From assembly GCF_900168265.1 (NCBI RefSeq), contig NZ_FVZF01000001.1, positions 1 through 64,000 on the forward strand: a DNA stretch of 64,000 nt, in the 5' to 3' direction. Shown here one piece after another: positions 1-64,000 of the stretch. The notes under the pieces were generated by a model that was not told where the DNA came from, ran no database searches, and saw only the letters and a program-made list of their open reading frames with translations. The DNA is from Salegentibacter salarius (lineage in GTDB: Bacteria; Bacteroidota; Bacteroidia; Flavobacteriales; Flavobacteriaceae). Position 1 is the first letter of the stretch; every line of letters begins with the position of its first letter. The position numbers and the translations under genes were made by a program.

Positions 1-263
1 TTTTTTAAAAAATCATTCTCCACTTTAAGCTCCCCAATGACTTTAAGAAGCTGGTCTTTCTTTTCCTCTGCTTCCGATTTTTTTGATTTTTCACCCTTGG
101 AAAAAACAGTATCGGCCTCCTTTAGGAAATCGCGTTTCCAGGTGCCTATTTGCTGAGGGGTGATTTCAAATTTTTGTGCAAGCTCCTTGACAGTTTGCCG
201 CTCCTTCAAGGCTTCAAGGACTACTTTCGTTTTAAACTTGGATGTGAATTTTCTTCGTGTCAT
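1..263 (-). CDS. IS3-family transposase OrfA, partial (3' end outside window)
   Basis: Reading leftward from the ATG at 263, the frame is open to the window edge (87 codons). The product starts MTRRKFTSKFKTKVVLEAL and continues with LAQKFEITPQQIGTWKRDFL, the helix-turn-helix of IS3-type OrfA proteins (transposase_8 family), followed by a Lys/Glu-rich coiled-coil segment ending VENDFLKK. In IS3 elements OrfA binds the terminal repeats and is joined to the OrfB integrase by a programmed frameshift. OrfB should lie to the left of position 1 and cannot be judged. Identification rests on the HTH pattern and the small basic start; the subgroup is not determined. Confidence 0.85.
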   Translation of the reverse strand, partial: MTRRKFTSKFKTKVVLEALKERQTVKELAQKFEITPQQIGTWKRDFLKEADTVFSKGEKSKKSEAEEKKDQLLKVIGELKVENDFLK

Positions 264-327
264 AATACAGTAAAATTAAGGTTATTTTTGAACTTAACTT
301 ACTGTCCTAATTTTTGGGGGATGATCA
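1..327 (-). mobile_element. 5' end of an IS3-type insertion sequence
   Basis: The element carries orfA on the minus strand. Read on that strand, a likely terminus starts TGATCATCCCCCAAAAATTA at 327, with the TG start usual in IS3 termini, then about 60 bases before the orfA start. The boundary is inferred: the other terminal repeat and the target duplication lie outside the window. The coding frame at 328-666 has its last upstream stop at 322-324, inside the proposed terminus, which fits an insertion into a gene. Confidence 0.6.
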
Positions 328-666
328 GACTCAACTCAGACCTCTTTCAAGCTATTGACCAAAGTAGACAAAGACGAAATAAAGTTATGGATTAGAGGAA
401 ATAGATTTGGAAGCAAGCAATTGTATTTTCCAACAACTCAGGGAAATGGTAGATACGTAGCTAAAGATTTTTTTGGCCCACAACAAGTTCTAAAAGAAAA
501 TTCAAAAGAGCCATTTCAATTGATGTCAGTAATAACACCAAATAGATCTGAAGACGGTTCAGGATCTTATTGCAGAGTGGCACAATCTGAAATTAATCCG
601 GAGCAGTTCGGAAAGGTTTTTAATATTCCTCATTACTTCTTAATTGAAATAGAATTTACCGAATAA
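328..666 (+). pseudogene. 3' remnant of an unknown gene cut by the IS element
   Basis: The frame is open from the IS boundary to TAA at 664-666 (about 112 codons) and has no ATG near its beginning; the nearest possible initiator is a TTG at 355. The protein is soluble and mixed in composition, with segments NRFGSKQLYFPTTQGNGRY and FNIPHYFLIEIEFTE. I do not recognise the family. Because the frame runs straight into the proposed IS terminus with no start, I read it as the C-terminal part of a gene whose 5' part was displaced. It could be expressed from the TTG, but nothing supports that. Confidence 0.5.
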
Positions 667-716
667 ACTTGTACCACCAAACCTCCCTCTAATAAGCAAT
701 AATTTCAAATAAAAAA

Positions 717-800
717 ATGCGGTTTATACTATTAATCCTTTTAGGTCTATTTTTTATCTCTGTTTCAACTCAGGAATTCCGCTCCAATCCAGGAATATAG
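717..800 (+). pseudogene. 27-codon signal-peptide-like fragment
   Basis: ATG at 717 to TAG at 798 encodes MRFILLILLGLFFISVSTQ followed by eight residues. The first 19 residues look like a lipid-facing signal peptide, but nothing mature follows. It is either the decayed start of an exported protein or a chance frame. Its place between a truncated gene and a gene with an internal stop favours decay. Confidence 0.25.
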
Positions 801-855
801 GCAGCAAATAAATTAAATAGCAAAGTCCGGTTGAAACCTACAAAATCCAAATCTT

Positions 856-1956
856 ATGAAAGCACCCAATTTAATTCTATTTCTTCTTATTCCAATAATC
901 AGTTTTTCTCAAAATTTCAAGCTAAATGGCGAATTTTCAGGTCAAAAAATTGACGAACTTGTTTTAAGATATATTGATATTGATGGGAAACGTATAAGTG
1001 ACACTTTGGAAATAGAAAATAATAAATTTCAAGCTACTGGGAATTTAGAAGGGGTACAGAAAGTTCTTCTAACTGGCAATATACAATCTGGAGGAATGGA
1101 AGATCCTAATCTTGGGTATTTCTTTATTGAACCGGGAAATATAGAGGTACAGGTAGAAGAAGATAATTTTAAAGAAATTAAAATAGTAGGTTCAAACTCG
1201 CAAAAAGAATTCGAGAAAGTTGAAAGTAAAACGAAACCGATACGCCTGAAACTCGATAGTATTTCTAATAATAGATCAGCAAACTCAGTTGATTTACTCA
1301 TTGCGGGTAATGAAAAAATTCAAAAGATAAAATTGAGTTATGCTATTGAAAACCCGGAATCCAGCTTAAGTCCGTATTTTCTTACTTCCTATCAAAGAAG
1401 TATTCCTATGGATTCTGTACAAAACATTTTTAGCTCATTTTCAACTGAAAATAAACAATCAATTTATGGTAAAAACATTCATAGCTTTTTAAAAAAGATG
1501 ATTGTAAAGGTAGATGATGCTGCTCCAGATTTTAATGTAGTTGATATTTCAGGAAATAAATTATCACTTGATTCTTTTAAAGGCAAATACTTACTTATTG
1601 ATTTCTGAGCAGACTGGTGTAAGCCCTGTATTGCGAAATTTCCGGAAGTAAAGGTACTCATTAATGAATATTCTGATAAAGGCCTGGAAGTACTATTTGT
1701 TTCTTTTGATGAAACTGAAGATGACTGGAAAAAAGGTGTAAAAAAGTATGATCTAAATAATTGGGATCACACATTCGTAGGTTTCAAAAATATTGATTCT
1801 AAGGAATCAATAGGATATCAATTTGACATAAAACCCATACCGGCATATATTTTAATAGATACAAATGGAAAAATTATTGGGCGATATGCCTCGGCTTCTA
1901 AAGAAGGTAAAACTCTTATTGACTTAAAAGAAAAATTAGAAACTTTATTAAATTAA
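856..1956 (+). pseudogene. TlpA-like thiol-disulfide protein with in-frame TGA at the active site
   Basis: The frame starts with a Sec signal peptide (MKAPNLILFLLIPIISFSQ), then a domain like the DUF4369 region of Bacteroidetes thioredoxin-like proteins (about residues 20-125), a linker, and a thioredoxin/AhpC-TSA fold starting near residue 220 (APDFNVVDISGNKLSLDSFK). At 1606-1608 a TGA interrupts LIDF-stop-ADWCKPC. The same frame then continues unbroken with the WCKPC redox site, the cis-Pro loop KPIPAYILID and a normal end at 1954-1956. The family has Trp at this place (DFWATWC), so a single TGG to TGA change explains it. Total length would be 366 residues, normal for the family. All other signs are of a recently working gene. 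Without readthrough, the 250-residue product lacks the redox centre. Confidence 0.85.
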
Positions 1957-1973
1957 AGGACTTAAAGTTATGA

Positions 1974-2384
1974 ATGAGCAAATTAATAGTAAATAGAAGG
2001 TCTGAATGGGCTAATCGAGCAAGAGCCATCGGGTTATATCTTGATGGACAGAAAATCGGTACAATCAAAAATGGCGAATCGAAGGAATTTGACCTGAAAC
2101 CGGGCAACTATGAGCTAAAGGCCAAAATTGACTGGTGCGGGAGCCAGGTAAATGATTTTGAAATTAAAGAGAATGAGGATACAAAAATTGAATTAACTGG
2201 TTTTAGTAAAAATAAGTGGATTCTGCCGTTATTAATTATAATTCAAATAAGCCTACTTATTTTATCCACCTATTTTGAGGTCCCTGATGTTATAATGATC
2301 ACATTTTCAACATGTGTATTAATTTATATTCTTTTCCCAATAAGCTTCGGCCGAAACTATTATTTAAAGCTTAATGAGATCTAA
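1974..2384 (+). CDS. Small two-TM protein with N-terminal beta domain, unknown function
   Basis: 136 residues. Residues 1-75 look like a compact beta-rich domain (IGLYLDGQKIGTIKNGESKE, then LKPGNYELKAKIDWCGS), resembling PEGA-type surface domains in which a short gly/pro-rich repeat presents beta strands. Two hydrophobic stretches follow at about 82-100 and 106-124, then a short polar tail. The gene starts 17 bases after the pseudogene stop and heads a series of small membrane-protein genes on the same strand. No enzyme motif is visible. The role is unknown. Confidence 0.65.
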   Translation: MSKLIVNRRSEWANRARAIGLYLDGQKIGTIKNGESKEFDLKPGNYELKAKIDWCGSQVNDFEIKENEDTKIELTGFSKNKWILPLLIIIQISLLILSTYFEVPDVIMITFSTCVLIYILFPISFGRNYYLKLNEI

Positions 2385-2413
2385 CAGATAAATTTTTATT
2401 AGGAAAAGAAGCT

Positions 2414-2569
2414 ATGAATAAAATAAGGATTATTGGTTTAATAATATTCGTAATTGGAATTATTGTATTCCTTTTTATGGAATGGGAGATAGTAAGGATG
2501 GCTGCAGCTACACTTGTAGGACTTGGAGTTGGCTTACTATTAACCGGTGGTTTGAAAATCAGTAAATAA
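2414..2569 (+). CDS. 51-residue membrane protein, paralogue of the gene at 2810
   Basis: ATG at 2414, preceded by GAAAAGAAG, to TAA at 2567. It starts MNKIRIIGLIIFVIGIIVF and has a second hydrophobic, glycine-rich helix (ATLVGLGVGLLLTGG) ending KISK. Layout is TM helix, short acidic turn (MEWEI), TM helix, basic end. Its first six residues and its exact length match the gene at 2810-2965, so the two look like duplicates. Small two-helix proteins of this type are common beside stress and transport genes in Flavobacteria, but their function is not established. Confidence 0.6.
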   Translation: MNKIRIIGLIIFVIGIIVFLFMEWEIVRMAAATLVGLGVGLLLTGGLKISK

Positions 2570-2603
2570 GAAGTAAAATAAAAATTAAGGTAGAAATATG
2601 TGA

Positions 2604-2768
2604 ATAAAGGTTTTAGCTTATATTGTTTTGTTTGCTGGCATAGGGCTCTTAATATGGAATATTTTTCATCTGAATTTTGATAAACCCGAAAAAGTTTCAA
2701 TAATGATTATTATTTCAAATATTTTAATTATTGTAGCGATGATTCTCACGATAATCGGTCAGAAGTAA
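2604..2768 (+). pseudogene. Small two-TM protein frame whose ATG is followed at once by TGA
   Basis: The open stretch IKVLAYIVLFAGIGLLIWNI continues with a second helix (MIIISNILIIVAMILTIIG) and stops at 2766-2768. In the same frame an ATG at 2598 is followed directly by TGA at 2601, so the natural start seems broken. The only other initiators in frame are a TTG at 2628 and internal ATGs. Size, spacing and hydrophobicity match its neighbours, so this is probably a sibling gene that lost its start. Translation from TTG 2628 would still give one and a half helices. Confidence 0.45.
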
Positions 2769-2809
2769 AACCAAAAATTAACTAGATCAATACCAAACTT
2801 GAAAATTAG

Positions 2810-2965
2810 ATGAATAAAATTAGAATAACCGGTATCGCGATACTGCTTTTTACATTTGTATCGAGATATTATTTGGAAACCGATGCTTACGATTTCTGGT
2901 ACGGTGCTGCAGGCGGAGTAGGAGGAATGCTGGCCATAATTGGGAGAATTAAAAGACCAGCGTGA
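2810..2965 (+). CDS. 51-residue membrane protein, paralogue of the gene at 2414
   Basis: ATG at 2810 to TGA at 2963. It starts MNKIRITGIAILLFTFVSRY, has a polar aromatic turn (ETDAYDFWYG) and a glycine-rich second helix (AAGGVGGMLAIIG), and ends RIKRPA. It shares start motif, length and helix layout with 2414-2569. The stop lies 22 bases from the convergent end of the large UvrA-like gene. Function unknown. Confidence 0.6.
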   Translation: MNKIRITGIAILLFTFVSRYYLETDAYDFWYGAAGGVGGMLAIIGRIKRPA

Positions 2966-2987
2966 GAATACTTTTTTAATTAGAAAT

Positions 2988-5900
2988 TCATTCCAAAACT
3001 ACGCCAACTCCAACCTTACCCAGCAAATACGGGTTATGATCAATAATGAGAATATCATTGGCTTTGCCCAGTTTTTTGAGTATAGCATATAATAGATCTA
3101 TATCGGCATAATGAAGTCCTGTGCTGGGTTCGTCTAAAATATAAAGCACATCGTTAGCTTTAGCCTGTAGCCAATTCAACAATAATAATCGTTGTTTCTC
3201 CCCGGAAGAAAGTGATTGCACCGGCTGGTCTAATCTAAGATGCGCCAACCCGATTTCCTCTAAATGATCCAGGAAGTCCTGGGTTTTAGGATTTACAGTA
3301 AGCTTATTCAGCCATTCTTTTAATTCTATGATATTTAGGGCAAGTACTTCTGCTATATTTTTCTTTTCAACAGAATGAGCCAATATATGCGCCTGATAGC
3401 GTTGCCCTTTACATACTTCACATTTTTCAATGGCATTGGCTGCAATATCAAGACTGGTCTCCACATAGCCTTTTCCTTTACAGTTTGGGCACTGACTGCT
3501 CTTAGTTTTATAGGAGAATTCTTTAGCTTTTAGGCCGGTTTCAGCTGAAAATATTTTACTTACGTCTTTTAAAATATCCAGGTAGGAAATCAATAAAGTG
3601 GCCGCGTGAGTATTAAGTTTTTTAGGCTCAAAATAATGCACGCCTGAATAATTTTTTGGGAAATTTATGCTCTTACAATTCACCGGCTGTCCGGTCTCAA
3701 TGCTGGGCACCAGGATATCTTTCACCAGGGTAGTTTTCCCAATACCAGATTTTCCTGTTAGTGCAGTAATGCCCCCAATAGGCAGGGATAATGAATCCCT
3801 TACAAAAGTATGCCTGGCTAGGTTACTAAAACTAATGTACTTTTTCCCTTCTTTAAGTTTTATCGTTTGGGTAGGTGCTTTCAAAAATGGGTGGCAATCG
3901 GCTTGTTGCAATAAACCTTCGGTGCTGCCTTCATAAGTGATATAGCCACCTAAATTGCCGGCTTTAGGTCCAATTTGTACTATATGATCTGCCTCATGTA
4001 TGATGGCCTTGTTGTGTTCAATGACCACAACCGTATTTCCTTTTTCAATAAGCTCTTTTAAGATTTGAATCAGATCCGGAATATTATCATTAGACAAACC
4101 AGCTGAAGGTTCATCTAACAAATAGGTGATGCCTTTAAGCGGACTATTTAATTGTTTGATAAGCTCTACCCTTTGATTTTCTCCACCTGAAAGTGTAGGC
4201 GATTTTCGGTTTAGTTGCAGGTAATCAATATGTAATTGCTTCGCTCTAAGAATAGTGTTAATTAAATGGGGTTCAATCTTGGTGAGTAGTTTTCCATCTA
4301 CATCTTTCCTAGTGGCATTTTCTGCTAGCCATAGATCAAGCTCTTTAAAATCCATTGATTTAATTTCGTGAATGGATTTTCCCGCTATTTCAAAAGCTAA
4401 TCGTTCGGGTTTTAATCCACTTCCCTCACAATGGCTACATTCTCTATGAGAAAAAAGGGTAGTTAGCTGACTTATATTTTTATTCTTTCGGGTCTTGAAA
4501 TATTCGTCTTGCAAATAGTGGTAGAGGCCTTCCCATTTCATACTTAAGGCTTGCTTACCTTCCCTTGTCTTAGTTTTGTATAGCCAATTGGCTTTCCATA
4601 CCTTTTCACCTGCTCCGTTCAGTAATATTTCTTTGTGCGAATTGCTCAGTTCTTCAAAAGGGGTTTCCAGAGTAAAACCATATTCTTTACCAACTTCTTT
4701 TAAGATCGCCATATGCTTCCCTGCCGGATTGCCGTAATACCCTATTACTTTATTGTGTGCGAAAAGTCCCTGAGCAATGCTTTTATTTTCATCCAGAACA
4801 AGTTTGTTGAGATCGGGTAGCAGTTCTTCGCCAATGCCTTCACAAACCGCACATTTTCCTAATTCGTGATTATTAGAAAAATGACTGGCTGATAATTCTT
4901 GTCCTCCATACTGCGCCTTTCTGGAAAAGGCAAAGCGTAAAATTTTATCAATTCCCGTTTGCTTTGCAATATCTGAACGTTGAGAATAATTCTTTTGCTT
5001 TCTGGTGATACAAATAGTAGGAGTAAGTCCTTCAATATGATTAACCTCTAACTGAAAATTCACGCCCACTCTTGACTGCTGATAACTTGAAAACTGTTTG
5101 GTCATTTCTTGTAGCCCAAAACCGTGCAGCGTATCAATTACCAATGAAGATTTCCCGGAACCGGAAATTCCAGTGACTACCGTTAATTGATGCTTGGGCA
5201 AATCTAAGTTTAGATCTTTTAGAGAATGCGTACGCGCACCCTGAATGGAAATTTTATCCCTTTGCTGTAGGGGCTCTTCTTTCACTTTAATAGGTTGAAC
5301 TTCCAGCGCATTGTCCACTAAGGCATCACATTGAGATTGAAAAAGGGAATGATTTTCAAAACAGATAATGCCTGCAGTTTGTTGCTTGAGTTGGTGCAAT
5401 GCATCCAGCAACTGACTCACATTTTTCTGATGCAATCCTATACTGGGTTCTTCAAGTAAGAGGAGCGTCTTTTTTGATTTTTTGGTGAAATGTTTAGTGA
5501 GTTTAATACGCTGCGCCTCGCCACCTGATAAGGTATTGGAGGGCTGTCCCAGTTTGATATAGCCAAGTCCTAATTTCAGCATTAAAGACAGAATTTCTTT
5601 GATTTTCTTTTCCTCGGAAAAGAAATCATAAGCTTCTTCAATACTTAGATTATAGAGATCTGCAATATTCTTTTCATTCCAATGAACACGAAGTACTTCC
5701 GGCTTAAAACGTTTGCGATTACAGGTAGGACAAACCTGGTTGATACTACCAAGTGCACTCATAGAGAGGGTGATTACGCCAGCCCCTTCACAGGCTTCAC
5801 ATCTACCGGTTTTGTTATTAAATGAAAAGGCTCCTTTGGATAAATTCGATGTTTTCGCTTCAGGAGTTTTTGCTAGTAAATCCCTTATTTTATCTGCTAA

Positions 5901-7484
5901 GCCTGTATATGTAGCCGGGTTACTTCTAGGAGTTTTACCTATAGGTTGATCGTTTACAGTAAGAAGATTTAGATTTTCCTCCTCAGAAAGTTGGGTAATG
6001 CTTTCAATAATTTGAGGCGTTTTGCGGCTCACAACTGTTAGCTCCATGTTGCCTGGTTGAAAGGCTTCCACCGAGACCTTTTTTGGTTGGTTTTTAGATG
6101 ATTTATCATTTCCGGCTTCTTTCAATGCCTTTAAAGTTGGGCTACTTAGTTCTTTTGCATTTAGAAAATTATTGATGGGACCGTTAAAAACCACTTCGCC
6201 GCCGTGTATCCCCGCTTCGGGGCCTAGTTCTACTATCCAATCTGCCGACTTTATAAAATCTAAGTCGTGCTCCACCACCATAACCGTATTTCCCCGGCGA
6301 ATGAGTCGGTTTAGAATATGAAGCAGATATTTTTGATAATCTTTAGACAAACCGATGGAAGGTTCATCGAATACATATAAAATACCTTGCAGCTTACTAT
6401 TTACCTGGTTAATGAGTTTGATTCTTTGCCCATCACCAGAGGAAATCTCCATACTTGGTGTGCTTAGCCGGTATTCTTCCATACCCAGCCTAATCAAGTC
6501 ATATAATTGAGTGCAGATCTTATCTACCAAAACTTGTTCTCCGGTTGTGAATTGCTGAAACTTCAGTTTTTCATATAATTCGCTTAAGGAAAGCTCCATC
6601 CATTCTTGAAAATTAAGTCCTTTCCACTTATATTTTAAATGTTCTGCTTTAATGCGCGCACCTTTACAATCAGGGCAAATTTTGGAGCTGGCAAATTTTA
6701 AGATATTAGGATTTCTATCACGTCTTAAAATATCCTGCATAATAGGAAGCATTCCTTTATAGAATCCTTCTTCACGAGGCTTGGCTTTAATTCCTTTCCA
6801 CCTAAGCCTAGACTCCAGGCCGTGTTTACCAAAAAATACTTTGAGGCGATCACTTCCGTTTAAAACCACGTCTTGTTGCTCTTCTGTGAGTTCCTTCCAG
6901 GGTATATCTACATTAAAACCGTGCGTCTCACACACTTTATTTAATTCCTCTACGGTTATTTGGGAATAGACGATATAGCCATTGGGCAGGGTAGTGGTAA
7001 TCGCCCCTTCTCTAAGCGTCTTATTTTTATCTCCTACTAATTTGTTAAGGTCAATATATTCTGCTTCTCCAATACCACGACATACCTCGCAGGCTCCTCT
7101 AGGGTGATTAAAAGAAAATAGCGACTTACTCATAGTTTCAGCAGCCGAATAGCGGGCAAATAAAATTCTGAAGACAGAAGCAAGCTCAGAGAGCGTTCCA
7201 AAAGTAGTATTGATAGACTGGAAGCGCTTCGATTGTTCTACCTTAATTACCGGGGGAAGGTCTTTTATATCATCTACTTCAGCAGTAGGGATTAACTGAC
7301 TGTTTTGTTGGTTGTATGCAGGGAGACTCTCTAAAAAATATCGGTAACCCTCATTCGCGATAACACCCATTGCAAGGGAAGATTTCCCCGAACCAGATAG
7401 ACCAGTCACTACAATCAATTGATTTTCAGGAATACTTAAATCAATATTTTTGAGATTATTTTGATGGGCATTAATTATGTGCAT
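2988..7484 (-). CDS. Giant UvrA-like ATPase: two fused UvrA2-type units, four ABC modules
   Basis: 1498 residues, against about 940 for UvrA. Unit 1 (about 1-745) and unit 2 (about 755-1498) are each laid out like a compact UvrA-class protein. Walker A motifs are GLSGSGKS (28-35), GISGSGKSS (near 772) and GKSGIGKTT (near 1241). Signature motifs are SSGDGQRIKL (near 346, degenerate), LSGGEAQRIKL (near 649), LSGGENQRVEL (near 1096) and LSSGEKQRLLL (near 1422). Module 2 keeps the UvrA landmark PIGKTPRSNPATYTG and its Q/signature loops, but the Walker A place near 480 reads LTVVSRKTPQ, with no P-loop. CxxC zinc pairs are present in all four modules. UvrA proteins recognise damaged DNA; shorter UvrA2/DrrC relatives are linked to tolerance of DNA-binding drugs. 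The name uvrA is not given, since a normal uvrA is expected elsewhere. Confidence 0.85.
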   Translation of the reverse strand: MHIINAHQNNLKNIDLSIPENQLIVVTGLSGSGKSSLAMGVIANEGYRYFLESLPAYNQQNSQLIPTAEVDDIKDLPPVIKVEQSKRFQSINTTFGTLSELASVFRILFARYSAAETMSKSLFSFNHPRGACEVCRGIGEAEYIDLNKLVGDKNKTLREGAITTTLPNGYIVYSQITVEELNKVCETHGFNVDIPWKELTEEQQDVVLNGSDRLKVFFGKHGLESRLRWKGIKAKPREEGFYKGMLPIMQDILRRDRNPNILKFASSKICPDCKGARIKAEHLKYKWKGLNFQEWMELSLSELYEKLKFQQFTTGEQVLVDKICTQLYDLIRLGMEEYRLSTPSMEISSGDGQRIKLINQVNSKLQGILYVFDEPSIGLSKDYQKYLLHILNRLIRRGNTVMVVEHDLDFIKSADWIVELGPEAGIHGGEVVFNGPINNFLNAKELSSPTLKALKEAGNDKSSKNQPKKVSVEAFQPGNMELTVVSRKTPQIIESITQLSEEENLNLLTVNDQPIGKTPRSNPATYTGLADKIRDLLAKTPEAKTSNLSKGAFSFNNKTGRCEACEGAGVITLSMSALGSINQVCPTCNRKRFKPEVLRVHWNEKNIADLYNLSIEEAYDFFSEEKKIKEILSLMLKLGLGYIKLGQPSNTLSGGEAQRIKLTKHFTKKSKKTLLLLEEPSIGLHQKNVSQLLDALHQLKQQTAGIICFENHSLFQSQCDALVDNALEVQPIKVKEEPLQQRDKISIQGARTHSLKDLNLDLPKHQLTVVTGISGSGKSSLVIDTLHGFGLQEMTKQFSSYQQSRVGVNFQLEVNHIEGLTPTICITRKQKNYSQRSDIAKQTGIDKILRFAFSRKAQYGGQELSASHFSNNHELGKCAVCEGIGEELLPDLNKLVLDENKSIAQGLFAHNKVIGYYGNPAGKHMAILKEVGKEYGFTLETPFEELSNSHKEILLNGAGEKVWKANWLYKTKTREGKQALSMKWEGLYHYLQDEYFKTRKNKNISQLTTLFSHRECSHCEGSGLKPERLAFEIAGKSIHEIKSMDFKELDLWLAENATRKDVDGKLLTKIEPHLINTILRAKQLHIDYLQLNRKSPTLSGGENQRVELIKQLNSPLKGITYLLDEPSAGLSNDNIPDLIQILKELIEKGNTVVVIEHNKAIIHEADHIVQIGPKAGNLGGYITYEGSTEGLLQQADCHPFLKAPTQTIKLKEGKKYISFSNLARHTFVRDSLSLPIGGITALTGKSGIGKTTLVKDILVPSIETGQPVNCKSINFPKNYSGVHYFEPKKLNTHAATLLISYLDILKDVSKIFSAETGLKAKEFSYKTKSSQCPNCKGKGYVETSLDIAANAIEKCEVCKGQRYQAHILAHSVEKKNIAEVLALNIIELKEWLNKLTVNPKTQDFLDHLEEIGLAHLRLDQPVQSLSSGEKQRLLLLNWLQAKANDVLYILDEPSTGLHYADIDLLYAILKKLGKANDILIIDHNPYLLGKVGVGVVLE

Positions 7485-7666
7485 AAAGGCTTACTGTTTC
7501 TCTTTTAAAAAAAATAAATATAGAAAGATATTAAGGCTTAGAAGGGGTTTTTCGGGAAAACAAAGCATAAAATTTCTCTTGTGTCCAGATGAATAAAACA
7601 ATGGTTGATTAACGATAGTTTATCGGTGTAAGACAATGTTTGTTATATATTTATATAAAAAAGAAA

Positions 7667-7849
7667 ATGTTCGGATTATTCATGAAAAAGTCAGAAGTTG
7701 AAAAGCTGGAAGTGAAATACAAAAAGCTTCTGGAGGAAGCTCATCAACTCTCCACTACTAATCGTAGTAAAAGTGATGAAAAAATGTATGAAGCAAATGA
7801 GGTTTTAAAACAAATCGATCTGATTAAAAAATCGGAAGAAGCTAAATAA
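7667..7849 (+). CDS. Lacal_2735 family small protein
   Basis: 60 residues starting MFGLFMKKSEVEKLEVKYKK, then LLEEAHQLSTTNRSKSDEKM, ending in a charged helix. This is the pattern of the short Lacal_2735 family of Flavobacteria: MFGLF start, basic and acidic amphipathic helix, LS-(T/K)-NR-KSDEK core. The whole protein is predicted helical and soluble. An in-frame TTG at 7640 would add MLYIYIKKK; the ATG at 7667 is preferred because the family starts there. It is followed by a strong hairpin terminator. Function unknown. Confidence 0.8.
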   Translation: MFGLFMKKSEVEKLEVKYKKLLEEAHQLSTTNRSKSDEKMYEANEVLKQIDLIKKSEEAK

Positions 7850-7930
7850 TGAATTTTGAGATTTTAGGATATTTTCTTAAAAATAGAAATTCAGTATTCG
7901 TTTTTCGGAATTTATCTTTTTACATACAAT

Positions 7931-7961
7931 AAAAAAGGGAAGCTAAAAACTTCCCTTTTTC
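7931..7961. terminator. Bidirectional intrinsic terminator
   Basis: AAAAAAGGGAAG, a CTAAAAA loop region and CTTCCCTTTTT form a perfect hairpin with A-tract and T-tract on either side. It lies between convergent genes (small protein ending 7849 and the glycosyltransferase ending 7986), so it can serve both. Confidence 0.85.
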
Positions 7962-7985
7962 TATTTTAATATAAATCTTCTATGA

Positions 7986-9380
7986 TTATCCACGGGTAAG
8001 CCAACCTCTCTTACTTGCGGTAGCAATAGCGTAGGGAGTGATCCAGAATAGCCCAAAGGTATAAAGGATACTATAGGAATACGCCCAGAAAGATTCCGAT
8101 AAATTATATCGCTTCGCATAGAAAAGTACCGGGAAACTAGACCATATCAGAATACTGAGTAAGGTTGAACTTAAGAATAAAACTGGATCCATAGAGATGA
8201 AGAAAAGCATCATCAAGATTGTTGGATAACTCATCACTAATTTCAATACCTGGTTGATGAACAGAAGTCGAGATCCGGCTTTAGAGCTTTCCCTGAAATC
8301 TGTGAAAACATATTTCGCCATCGCAATATTCTCACGAACGTTACTTCTTCCCCACCTGATAAACATTTTATAGAGTCCGGTATATTTTTCGGGTACGTTG
8401 GTATAAGCGAAAGCATTTCTTTGAAAGAGTACGTGATACCCCTGTTTAAGAATCATATTAGTCATTGCACGATCTTCGCCGATATCTGAAGCCTTACCCA
8501 TAAAAGTCTGGTTAATCCATTCTTCCAGGCAGCCAAAGACAGCTTTTTTCCTGTAAGCCGCAAGCGCGCCAGGGGTACAAAGCACCGATTCCAGACTACT
8601 TTCCGCAGAACGAATAAATTCGAAACTAAGTACAAAGCTTACATCCAGCATCTTAGGCAGCATAGCCTTTTTCTCGTTGTTTAGCACACGAATATTTCCT
8701 GCTACAGCGCCGCATTTTTCGTTAACTACAAAAGGACTTACAAGGTTACGCAGTGTGTCTTTAGTAACCTCAGAATCACTATCTACGGTCACAAGAACTT
8801 CTCCGGTACTCAAATTGAATCCGCGGTAAAGCGCGTGTCTTTTTCCTTTGTTTTCTGGTTGCTGGTAGATGCTCAATTGATCGCCAAGCTCCTTTTTAGC
8901 CTTTAGCATCCAGTCCCAGGTGTCATCTTTACTTCCGTCATCTATTGCCAGAAGCTGTATTTTATGATTTGGGTAATCACTTGTAGCAAGGCTTTTAAGG
9001 GTTGCCCAAACCTGTTTTCCTTCATTGTAAGCTGGAACTATTACCGTACAGGTTGGTAACTCTTCATTGCTTACAGAATTAATTGGCTTATATCTAAGGT
9101 AGAGGTAAAGGTTATAGAAGAAGAATCCGGCTCTGAATAAAAGCAAAGAACCAGTAATTGCTAAAAATGCTAATTCCCAGGTTGAATCCAGGCCATTAAG
9201 ATTATAGCGGTTAAAATCACCCTGCAAGACATATACCAGGTATGCAGCGCCAAAAAGCAAAGCCAGGCTGCTTGCACGTACCAAAATTCCTCTTAGATCC
9301 CTGGACTTATTCCTTTGATTGTTAATAGAAGATTTTTCAGCAGAAGAAACTGATTGATTTGAAGCTATATTATTTTTCAT
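7986..9380 (-). CDS. Family 2 membrane glycosyltransferase (chitin/hyaluronan synthase-like)
   Basis: 464 residues. Two N-terminal membrane helices (about 30-50 and 66-92) precede a GT2 catalytic domain with PAYNEGKQV, IDDGSKDDTW, TVDSDSEV (nucleotide-sugar and metal binding), SDIGEDRAMTN (catalytic acid) and RWGRSN, standing for the (Q/R)xxRW acceptor motif. Three to four membrane helices close the protein. The layout matches processive beta-glycan synthases such as HasA, NodC and IcaA, which polymerise and push out GlcNAc-containing or related polymers. The substrate cannot be told from sequence. The gene stands alone between terminators, so the partner secretion genes are not here. The first 28 residues are polar and probably cytoplasmic. 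Confidence 0.85.
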   Translation of the reverse strand: MKNNIASNQSVSSAEKSSINNQRNKSRDLRGILVRASSLALLFGAAYLVYVLQGDFNRYNLNGLDSTWELAFLAITGSLLLFRAGFFFYNLYLYLRYKPINSVSNEELPTCTVIVPAYNEGKQVWATLKSLATSDYPNHKIQLLAIDDGSKDDTWDWMLKAKKELGDQLSIYQQPENKGKRHALYRGFNLSTGEVLVTVDSDSEVTKDTLRNLVSPFVVNEKCGAVAGNIRVLNNEKKAMLPKMLDVSFVLSFEFIRSAESSLESVLCTPGALAAYRKKAVFGCLEEWINQTFMGKASDIGEDRAMTNMILKQGYHVLFQRNAFAYTNVPEKYTGLYKMFIRWGRSNVRENIAMAKYVFTDFRESSKAGSRLLFINQVLKLVMSYPTILMMLFFISMDPVLFLSSTLLSILIWSSFPVLFYAKRYNLSESFWAYSYSILYTFGLFWITPYAIATASKRGWLTRG

Positions 9381-9617
9381 TTTAATTTCTATTTTAAATT
9401 TGATCTTAAAAGTTTAGGTTATTCCTTTAAGACTCCTATTTGGATAGCTTAGCAATCCACGTACCAACTAATTAAAATGCTTATAAAGAGACTTATTTTT
9501 AGAAGCTTCAGAAAAAAACTGTAGATTTTTTCTACATTAAGTTTTCAATTCTGCCCCATTCCCGGTTTTTAAGCGTAAAACCGTATTTCTTTTGGAGTTA
9601 TTTATGGCAAATTAAAA

Positions 9618-9645
9618 AAGGGTTCAACGCTAAAGTCAAACCCTT
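9618..9645 (-). terminator. Intrinsic terminator after the DUF4494 gene
   Basis: AACCCTT and AAGGGTT arms flank a 14-base loop. Read on the minus strand, a run of T follows the hairpin, placing it 33 bases beyond the DUF4494 stop. Confidence 0.65.
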
Positions 9646-9677
9646 CTATGATATTAAAATGAAATAGTTTGAAGTTC

Positions 9678-10202
9678 TTAAACTTCCTGGGCTTCTGTTT
9701 CTTCTGAAACTTCTTCCTTTTGAGTTTCATCTGAATCAAGAACATTAAATTTTTCTAATTGTTCTTCCTCACCGGTAAAATATGGGAATACATCCAGAAT
9801 TGGAGATTCTGTAATAGATGGAATATTATAATCGCCCATAGTTTCTTCCATCGCCGTGGTAGTATTCTCGAAAGCCTCTTTTACATCGTTGGCCTGAACA
9901 AGCAAGTAAATATTTGTCTTTTTTTCCTTTCCGCTTTCCTCATCCATAGCCACCAGGGAAACCTTTGATTTAAACCAACGATCGGAATTCTCAAAAGGAT
10001 GAACTTCTGAAAAATTCGCAACTTTTATATTCATTATTCTAAAGTCTTCACTAGTATAAGCTGTCATTTCCTTAGTGATTCTCGCTTCGGCTTCTGTGAA
10101 AGATACTGCATCAAGTAGGTAGGTATCTGTAGTCATTTTCTGCTCGCCTGTTTCGTGTGTTTTTTTGTATTTCACCTTACATTCAAACCAAGTTACGCTC
10201 AT
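9678..10202 (-). CDS. DUF4494 domain protein
   Basis: 174 residues from the ATG at 10202. The product starts MSVTWFECKVKYKKTHETGE and has the DUF4494 layout: two similar halves, each with an F-x-(S/C)-KV strand and a long beta hairpin (WFECKVKYKK near 5, WFKSKVSLVAMD near 72), each followed by an 'EA' helix (FTEAEARI; VKEAFENTT). The family is restricted to Bacteroidetes and has no known function. The frame extends upstream to 10256, adding 18 residues, but these are unlike the family, so the internal ATG is chosen. The last 25 residues are acidic and low in complexity. Monocistronic, with its own terminator. Confidence 0.85.
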   Translation of the reverse strand: MSVTWFECKVKYKKTHETGEQKMTTDTYLLDAVSFTEAEARITKEMTAYTSEDFRIMNIKVANFSEVHPFENSDRWFKSKVSLVAMDEESGKEKKTNIYLLVQANDVKEAFENTTTAMEETMGDYNIPSITESPILDVFPYFTGEEEQLEKFNVLDSDETQKEEVSEETEAQEV

Positions 10203-10425
10203 ATCTTTATTTTTTAGGGAGTCAAAAATAGGGTTTATAACGAGTCTCGAGGACAAAACAAGAGATAGATATTCACAATTTTCTACTTGCTACTTAACCA
10301 GATAATTAGTTTCAAAAAACAGGATTTTTATTCAATTAAAATTAAAATCTATAGTAATTATAAATGAATTTTTAATGTTTTCTTTTACTATCTTTATCGG
10401 GTTAATTATTAAATAATCAAAGATT

Positions 10426-10533
10426 ATGGCAAAAGAAAAATCACCCTCAAAAAACTCGGCCAGGAAGGAGCCGGTTTTGAGCTTAAAGGAAAAGCGCGCT
10501 GCGAAAGCCGCCAAGAAAAAGAACAGAACTTAA
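10426..10533 (+). CDS. 35-residue strongly basic protein
   Basis: ATG at 10426 to TAA at 10531. It starts MAKEKSPSKNSARKEP and ends in a Lys/Ala helix (KRAAKAAKKKNRT). About one third of residues are Lys or Arg, suggesting binding to nucleic acid or the ribosome. It is directly followed by a perfect terminator, and the codon use and charge pattern look selected rather than random. Function unknown. A reverse-strand frame over the same bases is a shadow. Confidence 0.7.
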   Translation: MAKEKSPSKNSARKEPVLSLKEKRAAKAAKKKNRT

Positions 10534-10550
10534 TGAATGTTTTAAATAAA

Positions 10551-10581
10551 AATCCCGCTAATTAGCGGGATTTTCTTTTTT
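10551..10581. terminator. Intrinsic terminator
   Basis: AATCCCGCTA and TTAGCGGGATT form a near-perfect GC-rich stem followed by TTCTTTTTT on the plus strand and A-rich sequence on the other side. It ends the small basic gene and lies at the 3' end of the convergent aldose epimerase gene. Confidence 0.9.
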
Positions 10582-11452
10582 AAGTGATATCAATTGTATA
10601 GGCCGCCTGAAAATCTTTCCCTGCTGCCAGTGTTTCAATTCCTTCTTTGGTTTTTAGGTTTTGATCTGTGCCTTCAACATCGGCAATTCCCAGCCAGGGT
10701 TCAATGCATACGTAAGGTGCTCCCGGTTTCGCCCAAATTCCCAGGTTTTTAAAATCTTTATATTCAACGCTTAAAATGCTACCTGAGTTTTTACTTTTTA
10801 GTACCACTTTTTTTGAGGGAATATTCTTGAAAATCAATGCGTCTTTGGCGAAAAGCTCTTTATGTAGTCTAATTTTATCTTCGTTGTCTAATATTCCTTC
10901 GGTGGTATCTCTAACCAGCCCTTCTTCGCTTAAAATGTAAGTTCTTAGATCCATTTTTCGATCAAACTCAAGATAATAATCTTCGTAAACTTCATTTTTG
11001 CTAATAGGAGCATTAAACGCAGGATGTCCACCTAATGAAAAATATAAAGGTTTATCGTCTAAATTAGAAATTTGATGATGTACAGTGAGCGATTTTTTAT
11101 TTAATTGGAAAGAAATTTCAAAACGGAATTTAAATGGATAGATCTTCAGAGTTTCTGCTGAATAATCCAATTGAAAAACCAATTTATCATCTGTTTTTTC
11201 TTTTAACCGAATATGTTCGTTATGCCTAACAAAACCGTGTTTAGGCATTTGGTATTCTTTATCTTCAAAAATGAATTTCCCTTCTTTTAAAACACCAATT
11301 ACCGGAAACAAATTAGGCGCCTGGCTTGCCCAGAATTCCGGGTTTCCCTGCCATAAATGTTCAATATCGGTTTCCAGGCTTTTAAGGCTGGATAATTCTG
11401 CGCCAATGGGATTTACTTTTATACTTAAGAATTCGTTCTGTAACTCGTGCAT
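10580..11452 (-). CDS. Aldose 1-epimerase family protein (LacX-like)
   Basis: 290 residues with the galactose-mutarotase beta-sandwich pattern: start IKVNPIGAELSSLKS, HLWQGNPEFW, LFPVIGVLKEG, the His loop GGHPAFN (near 139) and the Glu loop YVCIEPWLGIAD (near 248). In this superfamily the His acts as acid and the Glu as base in alpha/beta interconversion of aldoses. It is of the LacX/YeaD-like branch (about 290 residues), unlike the GalM copy at 23508. The exact sugar is not known. It starts 8 bases downstream of the helicase gene on the same strand, so the two are likely cotranscribed. Confidence 0.85.
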   Translation of the reverse strand: MHELQNEFLSIKVNPIGAELSSLKSLETDIEHLWQGNPEFWASQAPNLFPVIGVLKEGKFIFEDKEYQMPKHGFVRHNEHIRLKEKTDDKLVFQLDYSAETLKIYPFKFRFEISFQLNKKSLTVHHQISNLDDKPLYFSLGGHPAFNAPISKNEVYEDYYLEFDRKMDLRTYILSEEGLVRDTTEGILDNEDKIRLHKELFAKDALIFKNIPSKKVVLKSKNSGSILSVEYKDFKNLGIWAKPGAPYVCIEPWLGIADVEGTDQNLKTKEGIETLAAGKDFQAAYTIDIT

Positions 11453-11460
11453 CTCAAAAA

Positions 11461-12810
11461 TTATTTTTTCTTTCTTCTGTTCGCATTTTTATCCCCGCGA
11501 GTTTTTGGCTTTTTATACTTTTTGGCAATTTCCCTTCGGTAAGATCCACCCAGATTTTCTTTCCTGTTTTTTTCTTTTTTCTCGTGAAAAGCAGGGCCGG
11601 GAGCATTTTCGTCTTTATTCTTTCCCGGGTTATTGATTTCAAAAACCTTAGGTTGTTCTTCCGGAATTAATTCTGACGAAATTTCTATTTCCGCCGGTAA
11701 TTCTTCCTGCGGAACTTCCATTTTCATCAAAGCTTCAATTCTTTCAAGGTATTCCAATTCAGCTTCGGTAGTCATTAATATCGAATTCCCTTCTTTTTCG
11801 GCCCTTCCGGTACGGCCAATTCGGTGCATATAATTTTCAGGATATTTTGGAGTATCAAAATTGATCACGTGGCTTACCGATTCAATATCAAGTCCACGCG
11901 CCATCACATCGGTTGCAACTAAAATTCGGCAAAATCCGCTGCCAAATTGTTTGATACTACGTAAACGATAATTTTGGGTTTTATTGGAGTGAATTACCGT
12001 GCATTCATCCTGAAAATACTGCTCTAATTCCGCGTAGAGTCGGTCGGCCATTCTTTTATAAGCCACAAAGATCAAAACCTTTGAGTAGGTTTCCTTATCG
12101 GCTAAAATATGTCTTAACAAATTTACTTTAGTATAGAAATTTGGGATTCTATAACCGGTTTGTTTAATATTATCAAGAGGCGTTCCGCTGGCAGCTACAG
12201 AAATAGTTTGCGGACTTTTAAAATTAGCCTCGATTAGATTTTCAACATTTTCAGTGATTGTCGCAGAAAACATAATGTTTTGTCGGTTCTGCGGAAGCAA
12301 TTCAAAGATATTATTTATCTGAAATTTAAAACCCAGATCTAACATCACATCTACTTCATCTATCACTAATTTCTGAATTGATTTTAACTGAAGCGCGCGC
12401 CTAAGCACAAGATCATATAATCTTCCGGGAGTTGCTACTACAATATCCTGGCCCTGTAAAAGCGATTGATGTTGAGTATTCATATTTACGCCACCATAAA
12501 TACCGGCGATACGAACATTCATATAAGCGGTTAGTTTTTCAATTTCTTCAACTACCTGCACCACAAGTTCTCTGGTTGGCACCAAAACTAGTACCCGCGG
12601 ATTTTTTTGTTCCGAATATTTAAGCATTCGTAATATTGGAAGCATATAAGCAAAGGTTTTTCCGGTACCGGTTTGCGCGATTCCTACCATATCTTTCCCA
12701 GACATAATTGTAGAAAAAGATTCCTCTTGAATAGGTGTAGGCGTGTTAATGCCAATATCTTCCAGCGCGTTGCGCAGGGGAGTGGTAATATTTAAATCCT
12801 GAAAAGTCAC
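11461..12810 (-). CDS. DEAD-box family ATP-dependent RNA helicase with DEVD motif II
   Basis: 449 residues. Motifs in order: TPTPIQ (Q motif), AQTGTGKT (motif I, near 46), PTRELV (Ia), TPGRL (Ib), IDEVD (motif II, near 150, in place of DEAD), SATI (III), VLIFVAYKR (IV region), VATDVMARGLDI (V) and HRIGRTGR (VI). A basic tail (about 400-449, ending ANRRKKK) probably adds nonspecific RNA contact. Such helicases remodel rRNA or mRNA, for example in ribosome assembly or cold growth. The acidic residues needed for Mg-ATP (DE) are kept; only the third motif II residue differs (A to V). An aldose epimerase gene follows after 8 bases. Confidence 0.92.
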   Translation of the reverse strand: MTFQDLNITTPLRNALEDIGINTPTPIQEESFSTIMSGKDMVGIAQTGTGKTFAYMLPILRMLKYSEQKNPRVLVLVPTRELVVQVVEEIEKLTAYMNVRIAGIYGGVNMNTQHQSLLQGQDIVVATPGRLYDLVLRRALQLKSIQKLVIDEVDVMLDLGFKFQINNIFELLPQNRQNIMFSATITENVENLIEANFKSPQTISVAASGTPLDNIKQTGYRIPNFYTKVNLLRHILADKETYSKVLIFVAYKRMADRLYAELEQYFQDECTVIHSNKTQNYRLRSIKQFGSGFCRILVATDVMARGLDIESVSHVINFDTPKYPENYMHRIGRTGRAEKEGNSILMTTEAELEYLERIEALMKMEVPQEELPAEIEISSELIPEEQPKVFEINNPGKNKDENAPGPAFHEKKEKNRKENLGGSYRREIAKKYKKPKTRGDKNANRRKKK

Positions 12811-12956
12811 TAAATGAAGTTTTTATGAACTTGCAAAGTTAGTGAAACTCTAATTTAAAATTGCTCCTGGCAATTTTAAATTAGTTAGTTGAACTAATCC
12901 CGCCGCAGGGCGGTAAATAATTTTAACGATCCTGAATTAATTTATTCTTCAAAAAC

Positions 12957-13060
12957 CGTCATGCTGAACTTGTTTCAGCATCTAAGATGAATAAATGTAA
13001 AATTCAACTTAGGCGTCCGATAGAAATCGGAGCAGACTCTGAAACTAGTTCAGGGTGACG
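12957..13060. repeat. Dispersed palindromic repeat, family 1 (CGTCATCCTGAA type)
   Basis: The left arm starts CGTCATGCTGAACTTGTTTC and the right arm ends CTGAAACTAGTTCAGGGTGACG split across 13039-13060, so the ends are imperfect inverted copies. The centre is variable and includes CCGATAGAAATCGG. Related copies are at 30633, 35295, 47152, 49263 and 60651. Confidence 0.8.
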
Positions 13061-13139
13061 ATGAATTACAAACTAAGAAGAAATGAAAGTTCACAAGTTT
13101 TTCAATTCTATCAATAAGGAATCATTTCATTTATTTCGG

Positions 13140-13147
13140 TATTTTTG
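13140..13147 (+). promoter_or_regulatory. Putative -7 box TATTTTTG
   Basis: Matches the Bacteroidetes TAnnTTTG box, 16 bases before the start of the FMN reductase gene. No clear TTTG -33 box is seen at the usual distance. Confidence 0.35.
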
Positions 13148-13162
13148 ATAAAAATCATTTAG

Positions 13163-13711
13163 ATGAAAAAGATCTTAGCCTTTGCCGGTTCTAATAGTAG
13201 TACTTCCATTAATTTTCAGTTATTAACACACGTAGCCAATCGCATACAGGGGCACGAAGTGAAAATTCAGGATTTTACCCAGTATGAATTACCTATTTAT
13301 AGCGCCGATAGGGAAAAGGAAAGAGGTATTCCCGTAAGCGCTAAAATAATTAATAAGATCATCCACGAGCACGAGGCTTTGATAATTGCGGTAAATGAGC
13401 ATAATGGCAATGTTTCAGCTTACTTTAAAAATATAATCGACTGGCTTTCCCGATTAGACCGTAATTTCCTTGAAGGAAAAAAGATTTTATTGATCAGTAC
13501 TTCTTCCGGCAAGCGTGGAGCCGCATCAGCTTTAGAATATACTAAGGGAATTTTACCAAGATTTGGCGGCGAGATTATAGAAAGCTTTAGCTTACCTTCT
13601 TTTAATGATAATTTTAAAGACGGGAAGGTGCTAAACGAAGTGCTGGATATGGGTATAGAAGATGTGTTAACTACTTTTTCTCATCAATTGGAATCCGGTA
13701 ACTCAATTTAA
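13163..13711 (+). CDS. NAD(P)H-dependent FMN reductase family protein
   Basis: 182 residues of flavodoxin-like fold. The FMN phosphate loop is GSNSSTSINFQL (9-20), followed by LPIYSADRE and the flavin loop EHNGNVSAYFKNIIDWLSR (near 77-95); STSSGKRGAA (near 112) contributes to the isoalloxazine site. Members such as YieF/ChrR, ArsH and AzoR-like reductases move electrons from NAD(P)H to FMN and on to quinones or xenobiotics. The electron acceptor cannot be predicted. The 3' end overlaps the convergent fatty-acid hydroxylase gene by 4 bases. Confidence 0.88.
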   Translation: MKKILAFAGSNSSTSINFQLLTHVANRIQGHEVKIQDFTQYELPIYSADREKERGIPVSAKIINKIIHEHEALIIAVNEHNGNVSAYFKNIIDWLSRLDRNFLEGKKILLISTSSGKRGAASALEYTKGILPRFGGEIIESFSLPSFNDNFKDGKVLNEVLDMGIEDVLTTFSHQLESGNSI

Positions 13712-14688
13712 TTTGCTTTTTTCACTTTAGGGCTGAATTCTTCGTTGGCCTTTCCAATATTGCTTAATTCGGTTTCGGTTTTACCAGTGATTCCCATATC
13801 TGCTTTATGCTTGTCAACGGGGCTTCCGAATAAAATAAGCCAGGCTTCTTTTAATGATTTTGCCTTCCAGATATCTTTCCCAACTTCAATCCATTCGTGG
13901 AAAACGAGGAAAAAAGGATTGTAGGAGTTTACCGGTTTGGTGATTCCATAACGGGGTTTTTCATCTTCTTCCTGGAAAGTTCCAAAAATGCGATCCCAGA
14001 ATATAAAAGTAGAGCCATAATTTTTATCCAGATATCTTTCATTTACCGAATGGTGTACCCGGTGATGCGATGGCGTAGTAAAGATATACTCGATTGGTCG
14101 CGGTAATTTTTTTATTAATTCGGTATGTATCCAAAATTGATAAAGCACTTCCAGTTGATGCACAATAAAGAATACTAAAGGATGAAAGCCCAACAAAACT
14201 ACCGGTAAAAAGAAGATGATCTTTAAATTCTGTGTCCAGGATAATCTAAAAGAAGTTGATAAATTATAATGTTCAGAAGAATGATGAACCACGTGTGTAG
14301 ACCACCAAAAACGTTGTTCGTGGGCAAATCTATGTGCCCAATACCTGCTAAAATCCAATAATATTAAACACAAAACATAAGACCACCAGGTATGTGGTAT
14401 TTTAAACGGCGCCAGATTGAAAAAGAAAAGGAAAACCATAAAGACTCCTATCTTCATAAACCCGTTTAGGATTAAATTACCAATACCGATAGCTGTAGAC
14501 GCTAGAAAATCTTTACCCGAATAAAGGTTTTTGTATTTTTTTCTTCCTATTAAAAATTCAAGTAAGACAAAAAAGAACATTAGCGGAGCTACAACCCAGA
14601 TAACGGTAGTGAAATCAAGGTTTTCTATATCGGCTAATGTAAGTTTTTCAGTATCTGTAAACATTGGTAATATTTGGCTCTTAATCAT
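13708..14688 (-). CDS. Sterol desaturase / fatty acid hydroxylase family membrane protein
   Basis: 326 residues, with hydrophobic helices near 27-47, 60-85, 88-110 and 150-175. The di-iron histidine clusters are HRFAHEQ, STHVVHHSSEHYN, HTEL and SHHRVHHSVNERYLDKNYG, in the order and spacing of the family. These integral membrane oxygenases hydroxylate or desaturate lipids; in Flavobacteria they often act on fatty acids or carotenoids. The substrate is unknown. The last 40 residues are charged and cytoplasmic. Its stop overlaps the end of the neighbouring gene on the other strand. Confidence 0.88.
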   Translation of the reverse strand: MIKSQILPMFTDTEKLTLADIENLDFTTVIWVVAPLMFFFVLLEFLIGRKKYKNLYSGKDFLASTAIGIGNLILNGFMKIGVFMVFLFFFNLAPFKIPHTWWSYVLCLILLDFSRYWAHRFAHEQRFWWSTHVVHHSSEHYNLSTSFRLSWTQNLKIIFFLPVVLLGFHPLVFFIVHQLEVLYQFWIHTELIKKLPRPIEYIFTTPSHHRVHHSVNERYLDKNYGSTFIFWDRIFGTFQEEDEKPRYGITKPVNSYNPFFLVFHEWIEVGKDIWKAKSLKEAWLILFGSPVDKHKADMGITGKTETELSNIGKANEEFSPKVKKAN

Positions 14689-14849
14689 AAAATGGCGCAG
14701 AAAAGCGCATGTTGTATAATTAAGATTTTTTTCTCAGAAATACAAGAAGCATCACCACCTAATTTCTCCAAATTTTGAAAATCCCGATTTAAAGGGTTTT
14801 CGAGATAAATTGCAGAAGAATTAAAATAGGCGCTACGTCAAATTGTTTT

Positions 14850-14857
14850 TACCTTTG
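14850..14857 (+). promoter_or_regulatory. Putative -7 box TACCTTTG upstream of pabB
   Basis: Exact TAnnTTTG match ending 20 bases before the GTG start of pabB, implying a leader of only about 12-15 bases. The -33 region is A/T rich without an obvious TTTG. Confidence 0.45.
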
Positions 14858-14877
14858 CGCTCCAAATTACAAGCAAG

Positions 14878-16182
14878 GTGCGCACAAAAATTACTTATAC
14901 TTTAAAGGAGCAATTGAAATTCAAACAGCAACTCTTGCAATGGAGTAAGCAGTTTGAAGAAATTGCCTGGCTGGACAGCAATAATTATCACCAGGATTAC
15001 GGCGAATTTGATGCTTTACTTGCTGTGGGTGCATTTACCGCTATAAAAACCGATTACCACCAGGCTTTTGCCAAGCTGCAAGAGTATCAGCAAACTACCA
15101 AAGACTGGATTTTCGGCTATCTTTCTTATGATCTTAAAAATGATGTAGAAAGACTTTCTTCTAAAAACCACGACGGATTGGACTTCCCGGATCTCTATTT
15201 TTTTCAGCCACAAAAACTATTCTTGCTCAAGGGAGACCAGTTGGAAATGCATTATTTAAATATGCTGGATGATGAAATTGAGGAAGATTTTACCGAGATT
15301 TCAAATCTGCCAATAAACCAGATTGAGACCAGACAACTGGAAACCGAAAACTCGAAATCAAAAATACAAGCCCGAATCTCTAAGGAAGAATACCTTCAAA
15401 AAGTCGGAAAAATGCTCGCTTATATTCAGCGTGGTGATATTTATGAAGCAAATTTCTGCCAGGAATTTTTTGCTGAAAATAGAGAGATTGAGCCTTTTAA
15501 AGTTTTTCAGGATCTTAATGAACTCTCGGGCCCTCCGTTTGCGACTTTTCTCAAACTGGAAGAACATTATTTACTTTCGGCTTCACCGGAGCGATATTTA
15601 AAAAAATCTGGGGTAAAATTAATTTCCCAGCCTATAAAGGGAACAGCCAGGCGCTCGCAAAATCCAGAAGAAGATCTTGAAATTGCGGAGGAGCTTTCTA
15701 ATGACCCGAAGGAGCAATCTGAAAACGTGATGATTGTAGACCTGGTGAGAAACGATCTTTCTAAAATTGCGAAAAAGGCCAGTGTGAATGTAGATGAACT
15801 TTGCAAGGTTTATTCCTTTAAACAAGTGCATCAAATGATTTCTACAATTTCTGCTGAACTTGATGACGGCATTCCGCCGGTAGAAGCTTTACGGGCAACA
15901 TTTCCTATGGGAAGTATGACGGGTGCGCCAAAGATTTCAGCAATGAAAATTATCGAAGAACTGGAAGAAACAAAACGCGGACTCTACAGTGGCGCCGTAG
16001 GTTATTTTACTCCAAACGGCGATTTCGATTTTAATGTGGTTATACGCAGTATTTTATATAATTCGGCTAAAAAACATGTGTCTTTTTCAGTAGGCGGGGC
16101 AATTACTGCCGGTTCTAAACCAGAGAAAGAATATGAAGAATGCCTGCTAAAGGCAGCCGCAATGCGGCAGGCTTTAAAATAA
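14878..16182 (+). CDS. pabB: Aminodeoxychorismate synthase component I
   Basis: 434 residues from a GTG start preceded by AAGCAAG. The enzyme converts chorismate and ammonia (from PabA) to 4-amino-4-deoxychorismate, the step toward p-aminobenzoate and folate. The chorismate-binding domain (about 165-430) shows GDIYEANFCQEF, ASPERYL, the motif QPIKGTARR (Lys near 254), NVMIVDLVRNDL, FPMGSMTGAPKISAM and SFSVGGAITAGSKPEKEYEE. PIKGT marks PabB; anthranilate synthase TrpE has PIAGT here. The N-terminal 150 residues are the weakly conserved companion domain. No PabA is fused. tilS follows after 71 bases on the same strand. Confidence 0.92.
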   Translation: MRTKITYTLKEQLKFKQQLLQWSKQFEEIAWLDSNNYHQDYGEFDALLAVGAFTAIKTDYHQAFAKLQEYQQTTKDWIFGYLSYDLKNDVERLSSKNHDGLDFPDLYFFQPQKLFLLKGDQLEMHYLNMLDDEIEEDFTEISNLPINQIETRQLETENSKSKIQARISKEEYLQKVGKMLAYIQRGDIYEANFCQEFFAENREIEPFKVFQDLNELSGPPFATFLKLEEHYLLSASPERYLKKSGVKLISQPIKGTARRSQNPEEDLEIAEELSNDPKEQSENVMIVDLVRNDLSKIAKKASVNVDELCKVYSFKQVHQMISTISAELDDGIPPVEALRATFPMGSMTGAPKISAMKIIEELEETKRGLYSGAVGYFTPNGDFDFNVVIRSILYNSAKKHVSFSVGGAITAGSKPEKEYEECLLKAAAMRQALK

Positions 16183-16238
16183 TTTTTTCGGATTAAAATT
16201 TCGCAAACTGCCAACTGAAACACTGCCAACTGTTTTCG

Positions 16239-16246
16239 TATCTTTG
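16239..16246 (+). promoter_or_regulatory. Putative -7 box TATCTTTG at the tilS start
   Basis: Exact TAnnTTTG match only 7 bases before the tilS ATG. If used, transcription would begin at or next to the start codon, giving a leaderless message. The alternative is cotranscription from pabB. The upstream bases contain a doubled CTGCCAACTG. Confidence 0.35.
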
Positions 16247-16253
16247 GTTTTCT

Positions 16254-17564
16254 ATGGAAAAAGCTTTCAAAAACGAGATCAAATCCCAGTTTCCCTACCT
16301 CTCTAACAGTAAAATTTTACTTGCGGTAAGTGGAGGTGTAGATAGTGTTGTGCTGGCACATTTATGCAAAATAGCCAAACTGGATTTTACTTTGGCGCAT
16401 TGTAATTTTAACCTTCGGGACGAAGAAAGTGACGCCGATGAGGATTTTGTGGCAGCCCTTGCCAAAAAAATGAAAGTAGCGCTTTTTGTAGAAAATTTTG
16501 ATACCGAGCAATACGCTAAAGATAACAGTCTGTCTATTCAAATGGCGGCACGCGATCTTAGGTATGACTGGTTTGAAGAGCTTCGGCTAAAACATCAATT
16601 CGATTTTATCTTAACCGCGCACCACGCCAATGATAGCCTGGAAACTTTTTTTATTAATCTAATACGAGGCACCGGTTTGGAAGGTTTAAGCGGGATAAAT
16701 GCCGATAGTAATTACATTATAAGGCCTCTATTAAATTTTTCCCGGAAAGAAATTTTGGCTTATGCTGAAGAAAATAAGATTTCGTGGAGAGAAGATAGCA
16801 CTAATGCATCTACAAAATATCTTCGCAATAAAATAAGACACGAGCTTGTACCTGTTTTAGAAGAAATAAATCCGCAGTTTTTAGAGACTTTTCTAAAAAC
16901 CCAATCACATTTAAAAGAAAACGAAGAATTAATAGAGGATTATTTGAGCTTGCTCTATCCAAAAATTATTGGTAAAACAGAGTACGGCTACAGCCTGGAT
17001 ATAAATTACCTTAAAAAGGTACCTAATAGTTCTGCAATTCTATACCAATTGCTAAAGTCTTTTGGATTTACCGAGTGGAACGATGTTTACCGTTTATTAG
17101 ATGCACAACCCGGTAAAATGGTTTTTTCAACCTCACACAGACTAATAAAAGATCGGGATTATTTGCTGCTTACAGAAATTGACAAAACCGAAGACAAAGT
17201 CTATAAAATCGCAAAAAATGAAGATTTTGCGATGCTTCCTATGGGAACCTTTTCATTTTCAGAAGTAAAGGAAATAAACGATAAAAGATCAAACTGCATT
17301 TATATAAACCCGGAAAAACTGGAATTTCCACTCACCGTTAGAAAATGGCAGCAGGGAGATATATTTTATCCTTTTGGAATGAAAGGAAAAAAGAAGTTAA
17401 GCGACTTCTTTAAAGACAAAAAATTATCTTTGCCCGAGAAAGAAAACAGCTGGTTGCTGTGCTCTGGCGAAAAAATTGTTTGGGTGATCAATCAGCGGGC
17501 CGATAGGCGTTTTTCGATAACTTCATCTGATCAAAAAATTATAAAAATCACTTTCAGTTTATGA
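16254..17564 (+). CDS. tilS: tRNA(Ile)-lysidine synthase
   Basis: 436 residues. TilS attaches lysine to C34 of the tRNA-Ile with CAT anticodon, making it read AUA. The PP-loop ATPase motif SGGVDS is at 26-31, followed by LAHCNFNLR, AARDLRYDWFEEL, LTAHHANDSLETFFINLIRGTGLEGLSG and IIRPLL, then the tRNA-binding signature REDSTNASTKYLRNKIRH. A C-terminal domain (about 350-436) ends in the TilS substrate-binding fold with RKWQQGDIFYPFGMKGKKKL. Length is usual. The stop overlaps the next start by ATGA, so translational coupling with the DsbD-like gene is likely. Confidence 0.95.
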   Translation: MEKAFKNEIKSQFPYLSNSKILLAVSGGVDSVVLAHLCKIAKLDFTLAHCNFNLRDEESDADEDFVAALAKKMKVALFVENFDTEQYAKDNSLSIQMAARDLRYDWFEELRLKHQFDFILTAHHANDSLETFFINLIRGTGLEGLSGINADSNYIIRPLLNFSRKEILAYAEENKISWREDSTNASTKYLRNKIRHELVPVLEEINPQFLETFLKTQSHLKENEELIEDYLSLLYPKIIGKTEYGYSLDINYLKKVPNSSAILYQLLKSFGFTEWNDVYRLLDAQPGKMVFSTSHRLIKDRDYLLLTEIDKTEDKVYKIAKNEDFAMLPMGTFSFSEVKEINDKRSNCIYINPEKLEFPLTVRKWQQGDIFYPFGMKGKKKLSDFFKDKKLSLPEKENSWLLCSGEKIVWVINQRADRRFSITSSDQKIIKITFSL

Positions 17565-19576
17565 AATATCTGGCGAGTCTGCTCTTATTTTTTATTCCAT
17601 TTATCCAGTTACAGGCACAATATTTTAACGATGGGAGCGAAGAATCCCAAATGGATGATCCCATTACCTGGGAGGCTTCTGTAGAAAAAGAAAACGACAG
17701 CATATTTAATCTGGTTTTTACGGCCACCCTGGAAGATGGCTGGCATTTATATTCGCAAAAGGAAGCAGATATTGATATTGCGCCTATTGCCACGACTTTC
17801 TCTTATAATAATGCTGAAGAAAATTTTAAGCTCATTGGTGAAACTTCAGAGCCAGATATAGAACCTATCTACGATCAGGTTTTTGAAGCCGATATCACTT
17901 ATTTTGAGGAAGAAGCAGTTTTTACCCAGCAAATAAAAGTACAACCCGGAAGTAATCCCGGAATTGTTGCCGAGATCTATTTCTCTGTTTGTGATGATGA
18001 AAAATGTTTGCCTCCGGAAACCGAACGTTTTAATATTTCTCTTCAGGACAATGAAATAACCGAAGGTTTTACCGACCTGGAAATTTCAGAAAAAGATAAA
18101 GAACTTACCGAAGCATTAAATATCAATGTTTCAGGGATGGAAAAATTTGCGCCTGAAGAGGAGGAAGGCAATAACTTCCTGAGTATTTTCTTACTAGGTT
18201 TCGTGGGTGGTTTAATCGCTCTTTTAACGCCTTGTGTATTTCCTATGATTCCGCTAACAGTTTCCTTCTTTACTAAAGGAGCTAAAAACCGGCAAAAAGG
18301 CCTGGTAAATGCCATACTTTATGGTGTTTTTATATTTGCCATTTATCTTTTACTTAGTTTACCTTTCCACCTGCTAGACAGCGTAAATCCTGAAATTCTC
18401 AATAATATTTCAACTAATGTAACGCTGAATATTATTTTCTTCGTCATTTTCATCATTTTCGCTTTCTCCTTTTTTGGGTATTACGAGATCACTTTGCCAA
18501 GTTCCTGGAGTAATAAGATGGATGATAAAGCTTCAAGTGTAGGTGGTATTGTGGGTATCTTTTTTATGGCTCTTACTTTAGCTTTAGTTTCTTTTTCCTG
18601 TACCGGCCCTATTTTAGGTTCACTGCTTGGTGGATCGCTTACCAGCGATGGTGGTGCGATGCAACTTTCTATGGGAATGGGTGGCTTTGGTCTTGCCCTG
18701 GCGCTTCCTTTTGCACTTTTCGCTTTATTCCCCAATTGGCTTAATTCTTTGCCAAAAAGCGGTGGGTGGTTAAATACAGTTAAAGTTACGCTAGGTTTTA
18801 TAGAATTAGGACTGGCCTTTAAATTCCTTTCTAATGCCGATCTTGTGGAGCATTGGGGACTTTTAAAACGTGAAATTTTCCTCGGAATTTGGATCCTTAT
18901 AGGTTTAGGTCTTATGGCTTATTTATTTGGTCAAATTCGTTTTCCGCACGATGGCCCTAAACAAAGAATTAGTAAAGCCAGGTTTGGTGTAGGGGTGATA
19001 ACTTTCTTCTTTGTACTTTATTTAATTCCCGGTTTAACCAATACTTCGGCGGCGAATCTTAAGCTGCTTAGTGGATTTCCACCACCATTGTTTTACAGTA
19101 TCTATGATAAAGGTACCGAAGCTCCTTTAGGTCTGGAAGCTTATAAAGACTGGGATAAAGGTCTGGAAGCAGCAAGAGAACAAAATAAACCCATAATCCT
19201 CGATTTTACAGGTTGGGCTTGTGTTAATTGTCGAAAAATGGAAGAACAGGTGTGGAGTGAACCCGAGGTTTTTGAGATACTTAACGAAGAATATATACTT
19301 ATTTCCCTGTATGTAGATGATAGAAAAGAACTGCCGGAAGAAGCGCAATTCAATTATATGAAACCAAAGGGGGGAATAAAACCTATTGAAACCATTGGCG
19401 ATAAATGGGCTACTTTTCAAACCCTGAACTTTAAGAATAATTCACAGCCTTTCTATGTGCTTTTAGATAACGAGGTAAATCTACTTAACGAGCCTGTGGG
19501 TTACACCCCAAAAGCTTCAGAATATCTGGACTGGTTAAAGGAAGGTCTTGCCAAGTTTCAGGGAACAGAGAAATAA
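17561..19576 (+). CDS. DsbD-like thiol:disulfide interchange protein
   Basis: 671 residues: signal peptide (1-19, ending LQAQ), periplasmic DsbD-alpha domain (about 30-155) with its cysteines in SVCDDEKCLPP, a CcdA-like membrane core of eight helices starting ISFLLGFVGGLIALLTPCVF-like sequence near 205-230, with a second membrane Cys in SFSCTGPILG near 347, and a C-terminal periplasmic thioredoxin domain with WACVNCRKME (CxxC near 550). It passes electrons from cytoplasmic thioredoxin to periplasmic thiol proteins, as in cytochrome c assembly or disulfide repair. Three pairs of cysteines are present, so the relay looks complete. It overlaps tilS by 4 bases. Very hydrophobic regions give strong reverse-strand shadow frames. 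Confidence 0.92.
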   Translation: MKYLASLLLFFIPFIQLQAQYFNDGSEESQMDDPITWEASVEKENDSIFNLVFTATLEDGWHLYSQKEADIDIAPIATTFSYNNAEENFKLIGETSEPDIEPIYDQVFEADITYFEEEAVFTQQIKVQPGSNPGIVAEIYFSVCDDEKCLPPETERFNISLQDNEITEGFTDLEISEKDKELTEALNINVSGMEKFAPEEEEGNNFLSIFLLGFVGGLIALLTPCVFPMIPLTVSFFTKGAKNRQKGLVNAILYGVFIFAIYLLLSLPFHLLDSVNPEILNNISTNVTLNIIFFVIFIIFAFSFFGYYEITLPSSWSNKMDDKASSVGGIVGIFFMALTLALVSFSCTGPILGSLLGGSLTSDGGAMQLSMGMGGFGLALALPFALFALFPNWLNSLPKSGGWLNTVKVTLGFIELGLAFKFLSNADLVEHWGLLKREIFLGIWILIGLGLMAYLFGQIRFPHDGPKQRISKARFGVGVITFFFVLYLIPGLTNTSAANLKLLSGFPPPLFYSIYDKGTEAPLGLEAYKDWDKGLEAAREQNKPIILDFTGWACVNCRKMEEQVWSEPEVFEILNEEYILISLYVDDRKELPEEAQFNYMKPKGGIKPIETIGDKWATFQTLNFKNNSQPFYVLLDNEVNLLNEPVGYTPKASEYLDWLKEGLAKFQGTEK

Positions 19577-19639
19577 AATACTTCATAATTCGTGAGACAT
19601 TTACTGATGAAATATTATTAAAATAAGACTTAAGCTTAG

Positions 19640-19786
19640 TAGTATTTAATTCTGGATTATTAACATGAATTATTCCTTGTCAAACTTAGAAGGGATTAAT
19701 TAGAATTCGTCTTTAATTTAGAAACAAGCCCTGATTCATTTAAATCTCGATTATCGAGTAAAATTCTTTTAGGTTTATCGGTGTAA
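19640..19786. repeat. Intergenic AT-rich repeat segments shared with other gaps
   Basis: Bases 19640-19660 match 42413-42433 at 19 of 21 places. GATTATCGAGTAA at 19749 recurs at 42428 and, inverted, at 55625. GTTTATCGGTGTAA at 19773 recurs at 7618. No coding frame overlaps these. They may be remains of a dispersed element or shared promoter parts. Confidence 0.45.
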
Positions 19787-19821
19787 TTTCTATCTTAGGG
19801 GGCTTAAAATCTCCCTTAACT

Positions 19822-21669
19822 ATGAAATTATTCCGTTTTAGTGTTATCCTTTTGTTTTTGAGTTTCTTACCTGTTCAAATTATTGCGCAGGAAGAATATG
19901 ATGTTAAAAAACATTATAACAAAACAGAAGTAGATATCCCAATGCGTGACGGCACTAAGCTGCATACTACTATTTATTCCCCAAAAGATACTTCTAAAGA
20001 ATATCCAATTCTCATGCAACGAACCCCATATAGCTCCAGGCCGTATGGTGAAGATCAGTTTCGTTCGCTTATTGGGCCCAACGAATATTTAATGAAAGAA
20101 GGTAATATTGTTGTTTACCAGGATGTTCGTGGCCGTTGGATGAGTGAAGGGAAATACGACAACATGCGTGCGATAATCCCGAATAAGAAAGGCGATGAAT
20201 TTGATGAGTCTAGTGATACTTTCGATACCATTGAATGGCTTATTAATAATGTAGAAAATAACAATGGTAGGGTAGGAACCTGGGGTATTTCTTATCCCGG
20301 TCATTATGCGGTTGCTTCCCTGGTAGATGCGCATCCAGCCTTAAAAGCTGCCTCACCACAGGCAGGAATCGGAGATTTCTTTTTTGACGATTTTCATCAT
20401 AATGGCGCTTATTTACTAAGTTACTGGAGAGCTACAGCACTTTTTGGCTACGATAAAACCGGCCCAACTACAGAAAGCTGGTACGATTTACCAGATCTTG
20501 GAACACAAGATCAATATCAGTTCTTTTTGGATGTGGGACCTCTTAGTAATTTGGACGAATATTACGGCGAAGACAATATATTCTGGCAACAGCTAAAAGA
20601 ACATCCTAATTATGATGAATTTTGGCAGTCTCGCGGTATTATTCAGCATTTAGAGGATATTAAACCAGCGGTAATGGTTGTGGGCGGATTGTTTGATGCT
20701 GAAGATCTTTATGGTCCTTTTAATACCTACAAAAAAATTGAAGAAACCAGCGATAACCATAATATTATGGTTTTTGGTCCCTGGAGTCACGGCGACTGGG
20801 CTAGACAAACCGAAAGACAAGCCGTAGGGAATGTATATTTTGGAGATAATATTTCGGAAGATTACCAGAGAAATGTTGAAACTACTTTCTTTAATCACTT
20901 TCTAAAGAAAGGCGGAGAAGGTGATTTAGATCTTGCTGAAGCTTATGTTTATGATACCGGTGCAAGAAAATGGAATTCCTACGAAGCCTGGCCTCCAAAA
21001 GAAGCAGAAGCTAAGGTATTTTACCTGGGAGATGAGCAGAAATTAACCGATGAAGCTACCGATAATAAAGAAAGCTTTGTAAGTGATCCTGCGAAACCTG
21101 TTTCTTATAATAATGAAATTAAGGCGGTGTTCACCCCAAGAGAATATATGACAGGGGACCAGCGTTTTGCCGCAAGGAGGCCAGATGTTTTGGTTTTTGA
21201 AACAGAAGTATTGAAAGAAGATATGAAACTAGCCGGTGAAATTGAAGCACGCTTAAATGTAGCAACAACAGGAACCGCGGCAGATTGGGTTGTGAAAGTA
21301 ATAGATGTTTATCCTCCAGATGCTGAAGATTATGAAGAAACTATGGAGCATTTAGATATGGATAATTATCATATGATGGTGCGTAGTGAGGTAATGCGCG
21401 GCCGGTTTAGAAACAGTTTTGAAAACCCGGAGCCATTTGAACCGAATAAAAAAACTTCTGTAAATATTACCCTTCAGGATATTAACCATACTTTTAAAAA
21501 AGGTCATAAATTACAAATTCAGGTTCAAAGCACCTGGTTTCCACTTATAGACAGGAATCCACAAACCTATGTGCCTAATATTTTTGAAGCTGAAGAAGAA
21601 GATTTTCAGCAACAAACCCACACTGTTTTTGGAGATTCTGCAATAGAATTTTCAGTAATTAAAGAATAG
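19822..21669 (+). CDS. Exported CocE/NonD family hydrolase (X-Pro dipeptidyl-peptidase-like)
   Basis: 615 residues with a Sec signal peptide (1-23, ending IIAQ). The alpha/beta hydrolase domain shows VDIPMRDGTKLHTTIYSP, the oxyanion Tyr in QRTPYSSRPYG, DVRGRWMSEG, nucleophile Ser in GTWGISYPGHYA (near 158), Asp in VGGLFDAEDLYG and His in GPWSHGDWA (near 332). The C-terminal jelly-roll typical of the X-Pro dipeptidyl-peptidase C domain covers about 390-615. Family members are alpha-amino acid ester hydrolases, glutaryl-acylases and dipeptidyl-peptidases. Export and the next gene (a peptidase-like lipoprotein 3 bases on) suggest use of peptides or acylated amino acids outside the cytoplasm. Confidence 0.9.
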   Translation: MKLFRFSVILLFLSFLPVQIIAQEEYDVKKHYNKTEVDIPMRDGTKLHTTIYSPKDTSKEYPILMQRTPYSSRPYGEDQFRSLIGPNEYLMKEGNIVVYQDVRGRWMSEGKYDNMRAIIPNKKGDEFDESSDTFDTIEWLINNVENNNGRVGTWGISYPGHYAVASLVDAHPALKAASPQAGIGDFFFDDFHHNGAYLLSYWRATALFGYDKTGPTTESWYDLPDLGTQDQYQFFLDVGPLSNLDEYYGEDNIFWQQLKEHPNYDEFWQSRGIIQHLEDIKPAVMVVGGLFDAEDLYGPFNTYKKIEETSDNHNIMVFGPWSHGDWARQTERQAVGNVYFGDNISEDYQRNVETTFFNHFLKKGGEGDLDLAEAYVYDTGARKWNSYEAWPPKEAEAKVFYLGDEQKLTDEATDNKESFVSDPAKPVSYNNEIKAVFTPREYMTGDQRFAARRPDVLVFETEVLKEDMKLAGEIEARLNVATTGTAADWVVKVIDVYPPDAEDYEETMEHLDMDNYHMMVRSEVMRGRFRNSFENPEPFEPNKKTSVNITLQDINHTFKKGHKLQIQVQSTWFPLIDRNPQTYVPNIFEAEEEDFQQQTHTVFGDSAIEFSVIKE

Positions 21670-21672
21670 TTT

Positions 21673-23496
21673 ATGCACATCAGATTTATTCATAAAACGC
21701 TCTATTTAGGTCTTCTGGTCTTAGTTATTTCCTGTAATCAAAAAAGCGAAAGTTATTCCGAAGAAGAAATAAAGGAGCATTCGGCTGAATTGAACGAATA
21801 TTTTGAAGAGGAATTTCAAAAGGATGTCGAAGAATCGCCTATGATGCAAACCAGGCTTGGGCAAAAAACCAATTATGGCAAATGGGACGATTTTTCTCAT
21901 TTAAAATATGTAGAAGATCGCAATAAAGCAAAGAGACGCCTGGAACATCTAAAAAAAATAGATCCTTCATCGCTGGATGAAGATACTCGATTAAGTTACG
22001 ATCTGTACCTCCAGAAACAGGAAAATCAATTAGAAGATTATGATTTTAGGTTTTACAATTACCCGGTAAACCAGATGTTTGGCTATCATGCAGAGCTGCC
22101 AGCCTTTTTAATCAATATGCACCGCATAGATTCAATAAGTGATGCAGAAGCCTATATTTCGAGGTTAAAGGGAATTCCTAAGGTGATGGAAGATGTTATA
22201 GGGAATTTAAAAATAAGGGAGCAAAATGGCATAATGCCTCCAATTTTTGTCTTTGATAGGGTTCTGGAATCCAGTAGAAATGTAATTAAGGGTAAACCTT
22301 TCGGGAAATCTGTGGAGAATAGTGCCCTGCTGGAAGATTTTAAATCGAAAATAGACGATTTAGAAATTTCTCAGAGAAAGAAGAAGGAACTTATCTCAAA
22401 AGCCGAAACTGCTCTTACTAAAGAAGTGAAACCGGCTTACCAAAATTTAATTGTGTTTCTCGAAACTCAGCAAAAGCGTGCAAACAGCGAGGCCGGGGCG
22501 TGGAAGTTTCCGAAAGGGGAAGAGTTTTATGCGAATGCTTTAAAAAGAACTACCACTACTAATCTTTCGGCGAATGAAATTCACGAAATTGGGTTAAGTG
22601 AAGTTGCGCGTATTCACGCTGAAATGGAAAAGATCAAAAAAAAGGTTGGTTTTAAAGGGACACTTCAGGATTTCTTTGAATTTATGCGGAAAGATAAACA
22701 GTTCTATTATGCCAATGATTCTACCGGAAGAAAAAAATACCTTACAGAAGCCAAGACTATCATCAATACGATGAAAGATGATTTGGATAAACTTTTTCTA
22801 ACCAAACCAGAGGCAGAATTAATCGTAAAAGCGGTAGAGCCTTTTAGAGAAAAAAATGCCGGGAAGGCTTTTTATCAGCAGCCGGCAAAAGATGGATCAA
22901 GACCAGGAACTTATTACGCCAATTTATACGACATGTCTGCAATGCCAACTTATCAAATGGAAGCTTTGGCATATCACGAAGGTATCCCGGGGCATCATAT
23001 GCAAATTGCTATCGCCCAGGAATTAGAGGAAATTCCGCAGTTTAGGAAATTTAGTTTTTATACTGCTTACGTAGAAGGTTGGGGGCTTTATAGTGAATTG
23101 TTGCCTAAAGAAATAGGATATTATCAAGATCCATATTCAGATTTTGGAAGATTAGCCATGGAACTTTGGCGTTCTTGCAGGCTGGTTGTAGATACCGGAA
23201 TTCACGCCAAAAAATGGACTCGTGAAGAGGGAATTGCTTATTATAAGGAAAACACTCCAAACGCTGAAAGTGATTGTATTAAAATGGTAGAACGGCATAT
23301 AGTAATGCCCAGCCAGGCTACAGCCTACAAAATAGGAATGAATAAAATCCTGGAATTAAGAGAAAACGCGAAGGAAGAATTGGGGCCGGATTTTGATATT
23401 AGGGAATTCCATGATGTGATTCTTCTTGATGGAGCCGTACCTTTGAATATTCTGGAAGAAAAAGTTGATAACTGGATTTCAGAAGAAAACATTTAA
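21673..23496 (+). CDS. DUF885 family lipoprotein (putative zinc peptidase)
   Basis: 607 residues. A lipobox (LGLLVLVISC, Cys at 21) makes it a lipoprotein. The DUF885 body covers most of the chain, with the metal-binding motif YHEGIPGHHMQIAIAQ (near 435), ATAYKIG and an upstream segment GAWKFPKGEEFYANAL. The HExxxxHH-like motif resembles gluzincin metal sites, and relatives are annotated as carboxypeptidase-like, but activity is seldom shown. It begins 3 bases after the CocE-type gene, so the two are cotranscribed and probably work on the same peptide substrates. Confidence 0.85.
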   Translation: MHIRFIHKTLYLGLLVLVISCNQKSESYSEEEIKEHSAELNEYFEEEFQKDVEESPMMQTRLGQKTNYGKWDDFSHLKYVEDRNKAKRRLEHLKKIDPSSLDEDTRLSYDLYLQKQENQLEDYDFRFYNYPVNQMFGYHAELPAFLINMHRIDSISDAEAYISRLKGIPKVMEDVIGNLKIREQNGIMPPIFVFDRVLESSRNVIKGKPFGKSVENSALLEDFKSKIDDLEISQRKKKELISKAETALTKEVKPAYQNLIVFLETQQKRANSEAGAWKFPKGEEFYANALKRTTTTNLSANEIHEIGLSEVARIHAEMEKIKKKVGFKGTLQDFFEFMRKDKQFYYANDSTGRKKYLTEAKTIINTMKDDLDKLFLTKPEAELIVKAVEPFREKNAGKAFYQQPAKDGSRPGTYYANLYDMSAMPTYQMEALAYHEGIPGHHMQIAIAQELEEIPQFRKFSFYTAYVEGWGLYSELLPKEIGYYQDPYSDFGRLAMELWRSCRLVVDTGIHAKKWTREEGIAYYKENTPNAESDCIKMVERHIVMPSQATAYKIGMNKILELRENAKEELGPDFDIREFHDVILLDGAVPLNILEEKVDNWISEENI

Positions 23497-23507
23497 AAAA
23501 AGAGAAC

Positions 23508-24506
23508 TTGAATAGTATAAAAAAAGAAGATCTAAAAACCATAAGCCTTGTAAATAACAAAGGTAGCGAACTCGAGGTTCTTAATTACGGGGCTGCGGTG
23601 CTTAGCTTTAAGATTAAAGATAAAAGGGAGAACCCGGTAAATGTAGTGGTTAGTCCGTGGGCAGAAGATTTTATAACTTCGGTCTACAAAGAACATAACA
23701 AATGTTTTGGCGCTTCGGTGGGCCGTTACGCAGGCAGAATTTCCAAAGGAGAATTTAAATTGGATGAGACCACGTATAAACTCTTTGAAAAAGATGATGT
23801 GCACTTGCACGGCGGAAAAGAAGGTTTTCAGTATAAAATTTGGGAAATTAAAGAAGAGACCACAGCGCCTAATCCATCTGTGACATTAACTTACCTCAGT
23901 AAAGATAATGAAGAACATTACCCGGGAAACCTTGAGGTTGAAGTTAAATATACCCTTACCGAGGATAATGAAGTACAAATAGAATATACCGCACAAACCG
24001 ATAAAAAAACGGTGATTAATCTTACCAATCATACTTATTTTAATCTAAATGGCGGCGGCAGTATTAGCGACCACTTTTTAAAGATTGAGGCGGAAAAAAT
24101 TCTAGAGGTTGATGAAAAATTATTGCCTACCGGAAATTTGACAAAACTAAAGAAGCATCCCAAAAACTTTAGTGAGAGTAAATTGATTGGCAACCGAAAC
24201 CTCGATGATACCTTTGTATTAAAATCTGAGGAAGATGAAGTTGCAGCTAGACTTTTTGCTCCTTTAACCGGAATAAAAATGGAGGTGAAAACCAATCAGA
24301 AAGCATTGGTGGCCTACGCTCCAGAAAGCCTTCCAGACGATCTAAATTATCAAACCGAAATTGCTGAAGAATATCCTTCTATCTGTTTAGAGGCACAAAA
24401 TTTTCCTGATGCACCTAATTTCAGGAATTTCCCTGAGGCCGTATTAAAGCCGGGAGAAAAATATTATAACAGAATTTCATATAATTTTTCGGTTGGTGGT
24501 AAATAG
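23508..24506 (+). CDS. galM: Aldose 1-epimerase (galactose mutarotase)
   Basis: 332 residues. GalM interconverts alpha and beta anomers of galactose and glucose. Visible are GAAVLSFKIKDK, FGASVGRYAGRI, HLHGGKEGFQYKIWE, INLTNHTYFNLNG (catalytic His near 176), LDDTFVL and SICLEAQNFPDAPNF (catalytic Glu near 300). The start is TTG at 23508, preceded by AAAAAGAGA; no ATG or GTG lies closer to the family start. No signal peptide. It lies 11 bases after the DUF885 gene and 71 before a Na+/sugar symporter, which suggests a sugar uptake group. Confidence 0.9.
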   Translation: MNSIKKEDLKTISLVNNKGSELEVLNYGAAVLSFKIKDKRENPVNVVVSPWAEDFITSVYKEHNKCFGASVGRYAGRISKGEFKLDETTYKLFEKDDVHLHGGKEGFQYKIWEIKEETTAPNPSVTLTYLSKDNEEHYPGNLEVEVKYTLTEDNEVQIEYTAQTDKKTVINLTNHTYFNLNGGGSISDHFLKIEAEKILEVDEKLLPTGNLTKLKKHPKNFSESKLIGNRNLDDTFVLKSEEDEVAARLFAPLTGIKMEVKTNQKALVAYAPESLPDDLNYQTEIAEEYPSICLEAQNFPDAPNFRNFPEAVLKPGEKYYNRISYNFSVGGK

Positions 24507-24577
24507 GAAGATTAAGAGCTGATGAGGCAATAACTCCCAATTAAAATTTTATATTTAACAAAATTTTATATTAAGCT

Positions 24578-26167
24578 ATGGTTGGAATTTTATCATTCGT
24601 TGGTTTCACGCTTTTGGTAGCTATAATTGCCTATTTAGCAACCCGAAAAACCGATGAAAGTACAAGTGATGGATATTTTTTAGGAGGAAGAAGCTTAACT
24701 GCAGGAGTAATTGCCGGTTCGGTTTTATTAACCAATTTATCTACTGAGCAAATTGTAGGATTAAATGGCCAGGCTTTTAGTGAAGGTATTTTAGTGATGG
24801 CCTGGGAAACCCTAGCAGCCATTGCCATAGTAATTACCGCATTATTCTTATTACCACGCTATTTAAAGGGAGGTTTAACCACCGTACCTCAATTCCTGGA
24901 AAAACGATTTGATAAAGGGACTAAAACCCTGGTTTCGGCGCTATTCCTATCTGGCTATATGATTATTTTTCTGCCGATTGTGCTATATTCTGGAGCATTG
25001 GCGATTAGCACCATGTTCGGTATTCCTGAAATGTTGAATGTAAGTTCAAGCACAGCCTTATGGTTAACGGTGTGGGGCATTGGTATCATCGGGTCTATTT
25101 ATGCTATTTTCGGTGGTTTAAAAGCGGTTGCAGTATCAGATACGATTAATGCGATTGGACTGCTGATAGGAGGTTTGCTAATTCCAGTATTCGGACTTAT
25201 GGCTATTGGAGATGGTGGAATAATCAATGGATTAGAAACTTTAGTAGATGCTAATCCGGAAAAATTTAATTCCATTGGAGGGCCAGATGCTTCGGTACCA
25301 TTTTCCACAATATTTACAGGGATGATGCTGGTACAATTGTTCTATTGGGGAACCAACCAGGCGATTATTCAGCGGGCTTTGGCTGCTAAAAACCTTCGGG
25401 AAGGACAAAAAGGATTAATGCTGGCAGCATTTATTAAGATTTTGGGACCAATAATCGTGGTTTTACCAGGTATTATTGCCTGGCATATGTTCCAGGGCGA
25501 CCTGGAAAATGCCGACCAGGCTTATCCCGCACTTGTAAATGCAGTGCTTCCACCGGTACTAACCGGATTCTTTGCGGCGGTTCTTTTTGGTGCGATCTTA
25601 AGTTCTTTTAATTCGGCTTTAAATAGTTCTGTTACCCTTTTTGGAATAGATATTTATAAACAATATTTCAACCCGGAAGCCAGTGAGGCAAAAGTGGTAA
25701 AACAAGGGAAACGCTTTGGTATTTTCCTGGCCATTGGTGCTATGCTTATAGCGCCTTTTATTGCAAATGCTCCACAAGGTCTTTTTGGCTATTTGCAGGA
25801 AGTAAACGGTAGTTATAGTATTCCTATTCTCACAATTGTAATTGTAGGTTACCTTACGAAAAGAATTCCGGCAATCGCTGCTAAAGTTGCTATATTTAGT
25901 GGTGTTGGTTTCTATCTTATTTATTTAGGTCTTAAATATTTTGTTGTGGGAGAAGATGCCCTGCCACACTATCTTCACGTAATGGCTATTTTATTTGTGT
26001 TGAATGTGATCATTATGTTTGTGATCGGGAAATGGAAACCGAGAATTGAACCTTTTATTCTAGATTATACAAGGCAGGTAGATATTCAACCCTGGAAACT
26101 GGTAAAACCAGTTGGCCTTGGGATCGTTGTGCTTGTAGTTTTTATCTATGCTTATTTTGCCCAGTAA
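24578..26167 (+). CDS. Sodium/sugar symporter, SSS family
   Basis: 529 residues with about 14 hydrophobic helices. Family marks are TDESTSDGYFLGGRSLTAG, SVLLTNLSTEQIVGLNG (first broken helix), GGLKAVAVSDTINAIGLLIG, FYWGTNQAIIQRALAAKNLREGQKG and FGAILSSFNSALNSSVTLF (Na2 site Ser/Thr near 345-350). It is close to the SGLT/vSGLT branch, which moves galactose or glucose with Na+. Na+ coupling suits a marine or saline cell. It lies between galM and a Nudix-like regulator, so galactose, glucose or arabinose are candidates. Confidence 0.9.
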   Translation: MVGILSFVGFTLLVAIIAYLATRKTDESTSDGYFLGGRSLTAGVIAGSVLLTNLSTEQIVGLNGQAFSEGILVMAWETLAAIAIVITALFLLPRYLKGGLTTVPQFLEKRFDKGTKTLVSALFLSGYMIIFLPIVLYSGALAISTMFGIPEMLNVSSSTALWLTVWGIGIIGSIYAIFGGLKAVAVSDTINAIGLLIGGLLIPVFGLMAIGDGGIINGLETLVDANPEKFNSIGGPDASVPFSTIFTGMMLVQLFYWGTNQAIIQRALAAKNLREGQKGLMLAAFIKILGPIIVVLPGIIAWHMFQGDLENADQAYPALVNAVLPPVLTGFFAAVLFGAILSSFNSALNSSVTLFGIDIYKQYFNPEASEAKVVKQGKRFGIFLAIGAMLIAPFIANAPQGLFGYLQEVNGSYSIPILTIVIVGYLTKRIPAIAAKVAIFSGVGFYLIYLGLKYFVVGEDALPHYLHVMAILFVLNVIIMFVIGKWKPRIEPFILDYTRQVDIQPWKLVKPVGLGIVVLVVFIYAYFAQ

Positions 26168-26201
26168 TTTCTGATTAATTTTATTTCGATTTTCTATACT
26201 T

Positions 26202-26906
26202 ATGCCTGAACATACTTTAGATTATTACAGTAAGAACGACAAAATGTATGTCGCTACCGACTGTATTATCTTTGGTTTTGATGAAGGAAAACTCAAGTTA
26301 TTAATCTTTAAAAGACGTGTGGAGCCTCTTAAAGATTCCTGGTCTTTAATTGGAAGTTTTGTAAAGTTAGATGAAGACGTAGATCAGGCGGCAAAACGTG
26401 TTCTTAGTGAGATTACCGGTTTGGAGAGCGTATTTATGGAAGAGCTTAAAAGCTATGGGAAAGCTGAAAGAGATCCAGGATATCGTACAATTTCTATTGC
26501 TCAATATGCGCTAATCAGGTTAGAAGCATACGATAAAGAACTGGTAGAAAAACACGGGGCGCACTGGTATGAGATTGAAGCATTGCCAAATTTAGTTTTA
26601 GATCACAATCAGATGGTAAATGACGCCCTTGGCCGCATAAAACGCGAAGCAAGGTATAAACCTATTGGCTTTGAGTTACTGCCGGAGAAATTTACAATAC
26701 CACAACTACAACAACTTTACGAAGCTATTTATCAAAAGGAATTGGACGCAAGAAACTTTCGAAAAAAAGTGCTGTCTTTAAATGTTCTGGTGAAATTGGA
26801 CGAAAAAGATAAGTCTACTTCCCGCCGAGGAGCCTTCCTCTATAAATTTGATTATAAAAATTACCAAAAACTTCTGGAGTCAGGATATAATTTTGAAATC
26901 GCTTAA
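26202..26906 (+). CDS. Nudix-like transcriptional regulator (NrtR/AraR type)
   Basis: 234 residues. The N-terminal Nudix fold (about 10-145) has VATDCIIFGFDEGKLKLLIF and RRVEPLKDSWSLIGSF. In the Nudix box region (GSFVKLDEDVDQAAKRVLSE then ITGL) the REUxEE catalytic core is replaced by RVLSEIT, so hydrolase activity is unlikely. The C-terminal part (about 150-234) is a winged helix (FTIPQLQQLYEAIYQKELD, then RNFRKKVL and SRRGAFLYKFD). This pairing defines the NrtR group; in Bacteroides the related AraR uses a Nudix fold to sense L-arabinose. Its place 34 bases after the sugar symporter suggests it controls the transporter operon. The ligand is inferred only from context. Confidence 0.88.
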   Translation: MPEHTLDYYSKNDKMYVATDCIIFGFDEGKLKLLIFKRRVEPLKDSWSLIGSFVKLDEDVDQAAKRVLSEITGLESVFMEELKSYGKAERDPGYRTISIAQYALIRLEAYDKELVEKHGAHWYEIEALPNLVLDHNQMVNDALGRIKREARYKPIGFELLPEKFTIPQLQQLYEAIYQKELDARNFRKKVLSLNVLVKLDEKDKSTSRRGAFLYKFDYKNYQKLLESGYNFEIA

Positions 26907-27120
26907 TAATCGTTCCTAATTTCAGAACTAATGTTAAGAAAAAACAAAAAAATTATAGCTAAAAAAATTTTTTTTCTAGATAATAATTGTAAAATTTACG
27001 TTTATTGAAATTGCTTAACTGATTGTAAAGCGATAGGGATAATTTAGACAACCAACAGTGGAGGTTTCACTGTATCTAGTTAACTCCTAAAAGTTTTGAC
27101 CAACCTAAAAATTAACAATT

Positions 27121-28017
27121 ATGTATAAAAAGTTTTCAAGAAGGGATGCTTTAAAAAGTATTGCCATAGGTTCAGGAATTTTGAGTATTGGTGGCGTGGC
27201 ATCTTCTTTTGCTGCTATGAATTATATAGATGAAAATACCCTGCCAGCCAGCCAGAAGAATAATATTAAGCATTCGGTTTGTCGTTGGTGTTTTCAGGAT
27301 ATTCCCTTAGACCAATTTGCCAGGACCTGCGCGAATTTGGGAATTCAGGCTATAGATCTTCTAAAACCTTCAGAATGGGAGACAGTTGAAAAATATGGGT
27401 TGGTTTGTTCAATGGCTACAGATGTTTTCGCCGATATTGAAAATGGATTTAATGAACCTAAAAATCATAAAGATCTACAGGAAAAATATAAGGGGTTAAT
27501 TGATAAAGCTTCAAAACATAATATAAAAAACGTAATTGTTTTCTCCGGAAATCGCCGCGGAATGGACGAGCAAACCGGAATTAAAAATTGTTCAAAAGGT
27601 CTAAAACCGCTGCTTAATTACGCGAAAAAGAAAAATGTGACTTTGGTTATGGAGTTACTTAACAGTAAAGTTGATCATCCAGATTATATGGCAGATCATA
27701 CCGAATGGGGTGTTGCCCTGGCTGAAGAAATGGAAGCTGATAACTTTAAATTGCTTTACGATATCTACCATATGCAGGTAATGGAAGGCGATATTATTGC
27801 CACTATTAAGAAGCACCACAAACATATTAATCATTACCATACTGCCGGAGTTCCGGGGCGAAATGAAATTGATGATACTCAGGAACTTTTTTATCCTGCA
27901 ATTATGAGAGCCATTGTAGAAACCGGTTTTGAAGGTTTTGTTGCGCAAGAGTTTATTCCTACCAATCCAGATGAACTTGCTTCATTAAAGAAAGCGATTG
28001 AAATTTGCGATGTTTAA
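27121..28017 (+). CDS. Tat-exported TIM-barrel sugar isomerase/epimerase (hydroxypyruvate isomerase-like)
   Basis: 298 residues. A twin-arginine signal (KKFSRRDALKSIAIG, hydrophobic to about 33) precedes a xylose isomerase-like barrel. Metal and substrate motifs include LVMELLNSKVDHP (Glu), LLYDIYHMQVMEGD, INHYHTAGVPGRNEID (His) and FVAQEF (Glu), which match the Hyi/Otno isomerase branch. Export by Tat implies a cofactor or metal bound in the cytoplasm. It starts 10 bases before the glycoside hydrolase at 28027, so the two probably form an operon for processing a sugar or sugar acid. The real substrate is unknown. The 214-base gap upstream likely holds the promoter. Confidence 0.87.
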   Translation: MYKKFSRRDALKSIAIGSGILSIGGVASSFAAMNYIDENTLPASQKNNIKHSVCRWCFQDIPLDQFARTCANLGIQAIDLLKPSEWETVEKYGLVCSMATDVFADIENGFNEPKNHKDLQEKYKGLIDKASKHNIKNVIVFSGNRRGMDEQTGIKNCSKGLKPLLNYAKKKNVTLVMELLNSKVDHPDYMADHTEWGVALAEEMEADNFKLLYDIYHMQVMEGDIIATIKKHHKHINHYHTAGVPGRNEIDDTQELFYPAIMRAIVETGFEGFVAQEFIPTNPDELASLKKAIEICDV

Positions 28018-28026
28018 AAGTTGTTT

Positions 28027-30597
28027 ATGAAGAAGATTTTTTATTTAAGCCTGTTAATTAGTCTCGTAACTTTTTTCGGACAAGCCCAGGGAAAAGAAGA
28101 TGTTTACGTAGATGATAACGGCTTAATGCGTTGGGGTCATAACAACGAAGAAGTCAAAGGTTTTGGAGTGAATTATTCGGTGCCTTTTGCACATGCTTAT
28201 CGCAGCGGGCAGAAATTAAATATAGATCTAAAAGAAGCTATAGATAAGGATGTTTATCATTTTTCAAGATTGGGCTTTGATCTTTACCGAATTCACGTTT
28301 GGGATACTGAAATTAGTGATGAAGAAGGCAATTTAATAGAAAACGAAAATCTTGAATTATTCGATTATTTATTAAAGAAACTAAAGGAACGTGACATAAA
28401 TTTCGTGATTACGCCCATTGCTTATTGGGGAAATGGCTGGCCGGAGCCCGATGAAGATACCCCGGGATTTTCTAATAAATATGGAAAAGCTGGAAGTCTT
28501 ATTAAACCTGGCGCTATTAAAGCCCAGCAAAATTATTTGAAGCAATTCTTAAATCATGTGAATCCGCATACGGGTGTAGCTTATAAAAATGAGCCCAACC
28601 TTATTGCTTTTGAAATCAGTAACGAGCCGCACCATAAGGGAGAGCCTGAAGAAGTGCAGGAATTTATAGAAAAAATGGTTTCGGCTATGAAAAGTACCGG
28701 TTCTGAGAAACCAATTTTCTATAATGTAAGTCATAGTATTCACCTTGCCGAATCTTATTTTGATGCTGGAATAGACGGCGGAACTTTCCAATGGTACCCA
28801 ACCGGACTCGGATTTCAAAAGGAACTGGAAGGCAATCTTTTACCAAATGTAAACGATTATCATATTCCTTTTAATGATGTAATTGAAGAAAATAACGCGG
28901 CAAAGTTGGTGTACGAATTTGATGCTGCCGATGTTATGAAATCTTATATCTATCCGGCGATGGCCAGGAGTTTTAGGGAGGCCGGAATTCAGATAGGAAC
29001 TCACTTCGCTTACGATCCTACTTATTTGGCGTTTGGAAATACCGAATACAACACGCATTATATGAACCTGGCCTACACGCCCCAAAAAGCCCTGGCTTTA
29101 ATGATCGCGGGAGAAATTTTTCACCAGGTTCCTGTAAATAGTGATTTTGGTGTTTATCCAAAAAACCTGGAATTTCAGGATTTTGAGATCGATTATGAAA
29201 AAGATCTGGCGGTATTGAATTCTGAAGAAAAATTCATTTATACGGATGCGAATAAAATTCAGCCAAAATTCTTAAGGAACCTGAAGCAAGTTGCTGGTTT
29301 TGGGAATTCTGAAGTGGTTAAATATGAAGGAAAAGGCGCGTATTTTCTGGATAAATTAGAAGATGGAGTTTGGCGGTTAGAAGTAATGCCCGATGCTATT
29401 TTGGTAGATAATCCTTTTGGGAGCAACAGCCTTGAAAAAACCCTTGCGGTGATCAAGTGGAATGAATGGAAAATGAGTTTAGAGCTTGCCGGTTTAGCCG
29501 ATAATTTCACTTTAGAGGCTTTAAACAAAGACAATGAGTTTATTCCGGAAATTGAAGGTAAATCCTTTAAAATTCGTCCGGGAACTTATCTATTGAAAAA
29601 TAAGGATACTGAATTTGATAAAAATTCAAAGCTGGATCTAAGATTTGACCTGGAAGAATTCACCGCTCCTGAAACAACAGTAGAAAAAACCTATGTTTTG
29701 CATGAGCCTATAAATGAAATCACTGAAAATTCTTTAGCAGAAATCACTGCAGAGATCGTTTCAGATAAAGCAATTGAAAAAGTAGAAGCCTGGTTGCAAA
29801 ATGGGAATACTTATGAAGCTATTGAGCTTAAGAATAACAGCGTTTACAACTATTTGGCAGAAATTCCCGAAAGTGTATTGAAAAATGGCTTTTTGGAGTA
29901 TCGAATTATCGTTACTACTAATAAAGGAAAAGAAACTTTCCCTGGCGAAGTTAACGGCAGCCCTGAAGACTGGGATTTTTATTCCGAAGAGGTATATAAG
30001 ACACAGATTGTAAAAGAGATTAAACCACTTTATATTTTTAACGTTGCAGAAGACGAAGATTATATAGTAGGCGAGTGGAGCCCTGAGAATAAGCTAGTGC
30101 CAACTGATAAACCCGGCGAGGCAGAATACCAGGTAAAAGTGGAAAAACTCTTTCAGGAAGATGTTGAAAACCCGAAGGCAGAACCTATTTACGATTATTC
30201 GTTTCGCTATAATTTCAGCAGAAAAATTGAGGGACGTAAACCGGAATTGTCATCAAAAGATAAAATTATAATTAAGGCGAGAGCGCTAACTGAAAGCACT
30301 GATAAATTGCAACTTGCATTTGTGATGAAAAACGGGGCATCTTTTGGAACTCAAATTGATTTAGATTCGGAAATGAAAACTTACGAAATCGAACTTTCCT
30401 CTTTAAAACCGGTTAAAACAGTAAGCTTACCAAGACCTTATCCTTCATTTTTACCTTATTATTTTGAGCATTCTTACGATGGGGATTTTGAGTTGGAAAA
30501 TGCCGAAGCACTGCAATTTTCTATCGGCCCGGGAATTGAAGATAAGGAGTTGGAAAATCCGCACGGTGTGGGGATTATTTCGGTGAGTTTGGAATAG
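28027..30597 (+). CDS. Secreted GH5-type (clan A) glycoside hydrolase, large
   Basis: About 856 residues from ATG 28027 (a TTG at 28021 is in frame, but ATG is preferred). Signal peptide 1-21 ending GQAQ. The catalytic barrel (about 30-400) shows WGHNNEEVKGFGVNYSVPFA, LGFDLYRIHVWD, ITPIAYWGNGWPEP, IAFEISNEPHHKG (acid/base Glu near 200) and KLVYEFDAADVM (nucleophile Glu near 300). The remaining 450 residues are beta-rich and include an Ig-like part (about 540-640) and a final carbohydrate-binding-like jelly roll. The order NEP...EFD fits GH5 and near families acting on beta-mannans or glucans; the substrate is open. Expressed with a Tat-exported isomerase 10 bases upstream. Confidence 0.8.
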   Translation: MKKIFYLSLLISLVTFFGQAQGKEDVYVDDNGLMRWGHNNEEVKGFGVNYSVPFAHAYRSGQKLNIDLKEAIDKDVYHFSRLGFDLYRIHVWDTEISDEEGNLIENENLELFDYLLKKLKERDINFVITPIAYWGNGWPEPDEDTPGFSNKYGKAGSLIKPGAIKAQQNYLKQFLNHVNPHTGVAYKNEPNLIAFEISNEPHHKGEPEEVQEFIEKMVSAMKSTGSEKPIFYNVSHSIHLAESYFDAGIDGGTFQWYPTGLGFQKELEGNLLPNVNDYHIPFNDVIEENNAAKLVYEFDAADVMKSYIYPAMARSFREAGIQIGTHFAYDPTYLAFGNTEYNTHYMNLAYTPQKALALMIAGEIFHQVPVNSDFGVYPKNLEFQDFEIDYEKDLAVLNSEEKFIYTDANKIQPKFLRNLKQVAGFGNSEVVKYEGKGAYFLDKLEDGVWRLEVMPDAILVDNPFGSNSLEKTLAVIKWNEWKMSLELAGLADNFTLEALNKDNEFIPEIEGKSFKIRPGTYLLKNKDTEFDKNSKLDLRFDLEEFTAPETTVEKTYVLHEPINEITENSLAEITAEIVSDKAIEKVEAWLQNGNTYEAIELKNNSVYNYLAEIPESVLKNGFLEYRIIVTTNKGKETFPGEVNGSPEDWDFYSEEVYKTQIVKEIKPLYIFNVAEDEDYIVGEWSPENKLVPTDKPGEAEYQVKVEKLFQEDVENPKAEPIYDYSFRYNFSRKIEGRKPELSSKDKIIIKARALTESTDKLQLAFVMKNGASFGTQIDLDSEMKTYEIELSSLKPVKTVSLPRPYPSFLPYYFEHSYDGDFELENAEALQFSIGPGIEDKELENPHGVGIISVSLE

Positions 30598-30632
30598 AGA
30601 GATCTTTAAGATAGACTAAAAGTCTTATAATC

Positions 30633-30711
30633 CGTCATCCTGAATTTATTTCGGGATCTAAGATGAGTATAATCAATTCATGTTAGAAGCTGAAACAAGT
30701 TCAGCTTGACG
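30633..30711. repeat. Dispersed palindromic repeat, family 1
   Basis: Arms CGTCATCCTGAATTTATTTC (left) and CTGAAACAAGTTCAGCTTGACG split over 30690-30711 (right) are imperfect inverted copies; TCTAAG and TTAGAAG mark the inner ends. It lies between the glycoside hydrolase stop and a terminator. Confidence 0.8.
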
Positions 30712-30742
30712 AAGCTAAGGAACATTTTCCTTTCCTACAAAC

Positions 30743-30779
30743 AAAAATGCCTTTTGAAAATTTTCAAAAGGCATTTTTT
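30743..30779. terminator. Bidirectional intrinsic terminator
   Basis: AAAAATGCCTTTTGAAAA and TTTTCAAAAGGCATTTTT form a perfect 18-base inverted repeat between the convergent glycoside hydrolase and ribonucleotide reductase genes. Confidence 0.92.
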
Positions 30780-30798
30780 ATCTAATCTAAACAAGAGA

Positions 30799-33354
30799 CT
30801 ATCCGCATTTGGAAGAGCCGCAATCCTGACAGGTAAGGCAGCCTTCCTGATAGATAAGATTAGAAGAATTACAATTTGTACATTTTTGTTTCTTGGCAAC
30901 GGTACCATCGGCGATGAAGCGTTTTAGCGCTCTCGCAACTCCGTTTTTCCAGGTGTTTATAGATTCACTGTCTAACTGCAGACTGCTTATTAAATCTACT
31001 ACCTTTTCAATTGGCATACCGTGTCTAAGCGTGGTAGAGATCAATTTGGCATAATTCCAGTATTCCGGGTTGAATTTATGCGATAAGCCTTCTATAGTTG
31101 TTTTGTAACCTCGTTTGTTTTCATATTGGAAATCGTAACGAGAAGTTCCATCTTCATTTCTGGCTTTAATAATAGTCCCTTCAGTCACCCAACGCGGAAG
31201 CAAAATTCCTTCTTCATCATCTGCAAAACCAGTAAAGATCTCGTAAGGTCTATCGTCTATTAAGCCAATAAATGCAATCCATTTGTCCTTATTATTCTGG
31301 AAACGAACCACATCTGCGGTTAAGCTTTGCGGACGAGTAGTTGGGAATGGCGTATTGTTTTCTTCTTCAGCCTCTTCTTTTTTCTCTTCGTTAGAAATTA
31401 GAACTCCAGAACGAGAACCATCACGATACACGGTAACTCCTTTACAACCCGCCTGCCAGGCTTCTAAATATAGTTGGCCAACCAATTCTTCGGTAGCATC
31501 ATTTGGTAAATTAATAGTCACACTAATAGAGTGATCTACCCATTTTTGTACCGCTCCCTGCATTCTTACTTTACTAAGCCAGTCAACATCGTTAGAAGTG
31601 GCTTTGTAGTAAGGAGAAGCTTTTACAAGTTTATCTAGTTCGGCTTGTGTATAATCATCGGTTATTTCGTGGCCGTTTACCTTCATCCATTCTTTAAATC
31701 GATGGTGGAAAACCACGTATTCTTCCCAGGAATCGCCAACTTCATCTACAAAATCTACACGGGAATCTTTATCGTTAGGATTTACTTTTCTTCTTCGCTT
31801 GTAAACCGGCATAAATACCGGCTCAATTCCAGAACTGGTTTGCGTCATTAAACTGGTAGTTCCAGTAGGGGCAATGGTAAGTAAAGCAATATTACGACGG
31901 CCGTATTCCAGCATATCGTAATACAATTTTTCATCGGCCTCTTTAAGTCGAAGAATAAAAGGATTTTCTTTTTCTCTTTCTGAATCAAAAATTCCGAAAG
32001 CTCCTCTTTCTTTTGCTGCGTAAACTGAAGCTCTGTAAGCTTCAATAGCGATGTGCTTATGGATTTTTACTGAAAAATCTACACCTTCATCACTTCCGTA
32101 TTTAATACCTAAAGCGGCAAGCATATCACCTTCAGCAGTGATGCCAATTCCGGTTCTTCTACCTTCTTTTGCTTTGGTTTGAATGTTTTTCCAAAGATTA
32201 TATTCTACGCCTTTAATTTCATCTCCTTCAGGATCTGCTTCAATTTTAGCAAGAATCGCATCGATTTTTTCTAATTCAAGATCAATGATATCGTCCATAA
32301 TGCGCTGTGCAGCGGCAATATGTTTTTTGAAAAGTTCGAAATTGAAAGAAGCCTCTTTAGTAAACGGATTTTCAACGTAAGAAAATAAGTTTATAGCTAA
32401 AAGCCTACATGAATCATAAGGACAAAGCGGAATCTCCCCACATGGGTTGGTAGAAACCGTTTTATAACCAAGATCTGCATAACAATCTGGCACCGATTCG
32501 TTAATTACGGTGTCCCAGAAAAGAATTCCCGGCTCAGCCGATTTCCAGGCGTTATGTACTATTTTTTTCCAAAGCTTATTAGCTTCAATTTCCTTTGTTT
32601 TTTTCGGATTTTCGCTAAAAATTGGATATTTCTGAACATAATTGCGATCTTCTTTAACCGAACGCATAAATTCATCATCAATTCTTACAGATACATTGGC
32701 ACCGGTTACTTTACCCTGCTCCATTTTTGCATCTATAAAATCTTCAGAATCTGGGTGATTAATAGAAACAGAAAGCATTAGTGCTCCACGACGCCCATCC
32801 TGGGCAACTTCACGAGTAGAGTTGGAATAACGTTCCATAAAAGGAACAATACCGGTAGAAGTAAGGGCAGAGTTTTTTACGGCAGAACCTTTTGGGCGAA
32901 TGTGGGAAAGGTCATGCCCAACACCACCACGGCGTTTCATAAGCTGTACCTGTTCCTGGTCTATTTTCATGATCCCTCCATAAGAATCTGAATCGCCATC
33001 GTTACCAATTACGAAACAGTTAGAAAGGGAAGCTATTTGGTAAGGGTTACCTATACCAGCCATTGGGCTACCTTGAGGGACAATATATTTAAAGTCTTTA
33101 ATAAGGTCAAAAACCTCATCTTCACTCATTGGGTTTGGGTAGCGTTGCTCTACACGGGAAATTTCTTTTGCAATTCTACGATGCATATCGTTTGGCGTAA
33201 GCTCATAAATATTCCCCTGGGAATCTTTAAGCGCATACTTATTTACCCACACCCGTGCGGCTAAATCATCTCCTTTAAAATACTCCAGGGAAGCTTTAAA
33301 AGCCTCATCCTGGCTATACGTCTTAGGAGCGGCGGTAGTAGTGTTCACACCCAT
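30799..33354 (-). CDS. nrdJ: Adenosylcobalamin-dependent ribonucleotide reductase (class II)
   Basis: 851 residues. It reduces ribonucleotides to deoxyribonucleotides using a radical from adenosylcobalamin, so it works with or without oxygen. Visible are LSNCFVIGNDGDSDSYGG (first redox Cys), MKRRGGVGHDLSHIRPKGS, TGIVPFMERYSNSTREVAQ, the finger loop STNPCGEIPLCPYDSCRL with catalytic Cys and Glu, GIGITAEGDMLAALG, and LLTIAPTGTTSLMTQTSSGI. The C-terminus carries a zinc-ribbon-like CTNCNSSNL...CLTCQDCGSSKCG, whose last cysteines also re-reduce the active site. Length is usual for the family. No cobalamin riboswitch or NrdR box pair was recognised upstream. Monocistronic. Confidence 0.95.
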   Translation of the reverse strand: MGVNTTTAAPKTYSQDEAFKASLEYFKGDDLAARVWVNKYALKDSQGNIYELTPNDMHRRIAKEISRVEQRYPNPMSEDEVFDLIKDFKYIVPQGSPMAGIGNPYQIASLSNCFVIGNDGDSDSYGGIMKIDQEQVQLMKRRGGVGHDLSHIRPKGSAVKNSALTSTGIVPFMERYSNSTREVAQDGRRGALMLSVSINHPDSEDFIDAKMEQGKVTGANVSVRIDDEFMRSVKEDRNYVQKYPIFSENPKKTKEIEANKLWKKIVHNAWKSAEPGILFWDTVINESVPDCYADLGYKTVSTNPCGEIPLCPYDSCRLLAINLFSYVENPFTKEASFNFELFKKHIAAAQRIMDDIIDLELEKIDAILAKIEADPEGDEIKGVEYNLWKNIQTKAKEGRRTGIGITAEGDMLAALGIKYGSDEGVDFSVKIHKHIAIEAYRASVYAAKERGAFGIFDSEREKENPFILRLKEADEKLYYDMLEYGRRNIALLTIAPTGTTSLMTQTSSGIEPVFMPVYKRRRKVNPNDKDSRVDFVDEVGDSWEEYVVFHHRFKEWMKVNGHEITDDYTQAELDKLVKASPYYKATSNDVDWLSKVRMQGAVQKWVDHSISVTINLPNDATEELVGQLYLEAWQAGCKGVTVYRDGSRSGVLISNEEKKEEAEEENNTPFPTTRPQSLTADVVRFQNNKDKWIAFIGLIDDRPYEIFTGFADDEEGILLPRWVTEGTIIKARNEDGTSRYDFQYENKRGYKTTIEGLSHKFNPEYWNYAKLISTTLRHGMPIEKVVDLISSLQLDSESINTWKNGVARALKRFIADGTVAKKQKCTNCNSSNLIYQEGCLTCQDCGSSKCG

Positions 33355-33725
33355 ATTAATTTTAGATTTTGGATTAGTAATAGTTTCAAGCGGAATGTAA
33401 ATATAGACAAAGATGTAGAAGAATATAAAATCTTGTTAAAAAAAGTTATCAAACAAAAATTGTTAATAAGCTTATTATCAGTTGAATATGAATTTATCAA
33501 CATTCGAAAGTTGACAAATTTGTAAAAAAAGAGAATTAAAGTTTGTGCAGGAGTAAATTGCTGAAGCTGAAGTAGAGAAAACTATTTTCTATAGATAACA
33601 CCGGTAGTTCTCGATTATTTTTCGATTGAATCTGCAAAAATTGTAGAAGATATCTAAGTCTGAAAGTAATGAGAAATTGAAGCTAATCGAAATTATTTTG
33701 AAGCGAAAAAGTCGAATTAGTATAA
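33355..33725. other. Intergenic region upstream of nrdJ, no gene seen
   Basis: About 370 AT-rich bases between the nrdJ start and the amylase terminator. On the minus strand, CATCTTTG near 33408-33415 is one base off the TAnnTTTG box and could be the nrdJ promoter. No RNA gene, long repeat or convincing coding frame is seen. Confidence 0.5.
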
Positions 33726-33757
33726 AAAAAAGAGGCTGGTTGAATTAACAACCAGCC
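33726..33757 (-). terminator. Intrinsic terminator of the sus operon
   Basis: GGCTGGTTG and CAACCAGCC form a perfect 9-base stem. Read leftward, it is followed by CT and a run of T (33724-33731). It lies 40 bases beyond the amylase stop and ends the susC-susD-susE-amylase transcript. Confidence 0.9.
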
Positions 33758-33796
33758 AGTCTTTGAATTAACACCTATGAAAATTCAAAATAAAAC

Positions 33797-35251
33797 CTAT
33801 TTCGTGATGGAATATATTGAATATCCATTCGCCGGAGCTTCAATTGTTACCATTCCGTTTTCATCGGAGGTAGGGGTGTATGTTGAGTTGCCACTGTAAT
33901 CTAACAGGGTAACGTTATTCCAATTAGTTTGAACGTTTCTACGCTTTGTAGTACTTCCGGTGCTAATATATAGAATTAATCCGGGGTTTTCAGCATTCCC
34001 TTCTCTTTTCATTAAATATTCGTCATTATCTACATGAAGTACTTCTACATCACCCACAGCCAGACTGTTATGAATCTCGATTAACTGCTTAATTTCTTCT
34101 TTAAAAGCTTCATTTTCGTAATCTGAGTAGAATATTGTAGGATATCCATCGTGTGTTAAAATATAGGCATAAGCCTTCATTTTATTTTCTGTAGCGATGC
34201 GATTGTCTTCATTTTCGTCTTTTTCGGTGTCATGATTGGCTACAAAAGTCACAGCTTTATCGGGATTAACCTTACGAAGTGTATTTCCGTCTAAATAATT
34301 TAGGTCATCAAAACGATCAAAAGCTTCTTCCATTTTATAGAAAGCAGCAAAATCGAAAGCTGAAACTCCAGTGGCATCAACCCAGTCTACTAAAACATCT
34401 GCATTTCCATCAAAATTTTCTCCAACGGCAAATCCGCCAACTTCGTTCATCCAGTCTTCAATTACCCAGGTTCCAAAACCTTTTACGTAATCAAATCGCC
34501 AGCCGTCAAAGCCCATTTCATTTTTGTAATATTTCGCGACAGAATTATCATTCTTCCACAGCCAATCCTGTACATAAGGAACATCGTGATCTACATCCTG
34601 TTCAGAAAAGAAAAGATCGCCATCATCACTTTGGCTCACATCATTTGGATGAAAATGTTCGTAATTCCTATTGAACATTCCCGAGGCATTTCCATTTTCT
34701 TCGTTGAATAGGGTGTAGGTATCCTTTTCGCGATATGGATTGTATTCCAGACCGCCACCCGAATTATGATTTAATACGATATCTGCAATTACTTCCAGGC
34801 CAAGGTCGTGAGATTTTGAGATAAGATTTTCCAGCTCTTCGCGAGTTCCAAAACGTGTAGGAACAGTGCCATGCTGATGGTATTCTCCAAAATCAAAATA
34901 ATCTGAAGGGTCGTAACCCATGGAGTAACCACCAGATTGGCCTTTGGTAGCTACGGGAAGCCATATTCTATCTATACCGGCCTCTGCCCAGCCTTCAACT
35001 TTATCTGAAAGGTTATTCCACCATTCAAAACGTGGTTCTACATCCCAGTAGAAAGTTTGCATCAAAACTTTTTGCCCGCTGGAATATTGCGAAAGGTCTA
35101 AGGCTTCAGGATCATCAGGAGTTGCTTCAGGTTCTTCTCCACCGGTAATATCATCTGTTCCATCAACAACTTCGTCATCGTCTTTAGAGCAACCTGATAC
35201 TACTAACAGTAAGCTAAAAAGAAAAGGAAATAAAATTTTAGTTTTTTTCAT
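33797..35251 (-). CDS. GH13 alpha-amylase lipoprotein (surface or periplasmic)
   Basis: 484 residues. The signal peptide ends VVSGC with the lipid Cys at 21, then an acidic linker (SKDDDEVVDGTDD...) to about 55; an acidic stretch right after the Cys is the Bacteroidetes surface-export signal for lipoproteins. The catalytic barrel shows VLMQTFYWDV, IWLPVATKGQSGGYSMGYDP, ADIVLNHN, GWRFDYVKG (nucleophile Asp), AVGENFDG (acid Glu) and TFVANHDTEKD (third Asp). It hydrolyses alpha-1,4-glucan bonds and probably plays the SusG part. It is last in the susC-susD-susE operon; a palindromic repeat and an outer hairpin lie between susE and this gene and may lower its expression. Confidence 0.92.
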   Translation of the reverse strand: MKKTKILFPFLFSLLLVVSGCSKDDDEVVDGTDDITGGEEPEATPDDPEALDLSQYSSGQKVLMQTFYWDVEPRFEWWNNLSDKVEGWAEAGIDRIWLPVATKGQSGGYSMGYDPSDYFDFGEYHQHGTVPTRFGTREELENLISKSHDLGLEVIADIVLNHNSGGGLEYNPYREKDTYTLFNEENGNASGMFNRNYEHFHPNDVSQSDDGDLFFSEQDVDHDVPYVQDWLWKNDNSVAKYYKNEMGFDGWRFDYVKGFGTWVIEDWMNEVGGFAVGENFDGNADVLVDWVDATGVSAFDFAAFYKMEEAFDRFDDLNYLDGNTLRKVNPDKAVTFVANHDTEKDENEDNRIATENKMKAYAYILTHDGYPTIFYSDYENEAFKEEIKQLIEIHNSLAVGDVEVLHVDNDEYLMKREGNAENPGLILYISTGSTTKRRNVQTNWNNVTLLDYSGNSTYTPTSDENGMVTIEAPANGYSIYSITK

Positions 35252-35268
35252 AATAAATAAGAATTAAA

Positions 35269-35400
35269 AAGGGCTGTCTGAAAGGTTGCATTTGCGTCAA
35301 GCTGAACTGGTTTCAGCTTCTAATATGTTTTGATAATCAAAAACTTAGATTCTGAAATTAATTCAGAATGACGATTTAATAACCTTCCAGGCAGCCCTTA
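35269..35400. repeat. Family 1 repeat nested inside an outer inverted repeat
   Basis: The inner family 1 copy spans 35295-35373, with arms CGTCAAGCTGAACTGGTTTC and GAAATTAATTCAGAATGACG. Around it, AAGGGCTGTCTGAAAGGTT (35269-35287) and AACCTTCCAGGCAGCCCTT (35382-35400) are a second inverted pair with two mismatches. The whole sits between susE and the amylase gene. Confidence 0.85.
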
Positions 35401-35413
35401 AGTTATGGAGTCT

Positions 35414-36553
35414 TTATTCTTCTACCTGTGGGATAAAAGTATAACGACCATCAAGAGTGTTGAACCAAACATCGTAAGTTCCTGCGGTTACCGGAATATC
35501 TGGTCCGCCAGATGTGGTTTGTCCGCTTACCGGAGTTTCTGACCCCCAGTTAATGTCCCAGGCATCATTAGCTCTAAACTTAGCGAAACCATCAACTAGT
35601 TCAATTCCCTGGATATACCAGATATGAGGATTGAATTCAGATTGTGTCATATTCGTATCAGCATCCCATCCGTCAGGAGTTGAATCTCCAATTATTCCAA
35701 TATTTGTTTGAACATCTGCTGCGCTTTCATCTATTGCTTCCCAGGTATAGGTCATTTCATCAACATTTACCATTAAAGAATAATAAGCATCATCTTCTAC
35801 CGGGAATGCATTAGGATCTTCACCTAAGATGTCACTATTAGTAAGTTCACCATTAGATAATCCCCATTGTGGTTGCCACTCTGTAGTTTGTAGAAATTTG
35901 AAACCTTCTACGTCTGCACCTCCGGCAAAACGGCCCTGGAAGTAGTAGATGTTTTCGTTTTCACCATCTCTAAACAAAGGGGTGTTGTTGTTAGCAGGAT
36001 CCCAACCGGCTGCGGTGGCATCTCCTACAAGATAAAGTTCCATTTTAGGGGCTTCACCTTCTTCTTCAGCTTCAGGAAGTTCTACATTAACACTTAAGAT
36101 CTCAGAAAATTCTTCCAAAGCATTTCCTTCACCTTCACCGGCAAAAGCACGTACCTTAAAGTAAATGGTACCTGTATTTGGCATTTCGGTTTCAGGATCG
36201 TTATCTAAACCTGCTTCTTCTGCAAGATCCAGCATTTGGCCAATAGTTACACCAAGGTTGTTACTTCCAGTGCTTCCTATTACCATATAGCTATCAAAAG
36301 CTTCAGAGGCAGATCCCTGAAGTTCGTAAGAGATCGTGGTAGGAGCTTCAAAGTCTACTTCATTCCAAACAAATCTTTCGGCAAGATTATCTGGATTCCC
36401 AGATGGTAACACATAGGTGTTTTGCAAAGAATTGCTAAACTGAATTCCTTCAGGGTCTGGTTGTGCAACGAATACAATATCGTCGTCTTGTGTACACGCG
36501 TTAAAACTTAGTAGCGCGACAAATGCTAATAATAAAATTGAAAATTTTTTCAT
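35414..36553 (-). CDS. susE: SusE-type starch-binding outer membrane lipoprotein
   Basis: 379 residues. The lipobox is SFNACTQDDD (Cys at 20), with an acidic surface-export stretch. The first domain (about 25-165) is the SusE N-terminal Ig-like fold (IQFSNSLQNTYVLPSG, WNEVDFEAPTTISYELQ). Two similar starch-binding modules follow: LYLVGDATAAGWDPANN with FKFLQTTEWQPQWG, and IGIIGDSTPDGWDADTN with AKFRANDAWDINWGS. The aromatic residues in each module are those that stack on alpha-glucan. SusE holds starch at the cell surface without cutting it. Named from domain order and operon place; SusF-like proteins share the same modules. Confidence 0.88.
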   Translation of the reverse strand: MKKFSILLLAFVALLSFNACTQDDDIVFVAQPDPEGIQFSNSLQNTYVLPSGNPDNLAERFVWNEVDFEAPTTISYELQGSASEAFDSYMVIGSTGSNNLGVTIGQMLDLAEEAGLDNDPETEMPNTGTIYFKVRAFAGEGEGNALEEFSEILSVNVELPEAEEEGEAPKMELYLVGDATAAGWDPANNNTPLFRDGENENIYYFQGRFAGGADVEGFKFLQTTEWQPQWGLSNGELTNSDILGEDPNAFPVEDDAYYSLMVNVDEMTYTWEAIDESAADVQTNIGIIGDSTPDGWDADTNMTQSEFNPHIWYIQGIELVDGFAKFRANDAWDINWGSETPVSGQTTSGGPDIPVTAGTYDVWFNTLDGRYTFIPQVEE

Positions 36554-36571
36554 TTTAATTCTTTTATAAAA

Positions 36572-38158
36572 TTAATATCCTGGATTTTGTTCTAAGTTGG
36601 TGTTTACTCCTAAATCTGAAGCCGGAATAGGCATTAGGTTTCTATAACTTTCGGTTGTGGTTCCCTGGGGAACATTACCTTTCCACGGCCAAACACCATT
36701 TTCAGTAAATTGGTTGAATCTAATAAGATCTGATCTTCTATGTGCTTCCCAATATAGTTCACGGGCACGCTCACTTAGAATGAAGTCCAGGTTTAAGTCT
36801 GAACTACCAATTTGATTGGCATCAGCTCGCTCTCTTAATTCGTTCACATATCCTAAAGCAGCCGCCTGGCTACCACCGCCACCTCTTAAGTGTGCTTCTG
36901 CATACATTAAGTAAGCATCTGCAAGTCTAAACATTGGGAAATCGGTATCAGGAAATTCTCCGGTATCATCAGATCCCTGTTCTCCATTTACAGTTACGTT
37001 TTTGAATTTGGTAATTGCAAACCCATCATTAAAGCTGGAAATATCCTCGATTTCTTTTGTTTGTCCTTCAGTAAAGAATAATGCTCTGTTATCTTCAGAA
37101 TCTGCTCCATCAGGGAATTTATTTACTAATGCAGAAGTAGTTCTAAGTCCGGCCCAGCCGCTGCTTACACCAAAAGCTTCAGGATCCATATCTCCACCAA
37201 TGGAGGCGTGGATAATAAATGCCATTCCACCGTAAGACTGTGTTTCCTGCCCATCAAAAGTGATAGGGAAGATAACTTCAGATTGTGCTCCATTAGAGTC
37301 ATTATCCGCAAGGAACAGTTTCTGGTAATCATCAGCTAAAGAATAGTTAGCATTAATTACTCTTTCAGAATAATCTAAAGCTTCAGTATAGTGATCTTCG
37401 CCAGTATAAACTTCAGCATTTAGGTAAAGTTTTGAAAGTAACATCCAAACTGCAGCCTGGTCTGCACGACCATATTCATTAGAATTTGCGCTAACAATTT
37501 CACTTTCTATAGCTAGAAGTTCGCTTTCTACGTAATCAAATAACTCCGGTCTCTTAATTTGCTGCGGAAGAAATGCACCTACGGCATCCTCTTCGGTTAC
37601 AAATGGTACGTTACCAAATAGATCTAAAGCGTGGTAATAATGTAAAGCTCTTAGAAATCTAGCTTCTGCTCGGTAACGAGCTATATTTTCTCTTTCTTCA
37701 GCAGCAAGGCCTCTGGATTCTAAAAGCTCTGGTGTACTCTGCCTTAAGAATTCGTTGGTTAAAGCCACCTGGTACATAATTCTGGAATACATAGTTCTAA
37801 TAAACTCGTTTCCTGCAGTCCAGTTTTGGCCGTGTAGATCCTGAATAGTTCCATCGTTCCAGCCAATTACAGCTTCATCTGTAGTAAGTTCCTGCATAGA
37901 CCAGTATAATCTTAAATACTGGGAGAAACCTTCGTCAAGACCTATAAGGTCTGGATCTCCGGCAGGGCCTTCCTGGCCACTAACCGCAAGACTGGCATAA
38001 AGTTTAGCTAAAAACTGCTTGTAAGATTCTGGATCTTCAAAAGTAGTTTCTGCCGTGAGCCTGTTATCTTCAGGCTGCAAATCTAAATCGTCTTCACAAG
38101 CCCAGAAGAAACCTGCGCTTATAAAAAGGATAAAGAATGGTTTTATTGTTTTTAACAT
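36572..38158 (-). CDS. susD: SusD/RagB starch-binding outer membrane lipoprotein
   Basis: 528 residues. The lipobox is GFFWACEDDLDL (Cys at 21) with an acidic start. The TPR-rich SusD fold shows TTFEDPESYKQFLAKLYASL, SRIMYQVALTNEFLRQS, RYRAEARFLRALHYYHALDLFGNVPF, RADQAAVWMLLSKLYLNAEVY and the C-terminal FRLADAYLMYAEAHLRG, YVNELRERA and ERARELYWEAHRRSDLIRF. SusD forms the lid of the SusCD channel, binding oligosaccharide and passing it to SusC. It lies 24 bases after susC and 18 before susE. Confidence 0.95.
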   Translation of the reverse strand: MLKTIKPFFILFISAGFFWACEDDLDLQPEDNRLTAETTFEDPESYKQFLAKLYASLAVSGQEGPAGDPDLIGLDEGFSQYLRLYWSMQELTTDEAVIGWNDGTIQDLHGQNWTAGNEFIRTMYSRIMYQVALTNEFLRQSTPELLESRGLAAEERENIARYRAEARFLRALHYYHALDLFGNVPFVTEEDAVGAFLPQQIKRPELFDYVESELLAIESEIVSANSNEYGRADQAAVWMLLSKLYLNAEVYTGEDHYTEALDYSERVINANYSLADDYQKLFLADNDSNGAQSEVIFPITFDGQETQSYGGMAFIIHASIGGDMDPEAFGVSSGWAGLRTTSALVNKFPDGADSEDNRALFFTEGQTKEIEDISSFNDGFAITKFKNVTVNGEQGSDDTGEFPDTDFPMFRLADAYLMYAEAHLRGGGGSQAAALGYVNELRERADANQIGSSDLNLDFILSERARELYWEAHRRSDLIRFNQFTENGVWPWKGNVPQGTTTESYRNLMPIPASDLGVNTNLEQNPGY

Positions 38159-38182
38159 AACTAATTTATTAAATATTATTTC

Positions 38183-41101
38183 TTAAAATGAAAGATTTAA
38201 GCCAAGTACAACCGTAGTTGATCTTGGATAAAAATTATTGTCAATACCGTTAGAAATTTCAGGATCTAAGCCTTCGTAGTTGGTTATGGTCCATACATTG
38301 GTAGCGGTAAGTGAAGTTCTAACATCCAAATCTTCTCCCGGGAATAAATATCCTACAGAGATGTTATCCAATTTCACGAAATCTGCACTCTGGATGTAAT
38401 AATCTGAAAAGAACTGGTTGTTATTGAAGTTACTTTCTAAAACATTGCTGTTAAAATTAGAATAGTAAGGTTGCGGTGTTACCGTACCTGCTCCAACAAA
38501 TCCGTTTCCAGACTGCGTGTTATTATACATGTAATTCCCAAAGTTACCTCTGAAGGTAAAGCTGAAATCAAAGTTTTTATAGTTTACCGTATTGGTTAGA
38601 CCCATAAAGTAATCTGGGGTGGCCTTTTTGTAAGGAACACGATCTTCTTCAGTAATTTCGTTATCACCATTTACATCTACATAAGCACCTTCAATTGGCT
38701 GCCCATCTTCATTGTAAACCTGGCGGAACACATTAAAAGTTGTTGGATCGTAACCTTCTTTCCAAAGCTGAATGTTGTTACCAACACCTCCGCTTATTCC
38801 ACCTTGTGGAATTTCAAAATCTGGATTCTCACCTAAAGTAAGGTTGGTGATCTCCAGGTCCTGGAAAGTGATGTTATAATTTACATCCCAGTTAAAATCT
38901 TCCTGCTGAATAATAGCACCGTTAATTGCAAATTCTAAACCTTTACTTACTGTACTACCTACGTTAGTAACCAAAAGGTCGGTAAGGTTAGCTCCTGCAG
39001 GTACCGGTACTGTTGCTAGAAGATCTTCGGTTTCACGGTAATAAGCTTCTACCGTACCTGAAATCCTATTGTTGAATAAACCATAGTCAATACCAACGTT
39101 ATAAGTTTTTAATTCTTCCCATTTCAGGTCAGAGTCAAAAGCTTCAGGACGTAAAGTATTATAGAATTGATCACCAAACTGGTAACGCACTCCACCTACA
39201 CTAGGGTTGTAAACCCCGAAGTAACCATAATTAGGTCCAATCTCCTGGTTCCCGGTAACCCCGAAACCTGCACGAAGTTTTAACTGGTTTATTACGTTAG
39301 AACTTGATAGGAAGTTTTCATTTTGTAATTTCCAGCCTGCAGAAACCGCCGGGAAAATACTCCATTTATTATCGCCTCCAAATCTTGAAGAACCATCTCT
39401 ACGGATACTACCAGAAAGTAAATACTTATCGGCAATATCAAAGCTTGCTCTCGCAAAATAAGATTCTAAGGCATTACGATTGGTCTCTCTAGGGAAATCC
39501 TGGATATCGTTAGAGATCGTTTCAATTCTTTTACTGGTAATATAGAATTCCTGGTAAGAATGTCCTGCAGTAAGATCTAATTCGGTGTTTAGAAAATCTA
39601 TATCATTTTTATAGTTGAAATAGAAATCAAGCAGTGTGTTTCTGTTGAATCCGCCATAGTCTTCAAAATAGGCAATATCTTGATTATTTGCTGCAGAAGT
39701 TAAAGGTCTTCTATTGTAACCATCATTTTCTGAATAATCAAAACCAGCATTGACATTAAACTTCAATTCCGGAAGAAAATGAAATTTATACTCAGCATTT
39801 AGGTTTGTGATATTTCTCTTAGTAGTACCACGTCCATCTAATTGCTCTAAAAGCGCTAATGGATTACGGGTAGCCTGTATTTGCTGTTGCTGTGGAGAGG
39901 TAGTGAATTCATAATATCCATCAAAATAACTTCCCTCCTGGTAAACCGGCTGCGTAGGATCAAAAGCTACAGCAGAGCCAATAGCACCTTGATCAGCAAA
40001 ACGGTTTTCATCTACGATCCCTTTAGAAGACAAGGTCAATTTTAAGTGATTATCAAACAAATCCTGATTAAGAGCTATGTTTAACGCATTTCTTTCGTAA
40101 ACATCGGTTTTTAAAACCCCTGTTTGAGAAGTGTGGTTAAAATTAACACGGTAAGAGAAATTCTCGAAACCTTGTGTTGCTGTAAAGTTATGAATTGCTC
40201 CTACAGAAGTTTGGTAAATTTGGTCCTGCCAGTCGGTGCTGGTATCTCCTAATAAAGAAGGATCTGTACCCGGAGTGTTTTCAATTAAGGTTCTGAATTG
40301 CTCTGCGTTAAGAACATCCACTTTATCGATAATTCTTCCGGCAGAAACTTTAAGATCATAAGTTAAAGAAAGAGGACTATCCTTTTTACCTTTTTTAGTA
40401 GTAATTAAAATAACCCCGTTAGAAGCCCTTGAACCGTAAATAGAAGTTGCTGCGGCATCTTTTAAAACTATAAAATCTTCAATTTCATTCGGGTTAATAG
40501 AATTCAACTGGTTTCTTACACCCTGAACTCCTCTTTGGTCTAATGGGATCCCATCTACTACAATAAGCGGCGAGTTATTTCCTGAAAGAGAAGATCCGCC
40601 ACGAATTCTAATTTCAGATCCACCACCTGGTTCACCGCTTCCGGGAGTAATTCTAACCCCGGCCGATTTACCTGCAATTAATTGCTCTGGTGAAACTACT
40701 GCTCCCTGGTTAAAGCTTTCCGAAGAGATTTTTTCTACAGATCCAGTAGCATCCTGTTCTGAGGTACTACCATAACCAATAAGCACTACTTCTTCTAAAG
40801 TAGCCTGATCTTCGTCTAGTTGAACATCTAAAGTTTCCTGTCCTGCATATGGGATTTCCTCTGTAGCAAAACCCAGGAACGAAAAGACAAGAATGTCGTC
40901 TTCGCTTACATTAGTAATGGTATAATTACCATCAAAATCTGTAACGGCACCATTAGTTGTTCCTTTAACAATAACGTTTGCGCCCGGAATCGGAAGACCG
41001 GTTGCGCTTTCGCTAACAACACCGCTCACGGTTTCCTGTGCAAAAAAGCTCATTGGCAGCATAAAGAGCAACATCAACGTGCTTTTAAATAGTGTTTTCA
41101 T
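38183..41101 (-). CDS. susC: SusC/RagA TonB-linked outer membrane transporter
   Basis: 972 residues. Signal peptide (1-21), then a carboxypeptidase-D-like domain (TVSGVVSESATGLPIPGANV), the TonB-box region EEVVLIGYGS, the plug domain (ISSESFNQGAVVSPEQLIAG, RIRGGSSLSGNNSPLIVVDG, SIYGSRASNGVILITTKKG) and a 22-strand barrel ending with aromatic LGLNLSF. It imports malto-oligosaccharides energised by TonB. It is first in the operon, with a 225-base gap to the divergent lacI gene that holds an AAACGTTT palindrome. A single transporter, not a truncated copy. Confidence 0.95.
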   Translation of the reverse strand: MKTLFKSTLMLLFMLPMSFFAQETVSGVVSESATGLPIPGANVIVKGTTNGAVTDFDGNYTITNVSEDDILVFSFLGFATEEIPYAGQETLDVQLDEDQATLEEVVLIGYGSTSEQDATGSVEKISSESFNQGAVVSPEQLIAGKSAGVRITPGSGEPGGGSEIRIRGGSSLSGNNSPLIVVDGIPLDQRGVQGVRNQLNSINPNEIEDFIVLKDAAATSIYGSRASNGVILITTKKGKKDSPLSLTYDLKVSAGRIIDKVDVLNAEQFRTLIENTPGTDPSLLGDTSTDWQDQIYQTSVGAIHNFTATQGFENFSYRVNFNHTSQTGVLKTDVYERNALNIALNQDLFDNHLKLTLSSKGIVDENRFADQGAIGSAVAFDPTQPVYQEGSYFDGYYEFTTSPQQQQIQATRNPLALLEQLDGRGTTKRNITNLNAEYKFHFLPELKFNVNAGFDYSENDGYNRRPLTSAANNQDIAYFEDYGGFNRNTLLDFYFNYKNDIDFLNTELDLTAGHSYQEFYITSKRIETISNDIQDFPRETNRNALESYFARASFDIADKYLLSGSIRRDGSSRFGGDNKWSIFPAVSAGWKLQNENFLSSSNVINQLKLRAGFGVTGNQEIGPNYGYFGVYNPSVGGVRYQFGDQFYNTLRPEAFDSDLKWEELKTYNVGIDYGLFNNRISGTVEAYYRETEDLLATVPVPAGANLTDLLVTNVGSTVSKGLEFAINGAIIQQEDFNWDVNYNITFQDLEITNLTLGENPDFEIPQGGISGGVGNNIQLWKEGYDPTTFNVFRQVYNEDGQPIEGAYVDVNGDNEITEEDRVPYKKATPDYFMGLTNTVNYKNFDFSFTFRGNFGNYMYNNTQSGNGFVGAGTVTPQPYYSNFNSNVLESNFNNNQFFSDYYIQSADFVKLDNISVGYLFPGEDLDVRTSLTATNVWTITNYEGLDPEISNGIDNNFYPRSTTVVLGLNLSF

Positions 41102-41134
41102 AAATTTTTCTATTGATTTTTACTAAAAATTAAG

Positions 41135-41152
41135 CTTATATTTTTACTTCCT
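41135..41152. repeat. 18-base direct repeat, copy 1 (susC leader)
   Basis: CTTATATTTTTACTTCCT is identical to 42503-42520, upstream of the MFS transporter. Here it lies 34 bases upstream of the susC start and would be transcribed as its complement. Confidence 0.7.
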
Positions 41153-41210
41153 GAGGTTAAATGTATGTAAATAGAATGTGAAGAAATAGGATCTTCGTTA
41201 ACACTATTTT

Positions 41211-41233
41211 GCGAAAACGTTTGAGTGTTGAAA
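41211..41233. promoter_or_regulatory. Putative LacI-family operator in the susC-lacI gap
   Basis: GCGAAAACGTTTGAG holds the palindrome AAACGTTT (41215-41222), like the CG-centred operators of LacI-family regulators. It overlaps TTTGAGTGTTGAAA (41220-41233), a 14-base string found again at 42390. It lies between the divergent susC and lacI-type genes, and similar cores occur upstream of the MFS gene and pfkA. Confidence 0.6.
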
Positions 41234-41326
41234 ACTTTTGTATTTTAAGGCTTTCACGTAATTTTTGTGGTATTTTTACGACATCTTAAAAATAATACTT
41301 CGGTTATTTCTAAATAATAGTTTTAT

Positions 41327-42349
41327 ATGAGGCCAAAATTAACTTTAAAGCAAATTGCAAGAGAATTAGATGTTTCAATTTCTACGGTTTCGAAAGCATT
41401 AAGGGATAGTTCTGAAATTGGAGAGGAGACCAAGAAAAAAATCAAAGCTTTTGCGAAACTTTATAACTATAGGCCTAATAATATTGCTTTAAGTCTCAAA
41501 AACCGAAAAACAAAAACTATTGGAATAATTATTCCTGAAATAGTTCATTATTTCTTTACTACAGTGATTAGCGGAGTTGAGCAAGTGGCCAACGAAAAAG
41601 GTTATAATGTAATTGTATGTCTCTCTAATAACTCTTTCGATAAAGAAGTACTCAATATGGAGCTGCTAGCCAATGGTAGTACAGATGGTTTTATTATGTC
41701 TATGGCTAAAGAGACCCTTCAAAAAGAAGATTACCATCACCTTACCGAAGTGACTAACCAGGGAATGCCGCTGGTTTTGTTTGATCGTGTAATAGATGAG
41801 GTTCATTGCGATAAAGTAATTATAGACGATGTAATTGGTGCTAAAAAAGCGGTGCAATACCTAATAGATAAAGGAGCAAAAAAAATAGGTCTGGTTTCTA
41901 CCGTAGATTATGTTAGTGTAGGAAAACTTAGAACCCGTGGGTATCTTGAGATTTTAAGAGAAAATAACGTTGAAATTGATGAAAACCTTATCCTTAAAAT
42001 AGAGGATATGGATCACAGTGAGGCCGAAATAAAAGATTTTATCAATAAAAATGACTTGGATGCGGTATTTGCCGTAAACGAACATTTTGCCATCCACGCC
42101 ATAAAGGCCGTTCAGGAAAAAGGATTAAAAGTGCCTGACGATGTTTCGGTAATAGGCTTTACAGACGGAGAGCTTTCTAAACGTTTTATCCCGAGTCTTA
42201 CCACGGTAAGTCAGCACGGCGAGCGAATGGGAGCCGAAGCTGCTCGCTTATTAATTGATAAACTGGAAAGAAAACCAGAGGAGGAGGAATCGTATAAAAC
42301 CGTAATTGTTGAAACGAGTTTAATAGAAAGAAATTCCACCAAATTGTAA
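41327..42349 (+). CDS. LacI-family transcriptional regulator of the alpha-glucan locus
   Basis: 340 residues. The N-terminal helix-turn-helix is TLKQIARELDVSISTVSKAL, followed by the hinge helix YRPNNIALSLKNRKT and a periplasmic-binding-like domain (IGIIIPEIVHYFFTTVISGV, VLFDRVID, AVFAVNEHFAIHAIKA, VSVIGFTDGEL, LTTVSQHGERMG). It is divergent from susC and upstream of the maltose carrier and phosphorylase genes, so it very likely senses a maltose-derived signal. Bacteroides uses the membrane regulator SusR for this; a LacI regulator is the pattern of marine Flavobacteria. Repressor or activator action cannot be told from sequence. Confidence 0.92.
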   Translation: MRPKLTLKQIARELDVSISTVSKALRDSSEIGEETKKKIKAFAKLYNYRPNNIALSLKNRKTKTIGIIIPEIVHYFFTTVISGVEQVANEKGYNVIVCLSNNSFDKEVLNMELLANGSTDGFIMSMAKETLQKEDYHHLTEVTNQGMPLVLFDRVIDEVHCDKVIIDDVIGAKKAVQYLIDKGAKKIGLVSTVDYVSVGKLRTRGYLEILRENNVEIDENLILKIEDMDHSEAEIKDFINKNDLDAVFAVNEHFAIHAIKAVQEKGLKVPDDVSVIGFTDGELSKRFIPSLTTVSQHGERMGAEAARLLIDKLERKPEEEESYKTVIVETSLIERNSTKL

Positions 42350-42389
42350 ACTACACTTGAATCAAGTGTACAGGCTATTAAGTGATTTT

Positions 42390-42440
42390 TTTGAGTGTTG
42401 AAACAATCCTTATAGTATTTAACTCTAGATTATCGAGTAA
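42390..42440. repeat. Repeat segments shared with other leaders
   Basis: TTTGAGTGTTGAAA (42390-42403) repeats the string at 41220. TAGTATTTAACTCTAGATTA (from 42413) and GATTATCGAGTAA (42428-42440) repeat the gap at 19640-19761. All lie in the leader of the MFS gene. Confidence 0.55.
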
Positions 42441-42502
42441 TTTTGAAGTCTCAGCTTTAAAATTTTGTATATATTTACCGCAGCTTAATTAATTTATCAG
42501 AA

Positions 42503-42520
42503 CTTATATTTTTACTTCCT
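42503..42520. repeat. 18-base direct repeat, copy 2 (MFS leader)
   Basis: CTTATATTTTTACTTCCT, identical to 41135-41152. It lies 56 bases before the MFS start. Confidence 0.7.
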
Positions 42521-42554
42521 ACCTAAAATAAGTTTTGATAAGCCTTACGCTTAT

Positions 42555-42566
42555 CGTAAACGTTAA
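42555..42566. promoter_or_regulatory. Putative LacI-family operator upstream of the MFS gene
   Basis: CGTAAACGTTAA contains the core AACGTT (42559-42564) and is only 9 bases before the MFS ATG. It is a weaker palindrome than the susC and pfkA sites. Confidence 0.4.
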
Positions 42567-42575
42567 TTGTACGAT

Positions 42576-43922
42576 ATGCAAAAACGTAGATTAAGTTTCT
42601 GGGAGATCTGGAACATGAGTTTTGGTTTTCTTGGAATTCAGATGGGGTTTGCACTCCAAAATGCCAACGCAAGTAGAATTTTACAAATCTTTGGTGCTGA
42701 TATTCACGAACTTTCGTGGTTTTGGTTGGTTGCGCCGGTTACCGGTTTAATCGTTCAGCCTATTATAGGCTACTATAGCGACAGAACCTGGACCAGCCTT
42801 GGCCGTAGGCGACCATTCTTTCTAACTGGAGCAATTTTAGCGGCAATAGGCCTTATTTTAATGCCTAATGCCGATTGGTTTATCGCCATTTTACCTTCCC
42901 TTTGGGTGGGTGCCGGGATGCTCTTTATTATGGATGCCTCCTTTAATGTAGCGATGGAACCCTTTCGCGCCCTGGTGGCAGATAAATTACCTTCAGATCA
43001 AAGAACCCTTGGCTTTAGTGTACAAACTGTTTTAATAGGAATTGGGGCCGTAATTGGTTCCTGGTTGCCTTATGTATTGACCAACTGGTTTGATATTAGC
43101 AATAGAGCGGTGATAGGGGAAGCTCCGCTAAACCTTCTGCTTTCTTTTGTAATTGGAGCAGCTATCCTGGTTGGGAGTATTCTGGTAACGGTGATTACAA
43201 CCAAAGAATATTCTCCCGAAGAACTGGAAAAAATGGACGACCACGTTGAAGAACCGGTCGATGAAAAGGAAAAATCCAGTTTGCTGGATATCTTTTCAGA
43301 TTTTGCTAAAATGCCTCATACTATGCGGCAGCTTAGCTGGGTACAATTCTTTTCCTGGTTTGGGCTTTTTGGAATGTGGGTTTTTTCAACTCCCGCAATT
43401 GCTCACCATATTTATGGATTACCACTTTCAGATAGTAGCAGTGAAACCTATCAGGATGCCGGAGACTGGGTTGGTGTACTATTCGGGGTTTACAATGCTG
43501 TTTCAGCGGTTTTCGCATTTTTTCTTCCGGCTATTGCCTTAAAAATTGGAAGAAAAAGTACCCATATTATGTCACTATTTATTGGCGCGCTGGGGATGCT
43601 TTCCATTTATATTATGCCTAATGAATATTGGCTACTGCTTTCTATGTTTGCTATTGGTATTGGTTGGGCCAGTATTTTAGCAATGCCCTACGCAATTCTT
43701 GCCGGATCAATTCCACCGAAAAAAATGGGGGTTTATATGGGGATCTTCAACTTTTTTATTGTGATCCCACAAATTGTAAATGCACTTGTTGGCGGGCTAA
43801 TGGTAAAATATCTTTACGACGGAAACCCAATCTACGCTTTAGTCACCAGCGGAATTGCCTTTTTAATAGCGGCTATTCTTACTTTTAGAATAGATGATGT
43901 GGATGAACCCGTTAAAGCATAA
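42576..43922 (+). CDS. MFS maltose-type carrier (SLC45 / GPH-like)
   Basis: 448 residues from ATG 42576; a TTG at 42567 would add three residues. Twelve hydrophobic helices. The cytoplasmic loop signature GRRRPFFLTGAIL (near 75) and the start WEIWNMSFGFLGIQMGFALQ are typical of SLC45-like sucrose/maltose carriers found next to bacterial maltose phosphorylase genes. The helix 6-7 loop is acidic (EEPVDEKEKSS). It probably imports maltose or malto-oligosaccharide with a proton across the inner membrane. It is first in a run of plus-strand catabolic genes, with pgmB 177 bases on. Confidence 0.88.
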   Translation: MQKRRLSFWEIWNMSFGFLGIQMGFALQNANASRILQIFGADIHELSWFWLVAPVTGLIVQPIIGYYSDRTWTSLGRRRPFFLTGAILAAIGLILMPNADWFIAILPSLWVGAGMLFIMDASFNVAMEPFRALVADKLPSDQRTLGFSVQTVLIGIGAVIGSWLPYVLTNWFDISNRAVIGEAPLNLLLSFVIGAAILVGSILVTVITTKEYSPEELEKMDDHVEEPVDEKEKSSLLDIFSDFAKMPHTMRQLSWVQFFSWFGLFGMWVFSTPAIAHHIYGLPLSDSSSETYQDAGDWVGVLFGVYNAVSAVFAFFLPAIALKIGRKSTHIMSLFIGALGMLSIYIMPNEYWLLLSMFAIGIGWASILAMPYAILAGSIPPKKMGVYMGIFNFFIVIPQIVNALVGGLMVKYLYDGNPIYALVTSGIAFLIAAILTFRIDDVDEPVKA

Positions 43923-43925
43923 GAA

Positions 43926-44024
43926 TGTCAGTTCGAGTAGATTTGATGAAACATAGTGAAATCAAAACGTATCGAGAACTTCTCGATAAAATCCCGATAA
44001 TAATCGGGATCACTCGAAGTGACA
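43926..44024. repeat. Dispersed palindromic repeat, family 2 (TGTCAGTTCGAGT type)
   Basis: Ends TGTCAGTTCGAGT and ACTCGAAGTGACA are inverted copies. Inside are two hairpins, ATCGAGAACTTCTCGAT and ATCCCGATAATAATCGGGAT. Shorter relatives are near 61175 and 61427. Confidence 0.75.
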
Positions 44025-44099
44025 GTATAAAATAGGATGCAAGTTCTATTAGCAAATGATAATACTACATATTAAACACAGATTGAGAGATAATTTAAA

Positions 44100-44762
44100 A
44101 TGATGGAGACAAATAAAGGAGTAATATTCGATTTAGACGGGGTAATTGTCGATACCGCGAAATTTCATTTTTTGGCCTGGCGAAAACTAGCCAATGATTT
44201 GGGATTCGATTTTACCAAAGAGCAAAACGAGCAGCTTAAAGGTGTAAGTCGCGAAGACTCATTAAAGAAAATATTAGATTGGGGAGAACTTGAACTTTCT
44301 AAAACAGAGTTTAAACGCCAAATGGCGCTTAAAAATGAAAATTACCTCTCTTATGTTGCTAAAATGGACGAGGACGAAATTCTGCCCGGCGTTCAAGAAG
44401 TAATTGATTATTTAATTGAAAATAATGTTCCTTTCGCTTTAGGATCGGCAAGTAAAAATGCGCGAAATATTCTAAAAAAGATCAACTTACTGGACAAGTT
44501 TGATGCGATAGTGGATGGGACAGATGTAAGCAAAGCAAAACCCGATCCTGAGGTTTTTCTAATCGCTGCAGAAGCACTAAATATTAAACCTGAAAACAGC
44601 ATCGTATTTGAAGATTCGGTTGCAGGAGTGCAGGCCGCAAATAATGCAAATATGATAAGCATAGGAATTGGGGAACAAAAAACATTGGGCGAAGCCAATT
44701 ATGTGTTTACCGATTTCACCGAAATAGATATAGAATTTATAAAGAAATTACTCACTAAGTAA
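44100..44762 (+). CDS. pgmB: Beta-phosphoglucomutase
   Basis: 220 residues. It converts beta-glucose 1-phosphate, the product of maltose phosphorylase, to glucose 6-phosphate. HAD motifs are FDLDGVIVDTAKFH (nucleophile and acid Asp near 11 and 13), the cap with LKGVSREDSL (the R-x-x-S loop of beta-PGM), GSASKNA (motif II Ser), KAKPDPEVFL (motif III Lys) and FEDSVAGVQAA (metal Asp). A second ATG directly follows the first. It lies 80 bases before the maltose phosphorylase gene, its functional partner. Confidence 0.94.
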   Translation: MMETNKGVIFDLDGVIVDTAKFHFLAWRKLANDLGFDFTKEQNEQLKGVSREDSLKKILDWGELELSKTEFKRQMALKNENYLSYVAKMDEDEILPGVQEVIDYLIENNVPFALGSASKNARNILKKINLLDKFDAIVDGTDVSKAKPDPEVFLIAAEALNIKPENSIVFEDSVAGVQAANNANMISIGIGEQKTLGEANYVFTDFTEIDIEFIKKLLTK

Positions 44763-44842
44763 GATTTTTTAAAATATTAGAATTTGCACCTTACGGCCTT
44801 GTGCCGGTGTTATTTAAATAGAAACGAGACAGAAATAAAGCA

Positions 44843-47149
44843 ATGAACCAAGATTATATACAACCTAACGAGTGGTCCATTCTGGAAGAAGGATTTGATG
44901 TAGAACGCGTAAAATCGTCTGAAAGCCTTTTTAGTATAGGTAACGGCGTTATGGGCCAGCGAGCCAATTTTGAAGAAAATTATTCCGGGCCAAGTTTCCA
45001 GGGAAGCTACATTGGCGGGGTTTATTATCCCGATAAAACCAAAGTTGGCTGGTGGAAAAACGGCTATCCAGAATATTTTGCGAAAGTACTTAACGCACCC
45101 AACTGGATTGGGATTAACGTTTTTATAAACGATGAAGCTTTAGACCTTTTTACCTGTAAAAAAGTAGAAGATTTTAAGCGCGAGCTTAATATGAAAGAAG
45201 GTTTTCACCGACGTAGTTTTATAGCCACGCTTCCAAACGACATCGAAATTTCGGTAAAAGCAACGCGTTTTCTTTCTATTGTTGAAGATGAACTTGGTGC
45301 GATAGATTTTGAAATTGAAGTTTTGAATAGTGATGCTGAGGTTCGTTTTGAGCCTTATCTAGATGGCGGAATCACAAATACAGATGCCAACTGGGAAGAA
45401 CGATTCTGGAAAACTTTAGAGGTGAAATCTGAAGGCGACAAAGGTTTTGTACTCTCTAAAACCCTAAAAACCGAATTCCATGTGAATACCTATATGCAAT
45501 CTGAAGTTTTGCTAGATGGGCAAAAACAAGATGCAGATTTTACTAAAACGAAAACTGAAGATAAACTTACTTTTTCCTATTCAATTAATGCTGAAAAGGG
45601 ACAAAAAGTAAGTCTTAGAAAATACGCCGGCTACGTGACCGATATGAACCATAAGCGTTCGGATCTCGTGGAAGCGGCTAGTAAAGTATTAGATTACGCC
45701 ACTAAAGCAGGGTTTTCCAAATTGCTTCAGGAGCAAAAAGAAGCCTGGGAGAAAATTTGGGAAATGGCCGATATCACTATTGAAGGTGATGTAAAAGCCC
45801 AACAGGGAATTCGCTTTAATATTTTTCAGCTAAATCAAACTTATTTAGGAAAAGATGAGCGTTTAAATATTGGTCCAAAAGGCTTTACCGGCGAGAAATA
45901 CGGCGGAAGCACTTATTGGGATACCGAAGCCTATTGTATTCCTTTTTATATGGCAACCAAAGATCAGCAGGTAGCCAGAAATTTATTGACCTATCGTTAT
46001 AATCATTTGGATAAAGCGATTGAGAATGCCGAAAAACTTGGATTTACCAATGGCGCGGCGTTATATCCAATGGTTACCATGAATGGCGAAGAAAGCCATA
46101 ACGAATGGGAAATTACCTTTGAGGAAATTCATAGAAATGGCGCGATGGTTTATGCCATTTATAATTACGTACGCTACACGGGCGATTTCGATTATATTCC
46201 GGAAAAAGGCCTGGAAGTAATGATCGCGATTGCAAGATTTTGGCAGCAACGAGTGAATTTCAGCGAACAGAAAAATAAATACGTAATGCTTGGTGTTACC
46301 GGGCCAAACGAGTACGAAAATAACGTGCATAATAACTGGTACACTAACTATTTAGCGAAATGGTGTATTGAATATTGCTTGGAAACCATTGAAAAGGTTA
46401 AGGAATCTCATATTGAAGATTACGAACGGGTAATGGGCAAAACTAAGCTCAATGAAGGCGAAATGGCAAAGTGGAGAGAAGTTGCTGAGAATATGTATTT
46501 CCCATATTCTGAAAAGCATGAGGTTTTCCTTCAGCAGGATGGATTTTTAGATAAAGAGATCGTCCCAATCGCCGAATTAGACAAATCTCAGCGCCCAATT
46601 AACCAGAAATGGAGCTGGGACAGGATTCTACGTTCCTGTTACATTAAACAAGCTGATGTTTTACAGGGCTTCTACTTTTTTGAAGATCACTTCAGCAAAA
46701 AAGAGCTTGAAAAGCATTTTGATTATTACGAACCTATTACCGTTCACGAATCATCGCTTTCTCCTTGTGTACACAGCATCCAGGCAGCACTTTTAGGTAG
46801 AACAAAACAGGCTTACGAGTTCTATTTGAGAACTTCAAGATTGGATTTAGATGATTATAACAAAGAAGTAGAGCAGGGATGCCATATTACCAGTATGGCC
46901 GGAACCTGGATGAGTATTGTAGAAGGTTTTGGTGGAATGCGAGTGAAAGAGGATCAACTTTCTTTTAATCCTACAATTCCGGAAGACTGGAAAACCTATT
47001 CTTTTAAAGTGAATTTTAGAGATCAGATTTTAAAAGTAAAAGTTACTGCAGATAAAACGGTTTTCTTCCTGGAAGGCGATAACGCGATTGAAATTAATGT
47101 AAATGGGAAAGTTATAGAAGTGCAACCCAATCAGGAGTGTGTGGTTTAA
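44843..47149 (+). CDS. Maltose phosphorylase (GH65)
   Basis: 768 residues, the usual length. It splits maltose with phosphate into glucose and beta-glucose 1-phosphate. Order: N-terminal beta-sandwich (about 1-270, start EGFDVERVKSSESLFSIGNG), linker, (alpha/alpha)6 barrel with YGGSTYWDTEAYCIPFYM, NGEESHNEWEITFEEIHRNG, GVTGPNEYENNVHNNWYTNY (catalytic Glu), KQADVLQGFYFF and TVHESSLSPCVHSI (phosphate site), GCHITSMAGTWMSIVEGFGG, and a small C-terminal beta domain. Trehalose and kojibiose phosphorylases are close relatives; the neighbouring maltose carrier and amylases point to maltose. No signal peptide, so cytoplasmic. Confidence 0.93.
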   Translation: MNQDYIQPNEWSILEEGFDVERVKSSESLFSIGNGVMGQRANFEENYSGPSFQGSYIGGVYYPDKTKVGWWKNGYPEYFAKVLNAPNWIGINVFINDEALDLFTCKKVEDFKRELNMKEGFHRRSFIATLPNDIEISVKATRFLSIVEDELGAIDFEIEVLNSDAEVRFEPYLDGGITNTDANWEERFWKTLEVKSEGDKGFVLSKTLKTEFHVNTYMQSEVLLDGQKQDADFTKTKTEDKLTFSYSINAEKGQKVSLRKYAGYVTDMNHKRSDLVEAASKVLDYATKAGFSKLLQEQKEAWEKIWEMADITIEGDVKAQQGIRFNIFQLNQTYLGKDERLNIGPKGFTGEKYGGSTYWDTEAYCIPFYMATKDQQVARNLLTYRYNHLDKAIENAEKLGFTNGAALYPMVTMNGEESHNEWEITFEEIHRNGAMVYAIYNYVRYTGDFDYIPEKGLEVMIAIARFWQQRVNFSEQKNKYVMLGVTGPNEYENNVHNNWYTNYLAKWCIEYCLETIEKVKESHIEDYERVMGKTKLNEGEMAKWREVAENMYFPYSEKHEVFLQQDGFLDKEIVPIAELDKSQRPINQKWSWDRILRSCYIKQADVLQGFYFFEDHFSKKELEKHFDYYEPITVHESSLSPCVHSIQAALLGRTKQAYEFYLRTSRLDLDDYNKEVEQGCHITSMAGTWMSIVEGFGGMRVKEDQLSFNPTIPEDWKTYSFKVNFRDQILKVKVTADKTVFFLEGDNAIEINVNGKVIEVQPNQECVV

Positions 47150-47151
47150 TA

Positions 47152-47273
47152 CGTCCTCCTGAACTTGTTTCAGGATCTAAGTCTAAATAATCGTCATTAC
47201 GAACGGAGTGAAGTAATCTCTTCCTAATAACAAAAGATTGCTTCTCCCGATAAAAATCGGGATCGCAATGACG
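47152..47273. repeat. Family 1 left arm fused to a family 3 palindrome
   Basis: 47152-47181 (CGTCCTCCTGAACTTGTTTC...) is a lone left arm of family 1. 47192-47273 is a family 3 unit, starting CGTCATTACGAACGGAGTGA and ending ATCGCAATGACG, with inner arms GTAATCTC/AGATTGC and a TCCCGATAAAAATCGGGA hairpin. It lies between maltose phosphorylase and the next GH13 gene. Confidence 0.8.
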
Positions 47274-47309
47274 AGGATATTGAGAATACAATAATTTAAA
47301 CAAAAAATC

Positions 47310-49166
47310 ATGAAAAAAATATTAATCACTTTAATTCTCTTCACCGGTTTAACCGGGTTTGCGCAAATAGAACGCGTAGAGCCGCCAAACTGGTGGGTGG
47401 GTTTTGAAGAAACCGAACTCCAGTTAATGGTTTATGGCGAAAATATTGGAAATGCCATCCCGAATATCGATTATCCCGGAGTTAGCATTGAAAATGTTGA
47501 AAAAGCCGATAGCCCGAATTACCTGTTTATCGATTTGAAAATCGGGGAAGCAAAACCGGGAACTTTTGAACTCACTTTTCAGCTTGAAGACGGTTTAGAA
47601 GAAGTGTATGAATATGAATTGAAAAGTCGGGAAAAGCCTGCGTCAGATTACGTGGGTTTTGATAATTCTGACGCGATCTATTTAATCACTCCAGATCGTT
47701 TTTCCAACGGAGATAAAGCTAACGATAGCTTTGATTATCTGAATGAAAAAACCAAAGACCGAGACGACGATTATGGGCGACATGGTGGTGATATTCGTGG
47801 GATTATAAATCATTTGGATTATATAGAGGAAATGGGCTTTACCGCTATTTGGCCTTCCCCTTTGGTAATTAACGATATGAAATCGGGTTCTTATCACGGG
47901 TACGCAATGACCGATTTTTATAAGGTAGATCCGCGGTTTGGAACTTTGGAAGAATACAGAGAATTAGCAGATAAAGCTGCCAATCGTGGAATTAAACTGG
48001 TTATGGACCAGGTGGCTAACCACGCCGGAGTGGAGCATTGGTGGATGGATGATCTTCCTTTTGACAATTGGATCAACTATCAGGAGAAATTTGAAAACGG
48101 CGAAGATTTGGTGTATTCCAATCATCGTAGAACGACCAACCAGGATTTATACGCTTCAGAAACCGATAAAAAAGGAATGACTGAAGGTTGGTTCGTAGAA
48201 ACTATGCCAGATCTAAACCAGGAAAATCCGTTTATGGCCAAATATCTTATTCAGAATAGTATTTGGTGGATTGAAACTCTTGGTTTAGGAGGAATTCGCC
48301 AGGATACTTATCCATATCCCGATAAGGAATTTATGAGCGAATGGGCCGGCGCGATTATGAGAGAATATCCAAACTTCAATATAGTAGGTGAGGAATGGAG
48401 TTTGAATCCCTTGCTTATTCGCTACTGGCAGGATGGCGTGGATAATGGTTATGATTCTAACCTGAAATCTACGATGGATTTCGCGATGCAGGAAAAAATT
48501 GTAACCGGTTTAAAAGCCGAAGAAACCTGGGGCACCGGGTTGGTTGAAATCTATGAAGCGCTGGCCAATGATTTCGCTTATGCCGATCCTGAAAACATTA
48601 TGATTTTCCCCGATAACCACGATAAAAGCCGAATCTACACCCAACTTGGAGAAGACGTAGCCAAAACCAAAATGACGGTGGCTTATATGGCCGTTTTGCC
48701 AAGAATTTTCCAAATGTATTACGGTACCGAAATTTTAATGGACGATACCGAAAATCCTGGTGATCATGGTTTAATTAGAACCGAATTTCCCGGTGGTTGG
48801 GACGATAGTGAAGTGAATGCTTTTACGGGTGAAGGACTTTCAGAAGAAAAAGCTGGTATGCAGGAATTTGTTAAAAAAGTGATGAATTATCGCAAAAACA
48901 GCGAGGCAATCCATTCAGGAGAAACTAAACATTTCGCCCCGGAAGATGGTACCTACTTAATTACCCGAAAAGCCGGAGATGAGGTAATAGTGCTTATTCT
49001 TAGTAAAAATAAAGAAGCAGTTACTTTAGACCTTGAACGTTTCAGCGAATTAAATTTAGAAGGAAAAAGCTTTAAAAATCTTATTTCAGAAGAAACATTT
49101 CAGTGGGAAGATTCTTTAGAATTACCTGAAGAAGGCGTTTATTTTTTTACTACTAAAATGGAGTAA
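47310..49166 (+). CDS. Exported GH13 neopullulanase/cyclomaltodextrinase-type enzyme (SusA-like)
   Basis: 618 residues. Sec signal peptide 1-18 (ending TGFAQ, no lipobox), so periplasmic. An N-terminal Ig-like module (about 20-115; VEPPNWWVGFEETELQLMVY) is the cyclomaltodextrinase N domain. The barrel shows YLITPDRFSNGD, GGDIRGIINHLDYIEEMGFT, MDQVANHAG, GGIRQDTYPYPD (nucleophile Asp), IVGEEWS (acid Glu) and MIFPDNHDKSRIY (third Asp). A C-terminal beta domain ends the protein. Such enzymes cut cyclodextrin, pullulan or maltodextrin to maltose or panose in the periplasm, feeding the maltose carrier. Confidence 0.92.
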   Translation: MKKILITLILFTGLTGFAQIERVEPPNWWVGFEETELQLMVYGENIGNAIPNIDYPGVSIENVEKADSPNYLFIDLKIGEAKPGTFELTFQLEDGLEEVYEYELKSREKPASDYVGFDNSDAIYLITPDRFSNGDKANDSFDYLNEKTKDRDDDYGRHGGDIRGIINHLDYIEEMGFTAIWPSPLVINDMKSGSYHGYAMTDFYKVDPRFGTLEEYRELADKAANRGIKLVMDQVANHAGVEHWWMDDLPFDNWINYQEKFENGEDLVYSNHRRTTNQDLYASETDKKGMTEGWFVETMPDLNQENPFMAKYLIQNSIWWIETLGLGGIRQDTYPYPDKEFMSEWAGAIMREYPNFNIVGEEWSLNPLLIRYWQDGVDNGYDSNLKSTMDFAMQEKIVTGLKAEETWGTGLVEIYEALANDFAYADPENIMIFPDNHDKSRIYTQLGEDVAKTKMTVAYMAVLPRIFQMYYGTEILMDDTENPGDHGLIRTEFPGGWDDSEVNAFTGEGLSEEKAGMQEFVKKVMNYRKNSEAIHSGETKHFAPEDGTYLITRKAGDEVIVLILSKNKEAVTLDLERFSELNLEGKSFKNLISEETFQWEDSLELPEEGVYFFTTKME

Positions 49167-49173
49167 CCTAAAT

Positions 49174-49245
49174 CCTGCGAGGTTTTCAAAACCTCGTAGG
49201 TATGTAAAAAAAGGAAAACCTACAAGGTTTTAGAAACCTTGCAGG
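49174..49245. repeat. Family 4 palindromes, two copies
   Basis: 49174-49200 (CCTGCGAGG TTTTCAAAA CCTCGTAGG) and 49219-49245 (CCTACAAGG TTTTAGAAA CCTTGCAGG) are each hairpin-forming, and together they form a larger inverted pair. A third copy is at 58184. Confidence 0.85.
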
Positions 49246-49262
49246 AGGAAAAATATAGTGCA

Positions 49263-49388
49263 CGTCAAGCTGAACCTGCCCGTCCATTCAGGCGGGCTTG
49301 TTTCAGACTTTATCCCGAATTTACTTCGGGGTTCTAATATGATTTTAAATTCAAACATGTTAGATCCTGAAACGAGTTCAGGATGACG
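49263..49388. repeat. Dispersed palindromic repeat, family 1, long form
   Basis: Left arm CGTCAAGCTGAACCTG is interrupted by a CCCGTCCATTCAGGCGGG hairpin before CTTGTTTCAG. The right arm is AGATCCTGAAACGAGTTCAG then GATGACG, ending 49388. The centre carries TCCCGAATTTACTTCGGGG. It is the longest family 1 copy here. Confidence 0.8.
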
Positions 49389-49438
49389 TTTAAAGAAAGA
49401 CTAATGGAAAAACTAAATTTCAACTAAAATAAATAAAA

Positions 49439-50875
49439 ATGAAAAAACCATTAATAATGCTGCTGGCCTTTACGGCCTTGTTTTCCTGTAAAGAAAACGA
49501 AACACAAGAGCAGCCAAAACGTGAAGAAGAACAAGCAATCGCACCGGTATCTAACGATGCGTTGGAATCGGCGGTGATTTATGAAGCGAATATTCGCCAG
49601 TATTCTCCCGAAGGAACTTTTGATGCTTTTACTGAAGATATTCCGCAATTAAAGGAACTAGGTGTAAAAGTGATTTGGCTAATGCCTATTTACCCGATTT
49701 CTATGAAAAATAGAAAGGCCACCGGCGATCTTTCAGTAGAAGATATTGAGGATCCGGAAGAAAGAAAAAAATACCTGGGAAGTTATTATGCAATTTCAGA
49801 TTATACCGATGTTAATCCTGAATTTGGAAACTTTGAGGATTTTGAAGAACTGGTGGAGACCGCCCACGAAAACGGAATGTATGTAATTCTGGATTGGGTT
49901 GCTAACCATACCGGCTGGGACCATAAATGGATTGAGGAAAAGCCTGAATATTATCATAAAAATGACAAAGGCGAAGTTACAGACCCTATAAATCCTGCAA
50001 CCGGGGAATCCTGGGGATGGACAGATGTAGCTCATCTAAATTTTGAAAACGAAGAACTACATGAAGCTATGGGTGAAGAAATGAAGTTTTGGGTAGAAAA
50101 GTACAATGTAGACGGTTTTAGAGCCGATGTTGCGGGAGAAGTACCTACCGAATTTTGGGAAAGCATTGTTCCTCAATTAAAAGAAATAAAACCGGTTTTC
50201 ATGTTAGCCGAGTCAGAAGACAAGGATCTTTTTGAAAATGCATTTGATATGGGTTACAACTGGGAAGGTCACCATATTATGAACGAGATGGCGCAGGGTA
50301 AAAAGACCGCGAAAGATTGGGACGCATATATGCAGAAAATCGATACTACTTATCAGGATGACGATTATTTGATGAATTTCGTGACGAATCACGATGAGAA
50401 TTCCTGGAACGGGACGGTAAAGGAGAGAATGGGAGATGCTTCAGAAACTATGATGGCGCTTACTTACACTTTACCGGGAATGCCGCTAATTTACAGCGGG
50501 CAGGAGTATGATATGGATAAAAGGCTTTTATTTTTTGAAAAAGATACTATTCCGAAGGAAAAAGGAAAGGTTTGGCCATTATTGGAGAAACTTGGAGAGT
50601 TAAAAAATGAGAATAAAGCCCTACACGGTGGAAAAGAAGCGGCTTCTTATGAGAATATTGAAACTTCAGAAGAAGAAAAAGTTTTGGCCTTTAAAAGGGA
50701 AAAAGATGGTGCTGAGTTAATTTATATTGCTAATATGAGTGATGAGAGTACCAATTTCAGCATAAAAATAGAAGGGAATTTTGAAGACTATTTATCGGGT
50801 GAAATGATAGAAATTTCCGAAGATAAAAATATGGATTTGAAACCCTGGCAGTTCTTTATCTTAATAAATAAGTAA
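49439..50875 (+). CDS. GH13 alpha-amylase lipoprotein
   Basis: 478 residues. The lipobox is ALFSCKENE (Cys at 16) with a basic and polar start rather than the acidic surface signal, so it may stay in the periplasm. The barrel shows VIYEANIRQYSPEGTF, VIWLMPIYPIS, YVILDWVANHTGWDH, VDGFRADVAGEVP (nucleophile Asp), FMLAESEDKD (acid Glu) and MNFVTNHDENSW (third Asp). A short C-terminal beta domain follows. It resembles GH13 oligosaccharide-cutting amylases and is the third GH13 enzyme of the locus. A strong terminator follows its stop. Confidence 0.92.
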   Translation: MKKPLIMLLAFTALFSCKENETQEQPKREEEQAIAPVSNDALESAVIYEANIRQYSPEGTFDAFTEDIPQLKELGVKVIWLMPIYPISMKNRKATGDLSVEDIEDPEERKKYLGSYYAISDYTDVNPEFGNFEDFEELVETAHENGMYVILDWVANHTGWDHKWIEEKPEYYHKNDKGEVTDPINPATGESWGWTDVAHLNFENEELHEAMGEEMKFWVEKYNVDGFRADVAGEVPTEFWESIVPQLKEIKPVFMLAESEDKDLFENAFDMGYNWEGHHIMNEMAQGKKTAKDWDAYMQKIDTTYQDDDYLMNFVTNHDENSWNGTVKERMGDASETMMALTYTLPGMPLIYSGQEYDMDKRLLFFEKDTIPKEKGKVWPLLEKLGELKNENKALHGGKEAASYENIETSEEEKVLAFKREKDGAELIYIANMSDESTNFSIKIEGNFEDYLSGEMIEISEDKNMDLKPWQFFILINK

Positions 50876-50893
50876 TAAATTTACTAAAATAGT

Positions 50894-50923
50894 AAAAACA
50901 GCCCTCTCAAAAGGGCTGTTTTT
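50894..50923 (+). terminator. Intrinsic terminator of the maltose gene run
   Basis: AAAAACAGCCCT, CTCAAA loop and AGGGCTGTTTTT form a perfect stem with a T tail, directly after the third GH13 gene. Confidence 0.92.
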
Positions 50924-50936
50924 GTTAGTTATTAAC

Positions 50937-50950
50937 CGAAAACGTTTTAG
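50937..50950. promoter_or_regulatory. Putative LacI-family operator upstream of pfkA
   Basis: CGAAAACGTTTTAG holds a 10-base perfect palindrome AAAACGTTTT (50939-50948). Eight of its bases (CGAAAACGTTT region) match the site in the susC-lacI gap. It lies 36 bases upstream of the -7 box of pfkA, where a bound protein would meet the promoter. Confidence 0.6.
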
Positions 50951-50986
50951 TTTTTTAGTAAATTAGGTTATATTGTAGAATTAAAA

Positions 50987-50994
50987 TAGCTTTG
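50987..50994 (+). promoter_or_regulatory. Putative -7 box TAGCTTTG of pfkA
   Basis: Exact TAnnTTTG match, 5 bases before the pfkA start codon. If used, the message would start at or very near the ATG. Confidence 0.45.
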
Positions 50995-50999
50995 GCCTA

Positions 51000-51986
51000 A
51001 TGGCGAAGAAAATTAATAAAATTGCAGTCTTAACATCCGGTGGTGATGCACCCGGAATGAACGCCGCTATAAGGGCGGTTGTTAGATCCTGTTCATATTA
51101 TAACCTGGAGTGCGTTGGTGTTTACCGCGGCTACCAGGGACTTATAGAAGGAGATTTTGAAGATCTTACTGCAAGATCTGTTAGAAATATCATTAATAAA
51201 GGAGGAACTTTCCTAAAATCTTCCCGATCTGAAGAATTTAAAACCGAAGAAGGACGAGCAAAAGCTCATGAGAAACTTACCGATGCCGGTGTAGATGCTT
51301 TGGTGGTGATTGGTGGAGATGGAACTTTTACCGGAGGCCTTTACTTTAATAGAGAATTTGATTTTCCTATTGTGGGAATTCCCGCAACTATAGATAACGA
51401 TATTAACGGTACCGATTATACCCTTGGTTATGACACCGCTTTAAATACGGTGGTAGAAGCCATAGACAAGATTCGGGATACCGCAAGTTCTCATAACCGT
51501 TTGTTTTTAATTGAGGTTATGGGTCGGGATGCAGGTGATATTGCTTTAAATAGTGGTATTGGTGCAGGAGCCGAAGAAATATTACTTCCGGAAGAAGACC
51601 AGGGAATTCAGCGTATGATGGATTCTTTGGAAAAAAGTAAGAAATCCGGAAAAACCTCCAGTATTATAGTGGTGGCTGAAGGTGAAAAGAGCGGAAAGAA
51701 TATTTTTCAGTTAGCTGAATTTATCTCGCAAAGCCACAAAGAATATGACATTAGAGTCTCTGTGCTGGGTCATATTCAAAGAGGAGGTTCTCCAAGTTGT
51801 TTTGATCGCGTTCTGGCCAGTAAACTTGGTGTTGGTGCGGTTGAAGCATTAACCGATGGTAAAACCAACATCATGGTAGGTGTACATCATCAAAAAGTGG
51901 TGCACGTACCTTTGGAAACTGCTTTAAAAGAAGACAGGGAATTTGATCAAGAATTGAGAAGGGTGGCAAACATCACTTCCGTGTAA
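51000..51986 (+). CDS. pfkA: 6-phosphofructokinase, ATP-dependent
   Basis: 328 residues. It makes fructose 1,6-bisphosphate in glycolysis. Visible are SGGDAPGMNAAIRAVVR (14-21 ATP loop), GGTFLKSSRS, IGGDGTFTGG (near 98), IPATIDNDINGTDYTLGYDTA (catalytic TIDND), EVMGRDAGDIALNSGI, EGEKSG and VLGHIQRGGSPSCFDR. At the place where PPi-dependent enzymes have Lys before TIDND, this one has Ala, so ATP is the donor. gapA follows 19 bases on, giving a two-gene glycolysis operon placed directly after the maltose genes. Confidence 0.95.
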   Translation: MAKKINKIAVLTSGGDAPGMNAAIRAVVRSCSYYNLECVGVYRGYQGLIEGDFEDLTARSVRNIINKGGTFLKSSRSEEFKTEEGRAKAHEKLTDAGVDALVVIGGDGTFTGGLYFNREFDFPIVGIPATIDNDINGTDYTLGYDTALNTVVEAIDKIRDTASSHNRLFLIEVMGRDAGDIALNSGIGAGAEEILLPEEDQGIQRMMDSLEKSKKSGKTSSIIVVAEGEKSGKNIFQLAEFISQSHKEYDIRVSVLGHIQRGGSPSCFDRVLASKLGVGAVEALTDGKTNIMVGVHHQKVVHVPLETALKEDREFDQELRRVANITSV

Positions 51987-52002
51987 AATTTTTAAAATTT
52001 AA

Positions 52003-53004
<1,002 letters not shown>

Positions 53005-53017
53005 TATTTTATTTTAG

Positions 53018-53077
53018 AGCCTGAAGAAAGTTACGCTTAGGTTATTTTAATCTTTTAGCGCTTTCCTCAGGCTTTTT
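53018..53077 (+). terminator. Putative terminator after gapA
   Basis: AGCCTGAAGAAAG (53018-53030) pairs with CTTTCCTCAGGCT (53061-53073), one mismatch, followed by TTTT. The loop is about 30 bases and can fold further. Confidence 0.7.
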
Positions 53078-53099
53078 AATTTAAACCATATTCACACAC

Positions 53100-53960
53100 A
53101 TGATATTAATAGCGGACGGTGGATCAACAAAATGTGACTGGATCTTACTTAGTGCAACAGGGGAAGAATTACTTAGAACCCGCACTAAAGGATTAAATCC
53201 GGCAGTATTTCCTGAAGTAGTACTGGAGCAACGTGTTGAAGAGAATGCCGATTTAAGGGAAGTAAAAGATAAAGTAGAACGGGTGCATTTTTATGGTGCC
53301 GGTTGTGGTACCGAAACTCCTAAAAAACTATTGGAAGGGATTTTCACTAATTTCTTTACCAATGTAGAAGAAGTCATTATTTTGGAAGATATGGTTGCTG
53401 CCGTTTATGCTGCTACCACAGAGCCCGGAATTGTTTGTATTCTTGGTACCGGATCTAACAGTTGTTACTTTGACGGTAAAGATATACATCAAGCCGTGCA
53501 TTCCCTGGGATATATTCTAATGGATGAGGCCAGCGGGAATTACTTCGGAAAAAGGCTAATAAGAGATTATTACTATAAAAGAATGCCTCCGGAACTTTCC
53601 GAAGAATTTGGCAAGATATATAATATGGAATCTGATGAGATTAAGAAAAATCTTTATCGTAAAGAGAATCCAAATACTTACCTCGCTTCTTTTGCTGAAT
53701 TTATTTTTTCTAATGAACGTAATGGGTATTTCTACAAATTAGTACACGAAGGAATTACCGATTTTATGCATTCTCGTGTAATGTGCTATAAACAAGCACA
53801 AAATACACCGGTGCATTTTATAGGAACCATCGCTTATTTTAGCGAAGATATCATTCGAGCTGTAGCGCAACCTTACGGGATAGAAATTGGAAATATTGTT
53901 CGTAGGCCAATTGATTCCTTGATAGAATATTATAGAAAAGAAGTGCTTATCGATAAATAA
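53100..53960 (+). CDS. BadF/BadG-type ATPase, N-acetylglucosamine kinase-like
   Basis: 286 residues of the ASKHA sugar kinase fold. The phosphate 1 loop is LIADGGSTKCDWILL (4-18), the adenosine/catalytic region VHFYGAGCG and LGTGSNSCYFDGKDI (near 117), followed by GYILMDEASGNYFGKRLI and HFIGTIAYFSEDIIRA. Relatives phosphorylate N-acetylglucosamine or N-acetylmuramic acid, and related ATPases activate benzoyl-CoA reductase; the short length and single domain favour a sugar kinase. Flavobacteria commonly keep it next to pfkA and gapA. The substrate is not certain. Confidence 0.82.
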   Translation: MILIADGGSTKCDWILLSATGEELLRTRTKGLNPAVFPEVVLEQRVEENADLREVKDKVERVHFYGAGCGTETPKKLLEGIFTNFFTNVEEVIILEDMVAAVYAATTEPGIVCILGTGSNSCYFDGKDIHQAVHSLGYILMDEASGNYFGKRLIRDYYYKRMPPELSEEFGKIYNMESDEIKKNLYRKENPNTYLASFAEFIFSNERNGYFYKLVHEGITDFMHSRVMCYKQAQNTPVHFIGTIAYFSEDIIRAVAQPYGIEIGNIVRRPIDSLIEYYRKEVLIDK

Positions 53961-54008
53961 TTATATTTTTTCATAATTTTTAGTACATTTAAGAAATTCA
54001 AGGCTTAG

Positions 54009-55547
54009 ATGTTGACAAAAGTTTATGGAAGTGCCGTATTTGGGGTGAAGGCTACTACAATTACCATAGAGGTAAATGTAGCAACCGGCATAGGTTACCA
54101 TCTGGTAGGTCTGCCCGATAACGCGGTGAGGGAAAGCAGTTTTAGAATTGCAGCTGCCCTTCAGAATAACGCTTATAAATTTCCGGGTAAAAAAATTATC
54201 GTCAATATGGCGCCAGCCGACCTTAGAAAAGAAGGTTCGGCTTACGATCTTAGTTTAAGTCTCGGGATTCTGGCCGCTTCAGGCCAAATTAAAGCAGATA
54301 ATATATCAGAATATCTTATTATGGGTGAGCTTTCGCTAGACGGAAGCTTGCAACCCATAAAGGGCGCCTTACCCATTGCTATTAAAGCTAAAGAAGAAGG
54401 TTTTAAAGGTTTTATTCTTCCGAAGCAAAACGCTAAAGAAGCCGCCATTGTAAGCGGAATCGAAGTTTACGGAGTCGAAAACATCACAGAAGTAATCAAT
54501 TTTTTTGATAAAGATGAAGCTTTAGAGCGAACTATTATCAATACCCGCGAAGAATTCTACAAAAACCTGGATCACCCTGAACATGATTTTGCCGATGTTA
54601 AAGGCCAGGAATCTATAAAACGTTGTATGGAAATTGCCGCTGCGGGCGGTCATAATATTATTCTAATTGGTCCGCCGGGAGCCGGTAAAACCATGCTTGC
54701 CAAACGCCTACCCAGCATTTTACCACCAATGACTTTACATGAAGCCCTGGAAACTACAAAAATTCACAGTGTAGTTGGTCGTGTTAAGGAACACGTGGGT
54801 TTAATGTCTCAAAGGCCTTTTAGGAGTCCGCATCACACAATTTCAGATGTCGCACTTGTCGGTGGCGGGGCTTATCCGCAACCGGGAGAGATTTCCCTTT
54901 CGCATAACGGTGTTTTATTTCTCGATGAACTCCCGGAATTTAAACGTGGCGTTTTAGAAGTAATGCGTCAACCTTTAGAAGATAGGGAAGTAACTATTTC
55001 CAGGGCTAAATTTACGGTAACCTATCCATCAAGTTTTATGTTGGTGGCCAGTATGAACCCCAGCCCAAGCGGCTATTTTAATGATCCCGATGCGCCAGCA
55101 AGTTCGTCCCCGGCAGAAATGCAACGCTATTTAAGTAAAATTAGTGGCCCATTATTAGATAGGATAGATATTCATATTGAAGTCACTCCTGTGCCATTTG
55201 AAAAATTGAGTGAAGAACGCCGGGGAGAAAGCAGCGTTGAAATTAGAAAAAGAGTTACAAAGGCACGCCAATTTCAGACCGAACGCTTCGCAGATTCTGA
55301 TTCTGTGCATTATAATGCGCAAATGAGTGTACGGCAAATTCGAAAATTTTGTGCACTTGATGATGCTTCAAAAGCTTTACTTAAAACCGCAATGGAACGT
55401 TTAAACCTATCTGCTCGTGCTTACGATCGCATTCTTAAAGTTTCCAGGACTATCGCCGATTTAGAGAATTCAGAAAACATTAAAGGTAACCATATAAGCG
55501 AAGCTATTCAGTATAGAAGTCTGGACCGCGATGGCTGGTTGGGATAA
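54009..55547 (+). CDS. comM: YifB/ComM family Mg-chelatase-like AAA+ ATPase
   Basis: 512 residues. The N-terminal Lon-protease-like domain (about 1-170) shows [43 protein letters not shown] and [20 protein letters not shown]. The AAA+ domain has [20 protein letters not shown] (near 220), [26 protein letters not shown] (Walker B) and MNPSPSGYF. The C-terminal Mg-chelatase domain has [16 protein letters not shown]. ComM is a hexameric branch-migration helicase that extends recombination of incoming DNA in natural transformation. Length is usual. TACATTTA just upstream at 53982-53989 resembles a weak -7 box. Confidence 0.94.
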
Positions 55548-55791
55548 TTTTCTTCTCTTTTAAGTTAATTTTGATATTTTTGAAAACCTTAGAGGTTTAA
55601 ATATGTCAACTTTTAAATTTATATTTACTCGATAATCTAGATTGAATGCTCCGAGGCTTGCCTCGAAATCAAATTATTTTTCCAATATTAATGCTTCGCG
55701 AGCTTGTTCCGAAGTTGTTTACTCACTTTGGAAATAATAGAATCAAAAATATTATATTTCGTTTCCGGGCTGAGTTTAATAAGACCAAACT
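55548..55791. other. Intergenic region with repeat remnants
   Basis: 244 bases. It holds an inverted copy of GATTATCGAGTAA (55625-55637), a partial family 4-like AAAACCTTAGAGGTTT near 55580 and GCTCCGAGGCTTGCCTCG near 55648. No coding frame. Confidence 0.55.
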
Positions 55792-56946
55792 ATGATGAAG
55801 AGAAGTTTATCCTTACTAATATTAGTTTTTATAGTTGCGTGTAAAGGCGATCCTGAAGTTAAAGAAGTTTCAGAAATGGAAAGCGATAGTATTAAAGAGA
55901 AGAGTATATTAAGCGGGGAATTGCTTGGGGAAGATCGGGTAGAATTTACTGTTAAGCAAGCGAATAGCCTGGCTGAGCTTCCGTTAAATTGTATTAATAC
56001 TCAATATCCTAACAAACTGGGCCAAACGCTGGAAAACAAAGAGGCTATAGGTGAGCCTTCAGAATTACACCCGGCATTTTATGGTTGTTTTGATTGGCAC
56101 TCTTCGGTACACGCACATTGGTCTCTGGTAAGTTTATTAAAACAGTTTCCTGATCTTAAAAAAGCCGAAACTATTAGAGGAAAATTAAAGGAATCTCTTT
56201 CTGCGGAAAATATTCAGGGTGAGATCGATTACTTTAAAAGGGAGCAAAGCGATTCTTTTGAACGTACTTACGGTTGGGCCTGGTTGCTGAAACTGGCGGA
56301 AGAAATTGAAACCTGGAATGATCCCCTGGCCGTGGAACTTGGTCAGAATTTAGCCCCTTTAGCCGATCTTATAGTTAAGAAATACATAGAATTCCTACCA
56401 AAATTAAATTATCCGATAAGGGTAGGGGAGCACGCAAACACGGCCTTCGGACTTAGCTTCGCTTACGATTATGCGGTTGCAGCAGAACACACGGAATTGA
56501 AAGAACTTATTTCAAAACGTGCGAAAGACTTTTATTTAAAGGATGATGATTGTCCTTTAACCTGGGAGCCTAGCGGGTTCGATTTTCTTTCACCTTGTTT
56601 AGAGGAGGTGAGTATTATGAGCCGTGTTTTGCCAAAGAATGCCTTTGAAATGTGGCTGGAAGACTTTCTTCCACAGTTGAAATCTGAAGATTTTGATATG
56701 GAAGTAGGAGAGGTGTCAGATAGAACCGATGGAAAACTGGTACACCTTGATGGACTTAACTTTAGTCGTGCCTGGGTTTTCTACGGACTTATAAATCAAT
56801 ACCCTGAGAAATTCTCGCATTTACAGGAAATTGCCGATAGGCACGTGGCTTATTCTTTTCCTAATTTGGTAGGAGATAGTTACGAAGGCGGCCATTGGTT
56901 AGGCACATTTGCTATTTATGCTTTGCAGGAATCTAAAGATATGTAG
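55792..56946 (+). CDS. DUF2891 family lipoprotein
   Basis: 384 residues. The lipobox is LVFIVACKGD (Cys at 17). The DUF2891 body (about 60-380) is helical and shows PLNCINTQYPNKLGQTL, LHPAFYGCFDWHSSVHAHWS, YGWAWLLKLAEEI, GEHANTAFGLSFAYDY, WEPSGFDFLSPCLEE and YEGGHWLGTFAIYAL. The repeated His, Trp and Asp positions look like an (alpha/alpha) barrel with a conserved pocket, perhaps an enzyme on small polar compounds, but no activity is known. Its stop overlaps the start of the Nramp-like gene by one base, so it belongs with the 5-oxoprolinase cluster. Two ATGs occur in a row at the start. Confidence 0.85.
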   Translation: MMKRSLSLLILVFIVACKGDPEVKEVSEMESDSIKEKSILSGELLGEDRVEFTVKQANSLAELPLNCINTQYPNKLGQTLENKEAIGEPSELHPAFYGCFDWHSSVHAHWSLVSLLKQFPDLKKAETIRGKLKESLSAENIQGEIDYFKREQSDSFERTYGWAWLLKLAEEIETWNDPLAVELGQNLAPLADLIVKKYIEFLPKLNYPIRVGEHANTAFGLSFAYDYAVAAEHTELKELISKRAKDFYLKDDDCPLTWEPSGFDFLSPCLEEVSIMSRVLPKNAFEMWLEDFLPQLKSEDFDMEVGEVSDRTDGKLVHLDGLNFSRAWVFYGLINQYPEKFSHLQEIADRHVAYSFPNLVGDSYEGGHWLGTFAIYALQESKDM

Positions 56947-58166
56947 TGCGAAATTTCTTGAAAAACCTTGGGCCGGGAATCCTGGTTTCGGCGGCATTTA
57001 TTGGTCCGGGAACGGTTACGGTTTGTACGCTCGCCGGGGTTGAATTTGGTTATAGCCTGCTTTGGGCTTTAGTGCTTTCCATATTTTCATGTATAATTTT
57101 ACAGGAAATGGCAGCCAGGCTGGGCGTAGTCTCTCAAAAGGATTTAAGTGATGTTATTCGGGAAGAGATCAAAAAACCGATTTTCAGGGTTTTAGCGATT
57201 ATCCTTATTTTTTCAGCCATAGTTATTGGGAATGCTGCTTACGAAGCAGGTAATATTACCGGCGCTGTTCTTGGAGCCGAAGCTATCTTCGGAATTCAAA
57301 ATCTGCAAATTGGCGATTTTAAGCTTAATTTATGGAGTATTTTTATTGGCGCAGTCGCGTTTGTACTTTTATTCACCGGAAGCTACAAAACCCTCGAAAA
57401 GATCTTTATTGGCCTGGTTTTGTTAATGAGTATAAGTTTTGTGCTAACTGCTATTCTAACCAAACCTGATATTTTAGAAATTTTAAGTGGACTTGTCCCA
57501 ACAAGCAATGCTGCCGGATTGCTTACGGTGATGGCTATTGTAGGGACTACGGTTGTTCCTTACAATTTGTTTCTACACGCTTCTCTCGTTAGTGAAAAGT
57601 GGAAAGAAGCTTCTTATTTGCCAATTGCCAGGAAAGAACTAATAGTTTCTATAATCCTTGGTGGTACAGTTTCTATGGCAATTCTAATTAGTGCTGCTTC
57701 TTCCGGCTTAACTAATGTGAATTCTGCAGCTGATATGGCGGTAAGCCTAGAGCCACTTTTTGGGAAATTTGCTACCTGGTTTATGTCTTTGGGACTTTTG
57801 GCTGCCGGGATCACTTCTTCTATTACCGCTCCTTTAGCCGCAGCTTACGTAGTAAAAGGCTGCTTTGGTTGGGAAGGCGGAATGAAGTCAGCGAAATTTA
57901 AAACTGTCTGGGCCGTGGTTCTTATTTTGGGTGTGTTCTTCTCTTCCCTGCAAATTAATCCTATTGAGATTATACGCTTTGCCCAAATCGCTAACGGAAT
58001 CCTCTTGCCGGTAATTGCTATTTTCTTATTTTGGGTAGTCAATAAAGCTTCGGTACTGGGTAAACACCGCAATTCTAAGCTTCAAAATGTATTGGGAATA
58101 CTTGTTATTGCACTTTCCGTATTTTTAGGAATTAAAGCGATTCTAAGCGTTTTACAAAGCTTTTAA
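56946..58166 (+). CDS. Nramp-family (YcsG-like) transporter lacking the usual metal-site motifs
   Basis: 406 residues, 11 hydrophobic helices, GTG start overlapping the preceding stop. It aligns with Nramp proteins from GPGILVSAAFIGPGTVTVCT (helix 1) to VVPYNLFLHASLV (helix 6, near 203-215). In metal-transporting Nramps helix 1 reads DPGN and helix 6 MPHN. Here these are GPGT and VPYN, so the metal-binding Asp, Asn and Met are absent. In Bacillus subtilis, an Nramp relative (YcsG) lies in the operon of ycsF/kipI/kipA, the homologues of pxpA/B/C. The same neighbours here (pxpA 110 bases on) suggest import of 5-oxoproline or a related acid instead of a metal ion; that is an inference. Confidence 0.85.
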   Translation: MRNFLKNLGPGILVSAAFIGPGTVTVCTLAGVEFGYSLLWALVLSIFSCIILQEMAARLGVVSQKDLSDVIREEIKKPIFRVLAIILIFSAIVIGNAAYEAGNITGAVLGAEAIFGIQNLQIGDFKLNLWSIFIGAVAFVLLFTGSYKTLEKIFIGLVLLMSISFVLTAILTKPDILEILSGLVPTSNAAGLLTVMAIVGTTVVPYNLFLHASLVSEKWKEASYLPIARKELIVSIILGGTVSMAILISAASSGLTNVNSAADMAVSLEPLFGKFATWFMSLGLLAAGITSSITAPLAAAYVVKGCFGWEGGMKSAKFKTVWAVVLILGVFFSSLQINPIEIIRFAQIANGILLPVIAIFLFWVVNKASVLGKHRNSKLQNVLGILVIALSVFLGIKAILSVLQSF

Positions 58167-58183
58167 TATATCTACTCTATTTT

Positions 58184-58210
58184 CCTGCAAGGTTTCTAAA
58201 ACCTTGTAGG
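58184..58210. repeat. Family 4 palindrome
   Basis: CCTGCAAGG TTTCTAAAA CCTTGTAGG, a hairpin like the two at 49174-49245. It lies between the Nramp-like gene and pxpA and could end or slow the upstream transcript. Confidence 0.8.
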
Positions 58211-58276
58211 TATAAAGTTCCTGATATTGTATAGAAGTTTAATTAGTAGAAAGTTGCATAACTTAAAATAAAAAAG

Positions 58277-59017
58277 ATGAAAAAAATCCATATAAACTGC
58301 GATTTAGGTGAAGGTGGCGATTTTGATGCAGATCTAATGCCGCATATTTCTGCCTGTAATATTGCTTGTGGCGGCCACGCCGGAAACCTTGAAACCATGC
58401 AGCAAACGATTAAACTTGCTGTGGAACATGGAGTAGAAATAGGAGCGCATCCTTCTTATCCCGATAAGGAGAATTTTGGAAGAAAAACTATGAAGATTTC
58501 TGCGGAAGAATTGCAGCGTTCCATTGTTGCGCAAATTTTAAGTTTAAAACAATTGGCGGAAGCAGAAGGGATAAAACTCACCCATGTAAAACCTCATGGA
58601 GCACTTTATAATGAAGCCGCAAAAGATGAAAAAACAGCTCAAATTATCATAGATTCTTTACTGGAATTCGATCAAAATTTAGCGCTTTTTTGTCCGTTAA
58701 ATTCGGTAATTTCTAAACTTGCGAAAGGGAGGATTCCGATCGTTTTTGAAGCTTTTGCCGACCGTAATTATAACCCCGATTACAGCCTGGTTTCGCGTTC
58801 AAAATCCAATGCTTTAATAAGCGAAAAAGAAGCCGTTTTTGAACATCTTTTTTCTATGTTTTCTGAAGGGAAAATTACCTGTGAAAATGAAGCTAAAATT
58901 AGTTGCAGCGCCACTACTTTTTGCCTGCACAGTGACACGCCAAATTCAGTTGAAATTATGAGTTTTTTACAGCAGAAATTTGCTGAGCATAATATTAAAA
59001 TTAAGAATGCAAAATGA
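58277..59017 (+). CDS. pxpA: 5-oxoprolinase subunit A (LamB/YcsF family)
   Basis: 246 residues. Starts KIHINCDLGEGGDFDADLMP, then HISACNIACGGHAGNLETMQ, EIGAHPSYPDKENFGRKTM, THVKPHGALYNEAA and FEAFADRNYNPDYSLVSRSK, the ordered marks of the family. PxpA, PxpB and PxpC together hydrolyse 5-oxo-L-proline to glutamate with ATP, removing a damage product of glutamine and glutamate. RBS-like AAAAAAG precedes the ATG. Its stop overlaps pxpB by 4 bases (ATGA). Confidence 0.94.
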   Translation: MKKIHINCDLGEGGDFDADLMPHISACNIACGGHAGNLETMQQTIKLAVEHGVEIGAHPSYPDKENFGRKTMKISAEELQRSIVAQILSLKQLAEAEGIKLTHVKPHGALYNEAAKDEKTAQIIIDSLLEFDQNLALFCPLNSVISKLAKGRIPIVFEAFADRNYNPDYSLVSRSKSNALISEKEAVFEHLFSMFSEGKITCENEAKISCSATTFCLHSDTPNSVEIMSFLQQKFAEHNIKIKNAK

Positions 59018-59745
59018 ATGATTTTCCTAAAATAACACCGATGGGAGAGCGGGGAATTCTGATAGAATTTGAGCCTGAAATCAGTGAAAAGCTTCTCGGA
59101 AAACTCCTTTTTTATAAAGATAAACTAGAAGAATTTTACGATGAAGTAAATGTTGAGGTGATCAATACATATAACTCGTTATTAATTAGTTATATGTTCA
59201 GTATAGAAAACGTCTATAATGAGATTTCAGCAATTAAAGAGCTGTTTGGAGAGGCTAAGATAGGAAAAACAAATAACCAACAAATTTTCCATTTACCTGT
59301 TTGCTATGAGGAGGAATTCGGTTGGGATCTGGAATACATTTCCAAAGAAAAAAAACTCTCAAAAGAAGAAATTGTCGAGCTGCATACCAAACCATTTTAT
59401 ACCGTATTTTTCACAGGTTTTTTACCCGGATTTTTATACCTGGGAGGGCTTGACGAAAAGCTACAAATTTCGCGTAAAGATCAACCCCGAATGAAGATCG
59501 AAAAAGGGGCTGTTGGAATAGGCGAAAACCAGACTGGGATTTACCCGAAATCAAGTCCCGGCGGATGGCAAATTTTAGGCAACTGTCCGGTTCAATTTTT
59601 TGATAAAAATAACGATCCGCCTTGTGAGATTTCGGCGGGTGATAAAGTGAAATTTTATTCGGTTTCTAAAGAAGAATTTGAAGAAATTTCGGAGCAAATT
59701 TCCGAAGGAACTTTTCAACTAAAAAAAGAAAATTATGAAGGCTGA
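59014..59745 (+). CDS. pxpB: 5-oxoprolinase subunit B (allophanate hydrolase subunit 1 family)
   Basis: 243 residues. MGERGILIEFEPEIS at the start, FHLPVCYEEEFGWDLEYI, LHTKPFYTVFFTGFLPGFLY (near 125-145), RKDQPRMKIEKGAVGIGENQ and YPKSSPGGWQILGNCPVQFF. The older Bacillus name is KipI, once described as a kinase inhibitor. The gene overlaps pxpA by 4 and pxpC by 11 bases, so the three are translationally coupled. Confidence 0.93.
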   Translation: MNDFPKITPMGERGILIEFEPEISEKLLGKLLFYKDKLEEFYDEVNVEVINTYNSLLISYMFSIENVYNEISAIKELFGEAKIGKTNNQQIFHLPVCYEEEFGWDLEYISKEKKLSKEEIVELHTKPFYTVFFTGFLPGFLYLGGLDEKLQISRKDQPRMKIEKGAVGIGENQTGIYPKSSPGGWQILGNCPVQFFDKNNDPPCEISAGDKVKFYSVSKEEFEEISEQISEGTFQLKKENYEG

Positions 59746-60619
59746 AGTTGAAATTTTATATCCGGGATTATTTTCCACCATCCAGGATTTTGGTCGTCGT
59801 GGATTTCAAAAATATGGGGTTCCTTTAGGTGGAGTGATGGATAGGATCGCTTTAAAAACCGCCAACCTTATTTTGCAAAATCAGGCCGATGCCGCGGTGA
59901 TGGAAATTACCCAAATGGGACCAAAACTTAAATTTTCGGCAGCGACAAAAATAGCCATTAGCGGAGCACATCTTTCTCCAAAACTAAACGATACTGAAAT
60001 TGACAATAATGAAGTGGTAAAAATTCATGAAGGTGATATTTTATCTTTTGGAAGACCGGAATACGGAATGCGTTCCTATCTAGCAATCCTTGACGGATTT
60101 AAAACGGAAAAGGTTCTGGGAAGCCGTAGTTGGTACGAAGATATTACCAGCCACGAAAAGCTAGAGAAAGGGATGAAACTTCAATACGAAGCTTCTGAGG
60201 AGGAAAAATATGAGACTCACGCCGCGATAAAATTTGATGAGGAATATTTGAATTCTGAAGAAATAGAAGTTTTTCCCGGCCCTGAATTTGAAAAACTGCC
60301 TGAAACTTTAAAAAGTCATTTAAGACAAAGTAAGTTTAGTATTGATAAAAATAATAATAGAATGGCGATTCAGCTGAGTGAGATCTTAGAAAACGAACTG
60401 GAGCCAATTATTACCGGCCCGGTGCTTCCCGGAACCATTCAACTTACTCCCGGCGGAAAGTTAATCGTGCTAATGCGCGATTGTCAAACCACGGGTGGTT
60501 ATCCACGGGTTTTGCAATTAAGCGAGAAAGGAATTAATATGATGGCACAGAAAAAGGCGGGGGATAAAATTAGGTTTAAAAGCCCCCCGACCCCCAAAGG
60601 GGGAGAAGCATTATCCTAA
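59735..60619 (+). CDS. pxpC: 5-oxoprolinase subunit C (allophanate hydrolase subunit 2 family)
   Basis: 294 residues. EILYPGLFSTIQDFGRRGFQ, YGVPLGGVMDRIALKTANLI, ISGAHLSPKLND, YGMRSYLAILDGFKTEKVLG and the C-terminal TGPVLPGTIQLTPGGKLIVL, RDCQTTGGYPRVLQLSEK. The normal family end is near AGDKIRF. After it comes FKSPPTPKGGEALS, encoded by a palindromic repeat (60578-60604) that has run into the gene, so the last dozen residues are not family sequence. The active parts upstream are intact. Coupled to pxpB by an 11-base overlap. Confidence 0.93.
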   Translation: MKAEVEILYPGLFSTIQDFGRRGFQKYGVPLGGVMDRIALKTANLILQNQADAAVMEITQMGPKLKFSAATKIAISGAHLSPKLNDTEIDNNEVVKIHEGDILSFGRPEYGMRSYLAILDGFKTEKVLGSRSWYEDITSHEKLEKGMKLQYEASEEEKYETHAAIKFDEEYLNSEEIEVFPGPEFEKLPETLKSHLRQSKFSIDKNNNRMAIQLSEILENELEPIITGPVLPGTIQLTPGGKLIVLMRDCQTTGGYPRVLQLSEKGINMMAQKKAGDKIRFKSPPTPKGGEALS

Positions 60620-60769
60620 AAAAGTTGTGTTATACTTTTCTTTATACTTACGTCAACCTGAACTTGTTTCAGGTTCTAACACGATAAACATTCGAATAAA
60701 GTTCATTTTGAAGAATTATTTTAAGCAAAGAGGGTGAAAAATTCCCCCTTTGGGGGCTAGGGGGCTTTT
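60578..60769. repeat. Family 5 inverted repeat (SPPTPKGG type), first arm inside pxpC
   Basis: 60578-60604 and 60743-60769 are inverted copies matching at 25 of 27 bases (AAAAGCCCCC...CCCCCAAAGGGGGA). Between them at 60651-60681 lies a lone family 1 left arm (CGTCAACCTGAACTTGTTTC). The first arm supplies the pxpC stop region. Confidence 0.85.
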
Positions 60770-60771
60770 GT

Positions 60772-60831
60772 CCCGATGTGAAATCGGGATTAGTTCGCTC
60801 TAATATTTTAAATGAGGCCGGAGGCCTTTTT
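60772..60831 (+). terminator. Hairpins with T tail, possible terminator
   Basis: TCCCGATGTGAAATCGGGA (60771-60789) is a hairpin seen in several repeats here. AGGCC GGA GGCCT TTTT (60815-60830) is a compact GC stem followed by T residues and could end the pxp transcript. Confidence 0.5.
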
Positions 60832-60852
60832 AAAAATAGGCTCACTAAAAAT

Positions 60853-60928
60853 AAAAAAGTGCCGCCTTGGTTACGAGAAGCTTGATTACCCTACCAATCA
60901 AACTCCTCACCGTTGACGACACTTTTTT
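60853..60928. other. Structured element closed by AAAAAAGTG / CACTTTTTT
   Basis: A 9-base perfect stem (60853-60861 with 60920-60928) closes a 58-base interior that holds TTGATT/AATCAA (60882-60887 with 60896-60901). The interior is GC-rich and unlike its surroundings. It could be a bidirectional terminator with a long loop, a small RNA or a remnant of an element. I do not recognise it. Confidence 0.4.
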
Positions 60929-61019
60929 GCCCCAAAACACTTTAGCTAACTAAAATGACTATGTCAAAAGTAGAAGATAAGTACGCTCGTCACAAGGGGA
61001 AAAATCCCCTTTCTAATGA

Positions 61020-61062
61020 GATCGCATTTTTAAAAGCCGAAGGCGCTTAAAAAATGCTGATC
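61020..61062. repeat. Inverted repeat, 43 bases
   Basis: GATCGCATTTTTAAAAGCC and GGCGCTTAAAAAATGCTGATC are imperfect inverted copies with a 3-base centre. It is followed by the hairpin ATCCCGACTTCAGTCGGGAT (61069-61088) and preceded by AAGGGGAAAAATCCCCTT (60994-61011), so the strand can fold along its whole length. Confidence 0.7.
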
Positions 61063-61175
61063 GAATTATCCCGACTTCAGTCGGGATCTTCATTAACGTC
61101 ATCGCGATTGAGCCGTCACGTTGGCTATCGAATGGTTCTCGATAAAGCCTTATTTTCGCTCGCGCTCAAATAAAG

Positions 61176-61438
61176 TCACTCGAATTGACAACTATAACCC
61201 ACAACCGAGAACTCATCCAGAACAGATTACCACGTCGGCTACCGCTTCCCCGCAATGACGCTGCTTTTTCTTTCCGTCATCGCGAACGAGGAACGAGTGC
61301 GGCGATCTTTTGTTTGGAGGTCCCCGTCACTTCAAGTGTTCCGACCGACAACCGAAAACTCATTACCCACAACCGAGAACTCATCCAGAACAGATTACCA
61401 CGTCGGCTAACGCTTCCTCGAATTGACAAAACAAAAAA
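61176..61438. repeat. Composite repeat block with a 52-base direct repeat
   Basis: 61198-61249 and 61366-61417 are direct copies with one mismatch (start CCCACAACCGAGAACTCATC, end CGCTTCC). Each copy is flanked by family 2 ends (CTCGAATTGACA near 61178 and 61427). Between them are family 3 pieces: CGCAATGACG (61251) and CGTCATCGCGAACGAGGAAC (61276). The block is about 170 bases per unit. A 144-codon frame runs through it but is repeat-derived. Confidence 0.8.
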
Positions 61439-61642
61439 TATTAGTGTATTCGTGGCGAAAAACAACAAACCTCAAACAATAAACACCAGACTGCCACTTA
61501 ACCCGATTAACCAAAAAACAGGTAACTCACAGCTGAGAACCGATAACCGAAAAACAACTGACAACCAAAGATTTGCCAAAATGAAAAATTCTCCTAAATT
61601 TACCTTAACAAAAAATTAAGTTTTTAACCAACCAGCTTAAAA

Positions 61643-62029
61643 ATGAAAAAACCAAAAAAATGCATTAGCGTTGAAGAAGCGCGTAAGGAACAGGACGAAT
61701 GGGTGAAGACCCGTGGAAAAGATATTAGGGAAGCCGAGGGTTATGAAGATACCCGCGAATTCTGGTATAGCCTGGACGAATTACAGGAATACCTGGATTA
61801 TGTTCGCGAGAAATCTAAGGAGCAGGGAGTAGAAAAACCGGGGATTCGGTTTTATTTAGGGGCTTACCCTAAAACCAAAGAGAAAAAAAGTTATACTACC
61901 ATGTTTCTCTCACCTACCAAAGAAGCCCAGGGAGACACAGAAAGTGCCGGGGAAGACTCTGACCCTAATAATTATGAAATTGAGCCAATGAATATTATCC
62001 AGGGTGGTGAGCCTCCAATGAATTATTAA
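61643..62029 (+). CDS. Hypothetical protein, 128 residues, signalling operon
   Basis: A soluble, charged protein: KKCISVEEARKEQDEWVKTR, then EFWYSLDELQEYLDYVREKS, a beta segment GIRFYLGAYPKTKEKKSYTT, MFLSPTK, and a polar tail with IEPMNIIQGGEPPMNY. The helical first half and single sheet suggest a small alpha/beta fold. I do not recognise the family; similar proteins occur in Flavobacteria. The stop overlaps the start of the 7-TM gene by one base, so it belongs to the kinase operon and may be a partner of the membrane protein. Confidence 0.75.
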   Translation: MKKPKKCISVEEARKEQDEWVKTRGKDIREAEGYEDTREFWYSLDELQEYLDYVREKSKEQGVEKPGIRFYLGAYPKTKEKKSYTTMFLSPTKEAQGDTESAGEDSDPNNYEIEPMNIIQGGEPPMNY

Positions 62030-62745
62030 TGCAAATTCTTATTTTTTTAATAATTCTACTTGAAGGTTTTGCTGCAATTTCCGGATTATATTATTATCAG
62101 AAAAAGCCGACTGATAAAGCGGTCGGTTTTTTTTCCTATTTTTTATTACTTACTTTTTTTGTAGAAGCGCTAGCTGCAATCCCCAAAATAATTTATTGGA
62201 ATGAGCCATTACATTTTCTAAAAGAAACTTTTCTTTACAATAATTTCTGGATTTATAATCCTTATTTGATTATCAGTTTTGTGATTTATATTCTATACTT
62301 TACCTGGAATATTTCGAATAAAAAAATAAGACGGATTATCAATCATTGTTTGATTTTATATGTTATAATCTGTATTGCCAATTTATTATTTTCAGATGTA
62401 TTTTTTCAAAGTCATTCTGTAATAACTTATATGCTAGGAAGTTTTTTGCTGTTAGGAGTAATTTTCTATTATTATTTTGAAATTTTATTGAGTTCAAAAA
62501 TACTGAGTATAAAAAGGGAGATCAGTTTCTATATTTCCTTTGCTGCCCTCCTGTTTTTTTTAACTACTACTCCTATTTTAATTTACTATAACTATTATAC
62601 TACTCAAAGTCCGGAATTTGTTGAACTTAGTAGATCTGTTCTAATTGGGTTGAATATTTTAATGTATAGTTCCTACAGTTTTGCCTTTTTAAGCCTGGCC
62701 AATAAGAAAAAACCGTCTACTAAGAATTTAAAAAATGCTTTCTAA
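62029..62745 (+). CDS. Seven-TM membrane protein, possible sensor partner
   Basis: 238 residues with seven hydrophobic helices (about 2-23, 34-52, 75-93, 104-120, 133-153, 164-183, 201-222), short loops and a basic C-terminus (NKKKPSTKNLKNAF). No enzyme or transport motif is seen. It overlaps the 128-residue gene by 1 and the histidine kinase by 11 bases. The kinase has only one membrane helix and almost no outside domain, so this 7-TM protein may supply the sensing part, as 7TM receptor domains do when fused to kinases. That role is inferred. Confidence 0.72.
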   Translation: MQILIFLIILLEGFAAISGLYYYQKKPTDKAVGFFSYFLLLTFFVEALAAIPKIIYWNEPLHFLKETFLYNNFWIYNPYLIISFVIYILYFTWNISNKKIRRIINHCLILYVIICIANLLFSDVFFQSHSVITYMLGSFLLLGVIFYYYFEILLSSKILSIKREISFYISFAALLFFLTTTPILIYYNYYTTQSPEFVELSRSVLIGLNILMYSSYSFAFLSLANKKKPSTKNLKNAF

Positions 62746-63523
62746 AGAAGAAATTTTACTTATTATCTACTTTGTGGTAGTGATCCTGTTGTTAACAGCT
62801 TTTGTGATCGTTTTTTTTGTGGTGTACCAAAGGCGCAAGAATAAAATGCTACAGGAACAATTTGAAGCTAAACAGCGCTTTGAACGGGAAATTGCGAATT
62901 CGCGTTTAGAAATGCAGGAACAAACCTTAAAAAACGTGGGCTGGGAGTTGCACGATAATATTGGTCAGTTACTTTCAGTAGCCAATATGCAGCTTAATAT
63001 TTTCTCTAAAAATGTTTCAGAAACCGAAAAAAACTCAGCTTTAGAAATTAAAGAAACCGTGGCGAATTCACTTCAGGAAGTGCGTTCGCTCTCAAAGTCC
63101 TTAAACAACCAGGTAATTGGTTATGCCGGTTTGGTGGTTTCAGTAGAAAATGAACTGGCTAGGTTTCAGCGTATGGGCGTTATTGAAACCCACTTGGAAA
63201 TAACCGGAGAAAAACAGGAAATTCCGCAGCAACACAGTATAATTTTATTCAGGATACTTCAGGAATTCTTTTCTAACGTGATCAAACACGCGAAAGCTTC
63301 AGCATTAAGTGTTCATATTAGTTTTACTTCCGAAGAAATTATTATAACCGCAAAAGATAACGGGCAGGGATTTGATATGGAAGCGGTAAAGAAGAATTCG
63401 GGATTGTTCAATATGGAAAGCAGGGCAGCGCTGATACAGGCAAAGTTTGAACTGGAAACTTCTATAGGCGCAGGAACTTCCTTATCTTTACGCTATTCTT
63501 TAATGAGGCAACAAGATGAATAA
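62735..63523 (+). CDS. Sensor histidine kinase, NarL/HisKA_3 type
   Basis: 262 residues. A membrane helix (about 8-30) is followed by a coiled coil (about 35-68) and the HisKA_3 dimerisation helix with GWELHDNIGQLLSVANMQL (phosphorylated His near 74). The ATPase domain shows SIILFRILQEFFSNVIKHAK (N box), ITAKDNGQGFDMEA (G1) and GLFNMESRAALIQAKF (G2), ending GAGTSLSLRYSLM. There is no outside sensor domain. It overlaps the response regulator gene by 8 bases; the pair is NarX/NarL-like. Confidence 0.92.
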   Translation: MLSKEEILLIIYFVVVILLLTAFVIVFFVVYQRRKNKMLQEQFEAKQRFEREIANSRLEMQEQTLKNVGWELHDNIGQLLSVANMQLNIFSKNVSETEKNSALEIKETVANSLQEVRSLSKSLNNQVIGYAGLVVSVENELARFQRMGVIETHLEITGEKQEIPQQHSIILFRILQEFFSNVIKHAKASALSVHISFTSEEIIITAKDNGQGFDMEAVKKNSGLFNMESRAALIQAKFELETSIGAGTSLSLRYSLMRQQDE

Positions 63524-64000
63524 TACCGTAGCAATTGTAGACGATCACACTTTATTTTCACAATCGTTAAAAAACCTGGTGAATTCTTTTGAGAATTACG
63601 AGGTTAATGGCGTGTATAAAAACGGGCAGGAACTGGTGACTAAATTTAAAGCTAACCAGCCTAAACCCGATTTGGTGTTGTTGGATATTAGAATGCCTAT
63701 AATGGATGGTCCTGAAACGATGGCCTGGCTTAAAGAGAATTATCCTGACCAAAAAGTTTTGGCGCTTACTATGGAAGACGATGAGGAAACCGTGCCTTTT
63801 ATGGTGAAGTTGGGTTGTCGCGGGTATTTGCTAAAAGATATAGATCCAGATGAGTTTAAGTTTGCCATGGATGAGGTGATAAAGGAAGGCTTTTTCTATA
63901 GCGATGCGGTTTCTGAAGCCATTAAAAATAAGGATAAAGAAAATAAACTTGCAAACCTTACTAAACGCGAACTGGAATTTCTTAGCCTGGCCTGTTCTGA
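63516..64000 (+). CDS. LuxR-family response regulator, partial (3' end outside window)
   Basis: Open to the window edge (161 codons). The receiver domain shows VAIVDDHTLFSQSLKNL (acidic pair near 9-10), LVLLDIRMPIMDGPETM (phosphorylated Asp near 55), LALTMEDDEETV (Thr switch) and GYLLKDIDPDEF (Lys). A linker follows, then LTKRELEFLSLAC, the first helix of the LuxR DNA-binding domain. It is partner to the kinase 8 bases upstream. Targets unknown. Confidence 0.93.
   Translation, partial: MNNTVAIVDDHTLFSQSLKNLVNSFENYEVNGVYKNGQELVTKFKANQPKPDLVLLDIRMPIMDGPETMAWLKENYPDQKVLALTMEDDEETVPFMVKLGCRGYLLKDIDPDEFKFAMDEVIKEGFFYSDAVSEAIKNKDKENKLANLTKRELEFLSLACS

What the first reader, a model, noticed from the sequence alone, without database searches (positions are those of the whole stretch)
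2988..7484. Fused double UvrA-like protein with a P-loop missing from module 2
Four ABC modules in one 1498-residue chain amount to a covalent UvrA-type dimer. Modules 1, 3 and 4 keep Walker A, but module 2 has lost it while keeping LSGGEAQR and the PRSNPATYTG landmark. This asymmetry predicts one dead nucleotide site in unit 1. Short UvrA relatives are linked to protection from DNA-binding natural products, so a self-contained dimer could be a resistance or repair machine that does not need UvrB.
Basis: partly seen in the sequence, partly recalled or inferred. Interest (0 to 1): 0.7.

Follow-up and report, generated by a model that had tools for sequence, protein, structure and literature searches.

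The report
Lopsided double UvrA-like DNA sensor
A bacterium carries two UvrA-type DNA-damage sensors fused into one protein, in which one of four ATP-using sites has decayed while the part expected to touch DNA in the same half has stayed nearly frozen, which suggests a specialised sensor for one particular kind of DNA lesion or DNA-bound compound.

Summary
ORF 2988-7484(-) is a 1498-aa protein of two UvrA-type units (aa 1-736, 737-1498). Module 2 has no Walker A. Neither unit has a UvrB-binding domain; both canonical UvrAs of the genome do.

The dead site can be named: the distal site of unit 1 (ATP-binding II + signature I). Its signature, Walker B and H-loop are altered as well. Proximal site 1 and both unit-2 sites look intact across 43 family proteins. 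Relatives show graded states: intact (L117); signature, Walker B and mostly H-loop changed but Walker A kept; Walker A lysine lost (two members, a parallel loss); and the window's clade, without a P-loop.

Unexpectedly, the insertion domain of unit 1, which contacts DNA in UvrA, is the slowest-evolving part of that unit (0.47x its core). In the class I UvrAs sampled it is faster than the core (2.8x).

The gene is patchy in Bacteroidota, has no conserved operon and is under purifying selection. Best reading: an asymmetric three-site ABC sensor, working like class II UvrA (Ecm16) without UvrB, tuned to one lesion or ligand. Function is inferred; whether the halves arose by duplication in place is unresolved.

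The parts
2988..7484 (-). Tandem UvrA-like protein, 1498 aa
5277..7484 (-). Unit 1 (aa 1-736): UvrA-type unit without UvrB-binding domain
7377..7403 (-). Walker A, module 1 (GLSGSGKSS, aa 28-36), intact; proximal site 1
6678..7079 (-). Insertion domain of unit 1 (aa 136-269), slowest-evolving part of the unit
6423..6446 (-). Altered ABC signature of module 1 (ISSGDGQR, aa 347-354); half of distal site 1
6348..6383 (-). Walker B, module 1 (ILYVFDEPSIGL, aa 368-379), intact
5979..6041 (-). Eroded P-loop region of module 2 (LTVVSRKTPQII..., aa 482-502); strand-turn-helix without GxxGxGK
5901..5939 (-). GKTPRSNPATYTG landmark of module 2 (aa 516-528), kept
5721..5801 (-). Zn3-type module of unit 1 (CxxC at 562 and 585)
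5508..5531 (-). Intact ABC signature of module 2 (LSGGEAQR, aa 652-659); completes proximal site 1
5430..5465 (-). Walker B of module 2 with Asp to Glu (LLLLEEPSIGLH, aa 674-685)
2991..5276 (-). Unit 2 (aa 737-1498): UvrA-type unit without UvrB-binding domain, both ATP sites complete by sequence
5145..5171 (-). Walker A, module 3 (GISGSGKSS, aa 772-780)
4440..4841 (-). Insertion domain of unit 2 (aa 882-1015), average rate
4170..4193 (-). ABC signature of module 3 (LSGGENQR, aa 1098-1105)
3729..3755 (-). Walker A, module 4 (GKSGIGKTT, aa 1244-1252)
3411..3491 (-). Zn3-type module of unit 2 (CxxC at 1332 and 1355)
3189..3212 (-). ABC signature of module 4 (LSSGEKQR, aa 1425-1432)
3111..3146 (-). 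Walker B, module 4 (LYILDEPSTGLH, aa 1447-1458)

Best explanation
A tandem UvrA-type DNA sensor that works as an asymmetric pair inside one chain. SHOWN (by sequence and prediction): two UvrA-fold units; no UvrB-binding domain; three complete composite ATP sites; the fourth (distal site of unit 1: ATP-binding II + signature I) altered in all its motifs, with graded states in relatives; the insertion domain of unit 1 unusually slow-evolving. INFERRED: the two units face each other as a UvrA dimer does and clamp one DNA duplex. Unit 1 is the recognition half, with a fixed-specificity insertion domain and one proximal ATP site. Unit 2 is the motor half, with both sites. ATP turnover in unit 2 drives scanning and release, while unit 1 reads one defined bulky lesion or DNA-bound compound. 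Without UvrB contact the protein then acts as proposed for class II UvrA of the Ecm16 type: ATP-driven remodelling or clearance of the ligand from DNA, or exposing the lesion to another repair route. The ligand is unknown.
For: UvrA matches for both units; the 39 best Foldseek hits of each unit are all UvrA, UvrA2 or Ecm16. PF17760 absent, with positive control in two UvrAs of the same genome. Distal = ATP-binding II + signature I (PMC6486640 passages). In 43 family proteins (window + 42): signature I altered 43/43, Walker A2 motif lysine absent 38/43, Walker B2 Asp lost 42/43, H-loop His not at its place 42/43; against signature II kept 43/43 (one with a change at its sixth position), Walker A1, A3 and signature 3 43/43, Walker A4 and signature 4 41/41 where present. 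Intact site in the relative L117. Insertion domain/core speed: unit 1 0.47, unit 2 0.95; class I 2.8, class II 1.56, single-unit ~840-aa proteins 0.85. Slowest of five parts of unit 1 in each of two clades. Ecm16's insertion domain is needed for DNA binding and is matched to its drug. dN/dS 0.07-0.10. Patchy: 15 of 397 family genomes and 2 of 395 phylum genomes, own genome counted in both.
Against: No functional data. Pairing of the units into one clamp is not modelled (the chain exceeds the 1200-aa limit). ISSGD keeps the Ser and second Gly of LSGGE, so in the window's clade signature I is altered rather than destroyed. In 29 of 36 rows of that clade a His stands one residue further on (ENH), so the H-loop may be displaced rather than lost; all 36 keep K-[ST] in the P-loop turn. 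ATP-binding I of unit 1 is nearly as slow as the insertion domain (0.69 against 0.50), and the comparator sets are small (5-7 rows). A frozen insertion domain could equally contact a protein partner. Residues 222-236 of it are low confidence in the model. The role of UvrA2 itself is described as unclear (PMC5128194 passages).
Confidence: 0.55

Rival explanations
1. An accessory nucleotide-excision-repair sensor that still hands lesions to the genome's UvrB through other surfaces (signature II) or through the canonical UvrAs.
For: UvrB is present once and two canonical UvrAs are present. Signature II, which also contributes to the UvrB interface in UvrA (PMC6486640 passages), is the most intact part of module 2.
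Against: Both units lack the UvrB-binding domain. The gene is missing from most relatives although 39 of 40 sampled genomes have some UvrA match; I did not check UvrB in those relatives.
Confidence: 0.2
2. A sensor of foreign or modified DNA (phage, plasmid) rather than of damage: the frozen insertion domain would read a fixed feature of invading DNA.
For: Patchy distribution; matches to defence ATPase models in PADLOC (mad3, 256 bits for the whole protein, 4 stretches).
Against: ABC modules give such matches in general: NCBIfam transporter models score 100-184 bits too. No conserved neighbour in 41 flanks of up to 6 kb (I did not scan those flanks for defence genes). No effector domain among the families listed at E <= 0.001 for either unit.
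Confidence: 0.1
3. A decaying paralogue on its way to a pseudogene; the missing Walker A is simple degeneration.
For: The N-terminal part of module 2 (with some linker) evolves fastest and its dN/dS is 0.16-0.26 in the three pairs where it could be computed. The relative L117 has one in-frame stop.
Against: Full-length open frame in 13 of 14 congeners. Whole-gene dN/dS 0.07-0.10. Loss is confined to one composite site while the other three and the insertion domain are conserved.
Confidence: 0.03
4. Two units that do not pair with each other: the chain dimerises with a second copy, giving a four-unit, six-ATP-site assembly.
For: UvrA units dimerise, and the linker between the units is short in the window's clade (about 20 aa by eye).
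Against: None tested; the geometry was not modelled.
Confidence: 0.2

Closest known systems
Class II UvrA / UvrA2 (D. radiodurans UvrA2, Ecm16; DrrC is named in PMC10192343)
   Same: Each unit is about 740-760 aa, UvrA fold, two zinc modules (Zn2 and Zn3 types), insertion domain, no UvrB-binding domain. Foldseek TM-score by target length 0.80-0.81 to Ecm16 for each unit.
   Different: Two units in one chain; units 1 and 2 form clades of their own beside the class II clade sampled; one distal site dead; insertion domain of unit 1 slower, not faster, than its core.
Class I UvrA of nucleotide excision repair
   Same: Order of ABC modules, PRSNPATYTG landmark, zinc modules, fold.
   Different: No UvrB-binding domain; tandem; asymmetric ATP sites.
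Double-length UvrA model NF001885/PRK00635 (1809 positions; its chlamydial origin is recalled)
   Same: A UvrA model of double length.
   Different: The window protein scores 680 bits against a cut-off of 3054 and lacks UvrB-binding domains. No chlamydial sequence was compared.
ABC proteins with one degenerate nucleotide site (heterodimeric ABC transporters; recalled)
   Same: One composite site lost, its partner kept.
   Different: Here it occurs in a four-module soluble DNA sensor, one site of four.

Membership tests
Class I UvrA (NER) | UvrA fold with two ABC modules per unit and Zn3 landmark | tested here: met
Class I UvrA (NER) | UvrB-binding domain (PF17760) | tested here: not met
   not found in either unit, found in both control UvrAs of the genome
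Class I UvrA (NER) | Two complete ATP sites per protomer | tested here: not met
   unit 1: distal site broken by sequence; unit 2: both complete
Class II UvrA (UvrA2/Ecm16 type) | UvrA unit without UvrB-binding domain and Zn1 | tested here: met
   two CxxC pairs of zinc modules per unit
Class II UvrA (UvrA2/Ecm16 type) | Groups with UvrA2 in a tree | tested here: inconclusive
   7 class II rows form a clade (100/100) that excludes both units; deep order among the five clades is unsupported, so a sister position is open
Class II UvrA (UvrA2/Ecm16 type) | Tolerance to DNA-binding drugs or damage without UvrB | not testable with these tools
   needs a deletion strain
Double-length UvrA (NF001885) | Score above the curated cut-off | tested here: not met
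   680 of 3054 bits
Anti-phage defence ATPases (PADLOC mad3, others) | Specific family match with system neighbours | tested here: inconclusive
   matches look generic to ABC modules; the glycosyltransferase and DUF4494 neighbours have no PADLOC match; other flanks were not scanned with PADLOC

The most novel reading that the evidence does not exclude
A UvrA lineage in which duplication or fusion allowed division of labour: one half became a dedicated reader with a frozen insertion domain that recognises a single chemically defined DNA lesion or ligand, and gave up its distal, damage-discriminating ATPase site, while the other half stayed the motor. It would be a natural three-site UvrA, fixed in specificity where other UvrAs are broad.
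Probability: 0.35. Interest if true: 0.75.

Novelty: new variant of a known kind. Interest (0 to 1): 0.58.

Why it matters
How UvrA's four ATP sites divide the work of scanning, discrimination and release has been studied with point mutants (PMC6486640, PMC7835731, passages). Here nature has removed one distal site, apparently in parallel in related lineages, while keeping the other three, and a relative with the intact site exists (L117). So the role of that site can be compared across natural proteins. The covalent link breaks the symmetry of the UvrA dimer and would let each half be studied apart. The frozen insertion domain reverses the pattern of the class I UvrAs sampled and points to one conserved ligand, which a binding screen could look for.

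Tried and rejected
Neighbourhood: flanks (up to 6 kb, shorter at contig ends) of 40 loci plus the window gave no shared operon. The most frequent neighbour family, with the window's DUF4494 protein, is in 8 of 41 (Salegentibacter, Mesonia, Gramella, a Marixanthomonas MAG); two others are in 7 of 41, one of them the glycosyltransferase. Distances and strands vary. Nothing functional follows.

Phylogeny of the halves: the first tree held two rows, L090 and L091, that I had read in a wrong frame; both were dropped. For one search the Leuconostoc row (long branch) was dropped and the Pantoea and Bradyrhizobium rows, first labelled class II, were relabelled single-unit ~840-aa. Each half is a clade, but the order of the deep branches is unsupported. 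Holding units 1 and 2 together costs 1.67 log units, AU p 0.42 (rows). Duplication in place versus fusion of two lineages is undecided.

Phage and plasmid collections: every matching record is below 60% identity (51 phage and 882 plasmid records), and no tandem relative is among the rows listed (20, 10 and 60). With a distant member as query, 61 of 295 class genomes match at E <= 1e-150. Six are tandem (G799, G1022, G978, G945, G1035 and the window's own). I judged the other 55 to be single UvrA genes by match coordinates and frame length; four of them (G550, G536, G578, G764) were checked.

Literature: 9 searches. Among the titles and abstract beginnings listed (several searches listed only the top rows of many) I saw no tandem UvrA without UvrB-binding domains. 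The library lacks most subscription papers. The one 'fused UvrA' passage I looked at was a fluorescent-protein fusion.
Full report
1. What is there. The minus-strand ORF 2988-7484 encodes 1498 aa. NCBIfam names it uvrA (TIGR00630, 1076 bits, cut-off 730), but it is far below the cut-off of the double-length model NF001885 (680 of 3054). Sequence search against solved structures finds UvrA, UvrA2 and Ecm16 first. The chain holds two UvrA units: aa 1-736 and 737-1498. Each was modelled with its orthologues (28 and 27 rows; mean pLDDT 83.8 and 85.9). For each model the 39 best Foldseek hits are UvrA, UvrA2 or Ecm16 chains.

2. UvrB. Pfam's UvrA interaction domain PF17760 is not found in either unit at E <= 0.001, while the UvrA DNA-binding domain PF17755 is present in each. 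As positive control, the two other UvrA genes of the same genome (947 and 930 aa) have both domains. The genome has one UvrB over the cut-off. Each unit keeps two pairs of CxxC: 132/270 and 562/585 in unit 1, 878/1016 and 1332/1355 in unit 2, which correspond to Zn2 and Zn3. [quoted passage not shown] coli against echinomycin with or without UvrB (PMC10192343: abstract, part 1 of Results, Discussion).

3. Which site is dead. In UvrA the proximal site is ATP-binding I + signature II and the distal site is ATP-binding II + signature I (PMC6486640, passages). I aligned 43 proteins, the window's and 42 others (11 duplicates dropped), and tabulated 16 motifs; two rows end before module 4. In unit 1 all parts of the distal site are altered: Walker A2 motif lysine absent in 38 of 43, Walker B2 Asp lost in 42 of 43, His not at the H-loop position in 42 of 43, signature I different from LSGGE in 43 of 43. 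Signature II reads LSGGEAQR in 42 of 43 and LSGGEGQR in one. Walker A1, Walker A3 and signature 3 are intact in 43 of 43, Walker A4 and signature 4 in 41 of 41. So module 1's signature and module 2's Walker motifs, which face each other, decayed together. Three cautions. In the window's clade (36 rows) signature I is ISSGD (ITSGD in one), which keeps the serine and second glycine; in the 7 distant rows it is LRASE or similar. In 29 of the 36 a His stands one residue later (ENH). All 36 keep K-[ST] in the turn that replaced the P-loop.

4. States in relatives. Three tandem groups exist. In the tree of second units the outermost (family coded f121 by the tool: L117, L121) lies outside the other nine rows (99/95). 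In L117 the unit-1 distal site is intact: LSGGEAQR, GVSGAGKSS, LDEPTTGLH, EHH; L117 has one in-frame stop and was read as two pieces. L121 is partial: Walker A2 and His intact, Walker B2 Asp already Ser. The ~1590-aa group (Crocinitomix, Saprospiraceae and others; 7 of the 43 rows, plus L118-L120, of which L119 appears to be the same gene as L075) has lost signature I and Walker B2 Asp in all and His in all but L066; it keeps Walker A2 except in L064 (GSGIRP) and L066 (GSGTSS). The window's clade has no GxxGxGK left. L064 and L066 sit inside the ~1590-aa group (support 90/89 in unit 1, 100/99 in unit 2), so on this tree the lysine was lost at least twice; they show a parallel loss, not a step on the way to the window's clade.

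5. The frozen insertion domain. [quoted passage not shown] Relative speed of insertion domain to core, by partitioned likelihood on fixed trees: unit 1, 0.525/1.106 = 0.47; unit 2, 0.956/1.009 = 0.95 (24 rows each by the parameter count). Comparators: class I 2.183/0.782 = 2.8 (6 rows, UvrB-binding columns left out); class II 1.435/0.918 = 1.56 (7 rows); single-unit ~840-aa proteins 0.874/1.023 = 0.85 (5 rows). Cut into five parts, unit 1 has its slowest part in the insertion domain, in the window's clade alone (14 rows, 0.59; next ATP-binding I, 0.71) and in the distant clade alone (9 rows, 0.45; next 0.55). The start of module 2, which includes some linker, is fastest in both (2.9 and 2.2). 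In unit 2 the insertion domain is average (1.04) and ATP-binding is slowest (0.47). Pairwise, 18 of 18 distant unit-1 pairs have higher identity in the insertion domain (mean 68%) than in the core (41%), against 16 of 45 for unit 2, 0 of 6 class I, 1 of 19 class II and 0 of 3 single-unit; the 18 pairs share one deep split and are not independent. Many invariant residues lie in aa 219-258 (GKHxxESRLxWxGxKAKPREE...DRN), and residues 222-236 are low confidence in the model, as a mobile contact loop could be.

6. Distribution and context. The full-length protein is in 13 of 14 other congeners and in none of 10 other family members or 15 order members in one sample. Larger samples at E <= 1e-80: 15 of 397 genomes of the family and 2 of 395 of the phylum, counting the window's own. 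With a distant member as query, 6 of 295 class genomes are tandem, own included. A contig scan gave 40 loci with titles such as Salegentibacter, Mesonia, Gramella, Christiangramia and Zunongwangia. Relatives at 92-93% identity place the window in or next to Salegentibacter (inference). No shared operon was found. Whole-gene dN/dS against four orthologues is 0.07-0.10.

7. Origin of the halves. In trees with class I, class II and single-unit ~840-aa UvrAs, units 1 and 2 are each a supported clade, and so are the three other groups; the order among the five is unresolved. A tree with the halves as sisters is not rejected (AU p 0.42).

8. Mechanism. Shown: architecture, decay of one composite site, missing UvrB domain, selective freezing of insertion domain 1. 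Inferred: intramolecular clamp, recognition half and motor half, UvrB-independent action on one ligand. [quoted passage not shown]). A unit that has lost the distal site but frozen its DNA-contacting domain fits a unit whose specificity is built in rather than kinetically proofread; that step is my interpretation.

9. Other papers. Passages only were seen of PMC3025350 (class I and class II UvrA and the insertion domain), PMC518961 (second UvrA homologue of Xanthomonas), PMC5128194 (class II UvrA, role unclear) and PMC10729960.

10. Novelty. Tandem UvrA, class II UvrA and degenerate ABC sites are each known (the chlamydial tandem UvrA and degenerate ABC transporters from recall). I saw no report of their combination in what nine searches listed; the library lacks most subscription papers. 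I rate it a new variant of a known kind.

Noticed in passing
window 7640-7849 (+): Small ORF matching DUF6435 (PF20027) between the tandem UvrA gene and the glycosyltransferase gene, on the opposite strand.
   Followed up: no
window 9678-10256 (-): DUF4494 protein; its family is the most frequent neighbour of the tandem UvrA (8 of 41 flanks).
   Followed up: partly
L113 5926-8430, L114 6573-9098, L115 6886-9483: Single-unit UvrA-like proteins of 834-865 aa in other Bacteroidia that group with Pantoea and Bradyrhizobium plasmid proteins as a clade separate from class I and class II; module-1 signature LSPGELQR in these three.
   Followed up: partly
   Followed up: no
L078 3640-6483 and L079 4329-7121: The same genome carries two canonical UvrA genes, both with UvrB-binding domain, so three UvrA-type genes in a 3.3-Mb genome.
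   Followed up: partly
G011 (no locus), relative of window 2988-7484: One congener (G011, 4.7 Mb, 99% complete) lacks the gene while 13 others have it, which suggests loss or replacement within the genus.
   Followed up: no
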